Below are positions 1-64,000 of a DNA stretch of 64,000 bases, one piece after another (positions within the stretch are counted from its first letter, which is position 1; every line of letters begins with the position of its first letter). The notes below the pieces were generated by a model, which saw only the letters and a program-made list of their open reading frames with translations, was not told the origin of the DNA and did no database searches. Where the stretch lies: positions 1,570,501 to 1,634,500 of the forward strand of contig NZ_CP060718.1 in assembly GCF_014396785.1 (NCBI RefSeq), given 5' to 3'. Source of the stretch: Sphingomonas lutea (GTDB lineage Bacteria > Pseudomonadota > Alphaproteobacteria > Sphingomonadales > Sphingomonadaceae). The position numbers were made by a program, and so were the translations under genes.

Positions 1-471
1 CCCTTCGCATTGCCTGCGCTTACCCTGCCGCTGGTCCTGTCCGCCTTCGCCTGGATCGACGCGCCGACCAAGGAAGGCCGCGCGGTTCTCGACCGCATCG
101 CGGGGTTCAAGCAATATCTGTCGATCACCGAGGGCGAGCGGCTCGACCGCATGCACCCGCCCGAAGCCGATACGCCCGAATTGTTCGAGAAATATTTGCC
201 CTATGCGGTCGCGCTGGGGGTTGAGAACCGCTGGGCCGACCGCTTCGCCGGCGTCCTCGCCGCGGCTGCTGCGCGGGGTCACAGCGGAATGGCCTGGTAT
301 TCCGGCAGCCACAGTCCGTGGTCCGACCCCGGCGGCTTCGCCGACAGCATCGGCTCGTCGCTCACCAACAGTATCAGCTCGGCGTCGACGGCGCCGGGGT
401 CACGGAGCGGTTCGGGAGGTGGCGGGTCGTCGGGGGGTGGCGACGGCGGAGGAGGCGGCGGCGGCTGGTAG
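1..471 (+). CDS. DUF2207 membrane protein, C-terminal part (5' end outside window)
   Basis: The reading frame is open from the first base, so this is the 3' end of a longer gene. The visible part starts with a hydrophobic stretch. It then has the segment typical of the end of DUF2207 (YciQ-like) predicted membrane proteins: an xFKQYLSITEGERL motif, then the TPELFEKYLPYAVALGVE motif. It ends in a Ser/Gly-rich low-complexity tail closing with a run of glycines and a Trp, also common in the family. The function of DUF2207 proteins is not established. The gene converges on the acetyltransferase, with only one base between the two stop codons. Confidence 0.8.
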   Translation, partial: PFALPALTLPLVLSAFAWIDAPTKEGRAVLDRIAGFKQYLSITEGERLDRMHPPEADTPELFEKYLPYAVALGVENRWADRFAGVLAAAAARGHSGMAWYSGSHSPWSDPGGFADSIGSSLTNSISSASTAPGSRSGSGGGGSSGGGDGGGGGGGW

Positions 472-472
472 T

Positions 473-1015
473 TCAGGCCCAGGCCGGGCGCTTCAAGACC
501 AGGATCGGGTCGTCCTTGTACCGCGTCTCATGGATGTGCTCGAAGCCGAGCTTCTCGGCGAGCTTGATCGACGGTGCATTGGCGGGGGCGATGATCGCCC
601 AGATCGGGCTCGGCGGCAGGTTCGCCTCGGCCCAGTGCAGCGCCGCGCGGCATGCTTCCCCCGCAAGCCCTTGGCCGTGCGCCTCGGTGGCGAAGATCCA
701 CCCCATCTCAGGATCGTGGCCGAATTCGGGGTCAAGGTCGCGCCAGCCGGTAAACATGGCGAGCATGCCGACCAGCTTGCCGTCGCTTCGCCGTTCGACC
801 GCCCAGCCGCCGAAGCCGTTAAGCAGCCAGCTTCCCGCCGCCGCGTTCACGCGCCGCCAGCTCTCCTCCATCCCCATCGGATCCGGCCCGAAGTGGCGGA
901 ACACCGCGGGTTCCTGGAGGATAGCGAAATAGGGTTCGCGGTCGTCCCGGCGCCAGGCGCGCAGGACCAATCGCTCGGTCTCCAGCGTCGGAGCCGAGCG
1001 ACTAGCGTCCGTCAT
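473..1015 (-). CDS. GNAT family N-acetyltransferase (RimJ/RimL type)
   Basis: This is a 180-residue single-domain acetyltransferase, predicted to move an acetyl group from acetyl-CoA to an amine. The N-terminal LETERLVLRAW motif (about residues 11-21) is the usual opening of the RimJ/RimL-like subgroup. An HGQGLAGEA segment near residue 115 fits the acetyl-CoA pyrophosphate loop. ANAPSIKLAEKLGF near residue 150 is the conserved motif B helix. The substrate cannot be read from sequence; relatives modify ribosomal protein N-termini or small molecules. It lies just downstream of rpmE on the same strand, 12 bases apart, so co-transcription is possible. Confidence 0.85.
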   Translation of the reverse strand: MTDASRSAPTLETERLVLRAWRRDDREPYFAILQEPAVFRHFGPDPMGMEESWRRVNAAAGSWLLNGFGGWAVERRSDGKLVGMLAMFTGWRDLDPEFGHDPEMGWIFATEAHGQGLAGEACRAALHWAEANLPPSPIWAIIAPANAPSIKLAEKLGFEHIHETRYKDDPILVLKRPAWA

Positions 1016-1027
1016 GCCGCGAACGGC

Positions 1028-1258
1028 TTACTTCTTGCCGAGGGTAAGACCGCCGAAGCGCTTGTTGAAGCGCGCAACCTGGCCGCCGGTGTCAAGCAGC
1101 TTCTGGTTGCCGCCGGTCCACGCCGGGTGCGAGGTGGGATCGATGTCGAGGTGCAGCGTGTCGCCCTCTTTGCCCCAGGTCGAGCGCGTCTGGAACTTGG
1201 TCCCGTCGGTCATCTCGACGTTGATCGTGTGATATTCGGGGTGGATACCGGACTTCAT
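1028..1258 (-). CDS. rpmE: 50S ribosomal protein L31
   Basis: This encodes a 76-residue L31, a small protein of the large ribosomal subunit at the central protuberance. The start [10 protein letters not shown] and the internal [22 protein letters not shown] region are diagnostic. The reading frame could extend upstream, but the ATG at 1258 has an AAGGA Shine-Dalgarno and matches the family start. No cysteines are present, so this is the zinc-independent (C-minus) form of the long-type L31. The DUF6580 gene upstream on the same strand ends about 100 bases away. Confidence 0.97.
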
Positions 1259-1355
1259 CAGATTTTCCTTGGTTTCGCGGCTGGTTCCGACCAGCTCCGC
1301 AAGGTTGCGGGCGCGCCTTACAAAAGGCCCGCGCAACTTGCAACCGAAGCCCCGA

Positions 1356-1883
1356 TCAGGCGGTCGTCGGCCGAAGTGCCGGCACTTGTCGTTCGAGCAG
1401 AGCGAAACCGCCGAACAGGACGCCTGAAAAGAACAGGTCGCCGGCAACGCTGTTCTGGAAGAACGGGATCGCCGCGACATAGCAGGCCTGCAGCCCAGCC
1501 AGCGTCATGGGATAGTATCCGCTCGACAGCCACATGCCGAAATTGGTCAGGACGAAGAACACGATCGAGCTTGCCAGGGCCGCGCCCGCCACCCGGAACA
1601 GCGAACGGCGCTGCAGCGCGAGCCACCCGATCAGCACCACCAAAGCCGTGCTGAAATAGACCGTCGCCATCCCCGCATAGAAACCAAGGATGAGGTCGCT
1701 GAGCAGCAAGGCGCCGAGCGGCGCGGCCAATGCGATCGCGCCCTTCCGCCCCAGATAGGCGCCGCTGAACAAGGCCATCGCGCCGATCGGCGTGAAATTG
1801 GGCGGATGCGGGACAAGGCGCAATGCGGCCGCTGCGACGATCGCGGCGAGCAGCACCAGCAGGCGGGCGTGATTGGTCGTCAT
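1356..1883 (-). CDS. DUF6580 family putative transport membrane protein
   Basis: This is a 175-residue protein with about five hydrophobic helices. It carries the [17 protein letters not shown] motif near the N-terminus and a [20 protein letters not shown] motif with a following GDL, as in DUF6580 proteins annotated as putative transporters. I start at the ATG at 1883 because the longer frame adds a polar leader unlike the family. Its 5' end faces a cobalamin riboswitch and a BtuB-like receptor on the other strand. A part in cobalamin or cobalt uptake is therefore an attractive inference, but it rests on position only. The substrate is not known to me. Confidence 0.75.
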
Positions 1884-1952
1884 GACGCGCTGAATAGCGC
1901 CGGCCGCGGGGATTTGACAGCCCGCCCGGTCGCCGCCAATCACGCGGGCGGA

Positions 1953-2082
1953 TCAAGGTGCCGTCCACAGGCCCTCGGGCTTGCCGGGGACGGTTCAAAG
2001 GGAAGCCGGCGAAATTCCGGCGCTGTGCCCGCAACTGTGAGCCACGGACACTTCGTCCGCGGCGAAGTCAGGAACCTGCCAT
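1953..2082 (+). promoter_or_regulatory. Cobalamin riboswitch
   Basis: The core matches the cobalamin (adenosylcobalamin/B12) aptamer. An AAAGGGAA segment is followed by GCCGG...CCGGCGCTG pairing. Then comes the conserved GCCCGCAACTGTGAGC box (about 2026-2042), and the element closes with GAAGTCAGGAACCTGCC (about 2064-2080). Known members repress uptake or synthesis genes when cobalamin binds. It sits about 90 bases upstream of the BtuB-like receptor start. The stretch between is GC-rich and could pair over the ribosome binding site, so translational control is plausible. The 5' boundary is approximate. Confidence 0.93.
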
Positions 2083-2174
2083 GATCCATCGTCCGTTGCC
2101 CCGGCCGGGTCCAGCCGCGGGTGCGTGGGCCGCGCTGCCCTCCGTGACGAGCATTTTCGTTCATGGAGGATCAC

Positions 2175-4013
2175 ATGCCCGCAGTCCCGATCGACACCGA
2201 CCAGATCATCATCACCGCGTCGCGCGCGCCCGACGACGCCAGCCGCTCCGCGGCAAGCGCGACCATGCTCGACCAGGTCCGCATCGTCCGGCTGGGTGAG
2301 CCGCTGGCCCCTGCCCTGCTCCGCCTCGCACCTTCGACCGCAATCACTGCCCAGGGGCCGAGCGGCCTCTTCACCGAGGTGCGCATTCGCGGCGCGGAGA
2401 ATAATCACACCTTGCTGTTCATCGACGGCATCCGCGCCAACGATCCCGCCACCGGCGACTTTGCGCGCTTTGAATTGCTCAACGCAGATCTCGCCTCGCG
2501 CATTGAGGTCGTGCGCGGCCCGCAATCGGCGCTGTGGGGGTCGCAGGCGATCGGCGGCGTGATCGCGATCAACGGGCTCGACGAGCCTGCCGGCGCGATG
2601 GCGATCGCCGAAGCTGGGTCGTTCGGATCGCGCCGCCTCGGCGCGTCGGGATCGATGGGCGCCGAGCGCGCGAGCCTCAGCGGGGCGATCGGCTGGCAGC
2701 GCGCCTCTGGTATCGACAGCTTCTCCGGCGACGGCGACCGCGACGGCTATCGCAACATGTCAGGGCGGCTGCGCGGGACGATCACGCTGTCGTCGGCGGT
2801 CACGGTCGGCGCCTCGGCGCTGGCGCTTACCGGCACGTCCGAATTCGACGGCTATGACCTTGTCACCTTCGAGCGTGCCGACACGCTCGACACCAGCAAG
2901 AACCGGCTCGCCGCAGCACGGGTGTGGGCCGCACTGGGCCAGGTCGACACCCAATGGCGGGGTCGCGTCGGCGCCACCCTCCTCGGTTCGTCGAACGACA
3001 ATCGCCGCGACGGCAATCCGGTCAACCGCACCAAGGGCACCCGCCGCGCGCTCGATGCGCAGGTCGAACGCCAGTTCGTCACCGGCCGATTGGAGCATCA
3101 ACTGATCGCGGCCTTTGATGCCGAGAGCGAAACCTTCGAAGCCCGCGACACCATCTATTTGGGCGCGACGAACCAGGACCGCGACCGGTCGCACAAGGCG
3201 ATCACCGCCGAATGGAAAGGCGACGTCGGCGCCTTCACCGCCGACGTCGCGATCCGCCGCGACATGTTCAACCGCTTCAAGGACGCGACGTCGCTGCGCG
3301 CCTCGCTGTTGACTCAAGTCGGCGGCGGGTTCGCACTCGCCGGATCCTATGCGCAAGGCATCGCGCAGCCGACCTTCTTCGACCTGTTCGGCTTCTTTCC
3401 CGGCGACTTCGTCGGCAATCCCGACCTCAAGCCCGAAAGCTCACGCGGGTTCGAAGGCTCGGTGCGCTTCCGCCGCGACCGGATCGCGGCCTCGCTAAGC
3501 GTCTATCGCCAGCACCTGCGCGACGAGATCGTCGACAACGCGAACTTCACCAGCGTCGAGAATAGCGAGAGCGCGAGCCGCCGGTGGGGCGTGGAGGCCG
3601 AACTCGGCTGGCAGCCCGTCGATGCGCTGCGGGTGACCGCACATTACGCCTATCTCAAGTCGACCCAGCCCGACCGTCTGACCAACCAACAGCTGGAGGA
3701 ATGGCGCCGGCCGCGCCACAGCGGGTCACTCGCGGCCGACGGTGGGATCGGCTGCTGGTCCTATGGTGCGTCGATCGCCTACGTCGGGTCGCATCTCGAC
3801 CGGCAAGAGGTCGCGCCCTTCGCCATTGTCAGGCTCGACTCCTATGTGCTGGCGAACGCGCGCATTGCCTATGCGGTGACGCCCGGCGCCGAGCTGTTCG
3901 TGCGCGGATCGAACCTGCTCGACAGCGACTATGAGGATTCGGCCGGTTACCGCACCGAGGGGCGCGGGCTGTTCGTCGGGATCAGGCTGGCGGATCGGCG
4001 ATCATCGCCGTGA
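2175..4013 (+). CDS. btuB: TonB-dependent receptor, BtuB-like (cobalamin uptake), no visible signal peptide
   Basis: This is a 612-residue outer-membrane receptor. The plug domain comes first ([44 protein letters not shown]). A long beta-barrel follows, with typical [10 protein letters not shown] and [20 protein letters not shown] motifs near the end. With the cobalamin riboswitch upstream it most likely imports cobalamin with TonB-ExbB-ExbD. I start at the ATG at 2175 because GGAGG at 2165-2169 is well spaced; an ATG at 2163 overlaps that site. Oddly, neither start gives an export signal: the protein begins almost at the TonB-box-like segment, and an in-frame stop at 2145-2147 blocks extension. 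It overlaps fabZ convergently by 32 bases. Confidence 0.88.
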
Positions 4014-4455
4014 AGTTCGCTTCGGCGGCAAGCTTGCCGTCGATGCTCGCGCGGCCGGTGAACTTGCACACCGTAGCGCGCTTCTGGACGAATTCGACGT
4101 CGAGTTGGAGGAGCACGCCCGGTTCGACCGGCGTGCGGAATTTCGCGCCGTCGATGGCCATGAAATAAACCAGCTTGCCCGAGTCCGCGAGGCCCAGCGA
4201 TTCCACCGCAAGCACGCCCGCCGCCTGTGCCAGCGCCTCGACGATCAGCACGCCGGGCATGATCGGCCGTCCCGGGAAATGCCCCTGGAAGAACGGCTCG
4301 TTCATGCTCACCGCCTTGATCGCGGTGATCGATTGGTCGGGGACGATCCGCTCAACGCGGTCGACCAGCAGCATGGGATAGCGATGCGGCAGCGCCGCCA
4401 TCACCCGCCGGATATCGAGCGGGCCCATGGCGGAGCCGGCCGTTTGACCGTCCAT
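3982..4455 (-). CDS. fabZ: 3-hydroxyacyl-[acyl-carrier-protein] dehydratase FabZ
   Basis: This is a 157-residue hot-dog fold dehydratase that removes water from 3-hydroxyacyl-ACP in fatty acid elongation in the cytoplasm. [13 protein letters not shown] (residues 22-34) is the family opening. [11 protein letters not shown] at 58-68 holds the catalytic His59, and the downstream VEALAQ carries the catalytic Glu73. The ATG at 4455 follows AAGG at short spacing and lies 7 bases after the skp stop. A second ATG at 4428 is possible. It is the last gene of the bamA-skp-fabZ block, an order widely kept in proteobacteria next to lpx genes, which are absent here. Confidence 0.96.
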
Positions 4456-4462
4456 GCGCGCC

Positions 4463-5041
4463 TTAACGGCCCGGTGCCGCAGCTTGCGCCGGTGCCGTGG
4501 TCGCGATGGTCGGCAGCGCCGTGTTCAGCGCGGCCAGAACGTCGTTGGTGACATCGAGGCTCGTTCCGGCGGCAAGCGTCGTGCCCGTTTCAACCATCAA
4601 GTTGGCGCCACGGCGCTGCATGACCTGCTGGTAGATTGGGCCGAGCTTCTGGCCGACCTGCTGCTGGATATAGGCCTGGTTGCGCTGGATCTGCTGCTGC
4701 TGCCGCTGAATCTCCTGCGAGCCCTGCTGCTGCTTCTGCTGGAAGGCACGCACGCGGGCCTGGAGCGCCGCGTCGGGCTGCGCGCCCTTCAGCGCATCGA
4801 CCGCGGCCTGGATGGCCTTGGCTTCGGCCTCGAGCGGCGTGCCCAGCGCGCGTTGCCGGTTCTCAAGCGCCGTCACTTGCGACCGCAGCGCGGCCGAAGC
4901 GGTCTTGCACGCGTTGCATTCGGCCGTGACGCGCTCAAGGTTGACGACCGCGATCACCGCGGCCGGAATGGTCTGCGCCGACGCGGCAGCCGGGGCAAGG
5001 GCAGCGGCCGCGACGGCCGCGGAGAGAAGAATTTTCCGCAT
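4463..5041 (-). CDS. skp: OmpH/Skp family outer-membrane chaperone
   Basis: This 192-residue periplasmic protein starts with a clear Sec signal peptide ([23 protein letters not shown]). A short beta segment ([10 protein letters not shown]) precedes a long Gln-rich coiled coil ([20 protein letters not shown]). It ends with the trailing strand segment of Skp/OmpH proteins, which hold unfolded outer-membrane proteins on the way to BamA. The ATG overlaps the bamA stop by one base (TAATG), so translation is probably coupled to bamA. The C-terminal Ala/Pro tail is longer than in E. coli Skp. Confidence 0.93.
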
Positions 5042-7677
5042 TAGAATGAAGTCCCTACGTTGAAGCTGAAGAGTTTGGTGTCGTCGCCTTCCTGCTTGAG
5101 CAAGGCCTTGGCGAGATCGATGCGCAGCGGGCCGAACGGCGACGTCCAGTTGACGCCGATGCCGATCGACACGCGCGGTTTGGGGGAATCGCCCAGATAG
5201 ACCTCCTGGAACCCCGGAACGCGCGTGTAATCCGTGCCGCCGCCCGCATCCACGCACGGCGCGGTCGGGGTTGCTCCTGGAATCTGGAACGACGGCGCCG
5301 TCGGATTGGTGATCGTTGGCACGCAGGTCGCAGCGATGTTGGTCAGGTTCGGACGCGTGAGCTTCCACAGCGAACCGGCGTCGATGAAGGCTGACGGCCG
5401 CAGGCCAAAGCCGCGCAGCGTGGCGTTGATCGGGAATTCAAGCTCAGCCCGGCCCATATAATAGGCACGACCGCCAAGCGCATCGGTAACGCGACTTTGC
5501 TCCGGCAAAAGCGTGCCGTCAGTGTCATAGGGGACGCGCTGGATGCGCGGCCCGATGCCGCGAATGTCGAAGCCGCGAAGTTGTGGACCGAAGAAGCGGT
5601 CGGTGATCCGCACCGGGTCCCGGCCCGGCCCGGGGGATTCCGAACCCGGATGAATGTAGCCGCCCTCTCCGCGCAGGGAGAAGACCCAGCCGCCGCCAAG
5701 GCTCTTGTAGCGCACGGCTTCGCCGCGCGAACGCAGATACTTTACGTCCCCGCCCAGGCCAGCAAGGTCCTGCGACAGGACGACGCGACTGCCCCGCGTC
5801 GGCCGAATCCCGTTGGTGCTGTCGTAAACGGTCGACCAACCGATCAGCGACGTGACGCGCGAGCCGATTTCGTCGCACAGATACTGACCGGCGCGAAGCG
5901 GATCGCACTCATTGTCCTCAAACACACCATCGCCATCGCGGTCGGTGTAGAACGTATCCCGGTCGAGCGTGATCTTGTCCTGGACCAGACTGTAGCGCCC
6001 GCCGAACGTCACGAAATCGGTGACCGGGAAGCCCGTACGAAGCGAAAGTCCGGTGCTGACCTGCGAATAAGTGCGGTTGCGCTCCCCATCCTCGAGGATG
6101 TTGAAGCTGTTGTAATCGCGGCGATAGATCGTTCCGCCGAGCAGGATCGGCTTATCGAGGAAATAGGGCTCGACGAAGCCGAGCTGGACCGAGCGCGCAT
6201 AGCGCGACCAGTTGACCGAAGCGTCGAGCTGTTGGCCCTTGCCCATGAAATTGTTCTGCGCGACCGCAAGCTGAAGCACGAAGCGCTCAAGGCTTGAATA
6301 GCCGCCCGACACGGACAGCTGACCGGTCGGCTTCTCCTCGACATTGACGCCAAGCACGACGCGGTCGGGCCCGGAGCCTTCGGTCTGCTTGATCTCCAGA
6401 TTTTCCTGGAAGAAGCCGAGGCTCTGGATGCGGTCCTGGCTGCGCTTGAGGCGGATGGCATTGAAAGCGTCGCCTTCGTTGAGCCGGAACTCGCGGCGGA
6501 TGACCTTGTCGCGCGTGATCGTATTGCCGGTGATGTCGATGCGCTCGACATAGACGCGCGGCGTCTGCCCGATCTTGAAAGTGACGTTCATCAGCCGTTT
6601 TTCGGCGTCGCGCTCATATGCGGGGTTGATGTCGGCAAAGGCATAGCCGCGGTTGCCGGCCGCTTCGTTGAGATTGGTGACGTCGTCCTCGACCGTCTTG
6701 GCGTTGAACCATTCGCCGGGATCGACGCGAACGATCGTGCGGACGGTTTCCTCGGGAAGGTCGCGCAAAGCACTGTCCACCGCGACCGTGCCGAACTTGT
6801 ACCGCGGTCCTTCTTCGACAACGTAGGTGATGACGAAGTCGCGGCGGTCGGGGGTCAGCTCGGCCAGCGCCGAGACGACGCGGAAGTCGGCATAGCCTTC
6901 GGTCAAATAGAAGGACCGCAGCTTTTGCTGGTCGGCAGCCAGGCGATCGGGGTCGTAAGTGTCGTTCGACTTCATGAAGCCGAGCAGGCCGCCCGCTTCA
7001 CGCGTGAACATTTCCTTCTGCAAACGCCCATCATCATATTGTTCGTTGCCGATGATGTTGATCTGGCGCACCTTGGCGAGGTCGCCCTCGAAAATCTCGA
7101 ACACCACGTCGACGCGGTTCTGGTCGAGCTGGACGATCTTGGGCTCGACCTGGGCGGCGAAGCGGCCCTGGCGGCGATAGAGCTCAAGGATGCGGTCGAC
7201 GTCCGAACGGGCGGCCGAGCGGGTGAAGATCTGCCGCGGCGCAAGCCGGATCTCAGGCAGGATCTTGTCGTCTTTGAGGCGCTTGTTGCCCTCCAGCACG
7301 ATGCGGTTGATGACCGGGTTCTCACGCACCGAAATGACGAGGTCGCCGGTTTCCGCGCCGGTGATGGTGACGTCAGCAAAGAGTTGGGTCGCGTACAAAT
7401 CCTTAAGCGACTGATCGAGCGTCTGCGCGCTGTAGGTCTGGCCCGGCGACAAGTTGGCGTAGGCGCGGATGGTATCCGGCTCGAGGCGCTGGTTGCCGCG
7501 AACCGAGATCGAGCGGATGACGCTTTGTGCCTGCGGGCCGCCCGGCACGATGACGTTCGGCTGCGCGGGCGCCGGAGCGGGAGCCTGGGCCATTGCGGGA
7601 GTCGCAGCCGTGCCCAGCGCCGTTCCGACCAGAAGCACGCCACCGGCACGCTTGAAACTCTTCGACTTTGAAATCAC
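5041..7677 (-). CDS. bamA: Outer membrane protein assembly factor BamA
   Basis: This is the 878-residue core of the BAM machine, which inserts beta-barrel proteins into the outer membrane. A signal peptide ending near ATPAMAQ and an Ala/Pro-rich linker come first. Five POTRA domains follow (first near IRSISVRGNQRLEPDTIRAY), then a barrel with the conserved RGF segment (LRGFDIRGIGPR) and a C-terminal Phe. I choose the GTG at 7677, since the signal peptide starts there and a purine-rich AAGGCGGGGA lies upstream; the frame stays open further. It is followed directly by skp and preceded by rseP at a 77-base gap. Confidence 0.97.
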   Translation of the reverse strand: MISKSKSFKRAGGVLLVGTALGTAATPAMAQAPAPAPAQPNVIVPGGPQAQSVIRSISVRGNQRLEPDTIRAYANLSPGQTYSAQTLDQSLKDLYATQLFADVTITGAETGDLVISVRENPVINRIVLEGNKRLKDDKILPEIRLAPRQIFTRSAARSDVDRILELYRRQGRFAAQVEPKIVQLDQNRVDVVFEIFEGDLAKVRQINIIGNEQYDDGRLQKEMFTREAGGLLGFMKSNDTYDPDRLAADQQKLRSFYLTEGYADFRVVSALAELTPDRRDFVITYVVEEGPRYKFGTVAVDSALRDLPEETVRTIVRVDPGEWFNAKTVEDDVTNLNEAAGNRGYAFADINPAYERDAEKRLMNVTFKIGQTPRVYVERIDITGNTITRDKVIRREFRLNEGDAFNAIRLKRSQDRIQSLGFFQENLEIKQTEGSGPDRVVLGVNVEEKPTGQLSVSGGYSSLERFVLQLAVAQNNFMGKGQQLDASVNWSRYARSVQLGFVEPYFLDKPILLGGTIYRRDYNSFNILEDGERNRTYSQVSTGLSLRTGFPVTDFVTFGGRYSLVQDKITLDRDTFYTDRDGDGVFEDNECDPLRAGQYLCDEIGSRVTSLIGWSTVYDSTNGIRPTRGSRVVLSQDLAGLGGDVKYLRSRGEAVRYKSLGGGWVFSLRGEGGYIHPGSESPGPGRDPVRITDRFFGPQLRGFDIRGIGPRIQRVPYDTDGTLLPEQSRVTDALGGRAYYMGRAELEFPINATLRGFGLRPSAFIDAGSLWKLTRPNLTNIAATCVPTITNPTAPSFQIPGATPTAPCVDAGGGTDYTRVPGFQEVYLGDSPKPRVSIGIGVNWTSPFGPLRIDLAKALLKQEGDDTKLFSFNVGTSF

Positions 7678-7754
7678 TCGTCCCCGCCTTTGCGTGCAGT
7701 GGGGCGGCGGCAATCAGCCCGCCCTGCCCAAGTATCAGCCCTGCCCCAAGCCCA

Positions 7755-8888
7755 CTATCCAATCAAGCGCTGAAGCCGGTCCCAAAAGCCGATGGAGCCG
7801 AGATCATTGACGGTCGTGAAGACAAGAAGCGCCAGGATGACGGCCACGCCGCCGCGGAACGCCCATTCCAGCGCCCGTGCGCTGAGAGGCCGGCGCCGAA
7901 CCGCTTCGACAGCATAGAAAGCCAGGTGGCCACCATCCAACATCGGGACTGGCAAGAGGTTGATGAATCCCAGATTAATTGAGATCAAAGCAACCAGCTG
8001 AATGAACTCCAGTGCGCCGAGTGACGCCTGTTGTCCGGCGATCTGAGCAATCTTGATCGGCCCGCCGATGTCCTTGATCGAACGGCGGCCGCTGACGATC
8101 TGCCACAATCCGTCGATCATCCACCGAGTCAAAGTGAAGGTATAGGCAGTCGCCTGCGGGATGAGTTCCAGCGGCGACAGCCGGACGAACTGCCGCTGAT
8201 TTCCTTGCACGCCCAGCAGTCCGCGCTCGAAGCTCTGGCCGAAACGGTCCTTTTCGAGCAGCTTTCCGAGCTGGGCGCTCAGGGGTATCTGGCTTCCACC
8301 GCGCTGGACGGTGATCGCCACCGTTTCGCCGGGGCGCAGGGTCACAATCCGCTGCACATCCTCGAACGAATCCGTCTGGCGGCCTGCAACCGAGACAATG
8401 CGGTCGGATGCCCGGATGCCCGCGCGTTCCGCCGGACTGCCGGCTTGAACCGCAGAGACGAAGTTGGACGTGCGCGGCATCCCCAGCGCGGCGAACAAGG
8501 CCGCGAAGATGGCGATCGCAACCAAAAAATTGGCCAGCGGCCCGGCAAGGACGATCAGCGATCTCTGCCAGACCGGCCGCAGGTGAAAGCTACGCGCACG
8601 ATCTTCCGCACTGAGGGGCTGCGCCTCGCTCGGCTTGCTCGCCTCGTTCTCGTCACCGACGAAGCGGACGTAGCCGCCGAGCGGGAGCCAGCCGATCTGC
8701 CAGCGGGTGCCGCGCTTGTCGGTCCAGCCCGCAATCTCGCGACCGAAGCCAATCGAGAACACCTCGGCGCCAACGCCGAGCCGGCGCGCCACCCAATAAT
8801 GGCCGAACTCGTGGATCAGCACGAGCGGGCCGATCGTGCACAGGAAGGCGATCAGGATGAACCACAGGGGCGGATTCTGGAGGATCAT
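7755..8888 (-). CDS. rseP: RIP metalloprotease RseP (site-2 protease)
   Basis: This 377-residue inner-membrane zinc metalloprotease cuts membrane-bound anti-sigma factors and signal peptide remnants within the bilayer. The catalytic HEFGH (residues 26-30) lies in the first transmembrane helix. A PDZ domain (AGSPAERAGIRASDRIVSV) sits in the middle, and the third metal ligand motif NLLPVPMLDGGHL is near the C-terminus. Its start codon overlaps the dxr stop (ATGA), so it is probably translated as a unit with dxr. A single PDZ is usual for the alphaproteobacterial form; E. coli RseP has two. Confidence 0.97.
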   Translation of the reverse strand: MILQNPPLWFILIAFLCTIGPLVLIHEFGHYWVARRLGVGAEVFSIGFGREIAGWTDKRGTRWQIGWLPLGGYVRFVGDENEASKPSEAQPLSAEDRARSFHLRPVWQRSLIVLAGPLANFLVAIAIFAALFAALGMPRTSNFVSAVQAGSPAERAGIRASDRIVSVAGRQTDSFEDVQRIVTLRPGETVAITVQRGGSQIPLSAQLGKLLEKDRFGQSFERGLLGVQGNQRQFVRLSPLELIPQATAYTFTLTRWMIDGLWQIVSGRRSIKDIGGPIKIAQIAGQQASLGALEFIQLVALISINLGFINLLPVPMLDGGHLAFYAVEAVRRRPLSARALEWAFRGGVAVILALLVFTTVNDLGSIGFWDRLQRLIG

Positions 8889-10045
8889 GGGCAGGTCGCT
8901 TCCATCATGCCACCGACGAGGTCCCGCGTCACGCGGTCGATCTCCAAGACTTCGGCGATCGACGCGGGCGGCGTGTGGTCGGATCGGTCGAGGCAGCGTT
9001 CGACGAGCGCGGGAATGTCGGTGAAACCGATCTTGCCGGCGAGGAAGCGTTCGACCGCGACCTCATTGGCGGCATTCAGGACGATCGGCGCCGCCGCCGA
9101 CGCCTCGAGCGCTTCACGCGCTAGGCGAAGTGCCGGAAATCGAACAAGATCAGGCGCTTCGAAATCGAGGCGCGCAATCTGCTGGAGGTCGAGGCGCTCG
9201 GCCGGAGTCGCCATCCGGGCGGGCCATGCCAGCGCGTACGACAAAGGAATGCGCATGTCCGGCGAGCCGAGCTGCGCAAGCACCGAACCATCGACATATT
9301 CGACTAGCGAGTGGATCACGGACTGCGGATGGACAACGATGTCGATCCGCGCCGACGGCAAGCCGAAGAGATAGTGAGCCTCGATCAGCTCGAGACCCTT
9401 GTTCATCAGGGTCGCCGAATCGACGGAGATTTTAGCACCCATCGACCAATTGGGGTGGGCGACGGCTTGCGCGGGCGTCATCGCCTGCAGGGATTCGGCG
9501 CTGGCGGTGCGGAAAGGCCCACCGCTGGCAGTCAAGATAAGCCTTGATACATCTTCCGCGCGATTTCCGGCAAGGCATTGAAATATCGCATTATGTTCGC
9601 TGTCCACGGGCAACAATGTCGCGCCGCTCGCGCTCGCCGCTTGGGTCATGAGCGCGCCCGCCGTCACCAACGCTTCCTTGTTCGCCAGGGCTACCGTCCG
9701 CCCCGCCTCGACCGCCGCCATCGTCGGGCGAAGACCGGCGCAGCCGACAATCGCGGCGACGACCAGGTCGGCGTCCATGGTCGCAGCCTCGATCAACGCA
9801 TCCTCGCCCGCCGCGGCACGGCACGACGATCCCATCAGCGCTTCCGCCAGCTCCGAAGCACGGCGCTCATGCGCGACCACGGCGAACTGGGCGTTGGTCC
9901 GGCGCGCGATGTCGGCCAGAGCGGCGGCGTTGGTTGCCGCGGTCACCGCGACGACTTCGAATGCGTCCGGCGCGCGCTCGATTAAATCGAGCGTAGACTT
10001 GCCGATCGATCCCGTCGCGCCAAGGATGACGATGCGCCGCTTCAC
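8885..10045 (-). CDS. dxr: 1-deoxy-D-xylulose-5-phosphate reductoisomerase
   Basis: This 386-residue enzyme makes 2-C-methyl-D-erythritol 4-phosphate, the committed step of the MEP isoprenoid pathway, using NADPH and a divalent metal. The NADPH-binding GATGSIG is at residues 9-15. The metal and substrate motif SEHNAIFQCL and the ASGGPFR loop are both intact. It is chained by 4-base overlaps with cdsA upstream and rseP downstream. Placement beside uppS is metabolically sensible, as undecaprenyl diphosphate is built from MEP-derived units. Confidence 0.97.
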   Translation of the reverse strand: MKRRIVILGATGSIGKSTLDLIERAPDAFEVVAVTAATNAAALADIARRTNAQFAVVAHERRASELAEALMGSSCRAAAGEDALIEAATMDADLVVAAIVGCAGLRPTMAAVEAGRTVALANKEALVTAGALMTQAASASGATLLPVDSEHNAIFQCLAGNRAEDVSRLILTASGGPFRTASAESLQAMTPAQAVAHPNWSMGAKISVDSATLMNKGLELIEAHYLFGLPSARIDIVVHPQSVIHSLVEYVDGSVLAQLGSPDMRIPLSYALAWPARMATPAERLDLQQIARLDFEAPDLVRFPALRLAREALEASAAAPIVLNAANEVAVERFLAGKIGFTDIPALVERCLDRSDHTPPASIAEVLEIDRVTRDLVGGMMEATCP

Positions 10046-10674
10046 GTCAGGCCGCCGATCTGCGCCATTGCGGTCAGCACCGCGACCGGCACCAGCCCGT
10101 CCAGGCGATCGAGGACGCCACCATGACCCGGCAACCAGCTACCCGAATCCTTGACCCCGGCACGGCGCTTCATCCAGCTTTCGAACAGGTCGCCGCCCTG
10201 TGCGGCAACACCGAACAACGGCGCTAGAAATAGAAGCGCGACCCCAAGTCCCGTCAGCAGCGCCCACGCACCACCCAGCAAGGCCGCTGCGGCCACGCCG
10301 CCCCAAAACCCCGCTACGGTCTTGCCCGGACTGATCGCTGGCGCGAGCTTCCGTTTGCCCACCGCGCGGCCAACGAAATAGGCACCGATGTCGGTCGACC
10401 ATGTCACAATGAAGGTCCATAGCAGCAGGTACAGCCCGCTCGCATCACGCTCCCGGATCCACAGCAGGGCCAGCGCTGGGATCAGGGCGTACAGGAACCC
10501 CGTGACCCACCAGATTGCGCCCCATCCCCGCGCCAGACGCGTCCACTCGTAATAGATCGCCATCGCGACGAGGCCGACGCCCACAGCGAACACGTTCCCG
10601 CCCTTGGCCGCCGCAGCGAGCGCAACGGCTATCATGGCAACCCCGGACAACGTGCGAACAGCGAGTTCGCTCAT
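10042..10674 (-). CDS. cdsA: Phosphatidate cytidylyltransferase
   Basis: This 210-residue inner-membrane enzyme forms CDP-diacylglycerol from phosphatidate and CTP, feeding pssA-psd found later in the window. Several hydrophobic helices precede the CDS signature DLFESWMKRRAGVKDSGS, followed by LPGHGGVLDRLD. I start at the ATG at 10674 because it overlaps the uppS stop (ATGA) and begins a good N-terminus. The protein is shorter than the E. coli enzyme (about 285 residues), mainly in the N-terminal helices, which is common in alphaproteobacteria. Confidence 0.93.
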   Translation of the reverse strand: MSELAVRTLSGVAMIAVALAAAAKGGNVFAVGVGLVAMAIYYEWTRLARGWGAIWWVTGFLYALIPALALLWIRERDASGLYLLLWTFIVTWSTDIGAYFVGRAVGKRKLAPAISPGKTVAGFWGGVAAAALLGGAWALLTGLGVALLFLAPLFGVAAQGGDLFESWMKRRAGVKDSGSWLPGHGGVLDRLDGLVPVAVLTAMAQIGGLT

Positions 10675-11417
10675 CGGCCGCCAAACCGGCGCTGACGTGC
10701 CGCGTAGATCCCCAGCGCATCGGCGAAGGCCTGCTCGCTGAAATCTGGCCATAGGACATCCAGGAATAGCAGTTCGGCATAAGCTGCCTGCCACATCAGG
10801 AAGTTGGACAGCCGAACTTCGCCCGAGGTCCGGATTAGTAGGTCGAGGTCGGGCAGATCGTGCGTTTCCAGCCCCGCGGCGAACGCGGCCTCGTCAATCG
10901 CATCCGCGCCAATCTCACCCTGCTCGACCCGCGCCGCGAGCTTGCGGGCGACCGACACCAATTCAGCGCGTGAGCCGTAATTGAGCGCGACGACCAGCGT
11001 CAGGCGATCGTTGGCCTGGGTCCGCTCGACCGCCCGTTCCAGCCGCGCCTTCAACTCGGGCCCGAACGCCGCATAATCCCCGATCAACTTGAGCCGGACA
11101 TTCTCCTTGAGGAGCGTGTTCAGCTCGCGCTCCAGATAGAAGCGCATCAGACCCGTCAGATCGGAAATTTCTTCGGGGCTCCGCCGCCAATTTTCGGATG
11201 AGAATGCGTAGAGCGTGAGCACCTCGACGCCATGATCGACCGCCGCCTGCATCGCGCGGCGTACAGCCTCCGCACCCGCCTTGTGCCCGGCGGCGCGCGG
11301 CAGTCCGCGCTGATCGGCCCAGCGCCCATTGCCATCCATGATGATCGCCACGTGGCGCGGGATTGCACCGTCCGGCCGAGCACGCTCGGCATGGTCCGGC
11401 GCCGGAACGGCGCTCAC
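10671..11417 (-). CDS. uppS: Isoprenyl transferase (undecaprenyl diphosphate synthase)
   Basis: This 248-residue cis-prenyltransferase builds the lipid carrier for peptidoglycan and O-antigen units from farnesyl and isopentenyl diphosphates. [13 protein letters not shown] (residues 22-34) holds the catalytic Asp28. The [14 protein letters not shown] segment and the closing [21 protein letters not shown] and DVLWPDF motifs are all present. It overlaps frr upstream and cdsA downstream by 4 bases each, within the translation-coupled chain. Confidence 0.97.
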
Positions 11418-11974
11418 TTGTTGAGGATTTCCTTTTCCTTGGTGCCGGCCGCGTCGTCGATCTCCTTGATCGTGTCGTCGGTCAGCTTCTGCACTTCAGT
11501 CTCGAGGCGCTTGCGCTCATCCTCGCTGATTTCGTGCTTCTTCTCGTCCTGCTTCAGATGGTCCATGCCGTCGCGGCGCACGTTGCGCACGGCAATGCGC
11601 GCCTTTTCGGCATATTGGCCGACCAGCTTGGCCAGCTCCTTGCGGCGCTCCTCCGTGAGCTCAGGGATCGGCAGGCGGATCATCTGCCCATCGGTGATCG
11701 GATTAAGGCCGAGGCCGGCCGAGCGGATCGCCTTCTCAACCGGCTGGACGTTCGACCGGTCCCACACCTGCACCGAAAGCATCCGCGCTTCGGGCACGGA
11801 CACGGTCGCCACCTGATTGAGCGGCATGTTGGCGCCGTACACCTCGACATTGACCGGATCGAGCAGCGCGGTCGACGCGCGGCCCGTGCGCAAGCCGGCG
11901 AGGTCATGCTTCAGCGCCTCCACTGCCCCGTGCATCCGACGCTTGAGATCGCCGGTGCTGATGCTCGTCGTCAT
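11414..11974 (-). CDS. frr: Ribosome recycling factor
   Basis: This 186-residue protein acts with EF-G to split the post-termination ribosome. The core motifs [19 protein letters not shown] and [22 protein letters not shown] are in place. The C-terminal helix carries [20 protein letters not shown] and [10 protein letters not shown]. It overlaps pyrH upstream and uppS downstream by ATGA junctions, so it is very likely translationally coupled to both. Confidence 0.97.
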
Positions 11975-12699
11975 GTCTCACTCCCATGCTGGACGATCGT
12001 CGCCACCCCGCGCCCGGCCAGCACTTCGGCAAGATTGCCGGGCTGGCGAACGTTGAACACGACGATCGGAATGTTGTTGTCCCGGCACAGCGCGACCGCG
12101 GATGCGTCCATGACCTTCAAGTCGTCGCTGAGCACCTTGCTGAAGGTCAGCGTTTCATAACGCTTGGCGTCGGCCACCTTCTTTGGATCGGCGCTGTAGA
12201 TACCATCGACGCTGGTGCCTTTGAACAGGGCGTCGCAGCCCATTTCGGCGGCGCGCAGCGCGGCTGCGGTGTCGGTCGTGAAATAGGGATTGCCGGTGCC
12301 TGCCGCAAACAGGACGATGCGGCCCTTATCGATGTGCCGAAGCGCGCGGCGGCGAATGTACGGCTCGCTCACGCTGGCCATCGGGATCGCCGACTGCACG
12401 CGGGTCTCCGCGCCAAGCTTCTCGAGCGCGCCCTGCAGCGCTATGGCGTTCATCACCGTTGCCAGCATGCCCATGTAATCGGCGCTGGCCCGGTCGAAGC
12501 CCTTGGCCGCCGCCGCCATACCGCGGAAGATGTTTCCACCGCCGACAACCAGGCACAGGCCCGGGCAGTGGTCTCGCGCGGCGATGATCTCGCGAGCCAG
12601 GCTTTCGACCGCTTCGGGATCGATCCCGAACTGGTTCTGGCCCATCAACGCCTCGCCGGACAGCTTCAGCAGGATGCGGTTGAAACGCGGTCGGGTCAT
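11971..12699 (-). CDS. pyrH: UMP kinase
   Basis: This 242-residue amino-acid-kinase-fold enzyme phosphorylates UMP to UDP. KLSGEAL at residues 12-18 and [10 protein letters not shown] form the nucleotide and phosphate loops. The [19 protein letters not shown] and [10 protein letters not shown] motifs are typical. The true start is the ATG at 12699; a longer open frame upstream is not supported by family length. It is the first gene of the 4-base-overlap chain to rseP. Usually tsf lies directly upstream, but here a divergent TIR-domain gene separates them. Confidence 0.97.
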
Positions 12700-12845
12700 T
12701 CTTCGGGGCGATCCTTGGGCGAAAGCGGGGCGACACGCCTTTATGGAAGCGCCGCCGCCTTGCCAACTGCCTTGACCCGATCGCGCGCCCCGCCGCTTGC
12801 CAGCAGCGCGGATTGCACGCACGATTGCGACCTGGGGAGCCGGCG

Positions 12846-14759
12846 ATGGCGCGCGTATTTCTGAGCTATGGCAGGGAAGATGCGGCGGTCGCGGCTCCGA
12901 TCGCCGCGGCGCTTGAGCGCGCCGGCCATGATGTGTGGTGGGACCAGCACATCCGCGGCGGCGCGCAATATGCCAAGGAAATCGAGCAGGCTTTGAGGGC
13001 CGCCGAAGCCGTGGTCGTGCTGTGGTCGGAAGTCTCGGTCGAAAGCCCGTGGGTGCGCGATGAGGCGGCGAGCGGGCGCGACCGCGGGCGGCTCGTGCCA
13101 CTCAGCCTCGATGGCACCGAGGCGCCCTTAGGCTTCCGCCAGTTCCAGACGATCGCCCTGCCGCGCCGCCGCTTGGGCAAAGCGCAATCCCACGCGCTCA
13201 TCAAAGCCGTCGAGGCGGCGGCGGGTCTTTCCGATGCCATATTGGCTAGGCCCCATGCGCAACGTCAGGCGCCCGCTCTGCCGAGATGGTGGATCCTCGC
13301 CGTGGCGGCGCTCATCGCTTTCACCGGTGTCGGCCTGGTCGTGTGGAGGCCATGGGCGAGTAACGGCGAAACTGTGCTGTCGGTCGGTCCGGCAAGTCGC
13401 GACGCTGCCTCGCAAGCCCTCGCGCGCGACCTGGCGATCAAGCTGGGCGCCTTGCAAACGGCATCCGCAACTTCGCTCAGGCTGGTCGATGCCGCTGGCG
13501 CTGCAAATGCCGACCTGTCCTTTGAAGCGGCCGCGGTCGGACCGGCGGGCGCCACGCTGGCCCTCAAATCGGTGCAGGACTCGGCGCTCCTCTGGTCGCG
13601 CGAGTTCGAGCAACCGTCGGGCAGACGCCCCGATCTCCTCCAGCAACTTGCGTACACGGCAGCGAGGGTCACTAGCTGCGCGACCGAAGGCCGAGGCGCT
13701 TCGCCCCGCCTGTCGTCGGAAGCGTTCAAAACTTACCTGATTGCCTGCGCCGAGCTCTCAGAAATTCAAAACGACGACCCGCGCCCGGTTCTGCGGTTGC
13801 TCGAACAGGTCGTCTCCGCGGCGCCACGCTTCGCGTCCGCGTGGTCGCTCCTGCTGCTCGCCGAAAGCGACACCGTCAGCCTGGTCTTCACGCGCGGCGA
13901 ACAGGCCTCTGCCGCAGTGGCGGAGCACAAGGCGCATATCGCTCGGGCCAAGCAATTCCTTCCCGGTCTTCCGGCCATCGAGATTGCCGAGGCGCAGCTC
14001 GTTCCGCCAAGAGATTTTTCCGTGCGCGCTCGGCGGATCGAACGGGCCGCCGCTCGCGCTCCCGGCGATGCTGCATTGCAGCTCTATCTGGCAAATAGCT
14101 TGTCGGCGACCGGGCGAACCGCCCAAGCCGTCGCGACTATCGCTCGGGCCCGGCAATTGGATCCTCTATCACCGCGCGTTTCCAGCCTGTACATCGCACA
14201 GCTGGGTTATTCCGGCGCGTTTGAAGAAGCCAAGCGCGAACTCGCCAAGGCCGAGCGCCTCTGGCCCGGCACTGCGAGCGTCGACGACGCGCGATTCCGC
14301 TTTCACTATCGCTACGGCGACCCGCAGATTGCGAAGGAGCTTTTCGAGCAACGGACCGATTTCGGCGGGCGCGCCGTTCGGATGCTGATCGAAGTGCGGC
14401 ATGATCCCGCACCAGCCAAAATCGACGCATTCCTGGCATTCGTAAAGGAGCGGTTGCGGACGATGGAGAATCCAAGCGCGGGTTTTGGCTTCGCGACCAT
14501 GGCGTTCGCGCAGTTTGGGCGCACAGAGGACTTCTTCGCGACGCTGCTGACCTACCCCCGCGTCGACGATATCGCGATCATCTCGGAAGTTTTCTTCCGC
14601 CATGAGTTCAGGGACATTCGCCGAGACCCGCGGTTCCTCCGCGTCGCGCAGCGCGCCGGCCTTCTCGATTACTGGCGCACAAGCGGGAAATGGCCCGACT
14701 ATTGCTTCGAGAATGACCAGCCTTACGATTGCAAGGAAGAAGCGGCGAAGCTGAAATGA
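12846..14759 (+). CDS. TIR domain protein with transmembrane helix and TPR-like repeats
   Basis: This is a 637-residue protein. Residues 1-125 form a bacterial TIR domain ([41 protein letters not shown], then RLVPLSLDG and GFRQFQTI). The Glu in WVRDE (Trp69-Glu73) is at the place where catalytic or structural Glu residues sit in TIR folds. One transmembrane helix follows at about 148-167. The rest is helical with TPR-like units ([20 protein letters not shown]) and would lie on the far side of the membrane. Whether it has NADase or only adaptor activity cannot be told. It stands alone between pyrH and tsf, with no defence partner gene. Confidence 0.85.
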
Positions 14760-14760
14760 A

Positions 14761-14790
14761 AGGGCGAAGCTTTCGCCCCGCCCTTCATGA
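14761..14790 (-). terminator. Probable terminator of rpsB-tsf
   Basis: A perfect inverted repeat, GGGCGAA (14762-14768) and TTCGCCC (14772-14778), with a 3-base loop lies between the convergent TIR gene and tsf. Read on the minus strand, the hairpin is followed by TTTCATTT, a modest U-rich tract ending inside the TIR gene end. This is consistent with an intrinsic terminator for the tsf transcript. Read on the plus strand it lacks a T tract. Confidence 0.55.
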
Positions 14791-14806
14791 TCTAACGCAA
14801 CGGCTT

Positions 14807-15751
14807 TCAGGCGACCGGTTCGTCCTTCTTGACGCCGGCGGCGGCGGCCACTTCGGCGGCGAAGTCATCCTGCTTCTTCTCGATGCCTTCACCGAGCTGG
14901 AAGCGGACGAACTGCGCCAGCGTGATTGCGGTGCCGGCGTCCTTGGCGGCCTGCGCCACGACGTCGGACACCGGGGTCTTGCCGTCCATCACGAACAGCT
15001 GCGACAGCAGAGCATTCTCCTTGCGGAACTTGCCCAAGCCCCCTTCGACCATCTTTTCGATGATGTTCTGCGGCTTGCCGCTGTCCTTGGCCTTTTCCAT
15101 CGCCACTGAACGTTCGCGTTCGATCAGCGCCGGATCCAGGTCGTCGGCGTTGAGCGCAAGCGGGTTGGCGGCCGCGACATGCATCGCGATCTGCTTGCCG
15201 AGCGCGGTCAGCGTGTCCGCCGGGGCATCGCTCTCAAGCGCGACGAGAACGCCGATCTTGCCGAGGCCCGGTGCGACCTGATTGTGGACGTAGGGTACGA
15301 TGACACCCTGGTTCACGTCGAGGATCGCCGCGCGGCGCAGCGACTGGTTCTCGCCGATCTTGGAGATGTTGTCGGTCAGCTTTTCAGTGACGGTGCCGCC
15401 ATCGGGATAAGCGGCGTTGCCGAGCGCTTCGATGTCCGTGCCGTGCGCAAGCGACAGCTTGGCAACGTTGCGCACGAAATCCTGGAAAAGCTCGTTCTTG
15501 GCGACGAAGTCGGTTTCCGAATTGACTTCGATCACCGCGCCGCGATTGCCCTCGACGACCACGCCGACCAGACCCTCGGCGGCGGTGCGGCCGGCCTTCT
15601 TGGCCGCGGCGGACAAGCCCTTCGCGCGCAACCAGTCGATCGCGGCTTCCATATCGCCATTGGTTTCGGCCAGTGCCTTCTTGCAGTCCATCATGCCGGC
15701 GCCGGTGCGCTCGCGCAGTTCCTTCACGGAAGCAGCCGTGATCTCAGCCAT
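14807..15751 (-). CDS. tsf: Translation elongation factor Ts
   Basis: This 314-residue guanine nucleotide exchange factor recycles EF-Tu. The N-terminal UBA-like segment [16 protein letters not shown] (12-27) and the TDFVAKN motif (80-86) that inserts into EF-Tu are present. Two dimerisation/core repeats follow. I place the start at the ATG at 15751, which matches the MAEITA family start; the frame is open well upstream through the intergenic repeat region. It follows rpsB, separated by about 118 bases holding two C-rich palindromes. Confidence 0.97.
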
Positions 15752-15765
15752 GTCTTGTTCCTTTC

Positions 15766-15866
15766 GCTCCCCTCCCGCCTGGGGGAGGGGTTGGGGGAGG
15801 GAATGTTGAAGTGGAGAGCCCGGTTGACCAGGCCCTCCTGGCCCCTCCCGCGAGCGGGAGGGGAAT
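15766..15866. repeat. Pair of C/G-rich palindromes between rpsB and tsf
   Basis: Two related palindromes lie in the rpsB-tsf spacer. The first pairs CCCCTCCC (15769-15776) with GGGAGGGG (15783-15790). The second pairs CCCCTCCCGC (15842-15851) with GCGGGAGGGG (15854-15863). Both share the CCCCTCCC core, so this looks like a copy of a dispersed REP-like family. In the rpsB-tsf message each would form a very stable hairpin. Whether the family recurs in the genome cannot be told from one window. Confidence 0.65.
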
Positions 15867-15869
15867 CGT

Positions 15870-16625
15870 TCAAGCCTCGAGCGCGGCCTCGACCGGCGGC
15901 TCGGCCATCGAGCCGATATCCTGGCCACGCGCCTGCGCATTGCCGCTGCGGCCTTCGCTCGCCGCCTGCGCCACCGAATCCGCATAGAGGCGGATGGCGC
16001 GGCTGGCATCGTCGTTGCCCGGCACCGGGAAAGCGATGCCGTTCGGGTCGCTGTTCGAATCGAGGATTGCGACGACCGGAATGCCAAGCACGTTGGCTTC
16101 CTTGATCGCCAGCTCTTCCTTGTTGGTGTCGACGACGAACATGACGTCGGGCAGGCCGCCCATGTCGCGGATGCCGCCAAGGCTCTTTTCAAGCTTGTCG
16201 CGCTCGCGCGTCAGCTGAAGCACTTCCTTCTTGGTCAGGCCGGCGGTGTCGCCCGAAAGCTGCTCCTCAAGGCTCTTGAGGCGCTTGATCGAGTTGGAAA
16301 TCGTCTTCCAGTTGGTCAGCATGCCGCCGAGCCAGCGGTGATTGACGAAATGCTGGCCCGACGCACGCGCCGCTTCGGCGATCGCGTCCTGCGCCTGGCG
16401 CTTGGTGCCGACGAACAGCACCTTGCCGCCGCGCGCGACGGTCTGCGACACGAAGTCGAGCGCGCGCGCGAACAGCGGCACGGACTGCGACAGGTCGATG
16501 ATGTGGACGCCATTGCGGTCGCCGAAGATGTACGGCTTCATCCGCGGGTTCCAGCGGTGGGTCTGGTGGCCGAAATGTGCGCCGGCCTCAAGCAATTGCT
16601 GCATCGTGACGACGGTGGTCGCCAT
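15870..16625 (-). CDS. rpsB: 30S ribosomal protein S2
   Basis: This is a 251-residue S2, a small-subunit protein that helps bind S1. [20 protein letters not shown] at the start is a diagnostic S2 signature. [34 protein letters not shown] and [13 protein letters not shown] follow. AAGGAGA lies 8 bases before the ATG. It is the first gene of the rpsB-tsf unit. Its leader contains an 8-bp inverted repeat that may be regulatory. Confidence 0.97.
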
Positions 16626-16653
16626 AGGGATCGTCTCCTTCCGGTTATGCCTT

Positions 16654-16705
16654 GATGGAGCCGAATGACCAGCCTTGCGGCTAGCACCGGTATGGTAGCT
16701 CCATC
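16654..16705 (-). promoter_or_regulatory. Inverted repeat in rpsB leader (possible autoregulatory structure)
   Basis: A perfect 8-base inverted repeat, GATGGAGC (16654-16661) and GCTCCATC (16698-16705), brackets about 36 bases of leader beginning roughly 30 bases before the rpsB start. Ribosomal protein S2 controls its own operon through leader structures in several bacteria. I cannot match this to a described motif, so the role is inferred. Confidence 0.3.
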
Positions 16706-16764
16706 TGCGGGATGCCGGCGCCCCTAGCCCAGCGCGGGTTACTTTTCAAGCGCTCGCGGAAGGC

Positions 16765-16795
16765 TTGACATAGGAGAACAAAGCAGGAACATTAT
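16765..16795 (+). promoter_or_regulatory. Promoter with LexA (SOS) box
   Basis: A consensus -35 TTGACA is at 16765-16770. It is followed by GAAC-N7-GAAC (16776-16779 and 16787-16790), the direct-repeat LexA site known from alphaproteobacteria (GTTC-N7-GTTC on the other strand). A -10 element would be AACATT (16788-16793, 17-base spacer) or CATTAT. The box sits between and over the promoter elements, as expected for repression. It reads toward the small membrane protein at 16877, about 85 bases downstream. Confidence 0.75.
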
Positions 16796-16876
16796 CTTGC
16801 CTAGGCAAGGCGCCTGCTCCGTGTTGGAACGAAACGGGTCCATATGGGTTAGGCGCTCTCAAGAAGGAACCAAGCA

Positions 16877-17098
16877 ATGCTCGCAGCTCTGGCCACTCTT
16901 GTTTTTCTCTCGACCCTCTGGCTCCTCGCCGTCCTCGTCGCGACGGTGCTCGAACATAGCGGCGGCAAGATTGCCGCGGCGTTCAAGGGACAGCTTGGCA
17001 GGTCGATCGCCCAGCCGGCGCCTTATGCGCGGCTCCGGGTCAGGTCGCGGTTGCCGCAGCCGATGCGCGCTCGCCCGCGGTGGCGCGACGCCGCTTGA
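16877..17098 (+). CDS. Small membrane protein under a LexA-box promoter
   Basis: This is a 73-residue protein with one hydrophobic helix (about residues 3-25, FLSTLWLLAVLVATVL) and a basic, Arg/Pro-rich C-terminus. An AAGAAGGA Shine-Dalgarno 8 bases before the ATG supports translation. An overlapping frame starting at 16797 lacks such support. A promoter with a LexA box lies upstream, so DNA damage should induce it. No family is recognised. By analogy, Caulobacter SidA and DidA are small SOS-regulated inner-membrane inhibitors of division. That parallel rests on size, topology and regulation only. Its last 59 bases overlap the end of pssA antisense. Confidence 0.65.
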   Translation: MLAALATLVFLSTLWLLAVLVATVLEHSGGKIAAAFKGQLGRSIAQPAPYARLRVRSRLPQPMRARPRWRDAA

Positions 17099-17828
17099 CG
17101 CGGGCATAGCTCGCCAACGCAACGGGGATTAGCGCAAGATAGAGCGCGGACACCGCCAATAAGGTAATCCACGGCTCGTTGATGAGCGCGGTGCCGAGCA
17201 GCGCCACGCCCGCAAGCGCGAACAAGCGCCAGCTCTTGCGGATCCGGAACACGGTCCAGCTGAAGGTCGGAAGGCTCGAAATCATCAGCGCGGCAATGAA
17301 CAGTGTCCAGGGCATGACCAATTGCCACTGCCGGAACAGGTCGTCGCCGGTAATCAGCCACAGATAAATCGGGACGAAGGCCAGGCCTGCGCCCGCGGGT
17401 GCGGGAACTCCCGTATTGAAGCCGGCGGTCTTGTGCGGCTGCTCCTCTGCGTCGATCCGCGAATTGTACCGCGCCAGGCGAAGCGCGCAGCACACCGCGA
17501 GTGCCAACGACACGGTCCACCCGAATTTCGGTGCATGCTGCAACGACCAAATAAAGACGATCAGCGCGGGCGCAGTCCCGAAGGCGATATTGTCGCTGAG
17601 TGAATCGAGTTCCGCGCCGAACTTGCTCTGCGCGCGCAGCAGCCGGGCGACGCGGCCGTCAAATCCGTCGAGCACGCCGGCAAGCACGATCGCGCCCATC
17701 GCCAATTCCCATTCACCGGCAAAACCGAAGCGAATGCCAGTCAGGCCGAAGCACAGCGCAAGCGCGGTAATGGCGTTGGGAACGAACGCGCGAAAGGCAA
17801 TCCCGCGCCCTTCGTCCGCCGCTTTCAC
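17040..17828 (-). CDS. pssA: CDP-diacylglycerol--serine O-phosphatidyltransferase
   Basis: This 262-residue inner-membrane enzyme makes phosphatidylserine from CDP-diacylglycerol and serine. The CDP-alcohol phosphotransferase signature is intact in DGFDGRVAR followed by [12 protein letters not shown], with the spaced Asp residues in place. About eight hydrophobic helices surround it. Its start overlaps the psd stop by 4 bases, so the two consecutive enzymes of phosphatidylethanolamine synthesis are coupled. Part of the C-terminal coding region overlaps the small SOS-type gene on the other strand. Confidence 0.95.
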
Positions 17829-18562
17829 TGGCTCGTCCCGACCAGCTCGGGATCGACGCCGATTTCCCCGATCACGGTCTCACCGGCGATCGAGCGCTGG
17901 CCAAGCATCACGCGCGGCCCGGTCCCGGCGGGGAGGAAGACATCGACGCGGCTGCCGAACCGGATCAGGCCGATGCGCTGCCCAGCCTCGACCTGGTCGC
18001 CTTCGCGCACGAAGGCGAGGATCCGCCGCGCGATCAGGCCCGCGATCTGGGTGATGGCAATGCTTGCGCCATTGCTGCCCTCGATCAGGAAATATTGCCG
18101 CTCATTATCCTCGCTCGCCTTGTCGAGGTCGGCGTTGACGAACTTGCCGGGGACATAGGCCATGCGCCGGACGCGTCCCGAAATCGGTGCGCGGTTAATG
18201 TGGACGTCGAACACACTCATGAAGATTGACACGCGCGTATACTGGCCGTCGGCCATGCCGTCCGTGCCGCTCAGCTCGCGCGGCGGCGGCACCTTGGTGA
18301 TCATGGTGATCAAGCCGTCGGCCGGCGCGATGACCAGTTTGTCACTGCGCGGGGTGGTGCGCACCGGATCGCGGAAGAAAGCCGCGACCCAGATCGTCAC
18401 CGCAAGCAGGATGACGGTGAGGAATTCCCACCCGACCAGATAGGTCAGAAGCGTGATGAACGCGGCGCCGACCACGAACTTGCGCCCCTCCGGATGAACC
18501 GAGGGGAAGCACCATTTGACGTTGGTGGTGAGCGGGCCGTCGGGCTTTTCGAGTGCGGGCAT
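17825..18562 (-). CDS. psd: Phosphatidylserine decarboxylase proenzyme
   Basis: This 245-residue proenzyme decarboxylates phosphatidylserine to phosphatidylethanolamine. Hydrophobic segments at about 28-62 anchor it. APADGLI (79-85) and [11 protein letters not shown] (116-126) are family motifs. [11 protein letters not shown] holds the Gly203-Ser204 self-cleavage site that produces the pyruvoyl group. The short length and GS site match the archaeal/short type of Psd rather than the LGST type of E. coli. It lies directly upstream of pssA with an ATGA junction. Confidence 0.95.
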
Positions 18563-18665
18563 GGCGTCGCTTTAGGGCGGCCCCGCGACGCGCACAACGG
18601 CGCGGTTGCCTGCCCTGCGCCCGCATCCTAATGCCCCGCCAACATCTGAAAGCGCAGGAACAGGC

Positions 18666-19895
18666 ATGTCCAAGATCAAGGTGAAGAACCCCGTCGTCGA
18701 GCTCGACGGCGACGAAATGACCCGCATCATCTGGCAATGGATTCGCGAACGGCTGATCCAGCCCTATCTCGATGTCGAGTTGCTCTACTTCGATCTGTCG
18801 GTCGAAAATCGCGACGCCACCGATGACCAGGTCACGATCGACGCGGCCAATGCGATCAAGCAGCACGGCGTCGGCGTCAAATGCGCGACGATCACGCCCG
18901 ACGAGGCGCGGGTCGAGGAATTCGGCCTCAAGAAGATGTGGAAATCGCCGAACGGGACGATCCGCAACATCCTCAACGGCGTCGTCTTTCGCGAACCGAT
19001 CGTCATCGCCAACGTGCCGCGCCTGATCCCCGGCTGGACCGACCCGATCGTGGTCGGCCGCCATGCGTTCGGCGACCAGTATAAGGCGACCGATTTCAAA
19101 GTGCCGGGCAAGGGCAAGCTGACGATGCGCTGGCAGGGCGAGGACGGCCAGGTGATCGAGGAGGAAGTGTTCGACTTCCCCGACGCCGGGGTTGCCATGG
19201 GCATGTACAACCTCGACGAATCGATCCGCGCCTTTGCGCGAGCCAGCTTCAACTACGGCCTCAATCGCGGCTGGCCGGTCTATCTGTCGACCAAGAACAC
19301 CATCCTCAAAGCTTATGACGGCCGGTTCAAGGATATCTTCGAGGAAATTTTCGAAAGCGAATTCAAGGATAAGTTCGCCGAAGCGAAGATCGAATATCAG
19401 CATCGACTAATCGATGACATGGTCGCCTCCGCGCTCAAGTGGAGCGGCAAGTTCATCTGGGCGTGCAAGAATTACGATGGCGACGTCCAGTCCGACCTGG
19501 TGGCGCAGGGCTTCGGCAGCCTTGGCCTGATGACCTCGGTGCTGATGACTCCCGACGGCAAGACGATCGAAGCCGAAGCCGCGCACGGCACGGTCACGCG
19601 CCACTATCGCATGCACCAGCAGGGCAAGGCGACCTCGACCAACCCGATCGCGTCGATTTTCGCCTGGACGCGCGGCCTCATCTACCGCGGCCAGTTCGAC
19701 GGCACGCCCGAGGTCGTGCGCTTCGCCGAAACGCTCGAGCGCGTGTGCGTCGAGACCGTTGAAGGCGGTCAGATGACCAAGGATCTCGCGATCCTCGTCG
19801 GGCCCGACCAGGCGTGGATGACGACCGAGCAATTCTTCGAAGCAATCGTCCAGAACCTCGAGACCGCGATGGCCGAGGAAGGCGTGGCCGCCTAG
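18666..19895 (+). CDS. icd: NADP-dependent isocitrate dehydrogenase
   Basis: This 409-residue TCA-cycle enzyme oxidises isocitrate to 2-oxoglutarate with NADP. It belongs to the homodimeric (eukaryote-like, type II) class: [20 protein letters not shown] at the start, [23 protein letters not shown] for substrate binding, [25 protein letters not shown], and [12 protein letters not shown] near the end. I start at the ATG at 18666 after GCAGGAAC; the upstream extension is not family-like. It converges with the FAD enzyme, overlapping 4 bases. Confidence 0.97.
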
Positions 19896-21100
19896 GCCGC
19901 CGGCGAGCGCACCTGCTCGCGGCGGATGCCGAGGCCGATGATTCGGCCGGGGATCCGGCGCAGCAATGGAAAGCGGTCGAGCAAGCGGACGAGGCGCGGG
20001 GCGCGCACGGTTCCGCCGCTCAGCACCGGTCCGATGATCCGATCCTGCGCGGCGACCTGGCCCGCCTGGATGATCCGCGTCGGCAGCAGGCGGCGTTGCT
20101 GCACCTGGTGCAGGAGCGGGTCGACGTTTTCGCCCGCGGCCATTGGCGCGGCGAGGATGTTGGCCGCCGCAACCGCGTCCTGGATCGCAAGGTTGATACC
20201 AATCCCACCGATCGGGCTCATCGCGTGGGCGGCATCGCCGATCGCCAGCAAGCCGGGACGCGACCATTGCCGCAGCCGATCGACCGCGACGCTCAGCAAT
20301 TTGACGTCTTCGTCGCGCTCCAGGAAGGCGCCTTCAAAGCGCAGATCGGGGAAAGCGCCCTCGACCTCGCCGCGCAGCCACCCCAACCCCTTGGCGCGAA
20401 CTGCGGCTTCCTCGCCCTTGCCGATGACGAACGCCGCCTGCCAATAATCGTCGCGGTCGATCAGCACGACGATCCGCCCGGGATTGACCGATCCGCGCAA
20501 GGCATCGCCGCCGTCATCGGTCTTGGGAAGCTTGAACCACAGGACGTCGATTGGGGCGCCAAGCGTTTCCATCGGCAGCATCCCGAGCCGGCGAACGAGC
20601 GATGCACGCCCATCCGCCGCGATCACCAGGCGCCCTGCCCGCTCCTCCCGTCCCGATGCGTAGCGCACGCCGGTGACTCGCCCGCCCTCCTCGACAAAGC
20701 CAATAACTGCTTCGTCCATCACTAGATCGAAGGCAGGAAAGCGCTCGGCTTCGTCACGCAGGAAATCGAGGAAGTCCCATTGCGGCATCATCGCGATGAA
20801 CGGTGCCGGCGTCGACAAGTGCGAAAGGTCGCCGATCGTCCAGTCTCGCCCCTCGATCCGCAGCTGGGCTTTGTTCACGCGGTTATGCGGGCGCTGGAGA
20901 AATTTCCCCAACAGGCCAAGCTGGTCGAGGATTTCCATGGTCGACGGGTGGACGGTGTCGCCGCGGAAATCGCGGAAGAAGTCGGCGTGCTTTTCGACCA
21001 CTTTGGTGGACACGCCGGCACGCGCGAACAGCAGGCCTGTCATCACGCCCGCCGGTCCGCCCCCGACGACAATCAGGTCCGCTTCGCGTTCTGACGTCAT
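19892..21100 (-). CDS. FAD-dependent monooxygenase (UbiH/PHBH-like)
   Basis: This 402-residue flavoprotein hydroxylase has [14 protein letters not shown] (11-24) for the dinucleotide fold and [11 protein letters not shown] in the middle. The second FAD motif [24 protein letters not shown] is also intact. The family includes 2-polyprenyl-6-methoxyphenol hydroxylases and aromatic monooxygenases; the substrate cannot be assigned. No partner aromatic or quinone genes are adjacent. It stands alone between icd and a DUF2945 gene. Confidence 0.85.
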
Positions 21101-21145
21101 GACGCCACCGGCGATATCGCCGACGGCGCTGCTTGGGAATGGCGG

Positions 21146-21355
21146 CTAGCGCGCCTTGGTCAGCGCTTCCGCCTTGTGCGCGGCCTGCTTGCCCTCATTT
21201 GTCTCGACGAGATATTCGGGATTGTCCTTAGACGCCGCGACCTTGTGGCCCTTGATCATGCGCGGCGAGGTCAGTTTCTTGACCACTTTTCCGGTCGAGC
21301 CGCCGCCGCTCGATTTCCATTTGACCTTGTCGCCGACCTTGACCGATTTCGCCAT
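21146..21355 (-). CDS. DUF2945 (HVA1 Tudor-like) protein
   Basis: This 69-residue basic protein has the layout of DUF2945: VGDKVKWKSSGGGSTGKVV, then KVAASKDNPEYLVETNEGKQAAHKAEAL. Domain databases describe it as a Tudor-like fold first named from a fungal hypervirulence-associated protein. The bacterial role is unknown. It has no obvious operon partner. Confidence 0.85.
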   Translation of the reverse strand: MAKSVKVGDKVKWKSSGGGSTGKVVKKLTSPRMIKGHKVAASKDNPEYLVETNEGKQAAHKAEALTKAR

Positions 21356-21426
21356 CTTGCATCTCCTCGCGCGGTCAACGTTCGACGAGTGACAGGTGCC
21401 CCCGCGCCTGCTCTAAAGCCCGTAGC

Positions 21427-23220
21427 ATGCATGGCGAATTCAGCACGTCGGGGTTCAGTGATGCGCTGGTGATCCTGGGCGCCGCGGGCCTCGTCATTCC
21501 TGCCTTCGCCCGCCTTCGCATCAGCCCGATCATCGGCTTCATCCTGATCGGCCTGCTGGTGGGGCCGTCGGCCCTCGGCTCGCTGTCGGGACAATATCCG
21601 TGGCTCAACTTCATCACCATCTCGAATCCCGAAGCGATCGCGCCGTTCGCCGAGCTGGGCATCGTCCTCCTCCTCTTCTCGATCGGGCTCGAGCTGTCGT
21701 TCCGGCGCTTGTGGTCAATGCGTCGCCTGGTGTTCGGGGTCGGCGCCGCAGAGCTGCTGGTGTCGGCGGCGATCATCGGCCTGGTGCTGTATTCGATGGG
21801 CCAGGGCACCGCCGGTGCGGTTGGCCTGGGCCTTGCGCTTGCCTTGTCCTCCACCGCGATCGTCATTCCCCTGGTGGGCACGCATACGCCGGTCGGCCGG
21901 TCGGCACTGGCGATGCTGCTGTTCGAAGACGTAGCCCTTGTTCCGATCGTCTTCGCCCTCGGCGCGATGTCGCCCGCGGCGGCGGATGCCGGCGTCGGAT
22001 CCCTGCTGTGGACGATGCTGCTGGGTGGCATCGTATCAGTCGCGATGCTGTTTGCCGGTCGGCTGCTCCTGCCGCGGCTGTTCGCCCAGGCGGCACGCAC
22101 CAAGAGCCCGGAGATGTTCTTGGCCGCTTGCCTGCTTGTCGTGATTGTTGCGAGCCTGGTCACGTCGGGCATCGGATTTTCGCCAATCCTCGGCGCGCTC
22201 ATCGCCGGAATCGTGATCGCCGAGACCGAGTATCGCGGCGAAGTCGAAGTGATGACCGCGCCGATCCGCGGGCTTGGCCTCGGCATTTTCCTGATCACCG
22301 TCGGCATGAGCGTCGACCTGAGTTTCGTCGCCGCCAACTGGCAGAAGATTGCGTTGGCGCTGACCGCGGTCCTCGCCATCAAGGCCTTGGTCACCGCCAT
22401 CCTCTTGAGGCTCGAGGGCGCGAAGGCGAGCGTCGCCGCGGAGACCGGCGTCCTCATGTCGTCACCGTCGGAAACCACGCTGATCGTCCTTGGGGCGGCG
22501 ACCACGGCCGGGCTGATTGCCGCGGACACCGCGACCTTCTGGCAAATCGTCACCGCGCTTGGCCTGACCATCACCCCGCTGCTTGCCAAGCTCGGCCGCT
22601 TCGCCGGTCTCCGCGTGGCGGGCCATGAGCTTGCCGACCAGATGGACGCGACCATCGACAACGCCGCGCACGGGCAGGTCGTCATCCTCGGCTTCGGCCG
22701 GGTCGGGCGGATGGTCGCCGACATGATGGACGCCCATGCCAAGGATTATATGGCGATCGACGCGGATGCCGATGCGGTCGGGTCGGCGCGCAAGGAGGGT
22801 TATGACGTCATCTTCGGCGATGTCGCGCACCTCGAACTTCTCGACAAGCTTCGCGAGCGGGACCCCAGCGCCTTCATCCTGACCATGGACAATCCCGTGC
22901 TGGTGAAGCGCATCGCCCGCGACTTGCGGGACAGTTTTCCCGACCTGCCGATCATCGCCCGCGCCCGCGACGCCGAGCACGCTGCCGCTCTGTATCGCGC
23001 GGGGGTCACCGATGCCGTCCCCGAAGCCGTCGAAGCCTCGCTCCAGCTATCGGAGGCCGCGCTTGTCGATCTCGGCGTGGCGATGGGGCCGGTAATCGCC
23101 TCCATCCACGAAAAGCGCGACGAGTTGCGCGCCCAGATCAAGGCCGAGGCCGACCTTGAGGTCGCGCCCAGCCTGGGTCGGCGCCGCGCCCGCGATGGTC
23201 AGCCGTCGGCGGGCTCGTAG
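21427..23220 (+). CDS. Kef-type monovalent cation:proton antiporter (CPA2) with RCK domain
   Basis: This 597-residue inner-membrane protein has twelve or so hydrophobic helices, including SPIIGFILIGLLVGPSALG and ALSSTAIVIPLVG. A cytoplasmic TrkA-N/RCK domain follows (VVILGFGRVGRMVADMMDAH, near residue 420). The layout matches KefB/KefC potassium efflux systems, which are gated through the nucleotide-binding domain by glutathione adducts in E. coli. I see no KefF/KefG-type ancillary gene, so the gating ligand is open. The 3' end overlaps the GFA gene convergently by 22 bases. Confidence 0.9.
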   Translation: MHGEFSTSGFSDALVILGAAGLVIPAFARLRISPIIGFILIGLLVGPSALGSLSGQYPWLNFITISNPEAIAPFAELGIVLLLFSIGLELSFRRLWSMRRLVFGVGAAELLVSAAIIGLVLYSMGQGTAGAVGLGLALALSSTAIVIPLVGTHTPVGRSALAMLLFEDVALVPIVFALGAMSPAAADAGVGSLLWTMLLGGIVSVAMLFAGRLLLPRLFAQAARTKSPEMFLAACLLVVIVASLVTSGIGFSPILGALIAGIVIAETEYRGEVEVMTAPIRGLGLGIFLITVGMSVDLSFVAANWQKIALALTAVLAIKALVTAILLRLEGAKASVAAETGVLMSSPSETTLIVLGAATTAGLIAADTATFWQIVTALGLTITPLLAKLGRFAGLRVAGHELADQMDATIDNAAHGQVVILGFGRVGRMVADMMDAHAKDYMAIDADADAVGSARKEGYDVIFGDVAHLELLDKLRERDPSAFILTMDNPVLVKRIARDLRDSFPDLPIIARARDAEHAAALYRAGVTDAVPEAVEASLQLSEAALVDLGVAMGPVIASIHEKRDELRAQIKAEADLEVAPSLGRRRARDGQPSAGS

Positions 23221-23642
23221 CGCAAGACGCCCGCGACACGGCTGCGGTGCTGCGGGTCGTCGGATGGGTGCCGCTCGCCGTCGAAGACGACGATTTCGCG
23301 AAAATCGAATGGCGACAGGCCATTGAGGCACGCGACGTTGATGCCGAACTGGTCGGGGTTCGATCGGCGCTTATGATGCGTGTATATGCCGCAGGTGCGG
23401 CAGAAATGATGCTCCGCCACGCCCGTGTTGAAACGATAGGTGGCGAGGTGATCGGCGCCCGCGAGCAGATGGAATCTGGCGATGCTGCCGGTTACCGCAA
23501 CCGCGCCGCGCATGCGGCATAGACTGCAGGTGCAGCGGCGCGCCGAAGCGAGACCTTCAGGAAGCAGGACGGTGAAGCGGACGGCTCGGCAGTGGCAGGC
23601 GCCGTCGAGCGTGACAGGCGCGCGCGAGTCTGGGTCGATCAC
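23199..23642 (-). CDS. GFA family (CENP-V/GFA domain) zinc protein
   Basis: This 147-residue protein has the cysteine pattern of the glutathione-dependent formaldehyde-activating (GFA) family: CHCRAVRF near the start, CTCSLCRM and CRTCGIYTH further on, which bind zinc. The GTG at 23642 overlaps the restored alaS stop codon (GTGA), which supports both this start and the frame correction of alaS. The original formaldehyde function is doubtful for most members, so no substrate is assigned. Confidence 0.85.
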   Translation of the reverse strand: MIDPDSRAPVTLDGACHCRAVRFTVLLPEGLASARRCTCSLCRMRGAVAVTGSIARFHLLAGADHLATYRFNTGVAEHHFCRTCGIYTHHKRRSNPDQFGINVACLNGLSPFDFREIVVFDGERHPSDDPQHRSRVAGVLRYEPADG

Positions 23643-26288
23643 GCCGCCACTTTTTCCAGCGCGTCCTTGACCGCCGCAAGCGCTTCGCCGGCCTTGGTCC
23701 CATCGGGCCCGCCCCTTGCGCCATGTCGGGGCGGCCGCCGCCGCCCTGCCCGCCAAGCGCCGCCACCGCGACTTTGACCAGATCGACCGCGCTGACCTGA
23801 CCGGCAAGATCGTCGGTGACGCCGACAGCCACGCTGGCGCGACCGTCGTTGACCGCAACGAGCGCCGCAATCCCGGTGCCAACGCGTTGCTTCATCGTAT
23901 CAACGGTCGATCTCAAGTCCTTGGGGTTAAGCCCGTCTATGATTTGGCCGATAAACTTGTGCCCGCCGACGTCTTCGGGGCCGGATTCGTCTGCCTTCGC
24001 TGCGCCGCCGCCCATCGCCAGCGCCTTCTTGGCATCAGCAAGCTCGCGCTCGAGCCGGCGCCTGTCCTCGACCAGCGCGGCGACACGTACCGGCACTTCT
24101 TCGGGTGAACTCTTCAATGCGGCGGCCGCCTCGCGCAGCTTGTCATCGCGGTTGACGAGCCATGTCCGCGCCGCCTCCCCGGTCAGCGCCTCGATGCGCC
24201 GCACGCCCGAGGACACCGCACTTTCGGAGATGATCTTGAGCAACTGGATGTCGCCCAGCGCGCGTACGTGCGTGCCGCCGCACAATTCGACCGAATAATC
24301 GGCACCTGCGCCCCGGCCCATCGACAAGACGCGAACCTCATCGCCATATTTTTCCCCGAACAGCGCCATCGCGCCCGCTGCAATGGCCTCGTCGGGGGTC
24401 ATGAGGCGCGTCGTCACCGGCTCGTTGCCGCGGATCTGCGCATTCACGTCGGCTTCGACCTCGGCGATTTCCTCGCGAGTGAGCGCCTTGGGGTGCGAGA
24501 AGTCGAAACGAAAATAATCGGGCGCAACCAGGCTGCCCTTTTGCGTGACATGAGTGCCAAGCCGGTGGCGTAGCGCGGCATGCAGCAGGTGGGTCGCACT
24601 ATGGTTGGCGCGCGTGCGATCGCGACGCTCCGCATCGACCATCTGATGCACCGTTTCACCGATGGCGATCTCGCCCGCGGCGACCTTGGTGCGCAGCACG
24701 TGCAGCTTGCCCAGCGGCTTCGACGTGTCCTCGACTTCGCCCTGGAAGCCCTTGAGCGTGCTCAGCTTCCCACTGTCGCCCGTCTGCCCGCCGCTCTCGC
24801 CATAGAAAGGTGTCTGGTTGAGCAGCAGATCGACAGTATCACCCGCCGCAGCGCGGTCGACGCGCGCACCGCCCTTGACGATGGCGAGTACGACACCCTC
24901 GCCTTCGTCGCCCGAATAACCTGTGAACTCGGTCGCGCCATGCTCTTCGACCAGGTCGAACCAGATGTCGTCGCTGGCCTGTGCGCCCGATCCCTTCCAC
25001 GCCGCGCGCGCCATTGCCTTCTGCTCGCCCATTGCCCGTTCGAAACCGGCATGATCGACCTTGAGGCCCTTTTCGATCAGCGCCTGCTCAGTCAGGTCGA
25101 GCGGGAAGCCGTAGGTGTCGTAAAGCTTGAACGCGGTCTCACCGGCGAGCGTGCCGCCCTCCTCGAGTCCCTCGGCCGCTTCGTCGAGAAGGCGCAAGCC
25201 CGTCGCTAGCGTCTGGCGGAAGCGCGTTTCTTCCTGCTGCAGAGTGGCCTCGATCAGCGGTTGCGCACGCACCAGTTCAGGATAGGCCGCCCCATTTCGG
25301 CGACGAGCGCGGGGACGAGGCGGTGCATCAAAGGCTCGCTCGCGCCCAGGAGGTGAGCGTGGCGCATTGCGCGCCGCATGATGCGGCGCAGAACGTAGCC
25401 GCGGCCTTCATTGGCCGGGAAGACGCCGTCGGCGACGAGAAAGCCCGACGTACGAAGGTGGTCGGCGATGATGCGGTGGCTGGCGGCACTCTCGCCATTA
25501 TTGCTGGTCAGCGCCTGCGATGCCGAGATCAGCGCCTTGAAGGTGTCGGTTTCGTAATTGTCGGTGGTCCCCTGGAATACCGCCGCCACGCGCTCGAGGC
25601 CCATGCCGGTGTCGATGCTTTTCCTGGGCAGGTCGCTGACGATCTCGCCGCCGGCCTGCTCGAACTGCATGAAGACCAGGTTCCAGATCTCGGTGAAGCG
25701 ATCGCCATCCTCGTCGGGGCTGCCGGGGGGGCCGCCCGGGACATGCTCGCCATGGTCGTAGAAGATTTCCGAGCAGGGTCCGCACGGCCCGTCATCGCCC
25801 ATCGACCAGAAATTGTCCTTGGTCGGGATGCGGATAATGCGGCTTTCGGGCAGGCCCGCGATCTTCTTCCACAGGTCGAACGCCTCATCGTCGGTGTGAT
25901 AGACCGTCGCGGTGAGACGATCGGGGCTGAGGCCCCACTCCTTCGTCAGCAAGGTCCACGCGAGCTCGATCGCGCGATCCTTGAAATAATCGCCGAACGA
26001 GAAATTGCCGAGCATTTCGAAGAATGTGTGGTGGCGCGCAGTGTAGCCGACATTGTCGAGGTCGTTGTGCTTGCCGCCCGCGCGCACGCATTTCTGGCTG
26101 CTCGTCGCCTGGCTGTAAGGCCGGCTTTCGAGCCCGGTGAAGACGTTCTTGAAGGGCACCATGCCGGCGTTGACGAACATCAACGTCGGGTCGTTGTGCG
26201 GGACGAGTGGCGCAGAGGGCACCCGCGCGTGGCCGTTCTTCTCGAAAAAATCGAGGAAGCCGCGGCGGATGTCATTGGTGGAGGTCAT
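23639..26288 (-). CDS. alaS: Alanine--tRNA ligase, interrupted by two 1-nt frameshifts in this sequence
   Basis: This is the class II synthetase that charges tRNA-Ala. The N-terminal part ([30 protein letters not shown]) runs from 26288 to about 25290. The middle holds the editing domain with HSATHLLH and ELCGGTHV. The end is the C-Ala domain. One G is missing (coding strand) at 25290-25293, where [12 protein letters not shown] should read. A second is missing at 23712-23715, where [15 protein letters not shown] should read. With both restored the protein is about 883 residues, the normal length, and ends 4 bases into the GFA gene. The gene is essential, so sequence error is far likelier than decay. 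Confidence 0.9.
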
Positions 26289-26428
26289 GAAGCGGATGTA
26301 AATCTTGTGCTGCACTGCGGCAAGGTGAGCCGCACGCCGCAGTTCATCGACGCGGGAGGCAATCTCGTCGAGTGATGCTATTCGTACTGGCGCGCACTGC
26401 CAGCATGATGCGGTTGGGGGAACGTGTC

Positions 26429-27529
26429 ATGCTCATGGGTCGGTATCTTGCGGTTGCCTTGGCAATCTTTGGGGCAGCGGCGCAGGCGGCGCCGGCCAAA
26501 TCGCCGACCGCGGCGCAGCTTGCCGATCGCACGTGGCAGACGCTCCCGACCGAAGCCTACAAGGGAAAGCGCGACGACATCCACTTTGCCGATGCCCGCA
26601 CGGGTTTTTACGGCACTGGTGCCGGCGACCTGTTTCGCACCGATGACGGCGGGCGCAGCTGGACCAAGGTGTGGAGCCGCAAAGGCACCTTCATCCGCGC
26701 GCTTGGCTTCGTTGATGCCAAGCATGGCTTCATGGGCAATGTCGGCGACTATTACCCGGGCGTGACCGACCGCGTGCCGCTGTACGAGACGAAGGATGGC
26801 GGGGCGAGCTGGGCGCCGGTCGACCTAGGCGGCGTCATCGTTGAAGGCATTTGCGCGATCGACGTCCTTCGCATCCGCTCCATCTATCAGGGCGAGCTTC
26901 GCGACAGTGCGGTGATCCACGCGGCGGGTCGCGTCGGCGGGCCGGCCAAGCTGCTGCGCTCGGTCGATGGTGGCCGGACGTGGTCGTATCTCGATTTGTC
27001 GGCACATGCGGGCATGATTCTCGACGTCAAATTCATCGACGCGCGCACCGGCTTCGTCTTCGCCGGCAGCAATTCCGACATCAAGGACAGCGAAGCGTTG
27101 ATCCTCAAGACCACCAACGGCGGCCGGACGTGGCGCCCGGTCTATCGATCGGGCCGCAAGCTGGAGAACAGCTGGAAGGGCAGCTTCGTCAATGCCCGCA
27201 CCGGCTTTGCCACCGTGCAGACCTACGATCCCGAGCGCACGCAGCAGGTGATCGTGCGCACCACCAACGGCGGTGAAACGTGGCGCGAGCTGCCGCTGGT
27301 GAGCGACGCCAAGGCGCGCCAGTTCGGGATCGGCTTCGCGACCGAGCAGGTCGGCTGGGTGGGCACCGCGGCCGGGGGTTTCGAAACGCGCGACGGCGGC
27401 CGGACCTGGAAGCCTGCGCCGATCGCCAAGGCCGCGAACAAGATCCGCGTCAAGGCGGCCGACGGGACGCCGATGATCGTCGCCATCGGCACCGAGGTTC
27501 AGGCGCTGAGCACCCCCTCGACGCCCTGA
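26429..27529 (+). CDS. Secreted BNR/YCF48-like beta-propeller protein
   Basis: This protein of about 366 residues has a signal peptide (LAVALAIFGAAAQA) and at least six Asp-box/BNR motifs: TDDGGRSW, TKDGGASW, SVDGGRTW, TTNGGRTW, TTNGGETW and TRDGGRTW. These fold as beta-propeller blades. The family includes sialidases, Vps10-like proteins and YCF48; no catalytic residues can be claimed. I use the ATG at 26429, which follows GGGGGA at good spacing; other ATGs lie at 26372, 26405 and 26435. It reads away from alaS and is followed 23 bases later by mtgA. Confidence 0.75.
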   Translation: MLMGRYLAVALAIFGAAAQAAPAKSPTAAQLADRTWQTLPTEAYKGKRDDIHFADARTGFYGTGAGDLFRTDDGGRSWTKVWSRKGTFIRALGFVDAKHGFMGNVGDYYPGVTDRVPLYETKDGGASWAPVDLGGVIVEGICAIDVLRIRSIYQGELRDSAVIHAAGRVGGPAKLLRSVDGGRTWSYLDLSAHAGMILDVKFIDARTGFVFAGSNSDIKDSEALILKTTNGGRTWRPVYRSGRKLENSWKGSFVNARTGFATVQTYDPERTQQVIVRTTNGGETWRELPLVSDAKARQFGIGFATEQVGWVGTAAGGFETRDGGRTWKPAPIAKAANKIRVKAADGTPMIVAIGTEVQALSTPSTP

Positions 27530-27552
27530 TCCCGGCCCGCTAGTCCGCCATC

Positions 27553-28536
27553 ATGGCAGCGCGGACCGGACCGAGCATTCCCCGATACAAGCGCAAGCGG
27601 CAGCGGTCGTTGCCGCGGCGGCTTTTCGGCTGGCTGGTCAAATTGATCCTTATCTTCCTCATCGGATCGGTGATCTGGGTCCTCGCATATCGCTTCATCC
27701 CGCCGCCGATCACCGTCACCATGATCGGCGATGCCCTCGCCGGGCGGGGGGTCGAGAAAGACTGGATGAGCATCAACCAGATCGACCGTGATATGGTCCG
27801 GGCGGCGATCGCCGCCGAGGACAGCAAGTTCTGCCAGCACAATGGCTTCGACTGGGATTCGATCGCGGAGGCAGCACGACGCAATGCGTCGGGCGGGCGG
27901 ATCCGCGGCGGGTCGACGATCAGCCAGCAGACCGCGAAGAACGCCTTTCTGTGGCAGGGCGGCGGCTACGCCCGCAAGGGACTGGAGGCATGGTTCACCT
28001 TCCTGATCGAAAATCTGTGGGGCAAGCGGCGGATCATGGAGGTCTATCTCAACCTCGCCGAAACCGGCATCGGCACCTATGGCGTCAACGCCGGATCGCA
28101 GCGTTACTTCGGCCATGACGCCAGCGCGATGAGCGCGACCGAAGCGGCGCGGATCGCGGCGGTGCTGCCGCTTCCCAAGAAGCGCGGGGCGGTTGCGCCC
28201 AAGGGCTTCACCCGTCGCTACGGCAGTACGATTGCGGCACGCATTGGCGTCGTCGCTCGCGACGGCCTCGATGGCTGCGTCTATCGTGGCACGACGGCGC
28301 CCGCCAACCGCACTGCGCCGAGCGTGACCAAGTCGTCGCGGCCCCTCCCCGGCGACGAATATGAAAGCACCAATCCGCCCCCGCCGGTCGACGATATCGA
28401 TACGTCGGCACCGCCCGCGGCGACCGAGCCCGTGATCGAGGACACGCCGCTCCCCACGCCCGACAACGCCGTCGAACCGGCAATTGAAAGCGAGCCCCCA
28501 CCCGTCCCCGAGGAAGAAACCGCGAACCGCCTTTGA
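27553..28536 (+). CDS. mtgA: Monofunctional biosynthetic peptidoglycan transglycosylase with long Pro-rich tail
   Basis: This 327-residue inner-membrane GT51 enzyme polymerises lipid II into glycan strands. A transmembrane helix (about 28-50) precedes the catalytic motifs AAEDSKFCQHNGFDW, with the catalytic Glu, and GGSTISQQTAKN. KRRIMEVYLNLAETG and ATEAARIAAVLPLPKK follow. The last 90 or so residues are Pro/Thr/Glu-rich and probably disordered, which most MtgA proteins (about 230-240 residues) lack. A basic N-terminus precedes the membrane segment. Confidence 0.93.
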   Translation: MAARTGPSIPRYKRKRQRSLPRRLFGWLVKLILIFLIGSVIWVLAYRFIPPPITVTMIGDALAGRGVEKDWMSINQIDRDMVRAAIAAEDSKFCQHNGFDWDSIAEAARRNASGGRIRGGSTISQQTAKNAFLWQGGGYARKGLEAWFTFLIENLWGKRRIMEVYLNLAETGIGTYGVNAGSQRYFGHDASAMSATEAARIAAVLPLPKKRGAVAPKGFTRRYGSTIAARIGVVARDGLDGCVYRGTTAPANRTAPSVTKSSRPLPGDEYESTNPPPPVDDIDTSAPPAATEPVIEDTPLPTPDNAVEPAIESEPPPVPEEETANRL

Positions 28537-28628
28537 TCCGTTCGCGCGTGCTGCGGCGGGAAACAGCAGTGGGAACGCGGCGCTTGCCCCACCCGTTGTC
28601 GCAGCGATCTTCAGCAAGGAGAATTCGC

Positions 28629-29297
28629 ATGGCGACGCGTACCCAAAATCGTTCCTCGAACCGCACGTCCAGCCGGTCCGGCGCCTCCCGCAGCACTGGT
28701 GACAAGAGCCGCTCGGAAAGTCGGAGCAGCAACAGCCGCAGCGCCTTTTCCTGGGGCGACAACGCCGGACCGCTGATCGGTGCGGCATTGGCCGGCGTAG
28801 TCATCGGGGTTGCAGCCAACTTCGGCCGCAAGGCGATCATGCAGGGCATGGAAGCCAGTGCAGGCGAATGGGACGAAATCCTCGCCACCGAGCATGAAAT
28901 GGCGCTTGCCATCTTCGACAAGATGTTGGCGACGGACGAAAGCCAGACGTTCAAGCGCAAGATGCTTCTGATGAAGCTGACCCATGCGCTCGACAAGCAT
29001 GCGCACCAGGAAGAAATGGTCGTTTATCCCGCGCTGCGCGAGGCCGGCATCCTGGTCGAGGCCGACCAGCTGGAAGCCGAGCATGGCGAGGTGAAGACGT
29101 TCCTCTACCGGCTCCAACAGATGGGCCCGGACGCGCCCAACTGGCTGGAAACGGTGCGCGAATTCCGCGCCGCTGTGTCGCAACACGCGCACATGGAAGA
29201 GGAACAGGTCTTCCCCAATTTCAAGAAGGACCTGAACGAGGAGCAGGATGCGCGCATCACCAGCCTCGTCAACCGTGACGGCTTCTGGATGACGTAA
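28629..29297 (+). CDS. Hemerythrin HHE domain protein with N-terminal disordered and membrane segments
   Basis: This is a 222-residue protein. The first 45 residues are almost all Ser, Arg, Asn and Thr, probably disordered. A Gly/Ala helix (AGPLIGAALAGVVIGVAANF) then may cross the membrane. From about residue 85 a hemerythrin four-helix bundle shows the iron-ligand pattern ATEHEMA, DKHAHQEEMVVYP, EAEHGE and SQHAHMEEEQVFPN. Such domains sense or bind oxygen, NO or iron. AAGGAG 7 bases upstream sets the start at 28629. It converges on dnaE with 3 bases between. Confidence 0.85.
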   Translation: MATRTQNRSSNRTSSRSGASRSTGDKSRSESRSSNSRSAFSWGDNAGPLIGAALAGVVIGVAANFGRKAIMQGMEASAGEWDEILATEHEMALAIFDKMLATDESQTFKRKMLLMKLTHALDKHAHQEEMVVYPALREAGILVEADQLEAEHGEVKTFLYRLQQMGPDAPNWLETVREFRAAVSQHAHMEEEQVFPNFKKDLNEEQDARITSLVNRDGFWMT

Positions 29298-29300
29298 GAA

Positions 29301-32300
29301 TTAGCCGACGAGGGCGAGCTTCGGCGGTTCCTGCACGGACAAGTCGACGTTCCCCTCGCCGGCGATGCGCTCGATCTTCAACGCCAGTTCGGCGTCGAGC
29401 GCGAAGTCGCGCCCGGCAAGAATATGCGCTTCGCCCCCCGTTGCGATGGACACGATGATTCGCACGCTCCCGTTGCCTCCTCGTGAGCCCGCCAGAATAT
29501 CACCCAACGCCGGCGCTGCGCCCGCGTCGTTGAGGCGAACGGTCATGCGCAACCGCGTCGATTTTGCGAGGCCTTCGAGCGGCTGGATACGCTTGATCGT
29601 GACGCGCGGCGCCTCGTCCCCGGCGCGGCGATCCAGCTCGCAGCTTAAAAGGCCGCACGCCCCGGAGCGCGCCGCCGCTTCCAGCGCCGCACAGACGTCA
29701 TCGTCGAACGCGGTTGCGAGGAACTGCCCCGACGGGTCGCTTGCGGTGACCATCATGTAGCGCCGGCCCCGCGCCGACGTGCGCCACCGCGCATCTTCGA
29801 TCAGCGCCGCCATGCATGCGCCCGCCCGCTCCCCTTCGGCAATGCGCACTTCGCCCAATTCGGCGAAGGTCCGAACCTTGTGCGCGGCAAGCAGATGCTT
29901 GTGCGCGTCGACTGGGTGCGCGGAAAAATAGAAGCCGAAGGATTCGCGCTCCGCCGCCATTCGCTGCGCCAGCGTCCATGCCGCGTCGCGCGGCAAGCGG
30001 ATCGGCGCCAATTCCTCGCTTGCGCCCCCAAACAGTGCCGCCTGCCCGCTCTCGCGCTGCTCGTGCGCACTGGTGGCGTGGGCAAGGATCGTCTCGGCCG
30101 CCGTGAACACTACAGGGCGGTTGGGGTTGATCGAATCGAACGCGCCCGCCCCGGCAAGACTTTCGAGCTGCCGGCGGTTGAGCAGCCGCGGGTCGACCCG
30201 CGCGGCAAAATCCTCGAGGCTTCGGAACGGTCCCTTGCGCGCCCGCTCCTCGACCAGTGCATCCATCGCCTTTTCGCCAACGCCCTTGAGTGCGCCCAGC
30301 GCATAGCGCACGCTGTTTCCCTCTGGGCCGTCCTCGACGGTGAAATGGGCGTGGCTGGCGTTAATGTCGGGCCGCAGGCAATCGGTGCCGCCGCGGCGCA
30401 TGTCCTCCGTGAACAGCGCCAGCTTGTCGGTCGTCGCTGTGTCGAAGCTCATCGAGGCCGCATAGAATTCGGCGCGGTGATGTGCCTTCAGCCACGCGGT
30501 CTGATAGGCAACAAGCGCGTAGGCCGCGGCATGGCTCTTGTTGAACCCGTAGCCGGCGAACTTATCGATCAAGTCGAACAGCTCGTTCGCCTTGGCCGGC
30601 GGGATATTGTTGTGCGTGCCGCAGCCCTCAACAAAGCTCGCGCGCTGGGCGTCCATCTCCGCCTTGATCTTCTTGCCCATCGCGCGACGTAGCAGATCGG
30701 CACTGCCGAGCGAGTATCCGGCGAGGATCTGCGCCGCCTGCATCACCTGTTCTTGATAGACGAAGATGCCGTAGGTTTCGGCCAAAATGCCTTCGAGTAA
30801 GGGGTGCGGATATTCGATCGTCGCACGCCCATTCTTACGGTCGCCAAACATGCCGATATTGTCCATCGGGCCCGGCCGGTAGAGCGCAACGAGCGCGATG
30901 ATGTCGCCGAACGCAGTGGGTCGGACGGAAGCAAGCGTGCGCCGCATCCCTTCGGATTCCAGCTGGAACACGCCGACCGTGTCGCCGCGCTGAAGCAATT
31001 CATAAACCGCCGGATCGTCCCAGGGCAGCGTCGCGAAATCGACCTCGACCCCCTGCTCGGCGAGCAGGCGCTTGCCTTCCTGGAGCACCGACAGAGTCTT
31101 GAGACCGAGGAAGTCGAACTTCACCAGCCCGGCCGCCTCGACATATTTCATGTCGAACTGAGTCACCGGCATGTCGGAGCGCGGGTCGCGGTAGAGCGGC
31201 ACGAGCTCGTCGAGCGGGCGGTCGCCGATCACCACCCCCGCCGCGTGGGTCGAGCTGTGGCGCGGCAGGCCCTCCAGCTTCATGGCCAGGTCGAACAGGC
31301 GTTTGACGTCGCGCGCGTCGCGATATTCGTTGCGCAGCTCGGGCACTTCCTTGAGCGCACGGTCGAGCGTCCACGGATCGGTCGGATGGTTGGGGACGAG
31401 CTTGGCGAGCCGGTCGACGTGGCCATAGCTCATCTGCAGCACGCGGCCGGTATCCTTGAGCACCGCGCGGGCCTTCAAGCGCCCGAAGGTGATGATCTGC
31501 GCGACGCGGTCACGGCCGTATTTCTGCTGGACGTAAGCGATCACCTTGTCGCGATGCGTTTCGCAGAAATCGATGTCGAAGTCGGGCATCGACACGCGTT
31601 CGGGGTTGAGGAAGCGTTCGAACAGCAGGCCCAGCGCCAGCGGATCGAGGTCGGTGATGGTCAGCGCCCAGGCGACGACCGAGCCCGCGCCGGACCCGCG
31701 GCCGGGCCCGACGGGAATGTCGTTGGCCTTGGCCCATTTGATGAAGTCGGCGACGATCAGGAAGTAGCCGGCAAAGCCCATGCCGATGATCACGTCGAGC
31801 TCGAAATCGAGCCGCTCGGCATAGCCCGCGCGCTCTTCCATCGGGCGACCGGCTAGGCGCGCCTCGAGACCCGCGTGGGCATCGCGGCGCAGCTGCTCGT
31901 CCTCGTCATCGCCGAGCCGCGGAAGGATCGGCTTGCGCTTGGGCGCGGCGACCGCGCACCGCTTGGCGATGACCGCGGTGTTGGCGAGGGCCTCGGGAAG
32001 ATCGGCGAACAACTCGCCCATCAATATGCCATCCTTCAGCCATGCGTCAGGCGAAGAGGTGATGCGCTCGGCACTTTCGACATAGGCCGAATGGGCGATG
32101 CACAGCATGGCGTCGTGCGCGGCGTGGAAGGTTTGGTCCGCATAGGCCGCCGGGTTGGTCGCGACGATCGGCAGGTCTCGCGCATAAGCCAGGTCGATCA
32201 AGGCCGCCTCGGCCGCATCCTCGATCGGATCGTTACGGCGCACGATTTCGATGTACAGGCGGCCGGCGAACATCTGCTGCAGCCGGTCGAGATAATGCTC

Positions 32301-32759
32301 CGCCTGCGCTCGCTGCCCATCCGCAAGCAGCCGCGCGAGCGCACCTTCATTGCCGGCGGTCAACGCGATCAGCCCCTCCGACAATCGCTCCAGCATCTCC
32401 AGCGGGACATGCGGCACTTGCTCGAGCGGCCGATCGAGATGGGCCGCGGAGACCAGCTTGGCGAGGTTGGCATAGCCGGTTTCGTCCTTCGCCAGCAGGA
32501 TAAGCCAGTCGATCGCGCCGACGCCGCCGAGGTCCTCGGGGCGGGCAATCGCGAGGGTCGCGCCGATGATCGGCTGGACTCCCTTGGCAACGCAGGCGTC
32601 CCCAAACGGCATTGCACCATAAAGGCCGTTGCGGTCGGTCAGTGCGATGGCGGGAAAGCCGAGCGCAGCGGCGCGCTCGGCGACGGTCTTTGGCTCCATC
32701 GCGCCTTCGAGCATGGAATAAGACGACAGGACTCGAAGCGGGACGTACGGCGCGGTCAC
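29301..32759 (-). CDS. dnaE: DNA polymerase III subunit alpha
   Basis: This 1152-residue replicative polymerase (C-family) has a PHP domain first (LRVLSSYSMLEGAM, TDRNGLYGAM). The catalytic palm (MPDFDIDFCETHRDKVIAYV, with two catalytic aspartates) and fingers follow. Next come an HhH region (YALGALKGVGEKAMDALV) and an OB fold near the end. The length matches normal DnaE1, not the DnaE2 mutagenesis form. It is the last gene of a same-strand run beginning at proS, 60 bases after the LprI-like gene. Confidence 0.97.
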   Translation of the reverse strand: MTAPYVPLRVLSSYSMLEGAMEPKTVAERAAALGFPAIALTDRNGLYGAMPFGDACVAKGVQPIIGATLAIARPEDLGGVGAIDWLILLAKDETGYANLAKLVSAAHLDRPLEQVPHVPLEMLERLSEGLIALTAGNEGALARLLADGQRAQAEHYLDRLQQMFAGRLYIEIVRRNDPIEDAAEAALIDLAYARDLPIVATNPAAYADQTFHAAHDAMLCIAHSAYVESAERITSSPDAWLKDGILMGELFADLPEALANTAVIAKRCAVAAPKRKPILPRLGDDEDEQLRRDAHAGLEARLAGRPMEERAGYAERLDFELDVIIGMGFAGYFLIVADFIKWAKANDIPVGPGRGSGAGSVVAWALTITDLDPLALGLLFERFLNPERVSMPDFDIDFCETHRDKVIAYVQQKYGRDRVAQIITFGRLKARAVLKDTGRVLQMSYGHVDRLAKLVPNHPTDPWTLDRALKEVPELRNEYRDARDVKRLFDLAMKLEGLPRHSSTHAAGVVIGDRPLDELVPLYRDPRSDMPVTQFDMKYVEAAGLVKFDFLGLKTLSVLQEGKRLLAEQGVEVDFATLPWDDPAVYELLQRGDTVGVFQLESEGMRRTLASVRPTAFGDIIALVALYRPGPMDNIGMFGDRKNGRATIEYPHPLLEGILAETYGIFVYQEQVMQAAQILAGYSLGSADLLRRAMGKKIKAEMDAQRASFVEGCGTHNNIPPAKANELFDLIDKFAGYGFNKSHAAAYALVAYQTAWLKAHHRAEFYAASMSFDTATTDKLALFTEDMRRGGTDCLRPDINASHAHFTVEDGPEGNSVRYALGALKGVGEKAMDALVEERARKGPFRSLEDFAARVDPRLLNRRQLESLAGAGAFDSINPNRPVVFTAAETILAHATSAHEQRESGQAALFGGASEELAPIRLPRDAAWTLAQRMAAERESFGFYFSAHPVDAHKHLLAAHKVRTFAELGEVRIAEGERAGACMAALIEDARWRTSARGRRYMMVTASDPSGQFLATAFDDDVCAALEAAARSGACGLLSCELDRRAGDEAPRVTIKRIQPLEGLAKSTRLRMTVRLNDAGAAPALGDILAGSRGGNGSVRIIVSIATGGEAHILAGRDFALDAELALKIERIAGEGNVDLSVQEPPKLALVG

Positions 32760-32819
32760 GCCGACGTTATGCGCATTCGGCGGGCCTCTTGGAAGGATGC
32801 GCCGGCACTTATCCCCAGC

Positions 32820-33764
32820 TTAGCGGGGCTGCCAGCGGCCCGACATGATGTCGCTGATTTCGCGCATCCGCCCGCGATACGCGTCGGCGATGCACGAATC
32901 GGATCGGCAGGAATCGCGATAGGACAGGAAGCGGCCGCGCGTTTGCTGAAGTAGCGCCCGCTCCTCGCCGTCGGCCCGCGACATCGCGCCGTTGAACTGC
33001 GCCGCCATCTGGCGGTCGAGCGAGGCCAACCCCGCGTCGGAGCAGACGGCGGTCTCGCCGCGCGTGCGAGCGTTGGCGCAATTGAAACTGGGCCGCGCCT
33101 GACCCTGGCGCACCGGCGCGGGCTCGGTCGGGCCGGGCTCGATCACCGTCTCGGGCGGCTGTGGCGCGAGAGGGTCGTTTGATGCCGGCGGCGGCGGCGC
33201 ATCGGGCGTGGGCAAGCTCGCCGTATCCTCGACGCGCGCAAGCGTGGCCAGCGGCGTGACGATGGCGTCGGCATTGCGCAGCAGGACGACGGTACCGCTG
33301 CCATCGGCGGCGGGCTGAACGCTATAATCCACGTCCGCGCTGAGCGACCGCCGTCCGCCGATCACCGCCAGGCCGGGCGGGAGATCGAGCGACAGCGAGC
33401 CCGAGCAATTGACCGCGCCGCTAGAATCGTCCTCGCTCTCCATGACCGGATTTTCCATGCGGATGACGGCGGAGGCTGAAATGCGATCGAAGGCCGACTG
33501 GTCGCTTTCCCGGGTCTGCGCCGCACGGCGAAAGAGATCGCGCTTGATGAGATCGTAGGTGGCTTTGCTGGCGCAGCGCTGCTCCGCGCTGGCTTGCGGC
33601 GCGCCGGCCGTTTCGTTGCCCGTCAGCTTGTCCTGGTCGGCGCTGCGATTGGCGCTGAACGCCCAGAACAGGAGCAGCAGGATGACGATGCCGCCAAGCG
33701 CCAGCACGGTGGGGTTGATGCGCCGCATGGGCCGCTGAACGTCCGCCTCGCGCTCCGGCTCCAC
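32820..33764 (-). CDS. Membrane protein with C-terminal LprI-like (DUF1311) domain
   Basis: This 314-residue protein has one transmembrane helix near the N-terminus (VLALGGIVILLLLFWAF) and an extracytoplasmic region with a Pro-rich linker. The C-terminal domain of about 85 residues matches the lysozyme inhibitor LprI/DUF1311 pattern SFNCANARTRGETAVCSDAG plus a later CRSDSC pair; four cysteines suggest disulfides. The GTG at 33764 overlaps the lolD stop by one base. An ATG at 33728 is an alternative. The middle part is not recognised. A role in envelope protection is inferred from the domain only. Confidence 0.75.
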   Translation of the reverse strand: MEPEREADVQRPMRRINPTVLALGGIVILLLLFWAFSANRSADQDKLTGNETAGAPQASAEQRCASKATYDLIKRDLFRRAAQTRESDQSAFDRISASAVIRMENPVMESEDDSSGAVNCSGSLSLDLPPGLAVIGGRRSLSADVDYSVQPAADGSGTVVLLRNADAIVTPLATLARVEDTASLPTPDAPPPPASNDPLAPQPPETVIEPGPTEPAPVRQGQARPSFNCANARTRGETAVCSDAGLASLDRQMAAQFNGAMSRADGEERALLQQTRGRFLSYRDSCRSDSCIADAYRGRMREISDIMSGRWQPR

Positions 33765-34438
33765 TATTTCAACTTTCCGTCGTGCAGGCGCACCACGCGG
33801 TCCATTCGCGCCGCGAGCCGTTCATTGTGGGTCGCGACCAAAGCCGCCGTGCCTTCTTCTCGCACCAGCTTCACGAATTCGGCGAACACCGTGTCCGCGG
33901 TGTGCTCGTCGAGGTTGCCGGTAGGCTCGTCGGCAAGGACGAGCGGCGGCTTGTTGGCAAGCGCCCGCGCAACCGCGACGCGCTGCTGCTCCCCGCCCGA
34001 CAGCTTCGACGGCCGGTGATCGAGGCGCTTGGACAGGCCCAGCACGCCGAGCAGCTGGTCGGCGCGCGCGCCGGCAGTCTGCTGGTCGGTGTCGCGCACC
34101 AGCTGCGGAATGATCACATTCTCGCGCGCGGTGAACTCGGGCAGCAGATGGTGGAACTGATAGACGAAGCCGAGGAGGTCGCGGCGCAGCCGGGTGCGCC
34201 CGTCATCGTCAAGGTCAGCGGCTTCCTGGCCGTTCAGCCGGATCGATCCTTGAAAGCCCCCCTCGAGCAGCCCGACCGCCTGGAGCAGAGTGGACTTGCC
34301 CGACCCCGACGGGCCGAGCAGCGCGACGATCTCGCCCGCGCCGACGGTCAGGTCGACTCCGCGCAGGACGTCGATCGTGACATCGCCTTGCCGGAAGCTG
34401 CGGCGCAGGTCGCGCGTGGCGAGGACGGGCTCACTCAT
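33764..34438 (-). CDS. lolD: Lipoprotein-releasing ABC transporter ATP-binding protein LolD
   Basis: This 224-residue ABC ATPase drives release of lipoproteins from the inner membrane to LolA. Walker [16 protein letters not shown], signature [17 protein letters not shown] and Walker [14 protein letters not shown] are all intact. The [16 protein letters not shown]-loop region is typical of LolD/FtsE/MacB ATPases. It overlaps the permease gene by 8 bases, which supports assignment to LolD. Confidence 0.94.
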
Positions 34439-35681
34439 AGCGCAGCACCTGCACCGGGTCGGTGCTCGCCGCCTTGTAGGCCGGATAAAGCGTGGCGAGG
34501 AACGACAGGATGAGCGCGATGAAGATGATCGCGCCGACTTCGAACGGGTCGGTGCGCGACGGCAGCTCGGTCAGGAAGCGCACCGAGGGATCCCACAAAT
34601 TGGCGCCGGTCAGGGTCTGGATCGCGCTCACCACCGCTTGGCGGAAGAAGAGGAAAATCGCGCCGAGGACGATTCCGAGGATGATCCCGAGCGAGCCGAT
34701 CGTCACGCCGACGGTGACGAACACCTTCATCATGCCGCGCCGGCTGGCGCCCATGGTGCGCAGGATGGCGATGTCGCGCGTCTTGGCGCGCACCAGCATG
34801 ATCAGCGACGACAGGATGTTGAATACGGCGACCAGCACGATCAGCGACAGGACGACGAACATCGCCACGCGTTCGATCTCGAGCGCCTGGAACAAAGCAG
34901 AGTTCATCTGCCGCCAGTCGACGATCACGGCTTTCCCGGTGATCACCCGCTGAAGGGGGGCGAGGATTTCGTCGACCTTGTCCGGATCGGTCGTCTGGAC
35001 CTCGATCATTCCGACGAGGTCGCCGAGCATCAGCAGGTCCTGCGCGTCCTGCATCGGCATGATGACGAAGGCCTTGTCGTAATCGTAGACGCCGACTTCG
35101 AACACCGCGCCGATCGTATAGCTGACGATGCGCGGCACGGTCCCGACCACGGTCGAGCGGCCTTCAGGGCTGATCAGGCTGATTTCCATCCCCGGATAGA
35201 CGCCCAGCGTCTGCGCCAGCCGCGAGCCGATGGCGATGCGGTTGCTGCCCGGCGTGATCGACTTCATGTCGCCGGCGACAACGTTGGAGTTCATCGTCGC
35301 ATTGCCGCGAATGTCCTCCATGCGCAGTCCGCGCACCAGCACGCCTTCAACGCGGCCGTTGGACGAGGCCATCAACGGCTGTTCGATCAGCGGCGTCGCC
35401 TCGGTAATGCCGGGCGTCTTTCGCGCCTGGTCGGCGATCTGCTCCCAATCGGCGAGGCGCCCGTCGTAGCCATTGATGATCGCATGACCGTTCAAGCCGA
35501 CGATCTTGTCGAACAGGTCTGCGCGAAAGCCGTTCATCACGCTCATGACGATGATCAAAGCGGCTACGCCAAGCGCGACCGCAACCAGGCTGATGCTGGC
35601 GACGAGGAAGATGAACCCCTCGCCCTTGCCGGGAAGAAGATAGCGTCGGGCGAGCATGCGCTCGGCGCGGTTGAGAATCAT
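34431..35681 (-). CDS. lolC: Lipoprotein-releasing ABC transporter permease LolC/LolE
   Basis: This 416-residue FtsX-type permease has an N-terminal transmembrane helix (about 25-48), a large periplasmic domain and three C-terminal helices. The start ([20 protein letters not shown]) and [19 protein letters not shown] are diagnostic of LolC/E. Only one permease gene is present here, as in many alphaproteobacteria where one protein (LolF-like) replaces LolC and LolE. The start overlaps the proS stop by 4 bases. Confidence 0.93.
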
Positions 35682-37000
35682 GAAGTCAGTCTCGCCAGAG
35701 CGCTTTCGATGCTCAGTTCCTCGCGCTCGCCGGTTGAACGACGCTTTAACTCGACCGTTCCGGCGGCAATGCCGCGCGGGCCGATAACGACCTGCCAGGG
35801 CAGGCCGATGAGATCCATCGAGCCGAGCTTGACCCCGCCGCGCTCGTCGCGATCGTCGTACAGCGTCTCGACTCCAGCCTCCTGCAGCCTGGCGTAAAGC
35901 GCGTCGGCGGCATTGACGGTCGGCTCGTCATCGGCGCGCATCGTCACCAGCCCGACGCGCCACGGCGCAACCGCCTCGGGCCAGATGATCCCGGCCTCGT
36001 CATGGCTCGCCTCAATGATCGCGCCCACCAGCCGCGATACGCCGACGCCGTAGCTGCCCATGTGGGGAGTCACCATCGATCCGTCGCGCCCCGAGACTTT
36101 GAGACCCATCGCCGCCGAATATTTCTCGCCGAAGTAAAAGATGTGGCCGACCTCGATACCGCGCCCGGTGCGCTGCTTGTCCGCCGGAAGTTCGGCCCAG
36201 CGCGCTTCGTCATGGGTTTCGTCGGTCGCCGCGTAAGTCGAGTTCACGCGGTCGAACAGGCCCTGCAACCCCGCCTCGTCGCCATAGCGCAAGTCGGACT
36301 GCTGCCAGTCGAACTCCTCGTAGGCCGCATCGTAGAACACCTCGCTCTCGCCGGTCGGGGCAAGGACGATGAATTCGTGGCTAAGGTCGCCGCCGATCGG
36401 GCCCGACGCGGCCTTCATCGGCACCGCCTGGATGCCCATTCGCTGGAAGGTGCGCAGATAGGCCAGCATCTGCGTGTAATAGCTCTGCCGCGCGCCGGCC
36501 TCGTCGAGGTCGAAGCTGTAGGCGTCCTTCATCAGGAACTCGCGGCCGCGCATCACGCCGAAGCGCGGGCGGACCTCGTCGCGGAATTTCCACTGGATGT
36601 GGTAGAGCGTGCGCGGCAAATCGCGATAGCTTTTGACCTCGTCGCGGAAGAGCGCCGTGATCATCTCCTCGTTGGTCGGGCCGTAGAGGATCTCACGCTC
36701 ATGCCGGTCCTTGATGCGCAGCATTTCGGGCCCGTAAGCGTCGTAGCGCCCGCTTTCGCGCCATAAGTCGGCCGATTGCAACGTCGGCATCAACATTTCG
36801 AGCGCGCCGGCGCGGTCCTGCTCCTCGCGCACGATCTGTTCGATCTTTTTGAGCACACGAAAGCCGAGCGGCAGCCAGGCGTAGATGCCGGCGGCGGTCT
36901 GGCGCACCAGACCCGCGCGAAGCATCAGCTTGTGACTGACGATCTGGGCGTCCGACGGACTTTCCTTGAGGACGGGCAAGAAGGCTTGTGACCAGCGCAT
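35678..37000 (-). CDS. proS: Proline--tRNA ligase (short, ProS type 3-like)
   Basis: This 440-residue class II synthetase charges tRNA-Pro. Motif regions include [41 protein letters not shown] and [19 protein letters not shown], followed by an anticodon-binding domain ([11 protein letters not shown] to the end). It lacks the editing insertion of the long bacterial enzyme, as usual in alphaproteobacteria. The ATG at 37000 ([13 protein letters not shown]) is the family start. It heads the minus-strand run to lolC, lolD, LprI-like and dnaE. Confidence 0.96.
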
Positions 37001-37140
37001 GGCGCCGCGCTGTAGCGGGGGCGCATCGCCGCTGGCAACCGCGACCCGATGTGGCCGGTGCGACACAGGGTGCGCACAAACAACAACACCTGTTGCATTC
37101 ATGGGTGACAGACGCGCCCGCCCGGCTTAGCGACTCCCTT

Positions 37141-37281
37141 GTCCGAACGAACTGGCCTTGGGTCGTGGTTCGGCAGGCGGCGTACGGCAGGGGATGTGCG
37201 CCGCAACGACATCCAAGGGGGCTGACGAGCAATCGTCACGCAGGACGCCCGGACCGCTGGTCGGTCCGGGCGTTTGCTTTT
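37141..37281 (+). ncRNA. Candidate structured small RNA ending in a strong terminator
   Basis: The gap between proS and the first WGxxGxxG gene (37001-37351) has no credible gene. It holds four hairpins in a row on the plus strand. They are CCGAAC/GTTCGG (37143-37148 and 37168-37173), GCGGCG/CGCCGC (37177-37182 and 37199-37204), and TGACGA-GCAA-TCGTCA (37223-37238) with a GNRA tetraloop. The fourth is the terminator at 37245-37281. No protein-coding transcript on this strand is available to use that terminator, so a free-standing RNA is the best reading. It matches no class I recognise (not SRP, 6S, tmRNA or a known riboswitch). The 5' end and promoter are not defined. Confidence 0.5.
37245..37281 (+). 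terminator. Intrinsic terminator of the candidate RNA
   Basis: An 11-bp perfect stem, ACGCCCGGACC (37245-37255) with GGTCCGGGCGT (37263-37273) and a 7-base loop, is followed by TTTGCTTTT. This is the most canonical Rho-independent terminator seen in the window. It lies upstream of the next gene, whose Shine-Dalgarno is at about 37340. Confidence 0.85.
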
Positions 37282-37351
37282 GCGAAACGCGGTTGACGTC
37301 AGGCTGCCCTTAATGGACACGCATCCCACTGTTCGCAAACAGGAGGGAAGC

Positions 37352-37573
37352 ATGCGCAGAAAACTGACAGTTGCGTTGCTGGCCGCGGCAGCTTTCGCGA
37401 TCACGCCTGCCGTTGCTCAAGTCACTACGGACGTTCCACCCGAAACCGTCACCCGCACGGGCAGCGACGACGGCCAGTTCTGGTATAATCTGATCGGGCT
37501 CATCGGCCTGCTCGGGCTGCGCGGCCTTTGGCGCGACAGCGACAATGACGGCTACACCGACGATCCGGTCTGA
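37352..37573 (+). CDS. Small secreted protein with WGxxGxxG-like hydrophobic segment
   Basis: This 73-residue protein starts at an ATG preceded by GGAGGG. A signal peptide (LLAAAAFAITPAVAQ) is followed by a short polar stretch. Then comes WYNLIGLIGLLGLRGLW, a Gly/Leu helix spaced like the WGxxGxxG family but with Tyr-Asn after Trp. An acidic tail (RDSDNDGYTDDPV) follows, unlike the usual short basic end. Function unknown. The next gene is a clear WGxxGxxG protein 42 bases downstream, so they are probably co-transcribed. Confidence 0.7.
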   Translation: MRRKLTVALLAAAAFAITPAVAQVTTDVPPETVTRTGSDDGQFWYNLIGLIGLLGLRGLWRDSDNDGYTDDPV

Positions 37574-37618
37574 TCCGTAGCACAACCAACGTCTGACGAA
37601 ATTTCTTGGAGGAATATG

Positions 37619-37930
37619 ATGCGGTACGCGACCCCGTTGATGATTGCCCTGGCTTTTGCCGTTTCCGCGCCGGCCCTGGCGCAGGAAACCAACGCCGCCG
37701 ACAACGCCATGGCAAATGCCGCCGATCCGGCAGCGATCGAGGCCAATGCGATGGCGGTTGATCCGGCCCTCGCTAACGACGTGGCGATGGCTCCGGCCCC
37801 CGCCCCGGCCACCGATCCTTCGCTTGCACCCACGGCGGCACCGGAGGAAGACAATGACGGCGGCGGATTCCCGTGGGGACTCCTTGGATTGCTCGGCCTG
37901 GTCGGCCTAATCCCGCGCTCGCGCAACTAA
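37619..37930 (+). CDS. WGxxGxxG family secreted protein
   Basis: This 103-residue protein has a signal peptide (MIALAFAVSAPALAQ) and an Ala/Asn/Asp-rich middle with repeated NAxA units. It ends with a DNDGGGF run into WGLLGLLGLVGL and a final PRSRN. The Trp-Gly helix with closing basic residues is the WGxxGxxG arrangement, which resembles C-terminal sorting signals such as other -CTERM tails. GGAGG at 37608-37612 favours the second of two tandem ATGs (37619, not 37616). The sorting role is inferred from architecture. Confidence 0.75.
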   Translation: MRYATPLMIALAFAVSAPALAQETNAADNAMANAADPAAIEANAMAVDPALANDVAMAPAPAPATDPSLAPTAAPEEDNDGGGFPWGLLGLLGLVGLIPRSRN

Positions 37931-37982
37931 AGACGCGCCAGTACCATGCCGGGGGCGCCGAGCCGCTCCCGGCAGCAATCCC

Positions 37983-39143
37983 ATGACAGACCCTCCGCAC
38001 CGCGACGCGACCCGGCTGGTCGAAGCCGGCCGCCGCAAGGCGTGGCGCGGGCGACTGGTGAATCCGCCGGTCGAGCGTGCCTCGACGATCCTGTTCGATA
38101 GCGTCGCCGAGCTCGACGGCGGGCAAGCCCGCCTTGGCGAATATCGCTATGGCCTGCAGGGCACCGCCACCCATTGGGCCTTGTCGGATGCCCTGACGGA
38201 GCTCGAGCCCGGCGCGGCCGGAACGGCGCTCTTTTCGTCGGGGCTGTCTGCCATCACCACGGCCTTGCTTGCCGTTCTGCGGTCGGGCGACGAACTGCTG
38301 GTCACCGACAGCGTCTACGGCCCGACGCGCAAGTTCTGCGACACTTTGCTCGGCCGCTACGGCGTCGCCACCCGCTACTACGACCCGTTAGTCGGCGCAG
38401 GGATAGCCGAGCTGATCGTCCCGTCCACCCGTGCCATTCTGCTGGAAAGCCCGGGCACCCTTACCATGGAGGTCCAGGACGTTCCCGCAATCTGCGCGGT
38501 GGCGCGCGAGCGGGGAATCGTCACGCTGATCGACAACACCTGGGCGACCCCCCTGCTGTTCCCGGCGCTGGCCGCCGGCGTCGACATCAGCATCATGGCG
38601 CTGACTAAATATGTCGGGGGACATGCGGACGTCATGCTCGGGTCTGTGACGGCGGGCGAGGCGCATTTCGACCGATTGCAGACGATCAGCTGGGATCTGG
38701 GCCATGCCGTGTCGCCCGACGACGCTTTTCTCGCCTCGCGCGGCTTGCGCACGATGGGGCTTCGCCTCAAGCAGCACGAAGCCAACGCGCGCGAAGTTGC
38801 CAATTGGCTGGCCGAGCAGCCCCAGGTCGGGCGGATGCTCCACCCGGCGTTCGATTCCTGTCCAGGCCACGACAATTGGGTCCGCGACTTCAAAGGCTCG
38901 TCGGGGCTCTTTTCCTTCGAGTTCCGCGGTGACGAGGCAGCGCGGAGGCGCTTCATCGACAGCCTGGAACTTTTCGGCATCGGCTATAGCTGGGGCGGGT
39001 TCGAAAGCCTGGTCCTCCCCGCCGATCCCGTGCGCACCGTTTCGGAACCGCCCGCAGCCAATCTCGTCCGGCTCCACGTCGGCCTGGAGGACCCGCGCGA
39101 CCTCATCGCCGACCTCGCCAACGCCTTCAAAGCGGCGGCCTGA
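37983..39143 (+). CDS. metC: Cystathionine beta-lyase
   Basis: This 386-residue PLP enzyme of the Cys/Met metabolism family cleaves cystathionine to homocysteine, pyruvate and ammonia. The PLP-phosphate region YRYGLQGTATHWALSDALTELE, the SGLSAITTALLA segment, VTLIDNTWATP and the Schiff-base lysine in ALTKYVGGHAD are intact. The C-terminal YSWGGFESLVLP is typical of bacterial MetC as opposed to MetB. It is not flanked by other methionine genes. Confidence 0.9.
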   Translation: MTDPPHRDATRLVEAGRRKAWRGRLVNPPVERASTILFDSVAELDGGQARLGEYRYGLQGTATHWALSDALTELEPGAAGTALFSSGLSAITTALLAVLRSGDELLVTDSVYGPTRKFCDTLLGRYGVATRYYDPLVGAGIAELIVPSTRAILLESPGTLTMEVQDVPAICAVARERGIVTLIDNTWATPLLFPALAAGVDISIMALTKYVGGHADVMLGSVTAGEAHFDRLQTISWDLGHAVSPDDAFLASRGLRTMGLRLKQHEANAREVANWLAEQPQVGRMLHPAFDSCPGHDNWVRDFKGSSGLFSFEFRGDEAARRRFIDSLELFGIGYSWGGFESLVLPADPVRTVSEPPAANLVRLHVGLEDPRDLIADLANAFKAAA

Positions 39144-39221
39144 CCCGTCCTTCCGGCCCTATTGCGCTATCCAGGAAGGTCGCACATGATCGGCCAAACC
39201 CTTGTTACAGGAAGCAAATTC

Positions 39222-40061
39222 ATGACCGTTCGATGGATGTCCGCGCTCGCCGGGCTTGGCGTGCTCGCGCTTACTGTTCCCGGCGCAAGCGCCCAGACCA
39301 GCGCCCCCGCCTTCAGATATTCCGCACCGCTCAAGGCCGCCGTGGCGGATGCGCGCCGCACGCCCGAGAATGTCCTCCGCGACCGTTATCGGCATCCCTA
39401 TGAAACGCTGCGCTTCTTCGGGGTCGAGCCCAACGACACAGTCGTCGAAATCTGGCCTTCGCGCGGCTGGTACACCGAAATCCTGGCCCCCTATCTCTCC
39501 GCAGGGGGCGGCAAGCTTCTGCTCGCGACGCCCAACGGCCAGCTCGGCCCCATTGCCCAGATGCAGAAGGCCCACCCCGCCATCTACGGCAACCTGTCGG
39601 CCGGGGTGTTCCCGGCGTTCACCCCGGACGTGACGCGCATTCCCGATGGCACGGCCGACGTCGTCCTCACCTTCCGCAACGTCCACAATTGGCGGATGGG
39701 CAGCGGCCATGCCGAAAAGCAGGACTATAGCGCCGACGCCTTCCGCCAGATGTACGCGATGCTCAAGCCCGGCGGCGTGCTCGGCGTGGTCGACCATCGC
39801 CTTCCCGAAAGCGCCAGCGATGAGCGCGAGCGCACCAGCGGCTACGTCAAGGTGTCGACCGTGCGCCGTCTGGCCGAGGCCGCCGGTTTTCGCCTCGCCG
39901 GATCGTCGGAGGTCAATGCCAATCCCAAGGACACCACCGACTGGCCGCGCGGCGTGTGGACCCTGCCCCCGGCCTATCGGCTCGGCGACCAGGACAAGGC
40001 CAAATATGCCGCCGTTGGCGAAAGCGACCGCATGACTCTGAAGTTCGTCAAACCGCGCTGA
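39222..40061 (+). CDS. Exported class I SAM-dependent methyltransferase-like protein
   Basis: This 279-residue protein carries a signal peptide (MSALAGLGVLALTVPGASAQ) followed by a methyltransferase fold: NDTVVEIWPSRGWYTEILAPYL for motif I, then TADVVLTFRNVHNW and LKPGGVLGVVDHR. It matches the predicted methyltransferase group that unusually has an export signal. S-adenosylmethionine is not expected in the periplasm, so the export is puzzling. Two ATGs have good Shine-Dalgarno sites (39186 and 39222); 39222 gives the cleaner signal peptide. Confidence 0.8.
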   Translation: MTVRWMSALAGLGVLALTVPGASAQTSAPAFRYSAPLKAAVADARRTPENVLRDRYRHPYETLRFFGVEPNDTVVEIWPSRGWYTEILAPYLSAGGGKLLLATPNGQLGPIAQMQKAHPAIYGNLSAGVFPAFTPDVTRIPDGTADVVLTFRNVHNWRMGSGHAEKQDYSADAFRQMYAMLKPGGVLGVVDHRLPESASDERERTSGYVKVSTVRRLAEAAGFRLAGSSEVNANPKDTTDWPRGVWTLPPAYRLGDQDKAKYAAVGESDRMTLKFVKPR

Positions 40062-40176
40062 CTCGCGCGCCCACACCGAACTGAAATATTCGCTGCGAAT
40101 AAAAGGACTTCGCATCGCGGCGCAGCCGCGTTAGCTTCGCGAAATGCCCGCAGCGGGATGGGCAAAAGGAGGCAGC

Positions 40177-40716
40177 ATGAAATCGCATCTCGTCCTGGTG
40201 GGCGCGTTGGCAGGGCTGGTGTCGTCGCCGGCCCTCGCCGACGCCAGCAAGTTCAGCCATGGTCCGGTGATCCAGGGCTTTGGCGCGGTCGCCAAGGTCG
40301 ATGCCGATCTCGCGATTCCGGCCAACCTCGACCACAAGATCGCCTACGACATTGGCAGCGGGTCGCCAGGAACGAAGAGCAAGGGCCTTGATGGCGTTGC
40401 CCGGCTGATCAACATGCTGGCTGCGAACGGTGTGCCGATGTCGCGAATTCATCCCGCGGTCGTGGTCCATAATGCCGCGCTTTGGGACGTTACGACGGAC
40501 GCGAAATATACCCAGCAGTTCGGAACCGCGAACCCGAATACGGAACTGGTCAAGCAATTGCTCGCCAAAGGCGTGCCGATCTACGTTTGTGGGCAGTCGG
40601 CGGCGATGTCGGACGTCGCCAAGGCCGACCTCATTCCCGGGGTGAAAGTGGCGCTGTCGGCGATGAACGCCCATGCCATCCTGGACAGCCAGGGCTATTC
40701 GCTCAATCCGTTCTGA
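40177..40716 (+). CDS. Exported DsrE family protein
   Basis: This 179-residue protein has a signal peptide (LVLVGALAGLVSSPALA) and a DsrE/DsrF-like domain. AYDIGSGSP begins the domain, and IYVCGQSAAM holds the single conserved cysteine near residue 144, in the position where sulfur-carrier members bear their active Cys. AAAAGGAGG directly precedes the start. It is 22 bases upstream of the haloperoxidase-like gene and probably co-transcribed with it. No sulfur oxidation genes are nearby. Confidence 0.8.
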   Translation: MKSHLVLVGALAGLVSSPALADASKFSHGPVIQGFGAVAKVDADLAIPANLDHKIAYDIGSGSPGTKSKGLDGVARLINMLAANGVPMSRIHPAVVVHNAALWDVTTDAKYTQQFGTANPNTELVKQLLAKGVPIYVCGQSAAMSDVAKADLIPGVKVALSAMNAHAILDSQGYSLNPF

Positions 40717-40738
40717 TCGAAACGCGGGGGAAGTGCCA

Positions 40739-41974
40739 ATGCGCGCCAAAGTAATGCTTGCGGTGGCGGGAATGGCAGCCGTAGCCACACCCGCGCGCGC
40801 CGATACGGTGTGCGAATGGATGGACCTTGCAGCCAAGGTTGAAACCGCCGGCGTCGCAGCGCAAAAATTGGTGGTCCGCACCGGGGTCTATGATCGTGCG
40901 CAAACCCAGGTGGCGCTGGCAATGTTCGAAGCGTTGAACGCGATCGACCACCGCTATGAATCTTACGTCGGCATGACTGCTCACGATCCCCGCGCTTCGC
41001 AGGATGCCGCTGCGGTCACTGCGGCGTACCAAGTTCTCCTCGCCCACTTCCCGAGCCAGAAAACGAGCCTCGACGAGGGTTATGCCAATGCGATGGAAGG
41101 CGTGACCGACTCCGCCGCGCGCGACGCCGGTCGCCGGCTTGGCGAGCTTGCGGCGCAAGCGGCGCTGAAGTCAGGTATCGTCGACCCCGCGGTCACGCAG
41201 GTGCCCTACCGCCCGCGCACCGCGCCAGGCGTCTGGACGGCGACCGAACTACCGGTCTTTTCCCCCTCCTACGTCGCCCAGAAGCCGTGGATCCTCAGCC
41301 GCATCGATCAGTTCCGTCCGGCCCCGCCCCCGGCGCTGACCAGCGAGACCTACACGCGCGGCTTCAATGAGGTGAAGGCGCTGGGCGGCAAGTCGAGTAA
41401 GGCGCGTACCCCACACCAGGCGCGCATGGCGCGTTACCGGATTAATGCCGACATGTTGCCCGCCATGCGCCAGGTGACCGACCAGGTGGGCCGGCGGCTG
41501 GTCGACAATGCCCGGCTGTTCGCGCTGTACGGCATGATCGACGACGAAGTGATGCTCGCCAATGCCGAGGCCAAGCTTCATTATAACTTCTGGCGGCCGG
41601 TGACCGCGATCCGCAACGCCGACCAGGACGGCAATCCGGCGACCGAATCCGACCCCGCGTGGGAACCGCTGATTAACACGCCCAATCACCCCGAATATCC
41701 GTGCGCGCATTGCACGCAAGCCGCGGCAACGGCCGAGCTGATGAAGCGCGAATATGGCAATGCACCCGCGTCGGGAGTGCGCATCTCCTCGCTGTCGCTG
41801 CCCAATGCGGTCGTCCAGGTGCATCCGACCTGGGATAAATGGGCGGAAGAGGTCAGCGCGTCACGCGTGCTGGGCGGGGTTCATTATCGCTTTTCGAACG
41901 AGGCGGGCGAGAAGATGGGCCGCGAGATCGCGCGGGAAGCGCTGCGCAAGGTCATGCGGCCGCTCAGAAAGTAA
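40739..41974 (+). CDS. Exported vanadium-dependent haloperoxidase / PAP2-like protein
   Basis: This 411-residue protein has a signal peptide (MLAVAGMAAVATPARA) and an all-helical PAP2/haloperoxidase fold. HYNFWRPVTAIRNADQDGN and NTPNHPEYPCAHCTQAAA correspond to the substrate and second signature motifs. ASRVLGGVHYRFSNEAG is the third, with the histidine that binds vanadate or becomes phosphorylated. Haloperoxidase and acid phosphatase activities share this site and cannot be separated by sequence here. It follows the DsrE gene. Confidence 0.8.
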   Translation: MRAKVMLAVAGMAAVATPARADTVCEWMDLAAKVETAGVAAQKLVVRTGVYDRAQTQVALAMFEALNAIDHRYESYVGMTAHDPRASQDAAAVTAAYQVLLAHFPSQKTSLDEGYANAMEGVTDSAARDAGRRLGELAAQAALKSGIVDPAVTQVPYRPRTAPGVWTATELPVFSPSYVAQKPWILSRIDQFRPAPPPALTSETYTRGFNEVKALGGKSSKARTPHQARMARYRINADMLPAMRQVTDQVGRRLVDNARLFALYGMIDDEVMLANAEAKLHYNFWRPVTAIRNADQDGNPATESDPAWEPLINTPNHPEYPCAHCTQAAATAELMKREYGNAPASGVRISSLSLPNAVVQVHPTWDKWAEEVSASRVLGGVHYRFSNEAGEKMGREIAREALRKVMRPLRK

Positions 41975-41982
41975 CGTTCACG

Positions 41983-42015
41983 GCTCGAACCCGAGCGTTG
42001 GACGTTGTTGTTTTG
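41983..42015 (+). terminator. Weak terminator-like hairpin
   Basis: GCTCG (41983-41987) pairs with CGAGC (41992-41996) over a 4-base loop, and a T-rich stretch (GTTGTTGTTTTG) follows a few bases later. The stem is short, so support is modest. It would end the DsrE-haloperoxidase transcript. Confidence 0.35.
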
Positions 42016-42097
42016 CGTTCATGCGGCGAATCAGCCCGTGCGCTCGTTCTAATCCTCAACTCCCCCGGCATTCTCTGGCGGAGATTGAGGAATTTCC

Positions 42098-42706
42098 ATG
42101 AAAACCGCCTTTTTCATCGCTGCAGCGGCGGCGATCGCCGGTGTCGCCGCTCCGGCCGCCGCGCAGACCGGCTATCCCTACCCCTATCCGCAGCAGCAAT
42201 ATCCGCAGACCTACCCGCAGCAATATCCGCAGAGCGGATACGGCTATCCCGGCCAGCCTAGTTACGGCGGCACCAATGTCGTCGGCCAGGTGATCAACCA
42301 GCTGCTCGGCAACCGCTACAACGTCACCGATCGCACCGCTGTTTCACAATGCGCAAGCGCGGCGCTGACTCAGGCAGCGGCCCGCGCCGGCGGCTACAAC
42401 GGCTACAACAATGGCTATAACCAGCAGGGTTATGGGCAGCAGTATGCCTATCAGGGCAACGCCCGCGTAACCGCGATCACCAACGTCGAGCGCCGCAACA
42501 ACGGCCTTCGCGTCAGCGGCCTGATCAGTTCGGGCATGTACGGGAACGGCTACGGTCAGGGTTATGGGCAGGGCTACGGCCAGGGCGGCTACGGCAATCC
42601 GGCTTACGCCGGCGCCGCGGCGGACCTCAGCTTCCGCTGCAACGTCGATTATCGCGGCGTCGTGACTAATGTGCGCGTCATGCGCAACAACGGCCGTCGT
42701 GGCTAG
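42098..42706 (+). CDS. Secreted Tyr/Gln/Gly-rich repeat protein
   Basis: This 202-residue protein has a signal peptide (MKTAFFIAAAAAIAGVAAPAAAQ). It then has short tandem repeats of YPQQ/YPQT type and, later, GYGQ units repeated four times (about 42550-42590). A central part with a possible helical domain (QCASAALTQAAARAGG) and a C-terminal segment with a Cys (LSFRCNVDYRGVVTNVRV) separate them. No known family is recognised. GAGG upstream supports the start. The Tyr/Gly repeats suggest a surface or structural role, but this is a guess. Confidence 0.75.
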   Translation: MKTAFFIAAAAAIAGVAAPAAAQTGYPYPYPQQQYPQTYPQQYPQSGYGYPGQPSYGGTNVVGQVINQLLGNRYNVTDRTAVSQCASAALTQAAARAGGYNGYNNGYNQQGYGQQYAYQGNARVTAITNVERRNNGLRVSGLISSGMYGNGYGQGYGQGYGQGGYGNPAYAGAAADLSFRCNVDYRGVVTNVRVMRNNGRRG

Positions 42707-42715
42707 ATTGACGTC

Positions 42716-42741
42716 GGGTGCGCGGCCAGCGTCGCGCACCC
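42716..42741. terminator. GC-rich hairpin between the repeat protein and tRNA-Met
   Basis: GGGTGCGCG (42716-42724) and CGCGCACCC (42733-42741) form a perfect 9-bp stem in the gap between two convergent transcripts. Neither side has a T tract, so it may stall or protect ends rather than act as a classical terminator. Confidence 0.45.
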
Positions 42742-42778
42742 ATCGTCGCGCGCGATGACCCGCGATCCATTGTTGGAG

Positions 42779-42855
42779 TGGTAGCGGAGGAGGGACTTGA
42801 ACCCCCGACACGCGGATTATGATTCCGCTGCTCTAACCAGCTGAGCTACTCCGCC
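42779..42855 (-). tRNA. tRNA-Met (CAT), elongator type
   Basis: The minus strand folds as a full cloverleaf: acceptor GGCGGAG with CTCCGCT, a D arm AGCTCAGCTGGTTAGAGC, anticodon arm GCGGA-ATCATAA-TCCGC with anticodon CAT, and T arm GGGGGTTCAAGTCCCTC. The 3' CCA is encoded. It lacks the initiator features (three G-C pairs in the anticodon stem and a mismatch at 1-72 of the C-A type). It resembles the alphaproteobacterial elongator. A lysidine-modified tRNA-Ile with CAT is the alternative. Confidence 0.93.
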
Positions 42856-42984
42856 CCAAATTCAGGCAAGCGCACCGGGCCGGCCGATGCGATGGCGCGC
42901 GATATAGGGTCGGGCCGGCGCACGGTCAACGCGAGGAACCGGCGGACCCTGCCCTCGTTGTCGAGGGAACAGGAGACCCCGTGA

Positions 42985-43410
42985 ATGGACCCGCTGACCT
43001 CGCTCGACACCCTCTGCCGGATCATCCTTCGAGCGCGCGAATATGAAGCGCAGACCGCGACCGATTACGACGGCAACGAAGCTGCCGAGAATGTCGACGA
43101 CGACGAGGAAGGCACTTTGTCCGTCCTCGACGACACCATCAATGACAGTGTCGAGGAAGAGTTGAAGGCCGCGCTCGAGGATCTGGGCGAAGACCAGCTG
43201 GCGGAAGTCATGGCCTTCTGTTGGGTCGGCCAGGGCACCTACGACAGCAGCGACTGGGACGAGGCGATGGAAGAAGCGCAGTCGCTGGTCAGTGACGGCG
43301 CCAGCGGCGCGATCAGCGAATTGGTCGATATGCCGATGCTCGCCTCGGTGCTGGAATCGGGCATGGCCGCCTTCGACCTTAGCTGCGACGGGATTGGCGA
43401 ACTCAGCTAG
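42985..43410 (+). CDS. DUF3775 domain protein
   Basis: This 141-residue, very acidic protein opens with LDTLCRIILRAREYEAQ and carries GEDQLAEVMAFCWVGQGTYD and ISELVDMPMLASVLESGM, the blocks of DUF3775. No catalytic residues can be pointed to and the function of the family is unknown. It ends overlapping the RNA ligase-like gene by 4 bases convergently. Confidence 0.82.
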   Translation: MDPLTSLDTLCRIILRAREYEAQTATDYDGNEAAENVDDDEEGTLSVLDDTINDSVEEELKAALEDLGEDQLAEVMAFCWVGQGTYDSSDWDEAMEEAQSLVSDGASGAISELVDMPMLASVLESGMAAFDLSCDGIGELS

Positions 43411-43913
43411 CGGCCGCGGAATCGAGAGATCGCGACTACCTCCCAAGGCCCGCCGAGATAGCGGTGGAGCCCGAGGCCGCTGATCCCAAGAGGTTTTGGC
43501 ACGAAGTCCGACTGCAGGGACTCGAGGAGCGTCCGCGCCACCTTGGCTGGCACCTTGTTCTGGATCGTCACGTGGGGGCGCCAGCCGCCCGAATCCTGCG
43601 CGCTGAGCAGGCCGTGAAAGGCCGCGGCAAGCTCGGCGCGGATGCGGTCGAGATCTGGCGATACCACGCGATAGGCGACTCCGCCGCCAAGGTTCATCAA
43701 GCCAGCGATCGATGCGTCCGGCGGCGGATCTCGGCCGAAGTCTTTGAGTCGCGCGCAAACCTCTTGCTCGGTTGACGGCGGCAGCGCGTGAAACATCGTG
43801 AGATGGGCAGACAGATGATTGCGCTCAGGCGGGAAGTGCGCGCGGCGCAACCGGTCGAGCCAGGCGAAATCTGCCTGCGCCAGTTCGGCCGTGACGATCA
43901 GCGCCCCGGCCAT
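43407..43913 (-). CDS. 2'-5' RNA ligase family protein (2H phosphoesterase)
   Basis: This 168-residue protein has the two HxT motifs of the 2H phosphoesterase superfamily: HLT at 37-39 and HVT at 114-116. It is annotated as 2'-5' RNA ligase/cyclic phosphodiesterase (ThpR-like). The substrate could be tRNA 2',3'-cyclic phosphate or a nucleotide. GAAGGATCA before the ATG at 43913 sets the start. It overlaps the PRC-barrel gene by 16 bases and is likely in one unit with it. Confidence 0.82.
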   Translation of the reverse strand: MAGALIVTAELAQADFAWLDRLRRAHFPPERNHLSAHLTMFHALPPSTEQEVCARLKDFGRDPPPDASIAGLMNLGGGVAYRVVSPDLDRIRAELAAAFHGLLSAQDSGGWRPHVTIQNKVPAKVARTLLESLQSDFVPKPLGISGLGLHRYLGGPWEVVAISRFRGR

Positions 43914-44460
43914 TGATCCTTCGGCAGCTTGTCGAGCTTCGCAAATTCGCTGGGGTCGATCGCCACGACGATCCGCTCCCCATCGACATGGGCGCGATCC
44001 CAAGGGAGTCGGCGCAGCGTTTCGCCGACACCGGCCACCCCGCCCTCGCCGACCACCACGTAAGCTAGGCGTCCGCTGCGGCAGCCCGCCATGGCGTCGA
44101 TCGCCTGACCGAGCTTCCCGCCTTGCCCGTCGACCACCGCCTTGCCGAGCAAGGAGACGGGAAACAGCGCTTCGCCAGGCGTGTGGCGGCTCGCCTGGGC
44201 GGCCGCCTCGCCCCCTCCTCGACCCGCGCCTCGCGACCCAGCCAGCGCCAGATGCCGAAGATGTTGAGGGCGGTAAGAACCACGTTGGTCCACATCAACG
44301 CGGGCTGGTTGGTCATCACGCCCGTGGTCAGCCAGGCGATCGATCCCACCAAGAAGACGATGAAGCCGTAGCCGGTGATCCGCGCCCCCAGGTTCGACGC
44401 GGTCATGCTTGCGGCTATAATCGTCGCTGCCGTAGCGACCCAGGAAATGATGTCAGCCAT
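43898..44460 (-). CDS. Membrane protein with PRC-barrel domain, interrupted by one 1-nt frameshift
   Basis: The N-terminal half (from 44460) has three hydrophobic helices (WVATAATIIAASMTASN, YGFIVFLVGSIAWLTTG, MWTNVVLTALNIFGIWRW). After residue 80 the frame breaks. One G is missing in the run at 44211-44215; restoring it joins RVEEG to GEAAAQASRHTPGEALFP and a PRC-barrel (LLGKAVVDGQGGKLGQAIDA, RRLPWDRAHVDGERIVVAID). The rebuilt protein is 187 residues. PRC-barrels occur in photosynthetic reaction centres and RimM. The role here is unknown. Confidence 0.75.
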
Positions 44461-44492
44461 GCGCGGCGCAATGCGCGGGACGCGCCGAAGGT

Positions 44493-46436
44493 TCAGATTT
44501 CCAGCTGGCTGCCAAGCTCGACCACGCGATTGGTCGGCAACTTGAAGAATTCCATCGCACTGACCGAATTGCGCAACATCCAGGCGAACAGCCGCTCGCG
44601 CCACAGCGCCATGCCGGGCCGCTTGGCCGACGGCAGCAAGGTCTGGCGAGCAAGGAAGAAGCTGGTGTCCATCGTCTTGCATTGCGGCCCACATTCCTTG
44701 AGCTGAGCCAAGGCGTCAGGCACCGCGACCTCTTCCATGAAGCCGTAGCGCAGGATCACGCGGTAGAAACCCGACCCGTAGTCCTTCGCTTCCGAGCGCT
44801 TTTCGGCCGGCACATAGGGCACGTCCTCGATCTTGACCGTGAGCAGGATCACCCGCTCGTGAAGAACCTTGTTGTGCTTGAGGTTGTGCAGCAGCGCGTG
44901 CGGCACCCCGCTCGCCGAACTGGTCATGAACACCGCCGTGCCTTGCACGCGTGCAGCGCTCGGCGCGGCCGATTTGATGAAGATTTCCATCGGCAGGCTG
45001 GCTTCGCTCATGCGGTCGATCATCAACTTGCGCCCGCTTGCCCAGGTGGTGAGCAGGGTGAAGGCGACGACCCCGACGAGCAGGGGGAACCAGCCCCCGT
45101 CGGGCACCTTCAGCATATTCGCCGAGAAGTAGAGCAGGTCGATGGTGAAAAAGAGGGCGAGCAGGCCAATCGACAGCCAGCGGTTCCATTTCCACATCAT
45201 CAGCAGCACGACGGCGATGAGCACGCTGTCGATCAGCATCGCGCCGGTCACTGCGATCCCGTACGCCGCCGCCAGGTTCGACGAGCTTTGGAAAGTAATG
45301 ACCAAAAGCAGGACCATCACCAGAAGCGCCCAATTGACGAGCGGAATGTAGATTTGCCCGGCCGCGCGCTCGCTGGTGTGGAGAATGCGCAGGCGCGGGA
45401 TGAAGCCGAGCTGGATTGCTTGCTGCGTGACCGAGAAGGCGCCGGTGATGACCGCCTGGCTGGCGATGACCGTTGCGGCCGTAGCAAGCAGCACCAGCGG
45501 CAGCCGAAGCATTTCGGGCGCCAGATAAAAGAAGGGGTTGCGGACCGTCTCGATCGCCTGGGCCGCGGGCTGCGCAAGCAACATCGCCCCTTGGCCCAGA
45601 TAGTTGAGAAGCAGCGCGGGCATGACGAAGGTGACCCACGACACGCGGATCGGCTTGCGCCCGAAATGCCCCATGTCCGCGTACAGCGCCTCGGCGCCCG
45701 TCACCGCCAACACGACCGAGCCCATGGCGAAGAAGGCGCGCAGTGGCTCTTGCAGGAAGAAATTGACCGCGTTGAACGGGTTGAGCATCGCCAGCAGCAC
45801 GCTCGGGTAATCGAGCACGTGCCATACGCCGAGCGTTGCCAGCGTCAGGAAATAGACAAACATCACCGGGCCGAACATTGACCCGACCTTGGCCGTGCCG
45901 CGCGACTGGATCGAAAACAGGCCAACCAGGATGCCGACCGCAATCGGCACCACGAACGGCTGCAGATTGGCATTCACGGTGGTCAGCCCCTCGACCGCCG
46001 ACAGCACCGAGATCGCCGGCGTGATCATGGAATCGCCGTAGAACAAGGCGGTGGCGAACACGCCGAGCAGGACGATCCACGCCGTCCAGCGCTTCTCTTT
46101 GCCAATCGAACGGTTGATCAGGGCCAGCAGCGCCAGGCTGCCGCCCTCGCCCTTGTTGTCGGCCCGCATGATGACCGTCAGGTATTTCAGGCTGACGATG
46201 ATCATCATCGACCAGAAGATCAGGCTGAGCACGCCGAAGATGTGGAGCCGGTCTGGCGCCAGCGTATGATGCCCGGCGAAGGTCTCGCGAAAGGCGTAGA
46301 TCGGCGACGTGCCGATATCGCCGTAGACGACCCCGATGGCGCCGATGACCAGCTTGCTCAGCGGGCCATGGGCATGCCCATGCGGATTGTCAGCTGGCGC
46401 TGAAGATTCGGCGCCGGCAGAAGCTGTCGTGCTCAT
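44493..46436 (-). CDS. kup: KUP family potassium uptake protein
   Basis: This 647-residue inner-membrane transporter imports K+ with protons. [22 protein letters not shown] near residues 32-53 is the Kup hallmark. About twelve hydrophobic helices extend to residue 440, then a cytoplasmic C-terminal domain ([22 protein letters not shown]). It is divergent from ald with about 140 bases between the starts. Confidence 0.95.
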
Positions 46437-46576
46437 GGGATGAAATTCAGACTCGCCAGACTGCGTCCTTGTGCGGCTCGACTAGCACCGCCGTTACGCC
46501 CCTGCAATCTCACGGGACAGACGGGCAAAGCCTGTCTATAGGCGCGGCAATTCAAGCCAAGTGGAGCAAATTGATC

Positions 46577-47680
46577 ATGCGCGTCGGGGTGCCGAAGGAA
46601 ATCAAGAATCACGAATATCGGGTCGGCCTGACCCCGGCCAGCGTCGCCGAGCTGGTTGCCGCCGGGCACGAGGTCGTGGTCGAAACCAAGGCCGGCACCG
46701 GCATCGATTTTTCGGACAAGGCTTACGAAAAGGCCGGCGCGACAATCCTGCCAAGCGCTGCCGAGGTGTTCGAGACGGCAGACATGATCGTCAAGGTCAA
46801 GGAGCCGCAGGCGCCCGAGATTGCGATGCTTCGGCCCAAGCAGATCCTGTTCACCTATCTTCACCTCGCGCCCGACCCGGACCAGGCCAAGGGGCTGATG
46901 GAATCGGGTGCGACGTGCATCGCCTATGAAACGGTCACGTCGAACAGTGGTGCCCTTCCTTTGCTCAAACCGATGAGTGAAGTCGCCGGGCGGATGAGCA
47001 TCCAGGTCGGCGCACATTATCTTGAAAAGGAACAGGGCGGCCGCGGCGTCCTGCTCGGCGGCGTTCCAGGCGTTGCGCCGGCCAAGGTTGCGATCCTCGG
47101 TGGCGGCGTTGCGGGCATCAACGCCGCGCAGATGGCGACCGGGCAGCGCGCCGACGTCACCATCTACGACATCAACAATGATCGCCTGGCCGAACTCGAC
47201 ATGCATTTCGGCAGCCAGATCAAGACCGCCTTCGCGTCCAAGGCCGCAATCGCGCAGGCGATCCAGGAGGCCGAACTGGTGATCGGCGCGGTCCTCGTGC
47301 CTGGCGCGGCCGCGCCCAAGCTCGTCACGCGCGACCAGCTCAAGACCATGAAGCGCGGGTCGGTTCTAGTCGACATCGCGATCGACCAGGGCGGCTGCTT
47401 CGAAACGTCGCAGGCAACCACGCACGACGATCCGGTCTACGAAATCGACGGCGTCATCCATTATTGCGTCGCCAACATGCCGGGCGCGGTGGCGCGGACC
47501 AGCACCTTCGCGCTCAACAATGCGACATTGCCCTTCGCGCTTCGTATCGCGAACCTTGGCGCCGAGGCGGCGATGGCGGCGGACCCGCACCTCGCCGCCG
47601 GGCTCAACGTGTCTGACGGCAAGATTCGCCACGAAGCGGTCGCCGAAGCGCTCGACCTTCCATTCGAGGCCGCGGCCTAA
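46577..47680 (+). CDS. ald: Alanine dehydrogenase
   Basis: This 367-residue NAD-dependent enzyme interconverts alanine and pyruvate plus ammonia. MRVGVPKEIKNHEYRVGLTP at the start, ETKAGTGIDFSD, the substrate region VKVKEPQAPE and the dinucleotide loop VAILGGGVAGINAAQMA are typical. The C-terminal VANMPGAVARTSTFALNNATL motif is also intact. The ATG at 46577 follows a GGAG and matches the family start. It ends 4 bases into the convergent TPR gene. Confidence 0.96.
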   Translation: MRVGVPKEIKNHEYRVGLTPASVAELVAAGHEVVVETKAGTGIDFSDKAYEKAGATILPSAAEVFETADMIVKVKEPQAPEIAMLRPKQILFTYLHLAPDPDQAKGLMESGATCIAYETVTSNSGALPLLKPMSEVAGRMSIQVGAHYLEKEQGGRGVLLGGVPGVAPAKVAILGGGVAGINAAQMATGQRADVTIYDINNDRLAELDMHFGSQIKTAFASKAAIAQAIQEAELVIGAVLVPGAAAPKLVTRDQLKTMKRGSVLVDIAIDQGGCFETSQATTHDDPVYEIDGVIHYCVANMPGAVARTSTFALNNATLPFALRIANLGAEAAMAADPHLAAGLNVSDGKIRHEAVAEALDLPFEAAA

Positions 47681-48279
47681 CGCGACGGTGCCGGCTCGCC
47701 GATCAGGGCGAGCCCCTGCACCACCATCGGACGCCAGCCCGCATCGGCCGGTGCCGACGCCAGCAATGCACGCCAGATCCGCGCGGCTTCGGCGCGGTCG
47801 CCGTAGCGTGCGAGCGCGAGCGCGCGGAAGAAGTCGGGCGCGGGATAGCCTGGCGACAGCTGGGCCGCGCGATCGAACGCGAATTGCGCGGGCGGAGTCA
47901 TGCCGCGCGCATGATCGACCAGCGCGTTACCCAAACCGACCCATAATTGCGGATCGCCTGGGTAGCGCCGCACCGCATTCTGCAGCAGGCCGACGGCATC
48001 TTCGGTGTTGCCCGCACGTGCGCGCCCTTCGGCGAAGATCAGCCAGCGTTCGCCCGGCCCGAAGCTGCCGTAGAAGGCATGGCGCGCCTGGGTAAGTGGC
48101 ACGACGCTACGCGCGGCTGCAGTGTTGCCGTCGGCAAAGGTGGGTGTGGCGGCGACAAAGCCGACGGCCGCAACCAGCATCGCGCCGAAGCAGATCAGCA
48201 GCAACCGGCCACGCACGCCGAGGATCGCCAAAGCCGCGGATGCAAGTGCCAGCAAGATGGCGAGGGCGACCGCCGTCAT
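47677..48279 (-). CDS. CcmI/CycH-like TPR membrane protein
   Basis: This 200-residue protein has two N-terminal hydrophobic helices (about 2-23 and 27-45) and a TPR-like C-terminal region (NTEDAVGLLQNAVRRYPGDPQLWVGLGNALV). This is the arrangement of cytochrome c maturation protein CcmI/CycH, which presents apocytochrome c. The ATG overlaps the ccmF-like stop by 4 bases. It is shorter than CcmI of Rhodobacter or E. coli CcmH (300-400 residues). Confidence 0.7.
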   Translation of the reverse strand: MTAVALAILLALASAALAILGVRGRLLLICFGAMLVAAVGFVAATPTFADGNTAAARSVVPLTQARHAFYGSFGPGERWLIFAEGRARAGNTEDAVGLLQNAVRRYPGDPQLWVGLGNALVDHARGMTPPAQFAFDRAAQLSPGYPAPDFFRALALARYGDRAEAARIWRALLASAPADAGWRPMVVQGLALIGEPAPSR

Positions 48280-49394
48280 GCGTACGACCGCCGCCGAAAA
48301 TCGGTCTCTGGCCGCCGCCGCCACCATCGCCAGCCGCGCGCGGCGGCAATCGTGAACGCGCCAATCAGCGCGAGCCCCAGCCCGGCCCAAACAACGCCCA
48401 GGAATGGCCGCCACGTCAAGCGGATTGGCCATCCGCCATCGCTTTGACGCGGGCCGAGAGTCGCGCCGAGCCGGCCAACCGCAAGCGAATGGGCTGCGGG
48501 GACGGCTGCGGTCGGTTGCGCCGTGCCCAACGCGTATCGCTGCTGCGGCTTGAGCCGTTGTGCGCCGGCCCCGCGCGACGCCTCCAATTCAGCCTCCAGC
48601 GCAACCCAGCCTTCACCCGCGGCCGGCGTGATTCCATTGAGCTGAACCAGCCACGGACCGATCGCGCCCCGCTGCCCTTCCTGCAGCGTAAGTGAGCGCG
48701 TTTCGGCCAGCGCGAGCGACGCAATCAACCCGGCAAGAGCAAGGGCAACGCCACCATGGGCGATTGCTGCGCCCCATTGCTGCGCCGAAGCGAGCGATCT
48801 TTGGCGGCGCCCCCGCACGGCGATGACGTGCAGCGTGACGCTCGCGACCGACCAACCAATCGCCGCGGGGATCGACGGGAGTGCGAAGGAGCCGACCATT
48901 CCGAGAAGGAGGGCAAGGGTCAGCAGACTCCAGGCGGCAAGTGCCCATGGCCGCGCGGCAACCGCCAGGCGGCGCCTGGTTCGTTGATCGTGGAAAATCG
49001 CCATCGCCGCCGCCACCGCGAGGACAGCGAGCCCGCCGTTCATCACCAGACTTTCGGCGGATTGCGCAGTCGCGAAAGCCTCGGGTGGCAGCCAAAAGAG
49101 CACCGTTAATCCGCCCATGATACCGCTGAGCAGGATATTCGCCCCGCGCTGGCCCGCTCGCGAGAACCGCGAGCGCGCCAAGACCGCCACGCCCGTTGCC
49201 AGGACCAGCATGTAGACAGCGGTGACCGATATGCCGAGCAGCACAGCTGGCGCCGCCAGGATCGCACAGGCGATAGCGATGGGGGCGATCTCGACACCGC
49301 CATCGGCGTCGCTCCTCGACAAGGCTACGCCCAGCAACACGAACGCCAGTGCGCCGCTCAGCCCAAGGGCCGCGAGCGCCGACTGGTGGATCAC
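48276..49394 (-). CDS. ccmF: Shortened CcmF-like protein lacking the WWD region
   Basis: This 372-residue membrane protein has its C-terminal third matching the CcmF periplasmic and last helix region (SLTLQEGQRGAIGPWLVQLNG, DGGWPIRLTWRPFLGVVW). It sits at the CcmF position after ccmE, with a GTGA overlap. A normal CcmF has about 650 residues and a Trp-rich WWD heme-handling segment (GGWWFWDPVENA); no such segment is visible here, nor the usual flanking histidine loops. The N-terminal half is hydrophobic but not clearly CcmF. It looks like a reduced or diverged heme lyase subunit. No frameshift could be found that restores the missing part. Confidence 0.6.
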   Translation of the reverse strand: MIHQSALAALGLSGALAFVLLGVALSRSDADGGVEIAPIAIACAILAAPAVLLGISVTAVYMLVLATGVAVLARSRFSRAGQRGANILLSGIMGGLTVLFWLPPEAFATAQSAESLVMNGGLAVLAVAAAMAIFHDQRTRRRLAVAARPWALAAWSLLTLALLLGMVGSFALPSIPAAIGWSVASVTLHVIAVRGRRQRSLASAQQWGAAIAHGGVALALAGLIASLALAETRSLTLQEGQRGAIGPWLVQLNGITPAAGEGWVALEAELEASRGAGAQRLKPQQRYALGTAQPTAAVPAAHSLAVGRLGATLGPRQSDGGWPIRLTWRPFLGVVWAGLGLALIGAFTIAAARGWRWWRRRPETDFRRRSYA

Positions 49395-49831
49395 TGTTCC
49401 AGAGTCTTGTCGGCCTGCTCCTCGGCCGCGAGGTTGCCGAGTTCGGGCGGCATGTAGCGCTCGTCATGTTTGGCAAGGATGTTGTCGGCGACGAAGGTGC
49501 CGCCTTGCAGCCGGCCTTCGGCGACCACCCCGCTGCCTTCACGGAACAGGTCGGGGACGATGCCGCGAAAGGTCACCGGGGTGCTTGCCTTGCCATCGGT
49601 GACGACGAAGCGGATCGTTACGCCGTCGGGGGCGCGCACAATGGAGCCGCGCTCGACCATGCCGCCAAGCCGAACCGCGCGGCCCTCGATCGCCGTCCCC
49701 GCGGCGACGTCGGCGGGCGTATAGAAATAGGATGCACGGTCCTTAAGGCCCCACATCGCCAGCAGCACTGCGGCGAGCACCGCGACCATCGCCGCGGCGA
49801 CGAGGACGAGGCGCTGGTTCTTCGGTTTCAT
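49391..49831 (-). CDS. ccmE: Cytochrome c maturation protein CcmE (heme chaperone)
   Basis: This 146-residue protein has an N-terminal membrane anchor (VLVAAAMVAVLAAVLLAMWG) and an OB-fold domain facing the periplasm. ILAKHDERYMPPE contains His122, which forms the covalent bond to heme in the family, followed by Tyr126. It receives heme from CcmC and passes it to CcmF. Its ATG overlaps the ccmD stop by 4 bases. Confidence 0.95.
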   Translation of the reverse strand: MKPKNQRLVLVAAAMVAVLAAVLLAMWGLKDRASYFYTPADVAAGTAIEGRAVRLGGMVERGSIVRAPDGVTIRFVVTDGKASTPVTFRGIVPDLFREGSGVVAEGRLQGGTFVADNILAKHDERYMPPELGNLAAEEQADKTLEQ

Positions 49832-49956
49832 TTCGACTTGAACGTGTCGGCCGCAGCTTCGGCGCGGCGCATTGCGCGCCACGACCAGAGGATCAGCAGC
49901 GCCGTCGAGACGATGGTCACGGCATAAGCCGCGGTGACGAACGGCCAGGGGTTCAT
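49828..49956 (-). CDS. ccmD: Heme exporter protein CcmD
   Basis: This is a 42-residue protein too short for most gene calls. It begins MNPWPFVTAAYAVT, continues through one hydrophobic helix and ends in a basic, Ala-rich tail (WRAMRRAEAAADTFKSK). It lies exactly between ccmC and ccmE with 4-base ATGA overlaps on both sides, the place and size of CcmD, which stabilises the CcmC-CcmE complex. Confidence 0.88.
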   Translation of the reverse strand: MNPWPFVTAAYAVTIVSTALLILWSWRAMRRAEAAADTFKSK

Positions 49957-50672
49957 GCGCCTTGCATCCGCCGCATGCGCGCTTCCATCTTAAGGTCGGC
50001 AAGGTCGGCGCGGATGCGCATCAGGACGACCGCGGCGAACAGGCAGGTGAAGCCGATCAACGTCAGCGGAAGCGGCCACAGGATCGACCCGTCAATGCTC
50101 GATCCGCCGCTGATGCTGATGCTCTGCCCTTGGTGCAACGTGTTCCACCACAAGACCGAATAATGGATGATCGGCAGGTTGATCGCGCCGGCAAGGCCAA
50201 AAATAGCAGTGATCCGGCCTTCTCCGCCACGCTCCCGCTCTGACGCGCCGAGCGCGATGTAGCCAAGATAGAGAAGAAACAGGATCAACATCGACGTCAG
50301 GCGGCCATCCCATTCCCACCAAGTGCCCCAAGCCGGACGGCCCCAGATCGAGCCGGTGAGCAGGCAGATGGCGGCAAAGGTCGCGCCTGCAGGGGCGATC
50401 GCCCGTCCCGCAACTGCCGCCAGCGGATGCCGCCAGACAAGTTGACTTACCGCCGCCGCAGCAAGTCCCATCCAGCCGCCCATCCCAAGCCACGCTGCCG
50501 GCACGTGGATGTAAAGGATCCGTACCGTCTCGCCCTGCAGGTAATCGGGCGGCGTCAGCAGGAGCCCCGCGGCCATCCCGCCGATCGCCAGCACTAGGCC
50601 GATGGCCAGCAGCCAGCCCGTCGCCGACCGCGCAATTTTCAGGAATCGGGTGGGATTGGCGAGGAAATGCAT
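49953..50672 (-). CDS. ccmC: Heme export protein CcmC
   Basis: This 239-residue inner-membrane protein with six helices attaches heme to CcmE. The heme-handling WWD motif is intact (GRPAWGTWWEWDGRLTSMLIL). Histidines in YIHVPAAWLGM and IIHYSVLWWNTLHQG flank it as expected. The ATG at 50672 gives the family start (MHFLANPTRFLK). It begins the ccmC-ccmD-ccmE-ccmF-like run. Confidence 0.95.
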   Translation of the reverse strand: MHFLANPTRFLKIARSATGWLLAIGLVLAIGGMAAGLLLTPPDYLQGETVRILYIHVPAAWLGMGGWMGLAAAAVSQLVWRHPLAAVAGRAIAPAGATFAAICLLTGSIWGRPAWGTWWEWDGRLTSMLILFLLYLGYIALGASERERGGEGRITAIFGLAGAINLPIIHYSVLWWNTLHQGQSISISGGSSIDGSILWPLPLTLIGFTCLFAAVVLMRIRADLADLKMEARMRRMQGA

Positions 50673-50689
50673 GATTCGCCTCGGGCGGC

Positions 50690-51739
50690 TTAGCCCCGGC
50701 CAATCAGCCGCTGGGCCAGCGCATCGGCGACGGCAGCCGGGTTGCGGCCACTCGCCGCGCTTTCGCTCCACACTTCCTCAAGACGCACCGGAATGCCTTC
50801 GATCCTGCGGCGGACGAGCGTGGCATCGCCGTCGCCCAGATATTCTGTGCAGACGTTGATAATGCCGCCGGCGTTGATGACGTAATCGGGGGCGTAGAGG
50901 ATGCCGCGCTCATGCAGGCGCTGGCCATCCTCGGGAGTCGCAAGCTGATTGTTGGCGCCGCCGGCAACCACCGGCACGCGCAGGGCGGCGATACTTTCCT
51001 CGGTGAGAATGGCGCCGAGCGCGTTGGGGCTGAACACGTCTGCCTCGATGGTCAGGATCTCCTCGGGCGGAACGATCGTGCCACCGACCGCGGCCGCGAG
51101 CTTTTGCACCTTGGCCGCATCGACGTCGGCGATCGACAGCCGCGCACCTTCCGCGCACGCATGCAGGGCAACACCCGTGGCAACGCTGCCCGCGCCCTGA
51201 AGCGCGAGGTGCAACCCGTCCAGGCTGTCCTTGCCCAGCGCGCGCTTCACCGCCGCCTTGATGCCGAGGAATACGCCCAGCGATGTGTGCGGCCCGGGGT
51301 CGCCACCGACGTCGCCGGTATTGTTGGGCAGCCCGGCAACGAACTTGGTGGCACGGCTGACCTCGATCATGTCCGACACGCTCATGCCCACGTCTTCGGC
51401 GGTGACGTAACGCCCGCCGAGGCTGTCGACGGCGGCGCCGAAGGCATGCAGCAGCTCTGGCGACTTGCGCTTGTCCGCCGGCGCCAGGATCACCGACTTG
51501 CCCCCGCCCAGCGGAAGCCCCGCCATGGCATTCTTGTAGCTCATGCCGCGCGACAGGCGGAGCGCATCGGTCAGCCCATCTTCGTCGCGCGCATAATGCC
51601 AGAAGCGCGCACCGCCGGCCGCGGGGCCGAGATGCGTCGAATGCATGGCGATGATCGCCTTGAGGCCAGTCGCCTCGTCGTCGAAGAAACGTACGTCTTC
51701 GTGCGCATCGAAATCGGGCAAAGCCTCGGGCTTGATCAT
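50690..51739 (-). CDS. Glu/Leu/Phe/Val dehydrogenase (leucine dehydrogenase-like)
   Basis: This 349-residue enzyme deaminates a branched-chain or aromatic amino acid with NAD. The catalytic lysine motif LPLGGGKSVIL, AEDVGMSVSDM and the dinucleotide loop LALQGAGSVATGVALHA fit leucine and phenylalanine dehydrogenases rather than glutamate dehydrogenase. The length also agrees. It stops 17 bases before ccmC, but a functional link with heme handling is not evident. Confidence 0.88.
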   Translation of the reverse strand: MIKPEALPDFDAHEDVRFFDDEATGLKAIIAMHSTHLGPAAGGARFWHYARDEDGLTDALRLSRGMSYKNAMAGLPLGGGKSVILAPADKRKSPELLHAFGAAVDSLGGRYVTAEDVGMSVSDMIEVSRATKFVAGLPNNTGDVGGDPGPHTSLGVFLGIKAAVKRALGKDSLDGLHLALQGAGSVATGVALHACAEGARLSIADVDAAKVQKLAAAVGGTIVPPEEILTIEADVFSPNALGAILTEESIAALRVPVVAGGANNQLATPEDGQRLHERGILYAPDYVINAGGIINVCTEYLGDGDATLVRRRIEGIPVRLEEVWSESAASGRNPAAVADALAQRLIGRG

Positions 51740-51770
51740 AAGCTTCTAATGTCCGGGTTATCAGCAAGAA

Positions 51771-51848
51771 TGGGGCGACCGACGGGACTTGAACCCGCGA
51801 CCCTCGGTACCACAAACCGATGCTCTAACCAGCTGAGCTACGGTCGCC
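51771..51848 (-). tRNA. tRNA-His (GTG)
   Basis: The minus strand gives GCGACCG paired with CGGTCGC in the acceptor, a D arm AGCTCAGCTGGTTAGAGC and anticodon arm TCGGT-TTGTGGT-ACCGA with anticodon GTG. The T arm is GCGGGTTCAAGTCCCGT. The extra G at -1 opposite C73, a hallmark of tRNA-His, is encoded. CCA is also encoded. Confidence 0.95.
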
Positions 51849-51932
51849 ACAACGACTTCGGGAGCTGTTCCCTCCGGCGCTCGGGCCACTTAAGGTTGGC
51901 GTCCCCTGAACGCAAGCGAGCCGCCGCCCACG

Positions 51933-52367
51933 ATGCACGAGACCATCTGCAAATTTGGCTATCCTGACACCTTGCTAGCGGAGCTTGACCATTGGGTGAT
52001 CCTGCTTCGCCCGGCGCAGGTGACGCTGGGATCCCTGGTACTCGCAGCGAAAAGTGACGCGACCGCTTATGCCGCGCTTCCCGCGGCAGCCTTTGCCGAA
52101 CAGGCCGTGGCCGTCGCGCGGATCGAGCAGGCGCTGGCCCGTTTCTGCAAATATGAGAAGATCAACTATCTGATGCTAATGATGGTCGATCCGCACGTTC
52201 ATTTTCACGTGATCCCGCGCTATTCATCGCCGCGAAGCTGGGGCGGAATGGAATTCGCCGACGCCGGCTGGCCCGGCCCGCCCGATTTGGGCAACGCGGT
52301 CAAATTGACGCCGCAACAGATCGTAACGCTGACGGACGAAATCACCCCGGGCATGAACCTGGATTAA
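51933..52367 (+). CDS. HIT family hydrolase
   Basis: This is a 144-residue histidine-triad protein. HVHFH at residues 88-92 is the catalytic triad motif (usually HxHxH), followed by VIPRY. Family members hydrolyse dinucleoside polyphosphates or AMP conjugates. The substrate is not known. It is followed 53 bases later by the Crp/Fnr regulator on the same strand. Confidence 0.88.
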   Translation: MHETICKFGYPDTLLAELDHWVILLRPAQVTLGSLVLAAKSDATAYAALPAAAFAEQAVAVARIEQALARFCKYEKINYLMLMMVDPHVHFHVIPRYSSPRSWGGMEFADAGWPGPPDLGNAVKLTPQQIVTLTDEITPGMNLD

Positions 52368-52420
52368 TTCGCTTGCGCGCCCCCGGGTGCAGGCGCATCC
52401 TCGCCCTGGGGAGATCTACG

Positions 52421-53131
52421 ATGGCGAGTCGGCGTTCAAAAGCGCCCGCGCCGGGCGTTCCGCTGGGCGAAACACTTGTCGCGGCCGGACTTGCACCGGA
52501 ATTGGCCGAGCCTCTTGTGGCGATGCCGCACAAGGTGGTCGAAGTCGATCCCCGCCGCCCCTTCCGCGAACCGGGCGTACCACGCGACGAAGTCATGTTC
52601 GTCCGCTCGGGCATCTTGTCCAAGTTCAAGACCGATCCCGCCGGGCGCCGCCAGATCGTCGCGCTGCGCTTTCCCGGCGAAGGCATTTTGCCCCATGCCG
52701 GACGAACCGACTACGGCATCCAGGCGATCGTCCGCAGCGAGGTGATGATCGGGCGCGCCGAAGATTTCGACCCGATCGTCGAGGCCCATCCGGACATGCA
52801 GCGATTCTTCTGGCGCCTGATCCGGCGGCACGAAGCAATCGGCTATGAATGGCTGGTCAATTGCGGGCGCCGCGACTCGATCGGGCGCGTGGCGCATCTG
52901 TTGTGCGAAACGGCGGCGCGGATGCATGTGGGCTCGGGTCGGTTGAACAATCCCTTCACGCAGCAGCAGATCGCCGACATTACCGGCCAGACGTCGGTCA
53001 ACGTCAATCGTGTGTTCGCGGACCTGGAACGGCAGGGCCTGATCAAGCGCCACGGGCGCGAAATTCAATTCAAGGATTGGGCGGAAATACGCCGCGTCGC
53101 GAGCTTTCAGCCCGGCTATCTCGAAGCGTGA
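52421..53131 (+). CDS. Crp/Fnr family transcriptional regulator
   Basis: This 236-residue regulator has a cyclic-nucleotide-binding fold (VRSGILSKFKTDPAGRRQIVALRFPGE) and a C-terminal helix-turn-helix (FTQQQIADITGQTSVNVNRVFADLERQGLI). No N-terminal cysteine cluster for an FeS centre is present, so oxygen sensing of the FNR type is unlikely. GGAGA before the ATG at 52421 sets the start. Its targets are unknown. Confidence 0.9.
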   Translation: MASRRSKAPAPGVPLGETLVAAGLAPELAEPLVAMPHKVVEVDPRRPFREPGVPRDEVMFVRSGILSKFKTDPAGRRQIVALRFPGEGILPHAGRTDYGIQAIVRSEVMIGRAEDFDPIVEAHPDMQRFFWRLIRRHEAIGYEWLVNCGRRDSIGRVAHLLCETAARMHVGSGRLNNPFTQQQIADITGQTSVNVNRVFADLERQGLIKRHGREIQFKDWAEIRRVASFQPGYLEA

Positions 53132-53144
53132 TCCGGCCAGGCAA

Positions 53145-53219
53145 TGGTGGGCGCGACAGGGATTGAACCTGTGACCCCACCCGTGTGAAGGGTGTGCTCT
53201 ACCGCTGAGCTACGCGCCC
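53145..53219 (-). tRNA. tRNA-Val (CAC)
   Basis: The minus strand folds as GGGCGCG with CGCGCCC, D arm AGCTCAGCGGTAGAGC and anticodon arm CACCC-TTCACAC-GGGTG with anticodon CAC for valine. The T arm is CAGGTTCAATCCCTG. CCA is encoded. Confidence 0.95.
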
Positions 53220-53275
53220 GCCGATCTTCGCGGAAAGGCGCCAGATAAGGATGGCGCCCTGCGCTGTCCAGCGGA

Positions 53276-53548
53276 TTACTGGACCGCGTCCTTTAGCACC
53301 TTTCCGGGGCGGAACTTGGGCTGCGAGCTGGCCTTGATCTGCATCGGCTCCCCCGTCCGTGGGTTTCGCCCCGTGGAAGCTTTACGCCGAGTAACCGAGA
53401 AATTGCCGAAACCGACCAGCCGCACCTCGTCGCCGCGCTTGAGCGTCGAAGTGATCACTTCGAGCATCGTCTCGACCGCACGGCTTGCGTCGTTGCGGCT
53501 GAGGCCTGCGCGGTCAGCGACGTGGCCAATCAGTTCCTGTTTGTTCAT
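53276..53548 (-). CDS. hupB: HU family DNA-binding protein
   Basis: This is a 90-residue histone-like nucleoid protein. MNKQELIGHVADRAGLS, VRLVGFGNFSV and the DNA-binding arm GRNPRTGEPMQI are diagnostic of HU. It lies downstream of lon on the same strand with 124 bases between, an order also seen in E. coli (lon-hupB). Confidence 0.95.
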   Translation of the reverse strand: MNKQELIGHVADRAGLSRNDASRAVETMLEVITSTLKRGDEVRLVGFGNFSVTRRKASTGRNPRTGEPMQIKASSQPKFRPGKVLKDAVQ

Positions 53549-53672
53549 CGATCCGCCTCTTCCCTCGGATAATTAGCGGAGACTCGCCCGCGCTCAGCAT
53601 CGAACCTTAAGGCAAGAGTTGGTGGACGAGTCAAAGCCCTTCGACGCCGAGAGGGCTCTGCCCTAACGAAAG

Positions 53673-56071
53673 CTAGTGCCGAACAGAGGCGCCCTGGTCC
53701 GCCGCCGGCGACGATGGCGGCGGTTCCGCGGCATGTTCGTCGGCATCGGTCCACTCAATCGCGGTCACCGGCTCGACCAGCGCACGGGCAAGCACTTCAT
53801 CGATATGCTGCACCGGAACGATCTCAAGGCCGTCCTTCACGCTAGCCGGGATTTCCGCGAGATCCTTTTCGTTTTCGGCAGGAATGAGCACGATGCCGAT
53901 ACCGCCCCGAAGCGCGGCAAGCAGCTTCTCCTTGAGGCCGCCGATCGGGAGAACGCGACCGCGCAGCGTCACCTCGCCGGTCATGGCGACGTCGCGGCGC
54001 ACCGCGATGCCGGTGAGTGTCGAGATCATCGCCGTGACCATGCCGACGCCTGCCGATGGGCCGTCCTTGGGCACGGCGCCTTCGGGCAAGTGGACGTGGA
54101 TGTCCTTCCGCGCGAAGATCGACGGCTTGACCCCGAATGCCGGGGCGCGCGCCTTGACGAAGCTCATCGCGGCCTGGATCGATTCCTGCATCACTTCGCC
54201 AAGCTTGCCGGTCGTCTTGATCATGCCCTTGCCCGGGACTGTTACGGCCTCGATCGTAAGCAATTCGCCGCCGACCTCGGTCCACGCCAGGCCGGTCACG
54301 GCGCCGATCTGGTCCTCCTCCTCACCCATACCGTAGCGGAATTTGCGAACCCCCAGATAATCGCCGAGATTCTCCGCGGTCAGTTCGACCGTCTCGGTCT
54401 TGTTTTCGAGGATCTGGCGCAGCGACTTGCGCGCAACCTTGGCCAACTCGCGCTCGAGCGTGCGGACGCCGGCTTCACGCGTGTAGTGACGCATGATGCC
54501 GCGTAAAGCCTCATCGGTGAAAACGAGCTCCTCGGGCTTCAAGCCGTGCGCTTCCATCTGCTTGGGGATCAGGTGGCGCTTGGCGATCTCGACCTTCTCA
54601 TCCTCGGTATAGCCCTCGAGACGGATGATCTCCATGCGGTCGAGCAAGGGCTGCGGCATGTCGAGCGAGTTCGCGGTGGTCACGAACATCACATCGCTAA
54701 GGTCGTAGTCCAGCTCCAGATAATGGTCCTGGAAGCGGTTGTTCTGCTCAGGGTCGAGCACTTCGAGCAACGCCGAGGCGGGATCGCCGCGGAAATCCTG
54801 GCCGAGCTTGTCGATCTCGTCGAGCAGGAACAGCGGGTTGGACGTCCCCGCCTTCTTGAGGTTCGAAATGATCTTGCCCGGCAGCGAGCCGATATAGGTC
54901 CGGCGGTGACCGCGGATCTCGGCCTCGTCGCGCACACCGCCCAGCGACTGGCGCGCGAATTCACGGCCCGTGGCGCGGGCGATCGAGCGCCCGAGTGAGG
55001 TCTTCCCGACACCGGGGGGCCGACAAGGCACAGGATCGGGCCCTTGAGCTTATTGGTACGGGCCTGCACCGCGAGATATTCGACGATCCGGTCCTTGACC
55101 TTCTCAAGGCCATAATGGTCCTCGTCGAGCACGCGCTGCGCTTCGGCAATGTCCTTCTTGAGTCGTGACTTCTTGCCCCACGGCAGGCCGAGCAGGACGT
55201 CGAGATAATTCCGCGCGACGGTGGCTTCGGCGGACATGGGGGCCATGGCCTTGAGCTTTTTCAGCTCTGCGGTCGCGCGGGTTCGCGCTTCCTTCGACAG
55301 GCGCGTCTTGCGGATTGCGTCGGCGAGCTCCTGAAGCTCGTCGCCGCCTTCCTCGCCCTCATTGCCGAGTTCGCGCTGGATCGCCTTCAACTGCTCGTTG
55401 AGATAATATTCGCGCTGCGTCTTCTCCATCTGGCGCTTTACGCGGCTGCGGATTTTCTTTTCGACCTGCAGCACGCCAAGCTCGCCCTCCATGAAGGCGA
55501 ACACCATTTCCAGGCGGCGCGACGGATTGAGCTCGCCAAGCAGCGCCTGCTTGTCGGCGACCTTGACCGACAGGTTGGACGCGACCGCGTCGGCCAGCGC
55601 CGACGGATCCTCGATCTCGGCCAGCTGGATTCCCGTCTCGGGCGGCAGGCGTTTATTGAGCTTGGCGTAATTTTCGAACTGGTCGAGCACCGAGCGCATC
55701 AGCGCCTGCGCTTCGGCCGGGCCGATCGCCTCCTCGGCAACTTCCTCGATTTCGGCAACGGTATAGCCGTCGCGCGGCGTCAGGCCGACCAGCCTTGCGC
55801 GCTTCACCCCTTCCACAAGCACACGAACGGTCCCGTCGGGCAGTTTCAGAAGCTGCATCGCGGTCGCGATCACGCCCAGGTCGTACAGCGCATCCCGATC
55901 GGGCTCGTCCTCGCCCGGGTCGAGCTGCGCGACGAGGAACAATTCCTTGTCGGCGGCCATCGCGGCTTCCAATGCCGCCACCGATTTCTCGCGGCCGACG
56001 AACAGCGGCACGATGCGGTGGGGGAAAACGACGATGTCACGGAGCGGCAGGATGGGAAGCGAACGAGTCAT
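53673..56071 (-). CDS. lon: Endopeptidase La (Lon protease), interrupted by one 1-nt frameshift
   Basis: This ATP-dependent protease degrades damaged and regulatory proteins. The substrate-binding LON domain runs from [20 protein letters not shown]. The AAA+ module follows, but its Walker A is broken. One C of a coding-strand run (55014-55019) is missing; restoring it gives [11 protein letters not shown]. The C-terminal protease domain has the catalytic Ser in [14 protein letters not shown]. The corrected length is 799 residues, normal for Lon. The ATG at 56071 is used. Confidence 0.93.
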
Positions 56072-56171
56072 AAGAGGTATATGGGCGAGCGCTTCTCCGT
56101 CCGCAATGAACGACGCCATACAATAAACGCGGCAAAAAACACGGCTGGAAGCGAAGGACTTTCAGGCCGAA

Positions 56172-57653
56172 GTGAACGGCGGATTCTGTAACCGTTCAGT
56201 TTCACTCACTATCTTGGCCTATGTGACATTCCGTAAAACCCTTCTCGCGCTCAGCGCGCTTACCGTCCCCGCCGCGGCCGCCGCGCAATATGGCATGCCG
56301 TGGCCGGCTCCCCCGCCGCCACCCATGCCCATGCCGATTCCGCGAGCTCCGGTCGCCGAGCCGTGGCAGGTTCGGCCGCAGCCGTTCCCGCAGCAGCAGC
56401 AGCAGCGGCGCGCCCAGCCGCGCGGCGACGCCAGCCGAGCGCCCGCGCTCGAGCCGATCGATCTGCCCCCGGCGATCGAGCAAGGCGTCGACATGATCTA
56501 TATCGACGAGGAGCTCGTCCCCCGTGCCGCGCTCGACAAGGGGATGCTCCACGACATCTCGATGGACGAATGGAGCGGTGCGCCGGTCGACATGTTCGTC
56601 CCGGTCAACCCCATCTACACCGATTTGCGCCGCGGCCTCGTCCGCTACCAGCAGCGCTGGGCCGATCTGCCGCAAATCGCGATCCCTGCTGGGCCGTCGC
56701 TCAAGGCGGGCGCGACGGGTGAGCGCGTGTCCCTGCTTCGGCAACGGCTCGGGCTCGCACCTGGCGGCAACTTCGACGCCGCGCTGGCCGCGCAGGTGAA
56801 GGAATTCCAGCAGGTCCATGGGCTCAAGGCCGACGGCGTCGCCGGTGCCGGCACCATCGACGCGCTCAACCGGGGCGCGCGCTATTACGAGCAACTCGTG
56901 ATGATCAACATGGAGCGCGCCAAGCGCCTCCCCGCCCCGCAAGAGCAGAGCAAATATGCCGTGGTCGATTCCGGCGGCGCCCGGCTGCTGATGTATGAGA
57001 ATGGCCGCGTCGTCGACAGCATGAAGGTGATTGTCGGCGCCAAGGCGACCGCGACGCCGATGATGGCCGCCTACATCCGCTTCGCCAGCGTCAATCCCTA
57101 TTGGAACGTGCCACCCGAACTGGTCACTAATCTGATCGGCCCGCGCGTCGTGGCGCAGGGCGTCAGTTACCTCACCGACCGCGAATATCAGGTGCTATCC
57201 GACTGGAGCGAAAATCCACGCGTTCTCGACCCGCACACCATCGATTGGAACGCGGTCGTGGCCGGGCGTCAGGAAGTGCGCCTGCGCCGCCTGCCCAGCC
57301 CCGCCAATTCGATGGGCATGGTGAAGTATATGCTGCCCAACTATTTCGGCATCTACCTCCACGACACCCCGGAAAAGAGCCATTTCGCCAAGGGCGACCA
57401 GTGGATCAGCAACGGTTGCGTCCGGCTGGAGGACGCCCAGCGCTTCGGCCGCTGGCTGTTCGGGTCGATGCCCAAGGGTAGCAACCCGAAGGTCGAGGAG
57501 GATATCCACCTGCCGCAGCCGGTGCCTGTGTACATGACCTATCTGACCGCCGCGGCGACGCCCAACGGCATCCAGTTCCGCGCCGACCCTTACGGCAAGG
57601 ACGCGCACCTGATGGAGCGGTTCGGATCGAGGATGGTCGCGGGCCGCCGCTAG
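56172..57653 (+). CDS. L,D-transpeptidase with peptidoglycan-binding domain (YcbB-like)
   Basis: This exported protein of about 490 residues cross-links peptidoglycan. A signal peptide (TLLALSALTVPAAAAAQ) and a Pro/Gln-rich linker come first. A peptidoglycan-binding domain follows (LKAGATGERVSLLRQRLGL, LKADGVAGAGTIDALN). The YkuD domain has its catalytic motif HDTPEKSHFAKG then SNGCVRLED with the nucleophile Cys. GTG starts at 56172 and 56223 are both possible; the second gives a compact signal peptide. Neither has a strong Shine-Dalgarno. Confidence 0.9.
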   Translation: MNGGFCNRSVSLTILAYVTFRKTLLALSALTVPAAAAAQYGMPWPAPPPPPMPMPIPRAPVAEPWQVRPQPFPQQQQQRRAQPRGDASRAPALEPIDLPPAIEQGVDMIYIDEELVPRAALDKGMLHDISMDEWSGAPVDMFVPVNPIYTDLRRGLVRYQQRWADLPQIAIPAGPSLKAGATGERVSLLRQRLGLAPGGNFDAALAAQVKEFQQVHGLKADGVAGAGTIDALNRGARYYEQLVMINMERAKRLPAPQEQSKYAVVDSGGARLLMYENGRVVDSMKVIVGAKATATPMMAAYIRFASVNPYWNVPPELVTNLIGPRVVAQGVSYLTDREYQVLSDWSENPRVLDPHTIDWNAVVAGRQEVRLRRLPSPANSMGMVKYMLPNYFGIYLHDTPEKSHFAKGDQWISNGCVRLEDAQRFGRWLFGSMPKGSNPKVEEDIHLPQPVPVYMTYLTAAATPNGIQFRADPYGKDAHLMERFGSRMVAGRR

Positions 57654-58159
57654 GTGCCGTAGGCGACCTGGTAGGCAGGCCCTGCGTTTTGCATCATGTG
57701 AACTGCGGCGGGAATCGCCAGCGCCAGCCAGATGCTGCGCTCGCGCCATACCAGATAGAGCATCGACATGATGAGAAAGGGCCACCACACGACCAGGCCC
57801 CAGGCCGACGCCTCGAGCGAGTGCGCCAGGCCCCACCCCGCCGCGCTAACGAATACCGTCAACGTCGGGGACAGAAACAACCGAAGGACGGTCACGATTG
57901 CGGCGAGGATCAGGGTTTCGACCACTGGCGCGAACACCGCCAGGGCGAGGAAGCCGACGTGACCCTTGATCGGAAATTCAGGCAGGTCGAGCTGCGGCGC
58001 GACGGATGACACGAGATAGGCAAGGCCGAGGCTCGGCACGATGCACAGCAGCCACGCGACCGGAACGACAAGCCAGGCTCGACCCGGCTCGCGCAGGAGT
58101 TTCGGGAAAAAGCTGAGCGGACCCTCCCGGAAGGGGGCCGCTGTGACGGCCTGGCTCAC
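57650..58159 (-). CDS. CPBP-like intramembrane protease homologue, uncertain
   Basis: This 169-residue membrane protein has about five helices. FAPVVETLILAAIV and GWGLAHSLEA fall where CPBP (CaaX protease/bacteriocin-processing) family members have their Glu and His motifs. The canonical EExxxR is reduced to a single Glu followed by Thr, so activity is doubtful. The gene converges on the L,D-transpeptidase by a 4-base overlap and lies 13 bases after clpX. Confidence 0.5.
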   Translation of the reverse strand: MSQAVTAAPFREGPLSFFPKLLREPGRAWLVVPVAWLLCIVPSLGLAYLVSSVAPQLDLPEFPIKGHVGFLALAVFAPVVETLILAAIVTVLRLFLSPTLTVFVSAAGWGLAHSLEASAWGLVVWWPFLIMSMLYLVWRERSIWLALAIPAAVHMMQNAGPAYQVAYGT

Positions 58160-58172
58160 CTAGCCGTCGTGA

Positions 58173-59441
<1,269 letters not shown>

Positions 59442-59577
59442 TACCGTCCTTGTATCGCGACCGCACGCGGCCGTCCTCTCAGGGCCATGCTAGCCCTCTT
59501 TATGGCACAATCAACTCTGCCGGAGTGTTAACGTTGCCGCGCCCGGAATTGCTCTTTCGTTTCAAGAATATGGTCGG

Positions 59578-59608
59578 GGTCGGCGCACCCCGCAAGAGCC
59601 CGCCGACC
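59578..59608 (-). terminator. Hairpin after the hydrolase gene
   Basis: GGTCGGCG (59578-59585) and CGCCGACC (59601-59608) form a perfect 8-bp stem just beyond the stop of the minus-strand hydrolase. No U tract follows it closely, so a Rho-independent role is only possible. Apart from this, the gap 59442-59610 shows nothing I can assign. Confidence 0.4.
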
Positions 59609-59610
59609 AA

Positions 59611-60441
59611 TCACGGGATGGCCGCCAGCGCGTCCTGCATGGCCTCCTGGAATTCGGACTTCGCGTAAATGTCGTTGTGACCGGCGCCCCGGATGGTGCG
59701 ATCGAAGACGAGGTTCCGCACCCGTTTGCGCAGCGCGTCGGTACGCGCCGGCTGAATAATCGTGTCGTGCTGCGCGCCGATGATGGCGATTGGCACGCTC
59801 GTTCGCTCTGCCGCAGCGGCGGCGTCGATCTCATGCGCGAAAAAGGGGCCGATCGGGATCCACGGATACAAGGATTGCGCCGATGCTTTCAGCGAATCGA
59901 AGGGCGTGACGAGGATCGCCCCGGCCACGGGCCGCTGGGTCGCGAGATGTGCAGCGATGCCACTGCCAATGCTGAACCCGACCAGGATGGTGCGATCGGG
60001 GCGAATGGCGTCGACGGCATGATCGTAGAGTCGAGGCGCGTCGGCGAGAAGCGCCGACGACGACGGGGATCCCGTGGAGGGAGCATAACCGCGGTAGTGG
60101 AATGTCACGACGTGCGCGCCGGGATACAGGTCGTGTAGATAAGTCCCGACGTCCTGCGCGTTCCACGCATTGCCGCCGAAGCCGAGGATCAGTGTCGTGT
60201 CCTGGCTTGCCCTGGGAGGCGGGAAATGGACGCCGTTCAGCGTCACGCCCTTGTCGACCTTCAGCGACAGCGTCTTTGCGCCGGTGGGCAAGCGTCCGGC
60301 CTTGGGGACGGCATGCGTCGGGAAGATGAGGTGGGACTGAAATTCGAACATGGCGAGGAGCAGCGCGGCGCCCACGGCTGCCGCCGCGAGCCAAAGCCCG
60401 AGCTTAGCCGGCGAAGGCCGCCTCGATCGCGGGTGTGACAC
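59611..60441 (-). CDS. Alpha/beta hydrolase, membrane-anchored
   Basis: This is a 276-residue protein with an N-terminal transmembrane helix (LGLWLAAAAVGAALLLAMF) and an alpha/beta-hydrolase domain. The nucleophile elbow GFSIGSG is intact. IGAQHDTIIQP carries the acid, and GAGHNDIY the catalytic His. Family relatives include BEM46/YqkD-like hydrolases. The substrate is unknown. It overlaps the response regulator gene by 38 bases on the same strand. Confidence 0.82.
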   Translation of the reverse strand: MSHPRSRRPSPAKLGLWLAAAAVGAALLLAMFEFQSHLIFPTHAVPKAGRLPTGAKTLSLKVDKGVTLNGVHFPPPRASQDTTLILGFGGNAWNAQDVGTYLHDLYPGAHVVTFHYRGYAPSTGSPSSSALLADAPRLYDHAVDAIRPDRTILVGFSIGSGIAAHLATQRPVAGAILVTPFDSLKASAQSLYPWIPIGPFFAHEIDAAAAAERTSVPIAIIGAQHDTIIQPARTDALRKRVRNLVFDRTIRGAGHNDIYAKSEFQEAMQDALAAIP

Positions 60442-60760
60442 GGTCGACCGTATAGGGCTTTTCGATCACCGGCGCGTCGTTGAACTCGGGCGGCGGGGGG
60501 TCGACGTGGCCGCCAGTGGCGATCACGAAGGGGACTTTACGCGCCCGCAGCGCGCTGGCGACCGGCCAGACGTTCTCGCCCTTAAGGTTGACGTCGAGGA
60601 TGGCGAGATCGAATCCGCCCTTCTCGACCTCTTCCAGTGCGCATTGCACCGTGTCGCAAGACCCACTGATGGTGTGCCCAAGGGAATCGAGAAAATCCTC
60701 GAGCATCATCGCAATCAATGGCTCGTCCTCGACGATGAGGATGGAACGCCCCGCACTCAT
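60404..60760 (-). CDS. Single-domain response regulator
   Basis: This 118-residue receiver domain has no output domain. The acidic pair at 11-13 (VEDEP), the phosphorylated Asp56 in LAILDVNLKG and the Lys in VIEKPYT are in place. Such stand-alone receivers act as phosphate sinks or adaptors. It follows cckA by about 40 bases on the same strand, so a link to the CckA phosphorelay is plausible but unproven. It does not resemble CpdR closely. Confidence 0.85.
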   Translation of the reverse strand: MSAGRSILIVEDEPLIAMMLEDFLDSLGHTISGSCDTVQCALEEVEKGGFDLAILDVNLKGENVWPVASALRARKVPFVIATGGHVDPPPPEFNDAPVIEKPYTVDRVTPAIEAAFAG

Positions 60761-60799
60761 TGATGCGCAGATAGTGGCGCGAACCCCAAGTGGAAAGGC

Positions 60800-63170
60800 T
60801 TATTTCGCACGCATCTCCCGCTTGGCCGCTTCGGCCAGATCCTGGACTGAAAACGGCTTGGGCAAGAAGCTGACATTGTCGACGTCGATCGAGTTGCGCA
60901 GCTGCTCCTCGGCATAGCCCGACATGAAAAGGACCCTTAGCTCAGGCCGGCTCTTCCGCGCCTCCCCGACCATTGTCGGGCCATCCATCCCGGGCATCAC
61001 GACGTCGCTGATGAGAAGGTCAATCTCCTCGCCGCGATTAAGAATTTCCAGCGCGTCCTCACCATTGTCGGCGGTGATTACCTGATAACCGTGGCGGGTC
61101 AGCGCGCGTTCGGCGACGGCGCGAACCATCGGCTCGTCCTCGACCAGCAGGATCGTGCCGCTGCCCCACAATTCGCTCTCCTTGGGCTTGGCGGTGGCCT
61201 TGGACTTGGCCGCAGGAGCTTCTTCGCGATGGACCGGCAGATAGATGACGAAGCGCGTCCCCTCGCCGACCTTGGAATCGGCGAAGATGAAGCCCCCGAT
61301 TGCTTGACGATGCCGTAAACAGTCGACAGCCCCAGCCCGGTCCCCTTCCCCACCTCCTTGGTCGTGAAGAAGGGCTCGAAAATCTTGCCGAGCACGCTCG
61401 CGGGGATACCCGAACCCGTGTCAGTGACCGAAAGAGCGCTGTAATCTGCGATGGGAAGGATGTCGGAACCAAGCTCGGCGACCTGGTCGGCCTTTACCGA
61501 ATAGGTCTGGATCGTGAGCACGCCCGCGCCCTTGGAGGCGATTGCGTCGCGGGCGTTGACTGCAAGGTTGATGATAACCTGCTCCAGCTGGCCCGGGTCG
61601 GCGCGCACCGACCCCAGGTTGCGGCCATGCTTGACGACCAGCTCGACCGTTTCGCCGAGCAGGCGCTTTAGGAGATGTGATACCTCGGATACCACATCGG
61701 GCAGCTGAAGCACTTGCGGGCGCAGCGTCTGTTGGCGCGAGAAAGCGAGCAACTGCCGCGTCAACCCGGCGGCGCGATTGGAATTCGACTTGATCTGCTG
61801 AATGTCGTCATAGTCGCTGTCGCCCGGCGTATGGCGCATCAGCATCAGGTCGCAGTGACCAATGATCGCGGTCAGGATGTTGTTGAAATCGTGCGCCACG
61901 CCGCCCGCAAGCTGCCCGACCACCTGCATCTTGGTCGCCTGCGCCACCTGCCGCTTTAGCTTGGCTTCCTCGCTATTGTCCTTGAGCAGCAGCAGAACCG
62001 CGGCATCGCCCAGCCCGCGCAAGCCCGCGATGGTCAGCGCGACAGGGTCTGACGATTGTCGCGACAGCCGTACCGCAAGGTCGCCCGACATCGCGGGACC
62101 GCGCGCATTGCGCCGCACGGCATCTGCGACCGGCCCTTTGTCTTCCTTGACCACCAGGTCGCCGGGATAAATGGGGAGTGCCGCGCCCTTGATCCCCGCC
62201 GCATTGCGGAATGCCTGGTTCATCGTCAGGAAGCGCCCGTCGCGGTCGACCAGGGCCAAGCCGATGGGCAGGACATCTAACAGGGTCTGCAGGTTGGCCG
62301 ATGCACCGGAAGGACTGTCGGCGCTGTCGAACAGAAGCAACGTTCCCGGCCCCTTCTCGCGATCAGGGTCGATCGGCAAGTGCGCAAATCGCAGCGGTCG
62401 CGCCGATTCGCCCTCGGCGACGAGGCGCATTCGCTGGCCTTCATCAGCCTGGACGATGTCCGTGATCATCAGCGGTCCACCGCCCCGTCCATTGGGAAGG
62501 GCGCGGTCGATGAAGGCGCGATTCGCCGCAAGAACGACGCCGCCGCCATCGATCACGGCAGCCATGACGCCATTGGCAGACAGTCGTTCGCCTGAATCCC
62601 CCTCGACCCTTCGCGCAGCGACCGTGAGCGCATCTGGGCTTGTCGGCGCCGGGAACCGCCACAGAAGCAAATCCTCATGCGCACCAATCCGCTCGACCTC
62701 CACCGCGCACGTCCCCGCGTCGGTCGCCGCGCCGGCCACGCACCCGGCGCCATCTCGCCAGGCAAGCTCCCGAGCCATCGCCAGTGCTTCGCGCCCTTCT
62801 GCGCCGGACGCGAGGTCCAGCGGTGAACGCGGTGGGCCGAAGCGCTCGCGATACGCCGGGTTGGCGATCAGGAGCGATCCTTCCGCGGTCGTGAGCGCGA
62901 CCGGTTCCCCCGTCAGCCCGATGACTGTCCCGAGCGCCGCATAATCCGGTCCAAGGCTGATCGGCGCTTGAATCTCTGTCCGCGCCGGACGCCGCATGGC
63001 GATCACGCCAGCGCCAGCAAGTCCGGCGATCGCCAGAACCATCGCTGGCACCACAAGTCCCATCAGCAGGGCCCCAGCGCCACCGAAAGGCCTGCCGCGC
63101 CGACGATGGCGGGCATCAGCCAGCCGGTGAGCGGGCGCGAATCGATTCTGGGAAGATCCTGGTGAAGCAT
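60800..63170 (-). CDS. cckA: CckA-type hybrid histidine kinase, interrupted by one certain and one likely 1-nt frameshift
   Basis: This membrane hybrid kinase is the top of the CckA-ChpT-CtrA relay controlling the cell cycle. PAS-like domains precede the H-box QLAGGVAHDFNNILTAIIGH. The ATPase has NLAVNARDAI and GTGLGLSTVYGIVKQSG. At 61293-61297 one G is missing; restoring it gives SGGFIFADSK and joins the receiver domain (phospho-Asp in LLISDVVMPGMDG). A second loss at 63072-63075 separates MLHQDLPRIDSRPLTGW and a hydrophobic helix from the rest. Corrected length is about 790 residues, or 754 if translation begins at the ATG at 63063. Confidence 0.85.
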
Positions 63171-63222
63171 CTCGCGGGAACGCTTACTAACGCGAGTTGC
63201 GACGTCTGTCAGACGAAAGACG

Positions 63223-63705
63223 TCAGCCGTGCTGGCGCAGAAGCCGCTGCTGGTCGCGCTTCCAATCGCGTTGCTTGATCGTCTCGCGCTTGTCGTGGAC
63301 CTTCTTGCCACGCGCCAGTGCGATCTCGACCTTGGCCCGGCCCGTGGCGTTGAAGTAGATCGACAGCGGGACCAGCGTCAGCCCTTGGCGGGTGATGGCG
63401 CCGTGCAGCTTGGAAATCTCGCGCGCCTTCAGGAGCAGTTTGCGCTTGCGCCGCGGCTCATGGTTCAGCCGGTTACCATGGCTATATTCGGGAATGTGGC
63501 TGTTGATCAGCCACACCTCCTCGGCATCGATCGTGGCGTAGCTCTCGGCGATCGACCCCTCGCCCTGGCGCAGCGCCTTGACCTCGGTCCCCGCTAGCTG
63601 GATCCCCGCTTCGAAACGCTCCTCGACAAAGTAATCGAAGCGCGCGCGCCGGTTCTCGGCAACCACCTTGGCTTTGTCGAACGGGGCTGGGAGATCGCGG
63701 GCCAT
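63223..63705 (-). CDS. smpB: SsrA-binding protein SmpB
   Basis: This 160-residue protein delivers tmRNA to stalled ribosomes. The core motifs [32 protein letters not shown] ([15 protein letters not shown]) and [19 protein letters not shown] are all intact. The basic C-terminal tail ([19 protein letters not shown]) enters the ribosome mRNA channel. It lies 9 bases after dapA on the same strand, an order common in alphaproteobacteria. Confidence 0.97.
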
Positions 63706-63714
63706 GACGAAGGG

Positions 63715-64000
63715 TCAAACGAGACCAGCGTGATCCAGTGCCGCGTCGACCGCGCGTTTCGACGCATCCGACGGCGGAGTCATCGGCAGGCGCAGCTCCG
63801 TCGGGAAGTCGGGGCGGAGGCGGTTGAGGGCATATTTGGCCGGCCCGGGCGAGGCGTCGGTGAACAGCGCCGCATGGAGCGGGAAAAGCCGGTCCTGAAG
63901 TTCGAGAGCCTCCTCCCAGCGCCCTTCGCGCGTGGCGCGCTGGAAGTCGGCGCACAGCCTCGGCGCGACGTTGGCGGTGACGGAGATGCACCCCACCCCG
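63715..64000 (-). CDS. dapA: 4-hydroxy-tetrahydrodipicolinate synthase, C-terminal part
   Basis: The last 95 residues of the enzyme are visible; the 5' end is beyond the window. GVGCISVTANVAPRLCADF and PLHAALFTDASPGPAKYAL are DapA motifs. The enzyme condenses pyruvate with aspartate semialdehyde in lysine and meso-diaminopimelate synthesis. The catalytic lysine lies outside the window. Confidence 0.92.
   Translation of the reverse strand, partial: GVGCISVTANVAPRLCADFQRATREGRWEEALELQDRLFPLHAALFTDASPGPAKYALNRLRPDFPTELRLPMTPPSDASKRAVDAALDHAGLV

Follow-up and report, generated by a model that had tools for sequence, protein, structure and literature searches.

Within the window, i.e. the whole 64,000-nucleotide stretch of DNA analysed here, positions 37138-37281 of the plus strand look like a free-standing small RNA gene, with a conserved promoter form, hairpins and an intrinsic terminator. 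The RNA belongs to an uncatalogued, real-looking family that appears to be spread through many genera of sphingomonads. We consider it probable that it is an independently transcribed, trans-acting sRNA of ~140 nt which, in most of this family, serves as a sponge for the alphaR8 RNAs, the copy in the window having partly eroded. What computation shows is the conservation, the forms of promoter and terminator, the synteny, and the complementarity together with joint change of the two RNAs. Antagonism of alphaR8 is likely over most of the range of the RNA and uncertain for the copy in the window.

The putative small RNA gene in the window

The RNA lies on the plus strand of a gap between proS, on the minus strand, and genes for WGxxGxxG secreted proteins. 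Its parts, in window coordinates, are as follows.

Upstream side of the gap, minus strand: proS, divergent from the small RNA (profile match)
37106-37110, plus strand: -35-like TGACA, putatively the RNA's own promoter, after the promoter pattern in relatives
37126-37131, plus strand: -10-like CTTAGC (CCTAGC or CATAGC in relatives)
37138-37281, plus strand: putative small RNA gene, its start placed from the promoter and its end from the T-tract
37154-37177, plus strand: where the anti-alphaR8 block lies (family form GGCCNNGGUUCRGGGAGG); the window reads GGCCUUGGGUCGUGGUUCGGCAGG
37177-37204, plus strand: hairpin with AGGGGA (37189-37194) in its predicted loop, the stem sequence being variable among relatives
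37215-37221, plus strand: AAGGGGG, complementary to the C-rich loop of hairpin 1 in the alphaR8 RNAs of type P genomes (types are defined below)
37223-37238, plus strand: near-invariant hairpin UGACGA-GCAA-UCGUCA with a GNRA loop
37246-37281, plus strand: intrinsic terminator, an 11-bp stem (37246-37272) followed by the T-tract TTTGCTTTT

Judging from the promoter-like elements, the RNA probably starts at ~37138. A preliminary description of this DNA had proposed a structured plus-strand element in the gap, and this is borne out, since the 150 nt from 37141 have a folding energy of -74.3 kcal/mol, where dinucleotide shuffles give -61.7 ± 3.7 (z -3.4; none of the 200 shuffles as low), and the upstream proS reads the other way. 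The terminator, described there as the strongest of the window, is indeed the best of three found by a custom scan for stems and T-tracts on both strands (-23.2 versus -16.6 and -7.3); a standard terminator scan of 36900-37700 listed none at this position. Of the 'four consecutive hairpins' also reported, the GNRA hairpin and the covarying terminator are conserved in relatives, while the 5′ hairpins are only the local form of a region that varies. Reading frames inside the RNA are unremarkable over 99 loci, where the median longest closed ATG/GTG ORF is 12 aa and 17 loci reach 25 aa.

The names ProS, LolC/E, WGxxGxxG and cystathionine beta-lyase are taken from profile matches (WGxxGxxG scores of 34.7 for WG1, just below the cut-off of 35, and 37.8 for WG2). 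ComF is named after sub-cut-off matches (TIGR00201, 69.8 versus a cut-off of 233.55), and MerR and acyl-CoA dehydrogenase were named by eye. The longest proS frame starts at 37102 (minus strand), but the true start is probably 37000, because the frame from there matches the proline--tRNA ligase model from model position 1.

Distribution and conservation

By BLAST, 35 of 61 genomes have the RNA: the window's own and, in the same genus, 34 of 36 others. The 24 genomes belonging to other families in the order have none. A covariance model of its 3′ core (R1), a kind of search proposed in the preliminary description, scores ≥45 bits in 78 of the 249 genomes of the family, that of the window among them. 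Five of 140 genomes belonging to other families in the class match R1 at E ≤0.001 (best 30.5 bits), and two belonging to other families in the order score 27-28 bits; since genomes outside the family attain 27-30.5 bits, R1 scores below ~40 bits were treated as noise unless accompanied by synteny. A pattern scan of named genomes gave at least 119 matching stretches. R1 supports 72 of the 80 matches listed, at ≥39.8 bits (71 labelled sphingomonads and one 'Proteobacteria bacterium'), and the other eight, with no R1 match in that range, were taken as chance.

In alignment A2 (37 sequences), the terminator stem shows changes on both sides in 8 of its 11 pairs, with 98.8% of the cells paired. These are compensating changes of the kind that had been named as a check on the proposed RNA, and the stems are conserved in homologous gaps. 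The GNRA hairpin, correctly noticed from the start, is nearly invariant: 99.5% of its cells are paired, four of its six pairs never vary and it displays no covariation. The five G of AAGGGGG are likewise invariant in the 37 sequences. Upstream, a loose promoter pattern occurs at 74 of 98 relatives' loci versus 2.7 expected from shuffles, and a strict -35/-10 pattern at 29 of 98 versus 0.1, both patterns having been written after the alignments were seen. With homologues, promoter form and terminator, a small RNA of ~140 nt, as first proposed, is supported by sequence.

That the window's strongest terminator ends this element could also be read as a terminator with chance hairpins and no functional RNA; this is very improbable, as the promoter form, the hairpin and the 5′ block are conserved over many genera and two loci.

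Rfam 15 has no match at 37141-37281 (best 15.5 bits, E 1.4, versus a cut-off of 80), in line with the initial failure to recognise a class. Nor is the RNA described in the open-licence literature on sphingomonad and Zymomonas sRNAs, comF, alphaproteobacterial sRNA families, CrfA or alphaR8 sponges, as covered by titles and abstract openings. 6S RNA (RF00013) was ruled out, the single 6S match of the genome lying elsewhere (G000:C1:1725184-1725339). The window also holds a cobalamin riboswitch at 1939-2097 (plus strand, 74.3 bits).

Two genomic places

Type P comprises 99 loci (98 in the promoter-pattern counts plus L099), drawn from part of the 78 R1-positive genomes. At the 94 testable loci, the RNA is divergent to proS in 66 cases, to lolC in 27 and to neither in one (L033). 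Classification of L280, L281, L286, L287 and L318 was helped by their lolC/proS neighbour; G082 (L147, 45.0 bits), with neither proS/lolC nor comF nearby, was left out. Weaker R1 matches revealed a related RNA convergent with a comF-like gene, which defines type C (29 loci: L149, L151, L155, L158-L160 and 23 of L282-L319). Eleven of 39 weak R1 matches are near neither proS/lolC nor comF and were considered chance terminators (L310 repeats L291).

Type C RNAs have no Rfam 15 match at the eight loci scanned. In type C genomes, where lolC was located and proS was not, no R1 match was found within ~2.5 kb upstream of lolC in 18 of 18 cases; the comF region, inspected in 20 of 20 type P genomes, gave a single R1 match (12.3 bits, E 0.29). 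The two places seem exclusive, although, R1 being weak for type C, a second copy may lie hidden, and we infer that types P and C are one RNA that moved. The family ar45 (RF02347), tried as a comF-linked relative, was rejected: it matches in 3 of 115 genomes, not including the window's, and tblastn with the type C ComF found nothing within 1.5 kb of these three matches.

This synteny bears on the suggestion that the RNA could act in trans or in cis on the WGxxGxxG genes. In the window the downstream WGxxGxxG gene starts ~70 bases past the end of the terminator, as a cis-acting leader or attenuator of these genes would have it. However, of the 33 same-genus loci with flanking sequence, tblastn shows only 3 to have a WGxxGxxG gene close to the RNA, and the other type P loci that were examined have none; relatives keep the RNA beside proS/lolC or a comF-like gene. 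The cis role fails because of this rarity and is hardly credible, whereas action in trans is supported. Not visible from the window's sequence by itself is that in relatives the 5′ half is complementary to alphaR8 RNAs.

Complementarity of the 5′ block to the alphaR8 core

The G-rich motifs of the RNA suggested a partner with an anti-Shine-Dalgarno sequence. A precedent exists in Caulobacter, where the available part of PMC12559287 describes CrfA as a sponge of the alphaR8 RNAs SisA-D acting via the core UUUCCUCCCU, and further reports that SisA represses a large regulon, that alphaR8 RNAs occur in all Alphaproteobacteria except Rickettsiales, and that in other species alphaR8 is located next to an N-formylglutamate amidohydrolase gene. 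In the sphingomonad family genomes, 8 of 20 low-scoring matches to Rfam suhB (RF00519) carry CCUCCCUGAACCUUGGCC, a ninth (L437) carries CCUCCCUGAACCUGGGCC, and the further matches L499, L509 and L511 carry CCUCCCUGAACCUUGGCC too, the RF00519 matches read being part of all matches. This alphaR8 core is the reverse complement of GGCCAAGGUUCAGGGAGG, which is nearly the conserved 5′ block of the RNA. In type P pairs, the block GGCCNNGGUUCRGGGAGG pairs with the core over ~18 positions with one or two mismatches, its variable R facing U.

Of the 61 type P loci outside the genus, 52 have the motif GGTTC[AG]GGG (0.4 expected); it is also found at 6 of 38 inside it (0.2 expected) and at 13 of 29 type C loci (0.2 expected). 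Outside the genus, the block of type P loci scores above its 10 shuffles in 54 of 61 cases. Pairing was further scored in 18 genomes whose fetched RF00519 matches showed TCCTCCCTG with a terminator and whose RNA was at hand. Left out, with no core in the RF00519 matches fetched, were G000, G005, G015, G068, G084, G088, G125, G127, G138, G170, G173 and several genus members (among them G007, G025 and G204); G027, G521, G525, G529, G537 and G542, where alphaR8 was seen, were left out as their RNA was not retrieved.

Across these 18 genomes the mean z of core pairing against shuffles is 4.85, and 15 of the 18 beat all of their 25 shuffles (G203, G074 and G010 do not exceed their own). The RNA is the best alphaR8 match in its 3-6 kb locus, both strands considered, in 16 of 18, with G074 and G010 as the exceptions. 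Cognate pairs score above re-paired partners at the core (p = 4e-5, kinship uncorrected). Whole-length duplex energies also favour cognate pairs (p = 1.5e-4, 15 pairs), the true order being the best of 720 for the six genus pairs, but these energies run into the alphaR8 terminator and were therefore replaced by the local score on the core. Matching changes can be followed individually: alphaR8 of G014 reads UGACUUCCGGCC and its RNA GGCCGGAAGUC, alphaR8 of G004 reads UGACCUUGGCC and its RNA GCCGAGGUC, and within the genus both RNAs depart together from the family norm, e.g. in G014, G375, G004 and G024. Two caveats apply to all this complementarity, namely that kinship is uncorrected throughout and that anti-Shine-Dalgarno cores pair easily with G-rich sequence.

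The same complementarity data would fit the reverse relation, in which alphaR8 targets the RNA and destroys or masks it; according to the available part of PMC12559287, CrfA is itself lowered by SisA in Caulobacter. Against this, the RNA has no standout reading frame and no other output of it is known, and we regard a role as target as quite improbable.

RF00519 (SuhB) has several matches per family genome, e.g. four above cut-off in G068, and those read mostly share GGCAUCCUCUCC. An earlier sponge idea directed at a SuhB-type core, CAUCCUCUCC, was dropped, the RNA scoring 16-27.5 there, which is the shuffle level. Within the genus, GGRGRGG goes with SuhB (5 of 7 versus 1 of 30, Fisher p = 0.0003, kinship uncorrected), but elsewhere it occurs in only 24 of 61 loci (8.0 expected).

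A candidate second site in the alphaR8 hairpin-1 loop

The loop of the first hairpin of alphaR8, in the predicted fold, reads CCCCUU in nine of nine type P genomes outside the genus and in six of six inside it, and CCCCUCAUG in three of three type C genomes. On the side of the RNA, AAGGGG is found at 42 of 61 type P loci outside the genus (11.5 expected), at 33 of 38 inside it (4.4 expected) and at 5 of 29 type C loci, where chance gives 4.3. Conversely, [AG]TGAGGG occurs at 21 of 29 type C loci (1.3 expected) versus 1 of 61 and 0 of 38 type P loci, and [AG]UGAGGG matches the alphaR8 loop in the three type C genomes where this loop was read. A run-length test of joint change at this site gives p = 0.001, with the test chosen after the motifs were seen and kinship uncorrected, and this value derives mostly from the contrast of type P with type C; a gapped local score gives no signal (p = 0.58). 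Two same-genus alphaR8 RNAs have other loops, CCCCUCAUG in L413 (G542) and CCCCUGAAGG in L491 (G027). If the rule for the second site is true, the RNAs of G542 and G027 are predicted to carry AUGAGGG and CUUCAGGG, respectively.

The copy in the window and the invariant core

As judged from its sequence, the window's copy is a partly eroded member of the family, with the 3′ core kept and the alphaR8 block at chance level. The block GGCCUUGGGUCGUGGUUCGGCAGG scores 29.5 against the cores of other genomes, not above chance (shuffle mean 26.4, maximum 31.0). In the window's genome, a non-exhaustive search did not find alphaR8: the best RF00519 match (27.4 bits) is without the core, and so are two more. 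Erosion extends to relatives, as the block is above its own 10 shuffles in 11 of 38 same-genus loci, and in some same-genus species (L431-L434) the RNAs are shortened, their 5′ half being replaced by a likely hairpin with CUUUCCUUGG while the 3′ core is kept. Loss of the 5′ half with retention of the core suggests a function independent of the block. For the window's copy, the sponge role may be an inheritance that has faded, and its core may do something else or more.

Taken further, this leads to the reading that the RNA is a trans-acting sRNA working mainly through its invariant 3′ core (AAGGGGGCUGACGANNNNUCGUCACGC plus terminator), by mRNA pairing or protein binding, with alphaR8 pairing as a secondary activity that much of the window's genus no longer has. 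No part of the RNA is better conserved than this core; its stem does not covary, and it persists in L431-L434 where the block is gone. Yet most type P loci outside the genus have kept the 5′ block, which varies in concert with alphaR8, and the core's own AAGGGGG matches the alphaR8 loop, so that we hold this reading to be unlikely. A fuller version of the sponge, possible although we lean somewhat against it, would have the whole family keep a two-site RNA antagonist of alphaR8, encoded at proS/lolC or comF and changing jointly with its partner at unlinked loci; in the lineage of the window the block would have decayed and the RNA would be kept for a second job of the invariant 25-base core. 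Lineages without the alphaR8 block offer a way to find the role of this core.

Proposed mechanism and related RNAs

In the mechanism envisaged for the sponge, the RNA would be transcribed independently and would meet alphaR8 in the cell. Its 5′ block would pair with the single-stranded anti-Shine-Dalgarno core of alphaR8, and the C-rich loop of the first alphaR8 hairpin would pair with AAGGGG(G) or AUGAGGG in the RNA. Once paired, alphaR8 would be prevented from reaching its mRNA targets, as are SisA-D when bound by CrfA in Caulobacter. That the RNA acts as the sponge and not as the target is presumed, and so is any involvement of Hfq. If such a sponge is kept across sphingomonads, regulation of alphaR8 by another RNA is a general feature rather than one peculiar to Caulobacter, and the jointly changing RNA/alphaR8 pairs form a natural set of compensatory changes.

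The closest likeness is with CrfA of Caulobacter crescentus, which in the available part of PMC12559287 is a free-standing sRNA carrying a G-rich stretch that complements the alphaR8 core UUUCCUCCCU, sequestration of alphaR8 being the postulated effect in both. The likeness is drawn from the description of CrfA. CrfA belongs to another order, the complementarity in the sphingomonad relatives covers ~18 nt plus a candidate second site, and the window's copy is eroded. The proposed partner, alphaR8 (MmgR, SisA; Rfam suhB, RF00519), likewise belongs to the sRNAs of Alphaproteobacteria, but the RNA described here carries the complementary strand and has no RF00519 match. For the SuhB RNA of Sphingopyxis, the available part of PMC6563040 reports a part in carbon catabolite repression, with Hfq. 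Experimentally found sRNAs of a sphingomonad are the Zms RNAs of Zymomonas mobilis (available parts of PMC7064620, PMC6970203 and PMC7566282); four AT-rich genomes taken for Zymomonas (L134, L139, L140 and L152) have a homologue of the RNA, which may or may not be one of the Zms RNAs. Finally, at L058 in G240, ATCCAAGGGGGCTGCGAGCAATCGCGGCCCC forms a terminator-like stem after another gene and resembles the core of the RNA; G240 also has a type P copy elsewhere (L280), and the L058 piece is either chance or captured.
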